20,513 bases of DNA from a virus: IMG/VR virus record IMGVR_UViG_3300048010_000163, positions 1 to 20,513 of that record; one strand, written 5' to 3'. The notes under the pieces were generated by a model that saw only the letters and a program-made list of their open reading frames with translations, searched no databases and had not been told where the DNA came from. Numbering within the stretch: the first letter of the stretch is position 1; each line of letters begins with the position of its first letter. The position numbers and the translations under genes are program-made. Positions 1 through 20,513 of the stretch are shown one piece after another.

Positions 1-59
1 TCTTCTAGGTCATTAAGTACATCGGCTTGATCTTCAAACAAAACTTCGTTGATTAACAT
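1..59 (-). CDS. 5' end of an unidentified CDS cut by the left window edge
   Basis: The minus strand opens with an ATG at 57-59 and stays open to the window edge, giving about 19 residues starting MLINEVLFEDQADVLNDLE. The ATG overlaps the TAA of the preceding gene (TAATG), the junction type used repeatedly in this window, so I take it as a real, translationally coupled start. It is the next gene in the late-type run. Too little is present to name a function; an acidic structural or assembly protein is possible but is only a guess. Confidence 0.6.
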   Translation of the reverse strand, partial: MLINEVLFEDQADVLNDLE

Positions 60-1009
60 TACTTCGCCAATCCCATTTGCTTACGCATTGCGGCTTTGTA
101 TGGATTTGCTTCAGCCATCTTTTTCTTTTTCTTCTTACCGTATGAACCTTCAGTTTTTATAGGCTTTGGACTGGATAGTTCGCTAATGATATTGATAAAA
201 TGCTCTTGCGACATTTTGCCACTTTCAACCATTTTAAAGAGCTTGTCTTTTTTCTCTAAGAATTCTCTTTCAGCAAGGGCATCGTTCTCCATGTTTGCTA
301 GAGCACTTTCACCTTTAAGTTCTCTGCCTACTGGATTGTCTTCACCTGATTCACTTGCGTCTCCACCAAAGTCGTCCATGTCCATTGCTTCTTCGCCAGC
401 ATCGTCACCTACATCATCCATGCCCATATCTGTTGGGGCTGGTGCGGCAACTTTTTCTCCTCTTGCGGCTAGTGTTGCATCTTCAACTGCATTTTTAGCA
501 GTTTTCATTGCATCTAGCAGTGTACCAAGTGCGGAGTCTGCGGCATTGTTATATTGTTCGGCAATCTCAAATCCTACTTGCTCTTTCATTGCGTCTACAA
601 TTGGCATCAGTTTCTGGACTTGCATTTCTGCTACGTCTTCTACCATACCTTGCATTTCGTCAACTAGTTCCTGTGCGGCTAGTAATACCTCAGCTTGATC
701 CAAGTCAGCTTCCATCATTGTGCTTTCTTTTTTCATTACCTTCTTATCACTTCTAACTGGTGCAATTTCATTTAAGTATTCATTAATCTGATGTGAGATT
801 AAACCTAGTTTGTTGTACTGTGGATTTTCCCAGTACTTGAGATCGCTCTCTTTGATTGCTGTCATTTTAGCATTTGTTGTATTCAACATTCTGTTAAGTG
901 AATCTGTACTCATCGCAGATAAATTTACATCGTGTTCAAATGCCTGTGATAGTATCTTATTCAACTTTGCTACATTATGTTGACTTGAATTTAAATCGTT
1001 TAGATACAT
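59..1009 (-). CDS. Hypothetical acidic/helical protein, possible head-assembly or virion protein
   Basis: Encodes 316 residues. The N-terminal half is largely helical. Residues about 193-226 form a low-complexity stretch rich in D, E, M and G, and the C-terminus is basic, with a run of six lysines near residue 295. An acidic middle with a lysine-rich tail recalls prohead core or scaffold proteins of T4-like phages, but I see no diagnostic motif, so the role is inference. The start is supported by AAGGAACGGG upstream of the ATG and by an exact TATAAATA late box at 1035-1042. It is the last complete gene before the left edge and couples to the next CDS through TAATG. Alternative: any acidic virion-associated protein. 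Confidence 0.85.
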   Translation of the reverse strand: MYLNDLNSSQHNVAKLNKILSQAFEHDVNLSAMSTDSLNRMLNTTNAKMTAIKESDLKYWENPQYNKLGLISHQINEYLNEIAPVRSDKKVMKKESTMMEADLDQAEVLLAAQELVDEMQGMVEDVAEMQVQKLMPIVDAMKEQVGFEIAEQYNNAADSALGTLLDAMKTAKNAVEDATLAARGEKVAAPAPTDMGMDDVGDDAGEEAMDMDDFGGDASESGEDNPVGRELKGESALANMENDALAEREFLEKKDKLFKMVESGKMSQEHFINIISELSSPKPIKTEGSYGKKKKKKMAEANPYKAAMRKQMGLAK

Positions 1010-1034
1010 GTTTCTATTCCCGTTCCTTATATTG

Positions 1035-1042
1035 TATTTATA
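1035..1042 (-). promoter_or_regulatory. T4-type late promoter box TATAAATA
   Basis: The minus strand reads CTATAAATACAATATAAGG, an exact match to the T4 late box (established knowledge: recognised by gp55 with gp33/gp45 in T4). It lies 25 nt upstream of the ATG at 1009 and overlaps the TAA (1038-1040) of the preceding gene. It leaves room for a short leader with a GGAACGGG ribosome binding site. Confidence 0.75.
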
Positions 1043-1517
1043 GTTTTTTCAATATTTGTTGTTTCGCATTTTGTAGTCTGTTTTGTGCTTGACTCATCTT
1101 AGCCAACATAACATCTTCGTTAATTGCACGTCTTGCCTTGGTCTTATACATATAAACTTCATATAAAGCATTGTTGTAATCAAGGTCTGCTTTTAATAAG
1201 TCTTCAACTTTTGCATGTTTATTAAGCATTAAGTTTTTTACAATGCCCATTGCTGTTTCGAATAGTGCAATATCTTTGTGAATAATATTATTATCCTCAC
1301 AAATATTATAAAATCTTTTTTGTTGACCACCAAAGTTTTGTAGTGTAATATCGATTCTATAATTTTGTACGCTCACACTGTTTTCTGATACTGTTTGATT
1401 TATTGCTACGTTGAGATCAATATCGTTTTCAGCACGTTCGGCTACTAATTTGGTAGCTTTGTCTAAGCTGTTTAGCTTTGACAAGATGTCCTGCATTGCT
1501 TTTGTTTCTAGATTCAT
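1038..1517 (-). CDS. Hypothetical protein, helical
   Basis: Encodes 159 residues, mainly charged and helical, with a basic C-terminal helix (about residues 125-159, rich in K, R and Q). I recognise no domain. The start is well supported: GAGGTAATT precedes the ATG and the previous gene stops only 2 nt upstream (TAA at 1520-1522). The stop codon contains part of the late promoter of the next gene. Its position among late-type genes suggests a virion or assembly role, which is inference only. Confidence 0.8.
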   Translation of the reverse strand: MNLETKAMQDILSKLNSLDKATKLVAERAENDIDLNVAINQTVSENSVSVQNYRIDITLQNFGGQQKRFYNICEDNNIIHKDIALFETAMGIVKNLMLNKHAKVEDLLKADLDYNNALYEVYMYKTKARRAINEDVMLAKMSQAQNRLQNAKQQILKKL

Positions 1518-1519
1518 AA

Positions 1520-1744
1520 TTACCTCGTAAAATTATTAATGTTAAGTTTATATGCTACATTTTTTCCGTCTACAGTTCTATCCAAGACGCCTCTGCCTAC
1601 TAATGTTTGTGCAATATATTGTTCTCTCTCATTTAAATCTTTTTTCTCTAGTAATTCATTGTCATTGAACTTTTCTTCAATGAACTTGTTCTCTCTAACA
1701 TTGATCCAAGTGTACAATCCACCTTTGGTTACCATTGCTCTCAT
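1520..1744 (-). CDS. Small hypothetical protein
   Basis: Encodes 74 residues. The N-terminus (MRAMVTKGGLYTWINVRENK) looks beta-rich, followed by a charged helix with many E, K and N residues, and it ends KLNINNFTR. The layout suggests a small winged-helix-like or other compact fold, but no motif proves it. The ATG overlaps the TAA of the upstream gene (TAATG), preceded by GGACAAGG, so it is translationally coupled. Function unknown. Confidence 0.75.
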   Translation of the reverse strand: MRAMVTKGGLYTWINVRENKFIEEKFNDNELLEKKDLNEREQYIAQTLVGRGVLDRTVDGKNVAYKLNINNFTR

Positions 1745-2133
1745 TAGCCTTGTCCCGTCGGTGCTTGTGGTTGTTGAGGATTTAATAATCTACTAGGTAA
1801 TCCTGTTGGGATCTTTCTTGCTCGTTTATTGGCAAGTCTTTGTGCTGATCCCATTTTTATATTTTGTTCTCTTCCTTGATCCATAGCTCGGTTACCTGCT
1901 CGTTTATTCATGTTCATTGCATCATCTTGTGCATCTCTGCTTTGTGCTACACCACGTTGCATTCCATAACCTGATTCTTTTAGTTTATGACAATCACAAT
2001 GTTTACAGTCAGGACCACAAGAGCATTCGCTTACAGGTGTTCCACAACATTTTTTACTACACATAAGAACACCGTCTTTAATCCATGTGTCTTTCTTTGT
2101 GTACTTGTCGTCAATAATATCCATTATTTTCAT
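1744..2133 (-). CDS. Cysteine-rich, metallothionein-like N-terminus protein
   Basis: Encodes 129 residues. Cysteines at 25, 29, 30, 37, 39, 43, 46 and 48, plus His45 and His49, sit within 25 residues (CSCGPDCKHCDC is the core), a density typical of metal-thiolate clusters such as metallothioneins or of compact zinc knuckles. The remainder (about 55-129) is basic, Q/R/N/M-rich and apparently disordered, ending in a proline/glutamine tail. The start has AAGGTGATC upstream and lies 4 nt after the preceding gene. Metal binding is inferred from spacing; no closer family is recognised. It sits in a late-type cluster, so it may be packaged or assembly-related. Confidence 0.8.
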   Translation of the reverse strand: MKIMDIIDDKYTKKDTWIKDGVLMCSKKCCGTPVSECSCGPDCKHCDCHKLKESGYGMQRGVAQSRDAQDDAMNMNKRAGNRAMDQGREQNIKMGSAQRLANKRARKIPTGLPSRLLNPQQPQAPTGQG

Positions 2134-2137
2134 GTGA

Positions 2138-2422
2138 TCACCTTCTCTTGTTCAAACGTTTTAGTGCCTTACTAGCTGGATTAAACTTTTTAGTTCTCTG
2201 TGCTTTTCGAGCCATCTTCTTACCCATACGAGCTTTAGTTTTTCTTAATGTCATACGAGCTTTCATATTAATTGGAGCACTACATTGACTTGCTTTGCTG
2301 ACAATTCTACCTGAACGTTGCCCTACGGTACAACGAAATTTACGGACAAGGCTTCTACCTTTTCTTGCCCATATTAGTTGTGCTTCAACCACATCTGTGT
2401 TATCAAGCTCGTTTAAGTTCAT
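2138..2422 (-). CDS. Small strongly basic protein (probable nucleic-acid binding)
   Basis: Encodes 94 residues, very rich in Lys and Arg. An acidic start (NELDNTDVVEAQ) is followed by a basic body with two cysteines (FRCTVGQRSGRIV and SQCSAPIN) and a lysine-rich C-terminal half ending LKRLNKRR. From memory, similar small basic proteins occur in marine T4-like phages without assigned function. The charge suggests binding to DNA or RNA, or a role as a core/packaging protein; this is inference. An exact TATAAATA late box ends just 5 nt upstream of the ATG, and no leader Shine-Dalgarno is possible if transcription starts there. Confidence 0.85.
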   Translation of the reverse strand: MNLNELDNTDVVEAQLIWARKGRSLVRKFRCTVGQRSGRIVSKASQCSAPINMKARMTLRKTKARMGKKMARKAQRTKKFNPASKALKRLNKRR

Positions 2423-2427
2423 AATAG

Positions 2428-2435
2428 TATTTATA
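2428..2435 (-). promoter_or_regulatory. T4-type late promoter box TATAAATA next to the ATG
   Basis: The minus strand reads GTATAAATACTATTATG: an exact late box followed by 5 nt and the ATG of the basic protein gene. The T4 late start site normally lies a few nucleotides downstream of the box, which places it at or beside the ATG. The layout is nearly identical to the box at 4155-4162. Confidence 0.75.
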
Positions 2436-2442
2436 CGGAAGT

Positions 2443-2691
2443 TTAACTCATTATCAAGACGATAATAGTTGATAGTATACCTGCTACAACCGTAGCCGCG
2501 GCACCTAACATTATTTTATTTGTTGATTGATGGTTTTTGACATTTTCGTCATGCATCCTTCTCATTTCTGAGTGAAGGTCTTTTACTGCTTTTTCTACAT
2601 TTTCCAAACGTGTTTCCAATCCCTTGTACCTTTCTGCACAAAGATCAACGTGGGCTTCTAAATTGGTTCGTTCAAGTTCTGTGGTTGACAT
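2443..2691 (-). CDS. Coiled-coil plus C-terminal TM protein, XhlA-like
   Basis: Encodes 82 residues. Residues about 5-55 form a heptad-type coiled coil (ERYKGLETRLENVEKAVKDL and onwards), followed by one hydrophobic segment at about 60-81 (LGAAATVVAGILSTIIVLIM). This architecture and size match the XhlA-type haemolysin/holin-accessory family of phages, which sits in the inner membrane and can aid lysis; no family-specific residue proves it. The start has AGGAAAAGC upstream and a one-mismatch late box (TATAAATT) at 2718-2725, consistent with late expression. Alternative: a membrane anchor unrelated to lysis. Confidence 0.8.
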   Translation of the reverse strand: MSTTELERTNLEAHVDLCAERYKGLETRLENVEKAVKDLHSEMRRMHDENVKNHQSTNKIMLGAAATVVAGILSTIIVLIMS

Positions 2692-2717
2692 AGTTCTGCT
2701 TTTCCTATTGCTACTGC

Positions 2718-2725
2718 AATTTATA
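2718..2725 (-). promoter_or_regulatory. Possible late promoter (TATAAATT)
   Basis: The minus strand reads TAATATAAATTGCAGTA, one mismatch from TATAAATA, 26 nt upstream of the ATG of the coiled-coil/TM gene. The spacing is like that of the exact box at 1035-1042. A plausible but weaker late promoter. Confidence 0.45.
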
Positions 2726-2805
2726 TTAGCGTCTAGTTTATGTTTGCCAGTGTTGTTTTTGCCTTTGTCTTTCTTACACTACTACTTATCTGGTTTTCAG
2801 TATGG

Positions 2806-2888
2806 TCAAAAATTTGACAGTTAAGTAAATTTGACGGGTCGAAAGTGTTGGAATTTTGACGGAGCCTGTGTGTGCCAATGTGTGTGCC
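2806..2888. repeat. Intergenic cluster of TTGAC repeats and a TGTGTGTGCC tandem pair
   Basis: The 211-nt stretch 2692-2902 has no convincing gene. On the plus strand TTGAC occurs at 2814, 2831 and 2856, each within an (A/T)TTTGAC context and two of them followed by GG. The first copy is the right arm of the inverted repeat GTCAAA-AA-TTTGAC. Just beyond lie two perfect copies of TGTGTGTGCC (2867-2876 and 2879-2888) separated by AA. Repeated short boxes in a gap between two late genes suggest protein binding or decaying promoter or operator sequence; the function is unknown. Confidence 0.5.
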
Positions 2889-2902
2889 TTTACTAGAGAT
2901 AT

Positions 2903-3307
2903 TTAGCGTACATCGGTGTGCTTTTTAAAGCACACGTTAACTGGACCAACTGTTTCAAAGCACTTGCTACTAATTTCGGCAGTCTCTTCTAAACCAGTGT
3001 ATATGGGTATTCCGTTGCAATCAGCTAATAAGTTGTTCATATTCTCTATTGCACCCCCATGTTCGATACTAAACTGTAATTTCCATACTGTATGTAGTCC
3101 TTGATACTGTTTTCCGAAGCCAAATTTTACTACATCTTGTGCCATTAACGGCAAAACTTCAATGTCCAATGGCTGACTACGCAAGCCTATTGTTTGTATT
3201 AGTGTGTTTAAGTTCTGTTGTTGAAAGAAATGTAATTTGTTTCTTTGTATCTTAGTTTCATTAGTATTAGAAATGTCGACTAACGTATATGCAACATAGT
3301 TGGTCAT
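2903..3307 (-). CDS. Hypothetical protein, probable late/virion gene
   Basis: Encodes 134 residues, mixed alpha/beta with no signal peptide or TM segment. Segments such as VWKLQFSIEHGGAI and CNGIPIYTGLEETAEIS look like beta-strand/loop alternation of a compact domain. The start codon overlaps the TGA of the upstream gene (ATGA), so it is translationally coupled and very likely acts with that neighbour. From memory, similar proteins are common and unassigned in marine T4-like phages. No motif allows a function. Confidence 0.8.
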   Translation of the reverse strand: MTNYVAYTLVDISNTNETKIQRNKLHFFQQQNLNTLIQTIGLRSQPLDIEVLPLMAQDVVKFGFGKQYQGLHTVWKLQFSIEHGGAIENMNNLLADCNGIPIYTGLEETAEISSKCFETVGPVNVCFKKHTDVR

Positions 3308-4149
3308 TTACCGCTCGTTGGATCGCTCTTAGTAAACCTTTGTCGTTTATTATCAAAACCTGATAAGCCCATTTTGCCAATTGACTTACCAAGTGCATAA
3401 CCACCAACAGCGGCGGCACCAATTGTTGCCATCTTTGCAAGTGTATCAGCACCACGCATTTTAGGCGCACCTTCTGCGTTGTGTGCATTCTTAGCTTCAA
3501 GTCCTTGACTTCTACTCATATCTCTGATGTAACTGTACAGCTCACTACGCAATGCTTTCATTCTAAAGAACTGTAACATTCTTGTAATTACCAATTGTTT
3601 TTGCATTACGTTTAGTCTTGGCCAATCTTGTGCCAATCTCCTAATGCTTCTATAGTTACTGTTTTGTATATCCAAGTCACGTTCTAGTTTCATAAAGAAA
3701 CTAGGCACACTCATCGGTTTTCTGCCAGCTTTGATTGTGTTTAAGAATGCTTTAATTTTTGTTTCATTAAAATCTAGTCTTGAGTTTTGTAATTGGTTTT
3801 TGTCACCTGCATCTGCCATACCGTTTTTTACGGCTGTGAGTGCAACATTGAGATCAGTACCACTAGCTCTATATGTGTTAAAGTTTCCATATGCCATTGT
3901 ACGTTTTGCATAGTCTTGTGCTACAGGAGCAAAGTCGTATTCATTACTGAGTATGTATAGTGCGAGCATATTCATCATTGCAAAGTCAGCCATATCTCTA
4001 GCATTACTACCTTCTACACGACTCTTGCTTCTGAACATTCTACTTTCCATTATATCACCAATAAAACCATACTGTGACTTTGATTCTTCAGACATTGTAT
4101 GTCCTCCTTCGATCTCTGACCATTGTTTTGCTGTGTACTTTTGTTCCAT
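3304..4149 (-). CDS. Hypothetical protein with C-terminal glycine-rich helix, probable structural/assembly protein
   Basis: Encodes 281 residues, mostly helical and basic. Residues about 240-260 (ATIGAAAVGGYALGKSIGKM) form a small-residue, weakly hydrophobic segment that could be a membrane-active or packing helix; the tail is basic and polar. I recognise no catalytic motif. An exact TATAAATA late box lies 5 nt upstream of the ATG, so late expression is well supported. It overlaps the next gene (ATGA). Late class, size and helical content fit a virion or assembly protein, but this is inference. Confidence 0.82.
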   Translation of the reverse strand: MEQKYTAKQWSEIEGGHTMSEESKSQYGFIGDIMESRMFRSKSRVEGSNARDMADFAMMNMLALYILSNEYDFAPVAQDYAKRTMAYGNFNTYRASGTDLNVALTAVKNGMADAGDKNQLQNSRLDFNETKIKAFLNTIKAGRKPMSVPSFFMKLERDLDIQNSNYRSIRRLAQDWPRLNVMQKQLVITRMLQFFRMKALRSELYSYIRDMSRSQGLEAKNAHNAEGAPKMRGADTLAKMATIGAAAVGGYALGKSIGKMGLSGFDNKRQRFTKSDPTSGK

Positions 4150-4153
4150 AATA

Positions 4154-4765
4154 CTATTTATATCCTAACTCACTTAGTGACTTGCCCCATTTTTCCATTT
4201 CAGTTGCAGGAAATCTATGAGCATAATATGTGTAGTCATTTTGCCATACGAAATGATGTTCGGTAATTTTTTGTAAAAACATTTCCCATCGTATCTGAAT
4301 TGTCCCATCAGGATCTATATATGTTGGCTTATTATTATTGTCTATAATTACATTACCTGGTACACCATCAGCATGAAAAAATATCGGTTCACAGCAATGT
4401 ATATCTCTTTTGCCATGAAAATCAAAGTATCTTTTGTATAATGCTGTTCTATGTGTAAAACAAATATACCATAAATTATCAACGGTTGTTGTTGGAGTTT
4501 TAGCATAGTCGTTAAACATCATACCTTCAACTTTGTCCATAACAATTACACCATCATCAAAACTGTGTACTTTTACAAAACACGGATTGTCCTTTTGAAA
4601 CCTTTCATAGCGTTCAAAATTAAAAGCATCTGGTGCAGTCTTTTTAATGATGTAGTTACCATCTTCATAGACTTCTCTATTATCTTTTTTGTGTATTAAT
4701 TTAATTTGTCTAGTTCCTATGAGCTCTGAGCAAGTAGTGATTAAACCACTCGGTATTATGTTCAT
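4154..4765 (-). CDS. Kinase-fold (APH/protein-kinase-like) protein, paralogue 1
   Basis: Encodes 203 residues. Visible kinase-like landmarks in order: a lysine strand (EDGNYIIKKT, matching the ATP-anchoring beta-3 lysine), a hinge-like segment (GVIVMDKVEG), a catalytic-loop motif HADGVPGNVII that fits the HxDxxxxN pattern of aminoglycoside phosphotransferase-like kinases, and a metal-binding YIDPDG in place of the usual IDW/DFG. It is clearly paralogous to the gene immediately upstream (shared IKLI, VYEDGNYI, VIVMDK, IDPD). Substrate unknown: small molecule, protein or nucleic acid are all possible. No good Shine-Dalgarno precedes the ATG at 4765; it overlaps the upstream gene by 56 nt and the first 20 residues do not align with the paralogue, so the start is uncertain. 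Confidence 0.85.
   Translation of the reverse strand: MNIIPSGLITTCSELIGTRQIKLIHKKDNREVYEDGNYIIKKTAPDAFNFERYERFQKDNPCFVKVHSFDDGVIVMDKVEGMMFNDYAKTPTTTVDNLWYICFTHRTALYKRYFDFHGKRDIHCCEPIFFHADGVPGNVIIDNNNKPTYIDPDGTIQIRWEMFLQKITEHHFVWQNDYTYYAHRFPATEMEKWGKSLSELGYK
4155..4162 (-). promoter_or_regulatory. T4-type late promoter box TATAAATA next to the ATG
   Basis: The minus strand reads ATATAAATAGTATTATGG: an exact late box, 5 nt, then the ATG at 4149. It overlaps the TAG stop (4154-4156) of the kinase-like gene, so the five-gene cassette upstream and the structural genes downstream are separated by this promoter. Confidence 0.78.
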
Positions 4766-5270
4766 TTATCTTTAAGATAAATCGATCCCATGTCTCAAAT
4801 CTAAAACTGTCTGGATCTATAAACATAGGTTTATCTCCTTGCATGATTAAATTGGCATGCTTTGCATCACCGTTAAAGAATATATGTTGATTTGGATCTA
4901 TATAATCAGACCCTGCAAAGTCAAGAAAGTTTTTTACTGTTTCATTTCTAAACTTAACACACACATTCCATAATTGATCTTTGGTAGCGTATTGATGAAA
5001 TTCGTCCCATGTATGTCCTTCAATTTTATCCATTACAATAACATCGTCTTCATAACTGTATACTTTTACACACCAAGGATATTCTAGTTGAAAACGCTTG
5101 TAAGTTTCAAAGTCAAACGCATTGCGAGATCTAAACTCATTGGGCAAAGTTTTTTTGACTATATAGTTGCCATCTTCATAAACTTCTTCTTTATGTGTTT
5201 TTCGTATAAGTTTAATTGGGCGTCCATCTATGTCTAGGAACCAATTTAATTTTATCCCTAGTTGCGACAT
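4710..5270 (-). CDS. Kinase-fold (APH/protein-kinase-like) protein, paralogue 2
   Basis: Encodes 186 residues from the ATG at 5270 (MSQLGIKLNW); an upstream ATG at 5318 is possible but would deepen the overlap with the preceding gene. Landmarks: EDGNYIVKKT (ATP-anchoring lysine), DVIVMDKIEG (hinge), FFNGDAKHANLI (catalytic loop with Asp and Asn kept but the leading His changed to Asn) and MFIDPDSF (metal-binding Asp). It is shorter than typical APH enzymes (about 260 residues), so the C-lobe is minimal. Tandem duplication with the downstream gene is obvious. The early part of its reading frame lies inside the 3' end of the ligase-like gene, so expression is probably coupled. Function inferred only from fold and context. 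Confidence 0.85.
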   Translation of the reverse strand: MSQLGIKLNWFLDIDGRPIKLIRKTHKEEVYEDGNYIVKKTLPNEFRSRNAFDFETYKRFQLEYPWCVKVYSYEDDVIVMDKIEGHTWDEFHQYATKDQLWNVCVKFRNETVKNFLDFAGSDYIDPNQHIFFNGDAKHANLIMQGDKPMFIDPDSFRFETWDRFILKINEHNTEWFNHYLLRAHRN

Positions 5271-6285
5271 AGCCTTCACCGCCACGTTCACCGCCTGTTG
5301 TAGCAGTAACATCAGCACCTGAGTTATCTAATTGATCAATAAGATCATTTTTCATATTTTGTATTTTAACAACAAGATCCAATATAGCATTAAGACCTTT
5401 ATCATCTCCTGCCATAAGTTTTGCTTGCTGTCCTTGGCTGACCTTGCTGGTTTTTAGCCAATCATAAAATCCTGTCCTGAGTTGGTCTAACTTACCTGCT
5501 TTGGTCATTTGGTTAACATAGTTATAGAGTATTGCATCTTTTCTACTCAGTCCCTGTTCCGGCTTTAACCAATTGTCTATTATTTGTGCGTTCGCATTTG
5601 CCGTACTAACTATATCCTGAACTGCACTTGTATCAACTTTGGGTTGATGTGTTACATATGTTTGCCCTAGTACAACTACCGCATTACTATTGATACTCTT
5701 TGTGTCTTTGATTGGAGTACCTGTCTTATCTCCAAATGCATCATGGTATGTGTGTACCACTACACCCAATGTACTGCCCGCTATACGCTTGCCTAAAGCA
5801 CTTGCAGGGTCAACAGTGTATGTAACTTTGTTAGGTGTAAACTGTAAGCCCTCTTGTGAACTTGTTACGGGCTTGCGTGGAGTATACAGTAAGTCACCGT
5901 ATACATATCCCTTCATGTCAGCTGGTGTGTTTGCTTCTAGTATCTCAAACACTCCTGCCATTTCTCCAGCAAAGTCTTTACGCCAATCTTCGCCTTTGCC
6001 TGTATTCATAATAAAGTCTTGTAGTTGTCCACTACTGGTTGTTTTGTTTTTGCCCCAACCATTTTTACCAGTCATTACAAATTGACCGTCTGGTTCTCTT
6101 CCCCAAAATATAGTTGGATTGCCGTCCCACTTGATGCTAACATCTTTGGAATCTTGTCCTAGTCGTGTTAGTATCTCTGCGGCTTTGAGTGCGCCTTTGC
6201 TACCTTCAAATGTAACTAGGTCTTCTAAATGATTGTACTCTCTACCTTTAGTGGTAGCTTCAGTTAGAAATTGATTTGCTCTCAT
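5212..6285 (-). CDS. Predicted covalent nucleotidyltransferase (ligase/capping-enzyme-like motifs)
   Basis: Encodes 357 residues. Motifs in the order expected for the DNA/RNA ligase and mRNA-capping superfamily: motif I KWDG at 52-55 (KxDG, Lys52 the candidate adenylated residue), a YVYGDLLYT block at about 127-135 resembling motif III, VVVHTY at 175-180 resembling motif IIIa, GEGYVA at 336-341 resembling motif IV (Glu337), and KIKLVP at 345-350 resembling motif V. A roughly 150-residue, partly helical insertion separates IIIa and IV, unlike classical ligases. From memory this resembles a family of unknown function found in marine T4-like phages; the enzymatic assignment is my inference. The ATG overlaps the TAA of the pol-beta gene (TAATG), implying coupled expression with another nucleotidyltransferase. 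Confidence 0.85.
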   Translation of the reverse strand: MRANQFLTEATTKGREYNHLEDLVTFEGSKGALKAAEILTRLGQDSKDVSIKWDGNPTIFWGREPDGQFVMTGKNGWGKNKTTSSGQLQDFIMNTGKGEDWRKDFAGEMAGVFEILEANTPADMKGYVYGDLLYTPRKPVTSSQEGLQFTPNKVTYTVDPASALGKRIAGSTLGVVVHTYHDAFGDKTGTPIKDTKSINSNAVVVLGQTYVTHQPKVDTSAVQDIVSTANANAQIIDNWLKPEQGLSRKDAILYNYVNQMTKAGKLDQLRTGFYDWLKTSKVSQGQQAKLMAGDDKGLNAILDLVVKIQNMKNDLIDQLDNSGADVTATTGGERGGEGYVATRDKIKLVPRHRWTPN

Positions 6286-7070
6286 TACTCAAGCTCTTTC
6301 CAATTTGGATCACTACGCAAATCTGCTAGCAATGCATCACCTTTTTCTTTACCCAATGCCGCCACAATAGCTTCGACACTGCCTATATCTTTTCCTGAGG
6401 CATTAGGGCCTAATAATGTTCTTGCTATCTCATCGATATTACTAGATATTAAATCAGCTTTCTTACCATTTGCATCTCTGCTAAACAATCCTTGGTAAGG
6501 TGACCATAACATGTTTTGGTCCTTTGCTAATTTAGCAAGTGTAATCATTTTGTTTACACCTTTGAATTTGCTACCTTGTGGAATACTGTGAGTATGAAAC
6601 TTTGCCGCATTCTCTGCATTAGGTACAACCATAATATCTATTTGGTGTGTTTGCCCACCATCGGGTACTTCAACATGTACACTGGTACCACTTTGCCCTG
6701 TATTAAATCCTGCTAGGTCAAATACTTGTCTTAGCTTTTTTCTAATAACTGGATCTTTTTGATCTTCCATATTAAAGTGTTGCTTTAGTTGATCCATATC
6801 AACTATCATATCTAAGTCACCGCTTATTTTTCCTTTGGTAGGTGTTGCACCACTGCCAATTGGAATAGCCTTGCTTCCTGTCTTAGCAAGCACACTGTTG
6901 ATTTGTTTCATTAGTGCTGGAATCTTAGCGTGGTCAAAGCTCACACTATCCGGAAAGATATTGCCGCCTTCTTTGAGTTTTGCTAGTAAACTCTTGCCTT
7001 TGCGGCGATTTTTGCGACTACCACGCTTTAAACGTTTTTTAGTACCGCTTAGTATTTCTTTGATCTTCAT
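6285..7070 (-). CDS. Pol-beta superfamily nucleotidyltransferase
   Basis: Encodes 261 residues. A basic N-terminus (residues 9-32, many K and R) could bind nucleic acid. The catalytic signature is clear: IGSGATPTKGKISGDLDMIVD (72-91, quoted in part: GS at 72-73, Asp85 and Asp87), then a third acidic residue in HQIDIMVV (Asp145). This matches hG[GS]...DhD...hDh of the pol-beta fold (tRNA CCA-adding, poly(A), 2'-5' OAS and antitoxin-type NTases). It is shorter than CCA-adding enzymes and lacks an obvious RNA-binding tail, so the substrate (RNA 3' end, protein or small molecule) is unknown. It overlaps the upstream gene by 32 nt and the downstream one by TAATG, placing it in one operon with the KxDG protein and the kinase-like pair. 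Confidence 0.88.
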   Translation of the reverse strand: MKIKEILSGTKKRLKRGSRKNRRKGKSLLAKLKEGGNIFPDSVSFDHAKIPALMKQINSVLAKTGSKAIPIGSGATPTKGKISGDLDMIVDMDQLKQHFNMEDQKDPVIRKKLRQVFDLAGFNTGQSGTSVHVEVPDGGQTHQIDIMVVPNAENAAKFHTHSIPQGSKFKGVNKMITLAKLAKDQNMLWSPYQGLFSRDANGKKADLISSNIDEIARTLLGPNASGKDIGSVEAIVAALGKEKGDALLADLRSDPNWKELE

Positions 7071-7305
7071 TTACTTTTCCAATACCACGAGCGAACTTTT
7101 TAGGATCCTTTGTTCTGATTGCATTTATTAATCGTTTGTTCAAATCCGATGCTGTTTCAACATCGAAGCTTTCGTTTATTAAATTTATCAAATTTATAGC
7201 AGTTTGAATAACTTGCTGTCCATTGGACTCAACAACATGCTTAGTGTCACGCTTAGGTGCCATTGCATTTATTTCTTCCAAAATTGATCTTGTTTTACGC
7301 TTCAT
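7039..7305 (-). CDS. Small helical protein, first gene of the nucleotidyltransferase/kinase cassette
   Basis: Encodes 88 residues, predominantly helical with a basic N-terminus (MKRKTRSILEEINAM) and a repeated leucine/isoleucine pattern (VIQTAINLINLINESF). From memory, similar short proteins occur in marine T4-like phages with no function. It overlaps the pol-beta gene by 32 nt, so it probably belongs to the cassette. A degenerate late-type box (ACTAAATACTACTA) lies just upstream. An accessory or regulatory partner of the nucleotidyltransferase is a guess from context. Confidence 0.8.
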   Translation of the reverse strand: MKRKTRSILEEINAMAPKRDTKHVVESNGQQVIQTAINLINLINESFDVETASDLNKRLINAIRTKDPKKFARGIGKVNEDQRNTKRY

Positions 7306-7313
7306 CTTAGTAG

Positions 7314-7321
7314 TATTTAGT
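7314..7321 (-). promoter_or_regulatory. Possible degenerate late promoter of the five-gene cassette
   Basis: The minus strand reads ACTAAATACTACTAAG, two mismatches from TATAAATA but sharing the extended TAAATA(C/G)TAnTA seen at the exact boxes 2428-2435 and 4155-4162. It ends 8 nt upstream of the ATG at 7305, the expected position for the first gene of a transcription unit. Confidence 0.4.
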
Positions 7322-7379
7322 AAATATCATTGCTGGAGCATTGGTGACTAGCACTTATGGCAGTTGCAGGGAGATTATA

Positions 7380-7505
7380 ATGAACATAGGACCCATTAAC
7401 AATAAGAGCAAAATCATCAATGGCATGCAAACACAAATTACAGGCAAAACACAGGCTCATACTAATGACTCACTTTTTATACACCGTGTTTGTAGTTCAA
7501 CATAA
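7380..7505 (+). CDS. Possible plus-strand microgene, 41 residues
   Basis: The 251-nt gap 7306-7556 between two minus-strand genes holds an ATG-TAA frame of 41 codons on the plus strand (starts MNIGPINNKSKIINGMQTQ). A GGGAG motif lies 6 nt before the ATG, and a weak hairpin with a T-rich tract follows at 7521-7558. The product is polar, with one cysteine and no TM segment. No homologue is recognised and no convincing plus-strand promoter is seen (TATAAT overlaps the start codon itself). It could be a chance frame; coding status is uncertain. Confidence 0.3.
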   Translation: MNIGPINNKSKIINGMQTQITGKTQAHTNDSLFIHRVCSST

Positions 7506-7520
7506 CAAATAATAAAGGAT

Positions 7521-7558
7521 AAGGTACACAGCACCTTTGCTTCAGCAATTTTCTTTTT
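7521..7558 (+). terminator. Weak hairpin(s) followed by TTTTCTTTTT, possible plus-strand terminator
   Basis: Two small stems lie in a row: AAGGT/ACCTT (7521-7525 with 7533-7537) and TTGC/GCAA around a TTCA loop (7537-7548), followed directly by TTTTCTTTTT (7549-7558). The stems are short and A/T-rich, so termination efficiency is doubtful, but order and T-tract fit a plus-strand terminator right after the candidate microgene and against the 3' end of the GNAT-like gene. Confidence 0.3.
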
Positions 7559-7979
7559 AAAAATATTCAAAGTTCTGACAATCCTTATGTATACCAATGT
7601 TAATAGCACCATTGCGTTGATGGAATCTAGTTGCTGTTTGAGTAAGTGGACTTAGTGTAACATATCGTTCTACCATAGGTTTTTGAGACTTTACTAAATC
7701 CAGAGCCTGCATAATAATTTCTCTACCAGCACCTTTATTGTAACTCCATACAGTATAAAATACTGCTACGTCTAAACCCGGAGTACTCATGTCTTTTTCA
7801 CATTTTGGTACTTCGTCTGTGTATGCTACACAAAGCACTGCATCAATATCTCCGTTGTTATCCAACACAAATACTTCTCTACCGTAAGAAGTACGCCAGT
7901 CGGCTTTGATGTGTGGTCTAACTGGATCATTTCGCAAATGTTTTTTAAGTTCTTTTCTAGTTGCTATTCTGATCTTCAT
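7557..7979 (-). CDS. GNAT-like acyltransferase-fold protein
   Basis: Encodes 140 residues. The layout fits the GNAT fold: beta-rich N-terminal part (REVFVLDNNGDIDAVLCVAY), a pyrophosphate-loop-like segment WSYNKGAGREII at 78-89, then YVTLSPLTQTATRFHQRNGA (106-125), resembling the C-terminal GNAT helix in which a residue near the acyl-CoA thiol is often found. Canonical Q/RxxGxG/A is replaced by NKGAGR, so CoA binding is likely but not certain. The start overlaps the helicase stop (TAATG), and it ends the primase-helicase operon, suggesting modification of, or a structural role with, the replisome. From memory, similar genes adjoin gene 41 in other marine T4-like phages. Substrate unknown. Confidence 0.8.
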   Translation of the reverse strand: MKIRIATRKELKKHLRNDPVRPHIKADWRTSYGREVFVLDNNGDIDAVLCVAYTDEVPKCEKDMSTPGLDVAVFYTVWSYNKGAGREIIMQALDLVKSQKPMVERYVTLSPLTQTATRFHQRNGAINIGIHKDCQNFEYF

Positions 7980-9370
7980 TAATCTGCTTTCCTCAATAAG
8001 CTCTTTAGTCTATCTGTTGCATCTACTTGTAGACTTGCATCCATATTATTTTCTGTAACACTTACGCCTGCCGGTGCTACACTGCTTTTTGTTTTTAATT
8101 TTTGATAAATGCTAGTTGTACTTGTATCTTCTTGTTCGTCCTCGTCTAAGTCTTCAATACGCAAACTATCTATGTTAAATTTAAGATCCAGCTTTTGCCC
8201 AACACCACTACTACTTCTGGTTTTCATAAACTGTATCTGCACTCGACCACGCTCACGCATTGCCCTACTGCTAAAAATACCAATCAAATTGTCTGCTGTA
8301 TTAATCTTACTTATACCACCTGCAATGTGGCTATGATCAAATTCAATCTCATCAACTGCACTACGATTCAACTGCGAAGCAGTAACAAACAATATGCCCA
8401 ATTCAATTGCTAGATTACGCAATTCTTCACTAACAAATTTGTCTTTAATAAATTGGTCATTTGGATTTACTTTTACTGTAATTGGCATCATAAGATCCAA
8501 GTAGTCAACTAATAGTGCATCTACCTTAATGTTGTTTTGTATTTGGAACTCTTTGAGATATGCTCTAATATCATTTACTGTACAACCATTTTTCATTTGT
8601 ACAATCTGTAAACCGCCTGCCTTTTTACTTGCCATTTTAACACGCAACTCTACATCACTTGCATTTTTCATTACGTCTTTGGTACCCATACCAGTAAGCA
8701 TAGCATCCAGTCTCATACTACACAGTTCTTCACTAAGTTCTAAACTAATGTATACAACGTTCTTTCCTTGCAATGCCCAGTTCAGTGCCAAGTTTTGCAT
8801 AAACAAACTCTTACCACTACCACTACCTCCTGCAAAGATATTAAGCTCACCTGTATTAAATCCACCATACAAAAACTTATCAAATGTCATCCAGCCTGTA
8901 CTGTTTTGACCTCTACTGTCTTTGATTGTTTGTATACGTCCTGCTGGATCTTCCCAATAGTTTGTACCAAAGTCTTTAGCTAATCCAATTTCTGTTGCGG
9001 CTTTGATAATACCTTCTACTGTGCCATACTCTTTGTTTTCAAGTTTATCAGCACTTTGTAGTATTGCCGCTTCTAGTGCTTTGTGTCTGCAAAACTGTTC
9101 AAAGTTATCCATAAACCAGTTTTTGTGTTCGTCTGTCATTGTTGCTCGAACATCACTTGCGCCAATATTGCCCACTGCATTTACTTGTTCTAGCATGGGG
9201 ACATCACTATATTCTTCAACATGTTTCTTTATAAAGTCAACAGTATCTCTGAATTGCCTATCAAAGTAACTGCTTTCTAGTATAGCATTACACCGCACAA
9301 AAAGATCCTTGTCTGCTAACAAGAAATCAATGTACAGCTTCTGTAGTTCTGTGCTATAATCTTCGCTCAT
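7979..9370 (-). CDS. 41: Replicative DNA helicase, T4 gp41-like (DnaB family)
   Basis: Encodes 463 residues, the usual size for gp41-type helicases. An N-terminal helical domain (about 1-150) is followed by a RecA-like core: Walker A GGSGSGKS at 181-188, ISLELSEE after it (DnaB-type catalytic Glu region), Walker B VDALLVDYLDLM at about 283-294, and TASQLNR (sensor/H3-like motif) further on. It unwinds DNA 5'-3' as a hexamer and works with the gp61-type primase, here encoded two genes upstream. The C-terminal 60 residues are polar and probably flexible. The ATG overlaps the TGA of the small membrane-protein gene (ATGA), so it is translationally coupled. Confidence 0.97.
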   Translation of the reverse strand: MSEDYSTELQKLYIDFLLADKDLFVRCNAILESSYFDRQFRDTVDFIKKHVEEYSDVPMLEQVNAVGNIGASDVRATMTDEHKNWFMDNFEQFCRHKALEAAILQSADKLENKEYGTVEGIIKAATEIGLAKDFGTNYWEDPAGRIQTIKDSRGQNSTGWMTFDKFLYGGFNTGELNIFAGGSGSGKSLFMQNLALNWALQGKNVVYISLELSEELCSMRLDAMLTGMGTKDVMKNASDVELRVKMASKKAGGLQIVQMKNGCTVNDIRAYLKEFQIQNNIKVDALLVDYLDLMMPITVKVNPNDQFIKDKFVSEELRNLAIELGILFVTASQLNRSAVDEIEFDHSHIAGGISKINTADNLIGIFSSRAMRERGRVQIQFMKTRSSSGVGQKLDLKFNIDSLRIEDLDEDEQEDTSTTSIYQKLKTKSSVAPAGVSVTENNMDASLQVDATDRLKSLLRKAD

Positions 9371-9561
9371 GTTTTTCCTTTACATCTACATTCTGGTAAC
9401 AGCCAATGCACTGCCGCCATTGCAAGCCACATCCATGTCATCTCACTTAATCCTAACAACATGTTTCCGTGATGCATATCATTGTGCAAATCCAATTGTA
9501 AAAAGTATACGCCCAAGCCGGCGAATACAAGTCCTGCTGTCTTATGTGTAAAATTTATCAT
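9367..9561 (-). CDS. Small two-helix membrane protein
   Basis: Encodes 64 residues with two hydrophobic segments: about 8-24 (TAGLVFAGLGVYFLQL) and about 36-53 (LLGLSEMTWMWLAMAAVHWL), separated by a His/Asp-rich loop (DLHNDMHHGN), and a short Cys/Lys tail (PECRCKGKT). The start is supported by TAAAGGAACGTA upstream. It lies between primase (17 nt gap) and helicase (ATGA overlap), an unusual place for a membrane protein; it might tether or signal to the replisome, or be a lysis/host-interaction protein that merely shares the operon. The histidines and cysteines could bind metal. No family recognised. Confidence 0.8.
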   Translation of the reverse strand: MINFTHKTAGLVFAGLGVYFLQLDLHNDMHHGNMLLGLSEMTWMWLAMAAVHWLLPECRCKGKT

Positions 9562-9578
9562 TACGTTCCTTTATTATA

Positions 9579-10598
9579 CTATCTACATCTTGCTTTTGCA
9601 AGTATTTTAATTTTTGTTGCATTTGTTTCTATACTTTCTAACACACTCTTTACAGTAAACAATCTACCATAACGCACGACTGCATCACTGGCATCTTTTA
9701 TATCATCTTCCCATTCAGGAAAACTTACTGCCCAGCCACGTTTTATTGCTACGTTCACAGTATCCATACCACTTTTATCAAAGTCTGGAAGAAGCACTAT
9801 TTGTTTATCTAACTCTTCTATTATTTTACATTGTATATTGTTTGGTGTATTACCTGCTAGTGCCACACCTCCCATTTGTAGTGCATCAAACTGTCCTTCA
9901 GTTACAATTATAGTATCATGTGTTTTTTGTGCATCCAAGTTGTATACAAAGTTCTTGGGCATATTATTATAATACTTGGGCATTGCATCTGGTCTATTGT
10001 CAGGACACCATCTTGCAGTATATCCAACTATGTTACCTTTGTAATAAAAAGGTAGTATTATCCTATTTGCAAAATGCATATGAGGTGACCAGTACCAATG
10101 TTCATGAAAGTCCATACCTCTTTTCATAACATATGTACAAGCCAATGCAAGTTTATCTAGTTCTTTTTTATCCAAGTCGTCTATAGGATATTCACCAATA
10201 CGATAACTGTTTGGTGGAAGCTCTATAGTGGGCCAATCAATTTGTACTTTTTGTTCTTTTGCTTTTTCAATATACTGTCCAGCAATGTCGCCTGCTTCTT
10301 CTTCACGCAATAGTTCTAAGTTTACTCTTTGTATATCAGCGGGGTCTGCGCCAAATGTAGTTAATAGTTCTTGCAGTTTACCACCAATACGTCTACTATC
10401 ACTCCACCCAGTTTTAAATCCACAGTTAAAACAGTTGTATTGGAAATGATCATCCTCAAAACGTATACCGCCTCTGCCACGCTTGTCCGGGCTGTGTCCA
10501 CGCTTACTGCACATTGGACAATTACCACTGATCCATCCGCTAGGAGTTTGTTTCCAGCCAGCAGGCATTTGCTGGCGAATAAAGTCTAAAACTATCAT
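9579..10598 (-). CDS. 61: DNA primase, T4 gp61-like (zinc domain plus TOPRIM)
   Basis: Encodes 339 residues, matching gp61-type primases (about 340). The N-terminal zinc-binding domain has C27-x2-C30 and C56-x2-C59 with intervening basic residues. The TOPRIM catalytic core is visible: IIVTEGQFDALQ (Glu234) and VLLPDFDKSG (Asp272, Asp274). It makes RNA primers for lagging-strand synthesis with the helicase encoded downstream. A candidate early promoter (TTGACA-17-TAATAT) lies inside the 3' end of the upstream virion gene and puts the predicted transcription start on the ATG itself; no Shine-Dalgarno is seen, so a leaderless message is possible. Confidence 0.96.
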   Translation of the reverse strand: MIVLDFIRQQMPAGWKQTPSGWISGNCPMCSKRGHSPDKRGRGGIRFEDDHFQYNCFNCGFKTGWSDSRRIGGKLQELLTTFGADPADIQRVNLELLREEEAGDIAGQYIEKAKEQKVQIDWPTIELPPNSYRIGEYPIDDLDKKELDKLALACTYVMKRGMDFHEHWYWSPHMHFANRIILPFYYKGNIVGYTARWCPDNRPDAMPKYYNNMPKNFVYNLDAQKTHDTIIVTEGQFDALQMGGVALAGNTPNNIQCKIIEELDKQIVLLPDFDKSGMDTVNVAIKRGWAVSFPEWEDDIKDASDAVVRYGRLFTVKSVLESIETNATKIKILAKARCR

Positions 10599-10604
10599 GT
10601 TTAT

Positions 10605-10633
10605 ATATTAACTTCTATAGGTAACTTTGTCAA
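10605..10633 (-). promoter_or_regulatory. Candidate sigma70-type early promoter for the primase operon
   Basis: The minus strand has TTGACA (10628-10633), a 17-bp spacer and TAATAT (10605-10610; 4 of 6 matches to TATAAT). The ATG of the primase begins 6 nt after the -10 element. The spacing and -35 match the stronger promoters at 15779-15807, 19337-19365 and 19528-19556. Confidence 0.5.
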
Positions 10634-11384
10634 GTGTTCCAGTGTTTCCACTATCAGGCGTATGAACCAATCTAACATATGTATACATTCCATACCAGGT
10701 ATGATAAGCACTACCTGTTTTACTTGTAACAGTATAGCTTTGTCCTTGGATATCAAACCAATCAGCATTTTGTGGTTGTAAACTTAATGAAGCTTGCATC
10801 TTATAATCGCCAGTGTAGTCTGTGAATGCTACAAAAATTGTGTGCAATCCACTTTTGCTATTATTAAGTACAGGGCCATCCATCCTACCGCCAATGAAAT
10901 CATCTCCGTTGGGTTGGAATACTGTTACTTCTTCGCTCTTTCTAAACTGTGCTAGAGCATCATCTCTTACTTCTAATACAAAAGTAATTCTATGATTTTG
11001 ATCACTTGCACCTCCGTAAAATCCTGGTGTGCTATCGACTGTATAAGTAACTACGAGATCATAAGTTTTCTCATCAAGAAGAATTGTTTCTTCGTGGTCT
11101 AACTTGAGTACAAGATGACCTTTATCGTAATCAGTGGGGATAAGAGTTTTAATCAAAACCTGTGCTTTATTTGTTCTATCAATAATGGTAGCAGTATAGG
11201 TTTTATGATGTAGTGATTGTGGTTTGCGATCAGTGTCCTTTGTAAATAAATCAAAGTCGTGATTCAATCCTCTATATACAACCAATGGCTTGTGATTGTC
11301 TGGACCGTAGTAGGTCGTACCTCGTCTCTGAGGCACAAGAACTTCTGCTCTTTGGTTATATTGATATACAGTTGCTTGATACAT
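10608..11384 (-). CDS. Probable virion structural protein (beta-rich)
   Basis: Encodes 258 residues with a strongly beta-rich pattern (alternating hydrophobic/polar strands, many T, Y, D and G) and no signal peptide or TM. The N-terminal part (through about residue 120) with IIDRTNKAQVLIKTL and a strand-turn pattern recalls immunoglobulin-like baseplate or neck-fibre domains; the C-terminal part (SLQPQNADWFDIQG, TYVRLVHTPDSGNTGTLDKV) looks like a jelly-roll/Ig-like receptor-proximal fold. Structural role is inferred from composition. It stands alone between early genes, with its own near-consensus late box (AATAAATA at 11403-11410), consistent with a late gene inserted in an early region. Confidence 0.75.
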   Translation of the reverse strand: MYQATVYQYNQRAEVLVPQRRGTTYYGPDNHKPLVVYRGLNHDFDLFTKDTDRKPQSLHHKTYTATIIDRTNKAQVLIKTLIPTDYDKGHLVLKLDHEETILLDEKTYDLVVTYTVDSTPGFYGGASDQNHRITFVLEVRDDALAQFRKSEEVTVFQPNGDDFIGGRMDGPVLNNSKSGLHTIFVAFTDYTGDYKMQASLSLQPQNADWFDIQGQSYTVTSKTGSAYHTWYGMYTYVRLVHTPDSGNTGTLDKVTYRS

Positions 11385-11402
11385 GTGTCTAATCCTTACT
11401 AC

Positions 11403-11410
11403 TATTTATT
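11403..11410 (-). promoter_or_regulatory. Probable late promoter (AATAAATA)
   Basis: The minus strand reads AAATAAATAGTAGTAAGGATTAG, one mismatch from TATAAATA, with the GTAnTA extension seen at other late boxes. It ends 18 nt upstream of the ATG of the virion protein gene, and the AAGGA between them can serve as the ribosome binding site. It lies in the 39-nt divergent spacer. Confidence 0.55.
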
Positions 11411-11423
11411 TGACTAAGTATAT

Positions 11424-11807
11424 ATGATGAACAACATTCCTAAGAAATATCAGGATCTGCTAGATGAATTTCCATTTCTAACACTTATTAAGTATGGCGG
11501 AAATGAATATGTGGGCATTATCCAGAATATGGATAATAACCTAGCTAGTATGTACAATTTTGAAAATATAAAGAATGTAGCTGATAAACGTGAATTTTTA
11601 GAAATTGGTGAAGAATGGTGGTGGGGTACCAATAGAATGATACCTATTAACATTATCTTCAAAACAAATTTTGAAAAATTTAGAAGTTGCCTGCTTACAT
11701 TTAGTATCAAAGATTTTGAAGTACTTCACGGTCCTACAATCAGTTTAAATAACATAATTCAGAAAAGAGTTAAGAGACGTAATATACAATTAGTTCGCAG
11801 AATGTAA
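11424..11807 (+). CDS. Conserved hypothetical protein, the only well-supported plus-strand gene
   Basis: Encodes 127 residues (the start may be either of two adjacent ATGs, 11424 or 11427). The sequence is clearly protein-like: FPFLTLIKYGGNEYVGIIQN forms a strand-rich N-terminus, then GEEWWWGTNRMIPINI, and a basic C-terminus (KRVKRRNIQLVRRM). From memory, proteins with this EWWW...NR.IPIN signature occur in marine T4-like phages without known function. No Shine-Dalgarno is evident. Its last 18 nt overlap tail-to-tail with the DnaE-like gene, and it diverges from the virion gene, so it is a single-gene unit in opposite orientation. A small regulator or virion-associated protein are equally possible. 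Confidence 0.85.
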   Translation: MMNNIPKKYQDLLDEFPFLTLIKYGGNEYVGIIQNMDNNLASMYNFENIKNVADKREFLEIGEEWWWGTNRMIPINIIFKTNFEKFRSCLLTFSIKDFEVLHGPTISLNNIIQKRVKRRNIQLVRRM

Positions 11808-12365
11808 TTGTTCACATAACAAATTCATGTGTACAACTACAACCATTGCGTAACTAATTGCGTGGGCTTTCTTAAAGTAATAAGCCTTGTTATCGTTTAG
11901 TGGTTTTGTCCACACTTCTTTCATTATCGTTGGCCACCCTTTGTCCTGTAGATGGCGTTTCGCTGGTCTTATAATCGCCAGTGTCGCGGCTAAATGCTCT
12001 ACCGAGGTAGGCTTCAATTGTTTTAATAGTTTGTCGTGCCCGCTTAGATGAAACACTTTGTCTGCGAAGTCTTTGTGCTCCAGAAGTTCCCATATTGGTT
12101 CCCTTTCCATTAATTCTCTGAGATGATCGTCATCCTTTACATCTTTGTATATGCTAACGTTCAACAGATCCAGTTTAAAGAATCCATGATCGTCAGCTTC
12201 AGTATGTTCAACCGTACAGATGTCAGTAAATGGATTACTTGGTACTCTATGAAAATATACACCTGTGTTGTGCTTGCGTTGTTTTAATTTGGCTGGCGTA
12301 TGTTTGAACAATCCTAAAACTTGTGTTCTATCAGCAAAGTCTATGTCAATATCAGGTAGTCCCAT
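11790..12365 (-). CDS. Compressed DnaE-like (DNA polymerase III alpha) palm protein
   Basis: Encodes 191 residues from the ATG at 12365, with AGGAG 7 nt upstream; a TTG one codon earlier is the alternative. Four blocks typical of bacterial DnaE appear in order: PDIDIDF (4-10, the catalytic D-x-D of the C-family polymerase palm), FFKLDLLNV (62-70, equivalent to the third catalytic Asp in DnaE), LKPTSVEHLAATLAIIRPA (117-135, like the conserved region leading into RPGP) and KKAHAISYAMV (165-175, like KSHAxAYA). Full DnaE is about 1,100 residues with PHP, fingers and OB domains absent here, so it is either a minimal relative, a decoy/regulator or a nuclease-like domain. It lies last in the uvsW operon and overlaps the zinc-finger protein gene. 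Confidence 0.82.
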   Translation of the reverse strand: MGLPDIDIDFADRTQVLGLFKHTPAKLKQRKHNTGVYFHRVPSNPFTDICTVEHTEADDHGFFKLDLLNVSIYKDVKDDDHLRELMEREPIWELLEHKDFADKVFHLSGHDKLLKQLKPTSVEHLAATLAIIRPAKRHLQDKGWPTIMKEVWTKPLNDNKAYYFKKAHAISYAMVVVVHMNLLCEQLHSAN

Positions 12366-13059
12366 CAATCATCTCCTGTACAAAATTAGCATCATGTGGA
12401 TTGAGTTGACGCTTCTTACTCCAATAATCTGCATCAAGACACTTTGCAATTCTAGCAACACATTCGCCTGGCATGCTTTCAATAGCACGTTCAGCTCGTC
12501 TACTACTTATAATGATCCATGGACTTATCTTGCCCATTTCAACCCAGTCAGCGATTATATACCCGCTAGCTGTTTCCCAAAAATTTTCAAAGTATTCTGT
12601 TTGTGCGGCATGTTCTACAAATCTTTCTAATGCACGTTCTACACTTTCACGTTTACAATGATCCTGCACAAACAACAAATACATTTTATCAGTGGGCCAA
12701 TCTTTTAGTTTGACTTTGTTTTTTATTAACCAACGTGTAAACTGCTCTTGGTCAATTACTTTGGTGTTCAAACAATATGCACCAAACTTTACAAAAGCTG
12801 TATAATATTGACTGTCCACAAAATCTTTATACTCTTTGGGCTTGCTTTGCATTTCAATTCTATAAAATAAATCATAGCTACTAAACCCAACCAAGACATC
12901 TTGATTATCTTTTGCTTGCCAGCGTCTTTTCTTTTCACAACTGTGGGCTAGTAGAGTGCTTTCTTTTTGAAAACTCTTCTTACAATATTCACAAGTAAAT
13001 TTGCCTTTTGTCACTTGTATGCTTCCTAGTTGTGTTACCAATTGTTCTGCTGTGGTCAT
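12352..13059 (-). CDS. Zinc-finger protein (C2HC type) of unknown function
   Basis: Encodes 235 residues. The N-terminal region has a compact finger: C23-x2-C26-x12-H39-x-C41 followed by a basic KKRRW, typical of nucleic-acid or protein contact. The rest is helical and aromatic-rich (YDLFYRIEMQSKPKEYKDFV, WLIKNKVKLKDWP), with no enzymatic motif. The start overlaps the stop of the upstream gene (ATG at 13059, stop at 13056) and its own 3' end overlaps the DnaE-like gene by 14 nt, so the two products are probably made in proportion and may interact. A role in replication or recombination is inferred from context. Confidence 0.83.
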   Translation of the reverse strand: MTTAEQLVTQLGSIQVTKGKFTCEYCKKSFQKESTLLAHSCEKKRRWQAKDNQDVLVGFSSYDLFYRIEMQSKPKEYKDFVDSQYYTAFVKFGAYCLNTKVIDQEQFTRWLIKNKVKLKDWPTDKMYLLFVQDHCKRESVERALERFVEHAAQTEYFENFWETASGYIIADWVEMGKISPWIIISSRRAERAIESMPGECVARIAKCLDADYWSKKRQLNPHDANFVQEMIDGTT

Positions 13060-13529
13060 TTTTTAAACAGCTCTTTGATTTGTTTCTTATCCATACCCAT
13101 TTCTTCAGCTAGGTCTTTAAAAACTTGGACATCATTTGTACTTACCATTAGTTCTAGTTCATCGTCATTGTATATTGGATACAGTTCTTGTAACCATTTA
13201 ATAAGTTTACCTTGCTTACCTTTTTTCTGTTTACTAGGTGGTATCCAAGGATGGAACTGTGTACTACCTAACCCAACACACTGTAACAACTTGTGTTGCA
13301 GTTGAGGGTCACGTCTTAGTATGTTATAGTGTCTATTAACCAATTCATTTGTTAGTGCCAAGTAATGATACTCTATATCAGGATTCTTAGTTTGCACTGC
13401 ACTGGTGTAACGCATTAGTATAAAGATGCCAACTTTCTTTTGTTCTTCTTCAGTCAAGCTATCCCACCAACCTCTATCACGTTGGTCTATTGCTCGCATC
13501 TCTTCTTTTATGCTCAGTTTATCTACCAA
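13056..13529 (-). CDS. Conserved hypothetical protein of the uvsW operon
   Basis: Encodes 157 residues, helical and tryptophan/tyrosine-rich. Distinct segments are RDRGWWDSLTEEEQKKVGIF (about 17-36), PDIEYHYLALTNELVNRHYN, a basic linker KQKKGKQGK, and an acidic/basic C-terminal helix. From memory it resembles an unassigned family conserved near replication genes in marine T4-like phages. The frame opens at a TTG (13529); an internal ATG at 13499 is the alternative. TTG is favoured because it directly abuts the upstream stop, as elsewhere in the operon. Function unknown. Confidence 0.83.
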   Translation of the reverse strand: MVDKLSIKEEMRAIDQRDRGWWDSLTEEEQKKVGIFILMRYTSAVQTKNPDIEYHYLALTNELVNRHYNILRRDPQLQHKLLQCVGLGSTQFHPWIPPSKQKKGKQGKLIKWLQELYPIYNDDELELMVSTNDVQVFKDLAEEMGMDKKQIKELFKK

Positions 13530-13732
13530 AATCCAAGTACCCTTCCGTTACCTATTATTATAAAGCCACATGTACAAATATGCAAGACAATCCAGAACGT
13601 TCTGAACCATAATGCCTTGTGTACATCATCTTGTGTGATAGGTAGAAACTCTGGCTTGTCGTCATCGTCTAGTCCGACAGGCATGCCAACAGTTCTACTC
13701 CATAATTTTAACCAACGTCTTTGTCCACTCAT
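13523..13732 (-). CDS. Small single-TM membrane protein
   Basis: Encodes 69 residues from the ATG at 13732 (MSGQRRWLKLWSRTVGMP). A basic, tryptophan-rich N-terminus is followed by an acidic linker (GLDDDDKPEF) and a hydrophobic segment at about 45-62 (FRTFWIVLHICTCGFIII). Positive-inside reasoning puts the N-terminus in the cytoplasm. From memory, similar proteins are frequent in marine T4-like phages. The start choice is decided by the upstream 31-codon microgene, whose TGA overlaps this ATG (ATGA). Function unknown; possible host-membrane or lysis-timing role. Confidence 0.82.
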   Translation of the reverse strand: MSGQRRWLKLWSRTVGMPVGLDDDDKPEFLPITQDDVHKALWFRTFWIVLHICTCGFIIIGNGRVLGFW

Positions 13733-13824
13733 CCGAATAAAAATCCGCTCCAAAAGCTGAGTATCCAAATAACTGGTGTTAGCTGTATTAGTGCATTCAC
13801 AGCCGTTTCTATATGATCTACCAT
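13729..13824 (-). CDS. 31-residue membrane micropeptide
   Basis: A short frame on the minus strand starts at ATG 13822-13824 with a near-perfect GGAGG 4 nt upstream and ends TGA at 13729-13731. The product begins MVDHIETAVNAL and continues with a TM segment (LIQLTPVIWILSFWSGFLF, about 12-30). Its start overlaps the 3' end of the preceding gene by 7 nt and its stop overlaps the ATG of the next membrane-protein gene (ATGA). The strong ribosome binding site and precise coupling on both sides make it a credible gene despite its size. Function unknown; it may pair with the adjacent single-TM protein. Confidence 0.75.
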   Translation of the reverse strand: MVDHIETAVNALIQLTPVIWILSFWSGFLFG

Positions 13825-14321
13825 AAATCCTCCGTGTTTAATACATCTGGTATTTTGTTTGTTTCTTTAACAAAGAATATACAATCACTGTTGGGTTTAT
13901 CTGTAAGTGGAACAGTAAGTATATGTCCAAATTTAAGTTTAGGAAAATACCATTTTACTTCTTGATAAATGTTTATAATTTCTATCTCAGTGAACGATGG
14001 AAGAAACCCAGTAAGTGGATTAAAAACAAAGGCTTTAAATCCTCTGTCATTTAAACTTGTTACTGGTAATACTTCAGGGTCACCTACTGTAGGATCACAA
14101 ACAATAAGACTCCAATCTAACGGAACCTTAACTTGATATCGTCCTACTTGCAACACAGCCGCAGGACTACTAAAACTTTCTAAAAAGACCAAAGGTACAA
14201 AAATATAATCCGCTTCCTTAGGATTGCTATAGTCTAATACACAATATCTGATATCTTCTATTTCTTCGGGCACCATATCCAAATCATATGATTGGTTTTC
14301 TACAGTTAATATCTTCGTCAT
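13818..14321 (-). CDS. Conserved hypothetical protein downstream of uvsW
   Basis: Encodes 167 residues, a mixed alpha/beta soluble protein without signal peptide or TM. A well-ordered central core reads RYQVKVPLDWSLIVCDPTVG, then PVTSLNDRGFKAFVFNPLTG (about 61-108). From memory this core resembles a family conserved but unassigned in marine T4-like phages. The start overlaps the UvsW stop (ATGA), so it is translationally coupled with the helicase, and its 3' end overlaps the 31-residue microgene. Function unknown; involvement in recombination or replication control is inferred only from location. Confidence 0.85.
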   Translation of the reverse strand: MTKILTVENQSYDLDMVPEEIEDIRYCVLDYSNPKEADYIFVPLVFLESFSSPAAVLQVGRYQVKVPLDWSLIVCDPTVGDPEVLPVTSLNDRGFKAFVFNPLTGFLPSFTEIEIINIYQEVKWYFPKLKFGHILTVPLTDKPNSDCIFFVKETNKIPDVLNTEDLW

Positions 14322-15772
14322 TTATAATCTACCTTCTCAATATGAAAGGGATACTTGGCTTCTCGATAAAATTTCTTTCGCTCAGTCAAATGTCTCTTAC
14401 TAAATTTTGCACTACTGGTTATATCCCATATTTGTACATGGTCTTTATCCTGTGCTTTTCTTATTCCTCTTCCTATACTTTGTATAACTCTGACAAAACT
14501 TTTGCCAGGCTCAAGAAGCACAAGATTAAATATGCGAGGAATGTTAATACCGACAGCCGCAACTCCGTATGTTGCCACAATGATTTTATTGTTTGTATCG
14601 CTGATTTCGTCATACTCTTCTTTTCTATTTTTACTTTTCATACTACCACTTACAAACACAGTATCTTCACCTAAACGTTCTACAAGTCCTTCGCCTGCCT
14701 TAATACGGTCCACTAATACAAGTGTATTACCACTTTCGCTGAAACGTTGTATAATAGTTGCCATATAATCTAAACGTTCTTTATTCGTAGTTAGATATGT
14801 TAGTTCGCTTTGATAATCTCTATATGCTACATCTTCTTGTAACTGGATAACGTTTACATCACAGTTTGCAAGTACACCCATGTCTTGTAGTTCATGTGCT
14901 GATAGTGCATTTACAACTTCACCTAAACTTATCTCTAAACTTAAACGTTCGTGATCTGCTTTGGGTATTGTACCTGTTAGCCCCCAACGAATTGGAATAT
15001 TGCTGAATGCACCAGTTAGCAGTTTCTTTAATACGTCTGCTTTAGCTTGGTGTACTTCATCAACCATAACACATACAACACCCTCCGCAAAATCGTGTAA
15101 CCCACTGTCGCTCAGTCCGTCTCTGAATCTTTTCTCTAGAACATTTAAACTCTGCCAAGTACATATGGTATGAGTTTTACCCAACTCTTTTCTATCACCA
15201 AAATAGACTCCTACATCAAGTCCCAAATTTACATAATCAGTCTCAGTTTGCGTTACCAAGTCTTTATTGGGTACTATGACTATCGTTCGACCATAGGGTT
15301 CACACTTGTAACTCAGTGCCGCGGTAATAAGTGTTTTACCTGCACCAGTTGCTATTTCTTGTAAACAGTGTGGCGTTTCCAAGAATTGATTTATAACTGA
15401 AACTTGATAGTCACGCAATACTATAGGTTCACCAGCGGCTGGATGTTTTTTGGGCCAGACCCTGTCTCGGAACAAATCTTCAGTTACTAAACCAAATTGA
15501 AAACTATGTGGTTCTCTTTCGTCCTCTATATCAATATGATATCCTTCTTCTTCGAGTACGGGGAGGATATGAGGCAAACAATTTACAAATGTCGTGCCAC
15601 CCATGGTAAAAAATCCTACACATCCGTCCCATCTTCCTAGCTTGTATGCAGGAACATGATAGGCGTAGGGCAAAAAGAACTTTAACTTCTTTTCGAGTTT
15701 ACGACGAGTAGTCAAGGCCAAACCTTCAAACTTACAGTTGACCTCGTCTTTGAGAATCAGTTTTGTTTTCAT
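14318..15772 (-). CDS. uvsW: UvsW-like recombination/branch-migration helicase (SF2)
   Basis: Encodes 484 residues, as in T4 UvsW (about 500). The N-terminal domain (1-110) with WDG resembles the UvsW DNA-binding domain. SF2 motifs follow: LRDYQ (119-123), Walker A ATGAGKT (141-147), DEVH box (238-241), LTGT (265-268), and QSIGRGIR (431-438, motif VI with the arginine finger). UvsW unwinds branched DNA and R-loops and helps switch from origin-dependent to recombination-dependent replication in T4. A strong promoter (TTGACA-17-TATTAT) ends 6 nt upstream of the ATG with no Shine-Dalgarno between, so the mRNA may be leaderless. It heads a six-gene coupled operon that runs to the DnaE-like gene at 11790. 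Confidence 0.96.
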   Translation of the reverse strand: MKTKLILKDEVNCKFEGLALTTRRKLEKKLKFFLPYAYHVPAYKLGRWDGCVGFFTMGGTTFVNCLPHILPVLEEEGYHIDIEDEREPHSFQFGLVTEDLFRDRVWPKKHPAAGEPIVLRDYQVSVINQFLETPHCLQEIATGAGKTLITAALSYKCEPYGRTIVIVPNKDLVTQTETDYVNLGLDVGVYFGDRKELGKTHTICTWQSLNVLEKRFRDGLSDSGLHDFAEGVVCVMVDEVHQAKADVLKKLLTGAFSNIPIRWGLTGTIPKADHERLSLEISLGEVVNALSAHELQDMGVLANCDVNVIQLQEDVAYRDYQSELTYLTTNKERLDYMATIIQRFSESGNTLVLVDRIKAGEGLVERLGEDTVFVSGSMKSKNRKEEYDEISDTNNKIIVATYGVAAVGINIPRIFNLVLLEPGKSFVRVIQSIGRGIRKAQDKDHVQIWDITSSAKFSKRHLTERKKFYREAKYPFHIEKVDYK

Positions 15773-15778
15773 GTAATT

Positions 15779-15807
15779 ATAATACGTTCAATTTTTGCGT
15801 TTGTCAA
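15779..15807 (-). promoter_or_regulatory. Strong sigma70-type early promoter upstream of uvsW
   Basis: The minus strand has TTGACA (15802-15807), exactly 17 bp, and TATTAT (15779-15784), with a second overlapping TATAAT-like sequence immediately after. The ATG of uvsW follows the -10 element by 6 nt, so the predicted start site coincides with the start codon. The -35 element overlaps the TGA of the upstream 56-residue gene. Confidence 0.75.
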
Positions 15808-15974
15808 TAGCGAGGTAAACTAGCTTTTGCTTGAAGATCGTTGGCGTGATTTTCCATTCGTTGCAATCGCATCTGTAGTTCGCCAATCTCTTCTTTTAAC
15901 TTTTCAATTTCTTGGTCTTTTATTTTTAGTTCTGCTAGTCCTCGGTACCCATACTCTGTATAACCATCTTCCAT
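15804..15974 (-). CDS. Small coiled-coil protein, 56 residues
   Basis: An ATG at 15972-15974 opens a 56-codon frame ending TGA at 15804-15806. The product starts MEDGYTEYGYRGLAELKIKD and forms a continuous heptad-like helix (about 14-52, LKEEIGELQMRLQRME and so on). It lies 4 nt downstream of the preceding gene's stop, so it belongs to the same operon, and only weak Shine-Dalgarno sequence is present. From memory, short proteins of this form occur next to uvsW-region genes in marine T4-like phages. Function unknown; coiled coils of this kind often act as oligomerisation or adaptor modules. Confidence 0.75.
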   Translation of the reverse strand: MEDGYTEYGYRGLAELKIKDQEIEKLKEEIGELQMRLQRMENHANDLQAKASLPRY

Positions 15975-15978
15975 ATTT

Positions 15979-16206
15979 TTATCCGCTTACATAAGGTTTG
16001 CCATCTTTAAATTTGGCATAAAAGTTTTTCTGTGAATGAATTTTTCCAAGTAGTTCTTGTATCTCATCCATTTCTGCCTTGAGTTGAGGAGAAGTTTCTC
16101 CTTGTGCAATAGCAATCCCTCTGCGTCCTGCTTTTGCTCTTAATGCTATTTCTATAATTTCTATATCTCTTATTGATAGTTTAAATGTTGTATTTGCTTT
16201 AACCAA
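15979..16206 (-). CDS. Small conserved hypothetical protein (TTG start)
   Basis: Encodes 75 residues, helical, starting with TTG at 16204-16206 (MVKANTTFKLSIRDIEIIE), since no ATG occurs until deep in the conserved part. AGGG lies about 10 nt upstream, and the codon abuts the TAA of the oxygenase gene. From memory, small proteins beginning NTTF.LS.RDIEIIE recur in marine T4-like phages without function. The central region (GRRGIAIAQGETSPQLKAEM) looks like a helix-turn-helix-sized helical bundle but lacks a convincing DNA-binding signature. Function unknown. Confidence 0.8.
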   Translation of the reverse strand: MVKANTTFKLSIRDIEIIEIALRAKAGRRGIAIAQGETSPQLKAEMDEIQELLGKIHSQKNFYAKFKDGKPYVSG

Positions 16207-16803
16207 TTATCTTTCCCTATAATCATAAATCAAGTTTGCACTAAGGCACATCCTAGTACTGTCTGTGGTATTTTGCTCAACACCATGTTCCAACCAACTT
16301 GGAAATAACAAAAGTTTTCTTTCCTCTGGCTGTATTTTATATCTACTGCCCAAAAATTCTGTTGTGGCTGTAATCTTTGCTGGTGTAGGACTCATTACAT
16401 AAAAATGTCCATCTTCGCCATTGGTTGAAAGATAGTATGCAATGCTAATACTACTAGATCCGTGTGAATGCTGTTCTGCATAGTCACCTTTATAGTATCT
16501 GGTTATCCAACTCTGTCTAAAAAAATTACCAAATGCTTGTCCAGTGTGTTGACAATAAGCACCGCAATGGTGTCCAAGTTCTTCGTTGAATTCTGTTAAT
16601 TCATATTCGCTTATAACATCACCGTGGAAGTCTGGGTCACCATGTCGTAAACTAACATTCATGTCATGAGCTTTATTGGATAAAGGAACCTTTCCCCATT
16701 GCATATCTTTAATTTTTTCTAAAGTTTTGTTATGAGTTTCTTCACTCATGTATCCAATATAAACAGGTGTGGGAAATAATTCTACAGTTTCTCCTAATTG
16801 CAT
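16207..16803 (-). CDS. 2OG-Fe(II) oxygenase-like protein 1
   Basis: Encodes 198 residues. The double-stranded beta-helix is suggested by YYKGDYAEQHSHGSSSISIAYYL (His112 and/or His114 of the metal-binding H-x-H/D), a later His173 in SWLEHGVEQN, and Arg184 (the 2-oxoglutarate-binding R) in TRMCLSANLIY. The usual H-x-D is replaced by H-S-H, so the exact metal ligands are uncertain. Family members hydroxylate proteins or small molecules; T4-like marine phages often carry several. Its transcription is likely separate: a terminator lies just upstream and a one-mismatch late-type box (TATAAGTA at 16821-16828) precedes it. Substrate unknown. Confidence 0.85.
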   Translation of the reverse strand: MQLGETVELFPTPVYIGYMSEETHNKTLEKIKDMQWGKVPLSNKAHDMNVSLRHGDPDFHGDVISEYELTEFNEELGHHCGAYCQHTGQAFGNFFRQSWITRYYKGDYAEQHSHGSSSISIAYYLSTNGEDGHFYVMSPTPAKITATTEFLGSRYKIQPEERKLLLFPSWLEHGVEQNTTDSTRMCLSANLIYDYRER

Positions 16804-16820
16804 ATCTCTACTTTCATTAC

Positions 16821-16828
16821 TACTTATA
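16821..16828 (-). promoter_or_regulatory. Possible late-type promoter (TATAAGTA)
   Basis: The minus strand reads TTTATAAGTAGTAATG, one mismatch from TATAAATA, 17 nt upstream of the oxygenase ATG at 16803. It directly follows the terminator T-tract, the natural place to restart transcription. Confidence 0.35.
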
Positions 16829-16863
16829 AAAAGAAGGGACTAGTAAGAGTTCTTACTAGCCCC
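16826..16863 (-). terminator. Rho-independent terminator after the AAA+ gene
   Basis: In the minus-strand transcript a 12-bp stem with one mismatch (plus-strand arms 16836-16847 and 16852-16863, loop AGTT) is followed at once by TTCTTTTTATAAG. A G+C-rich stem base plus T-tract is the standard intrinsic terminator. It is the last of three hairpins in the 161-nt gap 16804-16965. Confidence 0.8.
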
Positions 16864-16869
16864 CAAGTC

Positions 16870-16918
16870 CTAACTGGTGTGAGTGAGAGTGACGCAGACA
16901 GAGGAGTACACCAGTTAG
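16870..16918 (-). other. Hairpin with 11-bp perfect stem and 27-nt pyrimidine-rich loop
   Basis: Plus-strand arms CTAACTGGTGT (16870-16880) and ACACCAGTTAG (16908-16918) pair perfectly. In the minus-strand RNA the loop is C/U-rich and includes CTCCTC and TCTCACTC, the latter complementary to the GAGTGAGA that contains the Shine-Dalgarno of the AAA+ gene. Structure is directly visible; function is unknown. It sits between another hairpin and the terminator. Confidence 0.7.
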
Positions 16919-16920
16919 TG

Positions 16921-16961
16921 TTTAAATGTCCTTTTATTGTAAGTGAGAATGGACATTTAAA
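16921..16961 (-). other. Hairpin with 11-bp perfect stem just after the AAA+ stop codon
   Basis: Plus-strand arms TTTAAATGTCC (16921-16931) and GGACATTTAAA (16951-16961) pair perfectly around a 19-nt loop. In the minus-strand transcript it begins 4 nt after the TAA of the AAA+ gene. Its loop carries TTCTCACT, again complementary to AGTGAGAA of that gene's ribosome binding site region. Confidence 0.7.
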
Positions 16962-16965
16962 TTCT

Positions 16966-17982
16966 TTAGCCCCGTTTCATACAAGTGGACTCTGCATAAC
17001 TCTTCCACTTTGAGGCATTCATTTTCTTAAGGTCGGCAATTTTGAGTACCATTCTCAAACTCATCTCCCTAAGTTTATTCTTGTTAGTGTAGATGTAATC
17101 CATTAGATCCTTTTGTTCATCTTCACCAAATTTGTATTCATTAAGCATACCGTCAGCAACGATTTGTTTACAACGTAGGAACTTGTCTCGCATTGTGTCT
17201 AGTGTCAAATCCAAATAGTGACAACGTGACATAATAGCATCCAAGTGATCCTTCAACTTGCCTCGAGTACGTTCAAACTTTACGTTAGTAATAAAGATGA
17301 TCGAACCTTTAAATTCAAACTGATCCGGAACACCATTATTAGCAAGTGCTCTACTCTCTGAACGCCAGCTTAGTGTTCGCTTAGGGCTACTATCTAATGC
17401 CGCTTTTAGCAAGTTCAAACTAAGTTCGTCATACAGTACACTATCACAATCGTCTAGCACTAGTACACTACCATTAGCACTGTAATCATATAGCAACTGG
17501 TAAAGTCCGATAGGTGTTGCCGCACCTTTCTCAACTCCGAATTTACGCAAACTGTCCTGGCTCAACTTCTTCATAATGCCAGCTTCTTTGAGTACCTTCT
17601 CAACTCCAAACGATTTACCAACACCTGGAGGTCCAGTAACTACCATACCGCGAACGACCCCATCACATGCCGCATAAGTCATGTCTTCTAGGATCTCAAA
17701 TCGCTCCCTCAATCGCTCGATGATTTCATCATCTGTTTCAGCTTGGGCGGTTTCAGCTGAAGCAACAATCTCGCCATCTTTTAGCATTTCAAAGTCATCC
17801 TTGCTAACAACTTTGATCCGAATGGACCGATCAGGGAATCCGGTAACTGCACTTCCATCAACTGTAATGAAGTTACCGTTTTTGCCTTCTTTATAATCTT
17901 TTACTAAAGGAAACACTGCGTCCTTAATTTCTATGTTACGGTATGTTCCGCTAACAATTTTTACGTCTGTTGTTGTCTGCAT
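16966..17982 (-). CDS. AAA+ family ATPase
   Basis: Encodes 338 residues. A beta-rich N-terminal region (about 1-75) precedes an AAA+ module: Walker A GPPGVGKS (117-124), Walker B VLVLDDCD (173-180, with the second Asp in place of Glu), a sensor-1-like IIFITNVKF (about 228-236) and arginine-containing SRC(H) after it. No nuclease or protease domain is attached, so it probably remodels a protein or nucleoprotein complex. From memory, similar proteins are widespread and unnamed in marine T4-like phages. The start has AAGGAG 9 nt upstream. A sigma70-type promoter precedes it and a strong terminator follows, so it forms a single-gene unit with a structured 3' UTR. Confidence 0.9.
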   Translation of the reverse strand: MQTTTDVKIVSGTYRNIEIKDAVFPLVKDYKEGKNGNFITVDGSAVTGFPDRSIRIKVVSKDDFEMLKDGEIVASAETAQAETDDEIIERLRERFEILEDMTYAACDGVVRGMVVTGPPGVGKSFGVEKVLKEAGIMKKLSQDSLRKFGVEKGAATPIGLYQLLYDYSANGSVLVLDDCDSVLYDELSLNLLKAALDSSPKRTLSWRSESRALANNGVPDQFEFKGSIIFITNVKFERTRGKLKDHLDAIMSRCHYLDLTLDTMRDKFLRCKQIVADGMLNEYKFGEDEQKDLMDYIYTNKNKLREMSLRMVLKIADLKKMNASKWKSYAESTCMKRG

Positions 17983-18016
17983 TGGTTCTCACTCCTTTTT
18001 AACAACTTATATATAC

Positions 18017-18044
18017 ATAATAACATCATTACAGATGTTGTCAA
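18017..18044 (-). promoter_or_regulatory. Sigma70-type early promoter for the AAA+ gene
   Basis: The minus strand has TTGACA (18039-18044), a 16-bp spacer and TATTAT (18017-18022); 34 nt separate the -10 element from the ATG at 17982, leaving room for the AAGGAG site. The upstream sequence AAAAAAGGTTGACA matches AAAAGGTTGACA of the promoter at 19528-19556. Confidence 0.7.
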
Positions 18045-18062
18045 CCTTTTTTATTATCCTTT

Positions 18063-18617
18063 TTAGGAAAAAACTGCATTAATTATTGTTCTAAAACCCA
18101 CTGCTTCATAATTAGGGTGTACTGCTTTGTGAGGCATACGACTGTGAAATAATACTATTCGACCAGGTACATATTCACTACAGTATTCAATATCTTTCAA
18201 ATCTGGAGTTTTAAAAATAGTTTGTCCATCCCAATCTGGATCCCATTTTAAATTTGGATAAAATAACATACTAATTGCATTTGGTTGCATAGCATCAGCA
18301 TGGTATCTGTACATTTCTCTGCCGGTATGCAAATTACACCAGGAACGATGATGTTTTCTTTCACCAAGATGTTTTTGTACATGTTTCCAGTTAGGGTGTC
18401 TTTCTAAACCAAAGTAGTCCCAATCTTGTTTTTTGAAACTGTTAGACAAAACACTTTGACTTTTAAATTCAGTTACTTGACTATCCCATTGGGTCTTAAA
18501 ACTATATGGTAGTTCATACAGTTGATTCATCATTATTGATCTATCATTAAAGTTAAACAAGTCATCAATGATGACCAACTTTAATCCAGACTTTGTATCT
18601 ATTATTTGTTCTTTCAT
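18063..18617 (-). CDS. 2OG-Fe(II) oxygenase-like protein 2
   Basis: Encodes 184 residues. The iron-binding signature is clear: YHAD (His106, Asp108), a second histidine in SRMPHKAVHP (probably His163), and Arg176 in GFRTIIN as the candidate 2-oxoglutarate ligand. The strand pattern between (AISMLFYPNLKWDPDWDGQT) fits a prolyl-hydroxylase-like jelly roll. It has a canonical H-x-D, unlike the other oxygenase in the window, so the two are distinct enzymes. Its ATG overlaps the TGA of the upstream gene (ATGA). Marine T4-like phages commonly carry such enzymes, with unknown substrates; protein hydroxylation is possible. Confidence 0.9.
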   Translation of the reverse strand: MKEQIIDTKSGLKLVIIDDLFNFNDRSIMMNQLYELPYSFKTQWDSQVTEFKSQSVLSNSFKKQDWDYFGLERHPNWKHVQKHLGERKHHRSWCNLHTGREMYRYHADAMQPNAISMLFYPNLKWDPDWDGQTIFKTPDLKDIEYCSEYVPGRIVLFHSRMPHKAVHPNYEAVGFRTIINAVFS

Positions 18618-19303
18618 TGCTCTATTCTTACATAATTAAAAACAGTCTCTTTACAGTTACTGAATTTACTAATATCATGCGTCTTAACTTTTCCTGTTAA
18701 GATCACATCTTTACCTTCAATAATTCCTTGTATGTCAGGTTCACGGTTAAAGAAAAACTTTACGATGTTGTTTTCTTTTGTCAAACAGGTTACCAAATGA
18801 ATATTGTATTTGGCAATAAACTTTACATCTTTAATGAAAGCTGGAAAACGCAACCGCTCTCCAATCTTACCAACAAAGTCACTGCCTTTACGATGCTTGT
18901 CAAAAAAGTCATCTAGTCCTTGACGTTTCTGTAGCACACGAAAACTATTGGGCAAACTCGCTAATACTGCAACACCAAACTTCTCTACAGTGTCGCCAGC
19001 GATACTTTGTAGTACATTACTTTCAAAGTCATTTATATTACCGCTAAGTTTTTTAGCAATAAGTTCTTGCTTGAATTCATCTACAATTTGATCAGCTTGA
19101 GCAACTGTATCTTCACTGATGGTCATCACATCAGATGCACCTTCTAGCATATTAAGAATTGCTGTCTTGTTATCATTGACCTGCTTGTCAGACTCACGAT
19201 CAAAATAACCAAATCCACTTTTGATAAAACCTTGTGCTTTATCAACTTCGATAGCCAGTTCTAAAACTTGACGTGTATTGTATTGTGCTTTTTGACGTGC
19301 CAT
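18614..19303 (-). CDS. Conserved protein with possible OB-like C-terminal domain
   Basis: Encodes 229 residues from the ATG at 19303 (MARQKAQYNTRQVLELAIEV), chosen because a promoter and AGAGGA lie directly upstream; an in-frame upstream ATG at 19411 would swallow that promoter. The N-terminal 130 residues are helical. The C-terminal 80 residues (KDVKFIAKYNIHLVTCLTKE, and DVILTGKVKTHDISKFS) show a strand pattern consistent with an OB fold, as in nucleic-acid-binding proteins. From memory it resembles an unassigned family of marine T4-like phages. It is coupled to the oxygenase gene. A single-strand binding or modification-linked role is speculation. Confidence 0.85.
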   Translation of the reverse strand: MARQKAQYNTRQVLELAIEVDKAQGFIKSGFGYFDRESDKQVNDNKTAILNMLEGASDVMTISEDTVAQADQIVDEFKQELIAKKLSGNINDFESNVLQSIAGDTVEKFGVAVLASLPNSFRVLQKRQGLDDFFDKHRKGSDFVGKIGERLRFPAFIKDVKFIAKYNIHLVTCLTKENNIVKFFFNREPDIQGIIEGKDVILTGKVKTHDISKFSNCKETVFNYVRIEQ

Positions 19304-19336
19304 GTTCTTGTCCTCTGTTCTCAATTTATGTCTTAG

Positions 19337-19365
19337 ATAATAATACAAAATTGTGATCTTGTCAA
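19337..19365 (-). promoter_or_regulatory. Sigma70-type early promoter (TTGACA-17-TATTAT)
   Basis: The minus strand has TTGACA (19360-19365), a 17-bp spacer and TATTAT (19337-19342). It ends 33 nt upstream of the ATG at 19303, and its -35 element abuts the TAG (19366-19368) of the small membrane-protein gene. Confidence 0.75.
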
Positions 19366-19500
19366 CTAGAATATTAGGAAAAGTATTAATAATGCAAAAA
19401 CTGATATGCAAAAAATATCAACTATTTTTTGTATAAAGATAGCTGGTCTCATAACAAAAGTACCAAATGTCCAACCAATTGCAAATAAAAGTTTATCCAT
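19366..19500 (-). CDS. 44-residue two-helix membrane protein
   Basis: An ATG at 19498-19500 with AGAGGA 5 nt upstream opens a 44-codon frame ending TAG at 19366-19368. The product has two hydrophobic segments: about 4-22 (LLFAIGWTFGTFVMRPAIF) and about 28-44 (DIFCISVFALLILFLIF), linked by QKIV. A near-perfect promoter (19528-19556) lies directly upstream, so it is the first gene of its transcript. Strong start signals and membrane composition make it a credible early gene. Function unknown; early phage membrane peptides often act on the host envelope or on superinfection, which is inference. Confidence 0.75.
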   Translation of the reverse strand: MDKLLFAIGWTFGTFVMRPAIFIQKIVDIFCISVFALLILFLIF

Positions 19501-19527
19501 AACGTCCTCTTTTCTAATTATGTATAC

Positions 19528-19556
19528 AGTATAGCACCAAGACGTCTTATTGTCAA
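19528..19556 (-). promoter_or_regulatory. Sigma70-type early promoter (TTGACA-17-TATACT)
   Basis: The minus strand has TTGACA (19551-19556), a 17-bp spacer and TATACT (19528-19533). It ends 27 nt upstream of the ATG of the 44-residue gene and starts 4 nt after the stop codon of the upstream gene. It is the best match to the sigma70 consensus in the window. Confidence 0.8.
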
Positions 19557-19560
19557 CCTT

Positions 19561-20513
19561 TTATGGCTCAGAAATTGCAGTAGCATTCATATCAACAGGA
19601 GACACTGCATGTGGATCAACATATATATTATCTTGTTCAAGTATATATGGAGCGAAATATAAACTTACTCTACTGGTTCTGCCATGTGGACCTGCATCAT
19701 AAAGATTGTATTCTGGATAGTTTTTGTTGGTTATAAAATTAGAATGGAACTCTGTTGTTAAATCCAATGGTGAATTTTTAGTAAAACTATTGTAAAGTTT
19801 ATCGGTCAATACTGCATGATTTTCTGGTGTCAAATGTCCTACCCTGCCGTCCCAGCCTCCGCAGACATCCATAAAACTCTGCCAACGTTTAGCTTTGGCT
19901 TTTTCTACACCAGGCGGTGCCCAGTCTGGCATATGAGCCCAATCTGGTAACCATTTTTTCAATTTAAATTCTTCCATACTAACATCATTTAAACTGCCTT
20001 TAGTTTCGAAGTTTACATTATATTGTTCTACTTCTGGATTATTGTAAGCCGGAATGCTTATTAAATTCCATCCGTTGTGTTGAAAGTCTTTGAACCAAGC
20101 GGCTATTGCACTTCCATACAAACCTTCTAAATCTTTTCTTGCAATACCAATAGCATAATCTTTGGCGATAGCTAGTTGTGCTCTTACTCTCTTTTGGGTA
20201 TCACTGTGATCAGCAATTTTAGAACCCAATGTGTTTTCAAGCCATTGCCAATTTACATCTCCAGTTTTAAAATCTATAAAATTAATAAAGTTGGTCATCT
20301 CAGGTAATTCAGGGACAAACCAACGTCTACTAGCTTCTGTATGAATACATACAATATAATCGTCTTTACTAATATGATCCTGGTCCATTAAATTTTTAAA
20401 ATGATGTTGCATTACATCTAAGCTACTACCCGGTATACCAATCATAGTACATTTATCACAACCTAATTTTCTGCTGAGTTGGAAATACCACATGTCTTCT
20501 TTATTTGGTTCAT
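19561..20513 (-). CDS. Partial CDS, possible SGNH-hydrolase-like protein
   Basis: The frame is open to the right window edge; about 7 codons (EPNKED before an internal Met at 20493) lie upstream of the first ATG in the window, and this segment reads like ordinary protein sequence, so the true start is outside. At least 317 residues are present, with C-terminus VDPHAVSPVDMNATAISEP. MIGIPGSSLDVMQHHFKNL recalls the second block (Gly) of SGNH/GDSL hydrolases and IYVDPHAV might supply the D/H of the last block, but the first block (GDS) would lie beyond the edge, so the assignment is tentative. It is rich in Trp, Asn and Asp. Immediately downstream lies a strong early promoter for the next gene. 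Confidence 0.75.
   Translation of the reverse strand, partial: EPNKEDMWYFQLSRKLGCDKCTMIGIPGSSLDVMQHHFKNLMDQDHISKDDYIVCIHTEASRRWFVPELPEMTNFINFIDFKTGDVNWQWLENTLGSKIADHSDTQKRVRAQLAIAKDYAIGIARKDLEGLYGSAIAAWFKDFQHNGWNLISIPAYNNPEVEQYNVNFETKGSLNDVSMEEFKLKKWLPDWAHMPDWAPPGVEKAKAKRWQSFMDVCGGWDGRVGHLTPENHAVLTDKLYNSFTKNSPLDLTTEFHSNFITNKNYPEYNLYDAGPHGRTSRVSLYFAPYILEQDNIYVDPHAVSPVDMNATAISEP

Follow-up and report, generated by a model that had tools for sequence, protein, structure and literature searches.

The window protein, a 191-residue product encoded within the 20,513-nucleotide stretch of viral DNA analysed here (the window), is most probably the catalytic, C-terminal chain of a minimised DNA polymerase III alpha (Pol III alpha) of the DnaE type that consists of two subunits and belongs to T4-like jumbo phages. 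The computed support consists of homology, fold, catalytic residues, the exact split, co-occurrence of both halves, purifying selection and placement in replication clusters. A nucleotidyl-transfer site assembled from two chains is strongly suggested; physical assembly, catalysis, a DNA substrate and a role as second polymerase are inferred. A split and minimised Pol III alpha was described by Iyer et al. in 2021 for the 'group 2.2' T4-like jumbo phages (PMC7824862), and an earlier reading of the window from its sequence alone, which called a C-family palm in such a phage unexpected, was too strong because this description already existed; the occurrence of a C-family protein beside a B-family polymerase, to which that reading had drawn attention, is seen in relatives. 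The kind of enzyme is therefore known since 2021, and the exact break, the tiling of the halves, their gene clusters and the selection acting on them are measured here. A literature search found no published experiment on either half.

The C-subunit gene and its family

The gene of the C-terminal subunit (C) runs on the minus strand from an ATG at 12365 to a stop codon at 11792-11790. The sequence-only reading had noted a frame with four motif blocks in DnaE order, giving no strand; frame and blocks are confirmed on the minus strand, and the opposite (plus) strand holds stops throughout 11790-12365. The gene and its motifs are:

11790..12365, minus strand: predicted C-terminal (catalytic) subunit of a split minimal Pol III alpha (phrog_11778, 5.9e-61; AF2 pLDDT 88.4)
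12336..12356, minus strand: PDIDIDF, residues 4-10, with the catalytic D5 and D7 and the DnaE-type D9 (invariant in 36/36 and 73/73)
12156..12182, minus strand: FFKLDLLNV, residues 62-70, with K64 and D66 (both invariant)
11961..12017, minus strand: LKP...RPA, residues 117-135, finger domain block (P119, R133 and P134 invariant; profile-search alignment to Mtb DnaE1)
11847..11873, minus strand: KKAHAISYA, residues 165-173, finger helix (NKSHAxxYA in DnaE; H168 and Y172 invariant)

The protein starts with MGLPDIDIDF, and the GS motif is absent from the chain. In a PHROG profile search it matches phrog_11778 ('DNA polymerase') with 5.9e-61 over positions 8-195 of 197. Matches to full-length phage DnaE families (phrog_405, 1.8e-10; phrog_12219, 5.6e-5) are, at the level of sequence profiles, weak but clear. 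Pfam and NCBIfam return finger or DnaE matches that are all below threshold, which may be why annotators often label the protein 'hypothetical'; sequence searches of the PDB with the window protein are alone too weak. Chance is excluded as the source of the motif set by the family matches, the 63 phage records and the low dN/dS described below. The window protein is a C-family palm with fingers, of the DnaE type, and the C-family palm proposed earlier is borne out by the phrog matches and by a predicted fold with a Z of 9.4 to Taq alpha.

The second half and the split point

The earlier suggestion that the protein might be a complete minimal polymerase by itself is not supported: a second, distant gene encodes the GS motif for the triphosphate, together with the beginning of the palm. 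A PF07733 search of four relatives finds one separate gene in each, distant from C, whose match is confined to the opening stretch of the palm profile. The encoded subunit (N) has about 170-180 aa and an invariant GxGRGS motif. The 'truncated' 172-aa alpha subunit of the CBB paper (PMC5259590) is, by size and annotation, the N half. The gene is absent from the 20.5-kb window record, itself a fragment.

The split is precise. In nearly all of 80 loci N ends in ...EFLK/R, normally 35 residues from GxGRGS and in a few cases up to 6 more. The start of C lies at ...PDIDIDF, usually straight after the start Met (80 IMG/VR loci). The counterparts of these two ends are about 8 residues apart in DnaE, so that N and C together cover the catalytic core and do not overlap. 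A fused N+C gene was found in none of 160 fetched loci, and two back-translated junction scans, which covered some codons and a single motif spelling, gave 0 matches compared to 32 for the matching DnaE control. An intein at this RaK2-type split was considered and rejected, as there is no room for it: N stops after EFLK/R and C begins with MPDIDIDF.

One position of N departs from DnaE. The arginine of the DnaE FERFLN motif, which sits near the nucleotide, is matched in N by a near-invariant Glu (52/53; e.g. L005:1195-1725), and the substrate (nucleotide) contacts therefore probably differ from those of DnaE.

Predicted structures and missing domains

An alignment to DnaE and PolC structures, proposed earlier as a check, was run with the AF2 model of C (pLDDT 88.4). 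Over model residues 1-190, each of the 15 top-ranking PDB entries is a Pol III alpha or a PolC (Z 5.8-9.4). The top match is Taq alpha (3e0d; Z 9.4, rmsd 3.5, 185 aa, residues 459-838), and the model also matches PolC (Z 9.1, residues 969-1296) and E. coli alpha (2hnh; Z 8.7, residues 398-784); the next unrelated PDB entry has a Z of 3.0. Foldseek E-values are weak for this model (best 4.7e-3). A predicted-model Z of about 9 is moderate, yet well over the unrelated entries and consistent with the sequence evidence, and the model places the three catalytic aspartates within a Pol III alpha fold. For N, the AF2 model of a relative's subunit (pLDDT 90.7) aligns with residues 79-173 to Mtb 307-413 (Z 10.3), and to residues 281-393 of E. 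coli alpha (Z 9.6). The modelled halves tile E. coli alpha as 279-393 (N) and 398-784 (C), without overlap. The first 78 residues of N are uncovered by any solved-fold match in the list obtained.

The statement that true DnaE places these motifs over hundreds of residues is right. The spacing from DxDxD to KxD is 59 in C versus 164 in a true DnaE (taken from a Gordonia genome), and the spacing from RP to KSHA is about 33 versus about 117 in the same protein. The first of these deletions corresponds, by position, to the thumb, located around residues 470-537 in mycobacterial numbering (PMC12641269). The RRAMGKK finger motif (RRAMG) is likewise absent from C in the comparison with the Gordonia DnaE. 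Missing from the 191-aa protein are the PHP, thumb, HhH, OB and C-terminal domains, of which PHP and (HhH)2 are nearly universal in cellular C-family members (PMC3919608).

Conservation and selection

In an alignment of 36 members, reaching down to 34% identity with the window protein, D5, D7, D9, K64, D66, P119, R133, P134, K136, H168 and Y172 are invariant, and the C-terminal tail is short and variable. Identical positions are invariant in 73 IMG/VR members of the family, which were fetched by motif patterns and are hence biased to motif-bearing members; the phage set obtained by tblastn involved no motif pattern, and those of its 63 members that were aligned, about a dozen, agree. Loss of the aspartate motif in most relatives, which the sequence-only reading had named as speaking against its proposal, is not what is found in either alignment.

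Profile and structure alignment, together with PMC3919608, relates D5, D7, D9 and D66 to E. coli D401, D403, D405 and D555, respectively. Three of these aspartates are absolutely conserved across the C-family, and the fourth is kept in DnaE and is Asn in PolC (PMC3919608). The fourth (D9) is present, and the family of C is therefore DnaE-like. Counting along the motif, D12-R13 of the window protein equal D431-R432 of Mtb DnaE1, a pair that lines its template groove (PMC12641269). The dN/dS is about 0.09, with values of 0.09-0.12 against close relatives and 0.08-0.13 in two clades, indicative of purifying selection on the C gene.

Distribution and co-occurrence

A tblastn search finds C encoded in 63 phage records at >=80% of its length, and all matches listed are large phages similar to RaK2, 121Q, CBB, PA5oct, Atu_ph07, Phosso, SCTP-2 or XacN1, or pieces thereof. 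At least 434 IMG/VR stretches encode the C half. The nearest named phage is Sinorhizobium phage Phosso (52% identity), and one IMG/VR contig reaches 90%. A cellular origin of the split form was considered and rejected: a scan of cellular genomes with C gives ordinary DnaE genes and one MAG contig with phage gene order. This contig (L200), binned as Candidatus Pacearchaeota, carries the order uvsW - polymerase subunit - phrog_11637 - primase and is probably a misbinned phage contig.

All of the named phage genomes tested (11/11) harbor one C, one N and a B-family polymerase (PolB). The earlier assumption that a T4-type phage uses a B-family polymerase holds for these relatives; a PolB is also reported in the RaK2 paper (PMC3622015), and no ORF of this kind was noticed in the 20.5-kb window fragment. 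Among long IMG/VR contigs chosen for N, C is present in 10/12. The exceptions are a 117-kb contig, which lacks the helicase too, and the 348.7-kb contig G009, which looked exceptional, ends at the helicase gene and stops just short of the C position. Contigs chosen for C contain N in 2/5 cases; the other 3 are also without PolB, as expected for fragments. Of the C-bearing phage records listed, 58/60 are also within the first 60 N-bearing records, the remaining two being Vibrio phage 2.275.O, which has N, and a 109-kb partial record. A stand-alone DnaQ-like exonuclease was tried as an obligatory partner. It is over the cut-off in 9/11 named phages and in 1/7 long IMG/VR contigs, and is therefore not universal.

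Gene neighbourhood

The genes surrounding C in the window are:

11424..11807, plus strand: convergent, conserved ORF overlapping the 3' end of the subunit gene (phrog_11637; same orientation in 70/70 loci with sequence there)
9579..10598, minus strand: DNA primase (T4 gp61 type), downstream (phrog_47, 5e-34; 40/40 loci)
7979..9370, minus strand: replicative helicase (DnaB/T4 gp41 type), downstream (phrog_19, 7.6e-72; 40/40 loci)
12352..13059, minus strand: zinc-finger-like ORF directly upstream, overlapping the subunit start (phrog_11058, 8.4e-49; weak C2H2 match)
14318..15772, minus strand: UvsW-like helicase, upstream in the cluster (phrog_16, 4.6e-76; upstream in 34/40 loci)

The order of C, convergent phrog_11637, primase gp61 and helicase gp41 is found in 40/40 loci with enough flanking sequence, and the window keeps this gene order of its relatives. 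Downstream of N, a short conserved ORF and a GroES-like gene are found in 59/59 loci, and the clamp loader gp44 in 54/59. Both halves are placed in replication gene clusters; we found no description of the C and N clusters in the literature.

Proposed mechanism and alternatives

In the proposed mechanism, C would contribute a two-metal site made up of D5, D7 and D66, along with K64 and the helices of the fingers. N, encoded elsewhere in the genome and outside this window, would add the initial helices of the palm and hold the triphosphate with its GxGRGS loop. N and C would associate non-covalently at the loop that joins FERFLN and ..PDIDIDF in DnaE, forming a single nucleotidyl-transfer site, and the pair would act as a second polymerase (in repair, gap filling or on one fork strand) beside the B-family replicase. 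Since thumb, PHP, HhH and OB are lacking, other proteins would have to hold the primer-template and provide processivity, for example the primase-helicase and clamp-loader proteins encoded beside C and N. The fully specified arrangement, a thumb-less two-chain C-family polymerase with its site in trans, with C coupled to the primase-helicase and N to the clamp loader, serving as second replicase beside the B-family polymerase, is offered as a tentative and rather unlikely possibility. If active, the enzyme would rank among the smallest C-family enzymes that use a template, its site being built from two polypeptides; it would reveal which parts of the bacterial replicase catalysis truly needs, and many T4-like jumbo phages would possess two unrelated DNA polymerases.

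The pair might instead transfer nucleotides without being a template-directed DNA polymerase; such a nucleotidyltransferase would have kept the metal and triphosphate site and lost the DNA-holding parts. It could, for example, tail ends, sense nucleotides, or regulate the B-family polymerase or the primase as one of their subunits. The invariant metal and triphosphate residues in the absence of thumb, HhH, OB and RRAMGKK are in line with this reading, as are the PolB already present in the phage and the replacement of the FERFLN arginine by Glu. However, the finger blocks LKP..RPA and KKAHAxSYA and the template-groove residues (D12-R13) are mostly kept, and both genes lie within replication clusters; we regard a nucleotidyltransferase as somewhat improbable, if worth serious attention. 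That the 191-aa chain is an active polymerase by itself, with its three catalytic aspartates and finger motifs on one polypeptide, is very unlikely given that it lacks the GS motif, that the GS-bearing half is a separate, co-occurring gene, and that the model spans just E. coli residues 398-784.

Replicase fragments can titrate their partners, and C mimics part of the host Pol III alpha, as the earlier proposal of a decoy for the host clamp or tau would require. A decoy or inhibitor binding the clamp, tau or another part of the replisome is nevertheless unsupported and highly improbable: the clamp-binding (C-terminal OB/CTD) and tau-binding regions of DnaE are absent, the C-terminal tail is short and variable, conservation is concentrated on the catalytic residues, which are kept, and N co-occurs. 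The large deletions relative to DnaE could also be those of a decaying remnant of a host-derived dnaE. This is extremely improbable and already contradicted by purifying selection (dN/dS about 0.09) and by aspartates that stay invariant, with the rest of the active site, in very divergent phages; the gene order, moreover, is identical in 40/40 loci. A two-subunit, minimised Pol III alpha with C as its catalytic subunit is the reading we prefer.

Relation to other split polymerases

The window protein belongs to the same family as the group 2.2 split Pol III alpha of RaK2, Atu_ph07 and relatives (phrog_11778; PMC7824862). That system comprises an N-terminal NTP-binding and a C-terminal Mg- and template-binding protein encoded by distant genes, with a B-family polymerase alongside (PMC7824862), and the window protein is a further member, known from a 20.5-kb fragment. 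It resembles bacterial DnaE in its fold, its finger motifs and its palm aspartates, among them the fourth Asp that is specific to DnaE (E. coli D405); unlike bacterial DnaE, C has no PHP, thumb, RRAMGKK, HhH, OB or C-terminal domain, and the GS motif is located on the other polypeptide.

A split DnaE also occurs in Cbastvirus phages (Tenacibaculum phage Larrie; Cellulophaga phages phiST, phi19:2 and phi13:1), in which it is spread across adjacent genes. The break lies at the same DnaE junction (FERFLN/PDIDxDF), the first gene covering PF07733 positions 3-98 and the following one positions 100-260. In contrast to the jumbo-phage pair, the Cbastvirus DnaE is full-length, with PHP, thumb, RRAMGKK and HhH, its halves are adjacent, and extra residues are found at the break. 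It looks like a second, independent break, and the split at the same junction is new here. In Larrie (L220:2646-6226) and phiST (L223:922-4522) about 50 extra residues end gene 1 and about 18 start gene 2; no Pfam or NCBIfam match to an intein was found in the Cbastvirus halves, and the extra residues are beta-rich by eye. Bacteroides phage DAC23 (L224:887-4720) has an unsplit DnaE of 1277 aa in which about 60 residues are inserted in frame at this junction, and the site is therefore suggested to tolerate both insertion and breakage. In Microbacterium phage Krampus (L222:1974-5325) gene 56 encodes the PHP domain of DnaE, and the adjacent gene 57 encodes its polymerase core.

The split DnaE of cyanobacteria, which involves a split intein, is similar in that two genes give rise to one replicative C-family polymerase. 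There the DnaE chain is broken at another position and rejoined by protein splicing, whereas the RaK2-type halves have no space for intein sequence.

Other open reading frames of the window

The ORF at 6285-7070 (minus strand) shows a nucleotidyltransferase-looking pattern (GSGA...GDLDMIVD...QIDIMVV), has no PHROG or meaningful Pfam match, and adjoins a DUF6267 ORF (5212-6285). The ORFs at 4154-4765 and 4710-5318 (minus strand) are overlapping tandem paralogues that share the motifs YEDGNYI.KKT and IDPD; they are without convincing family match and kinase-like by eye. The ORFs at 16207-16803 and 18063-18617 (minus strand), the second below the Pfam cut-off, are putative 2OG-Fe(II) oxygenases that occur together in one replication-gene neighbourhood.
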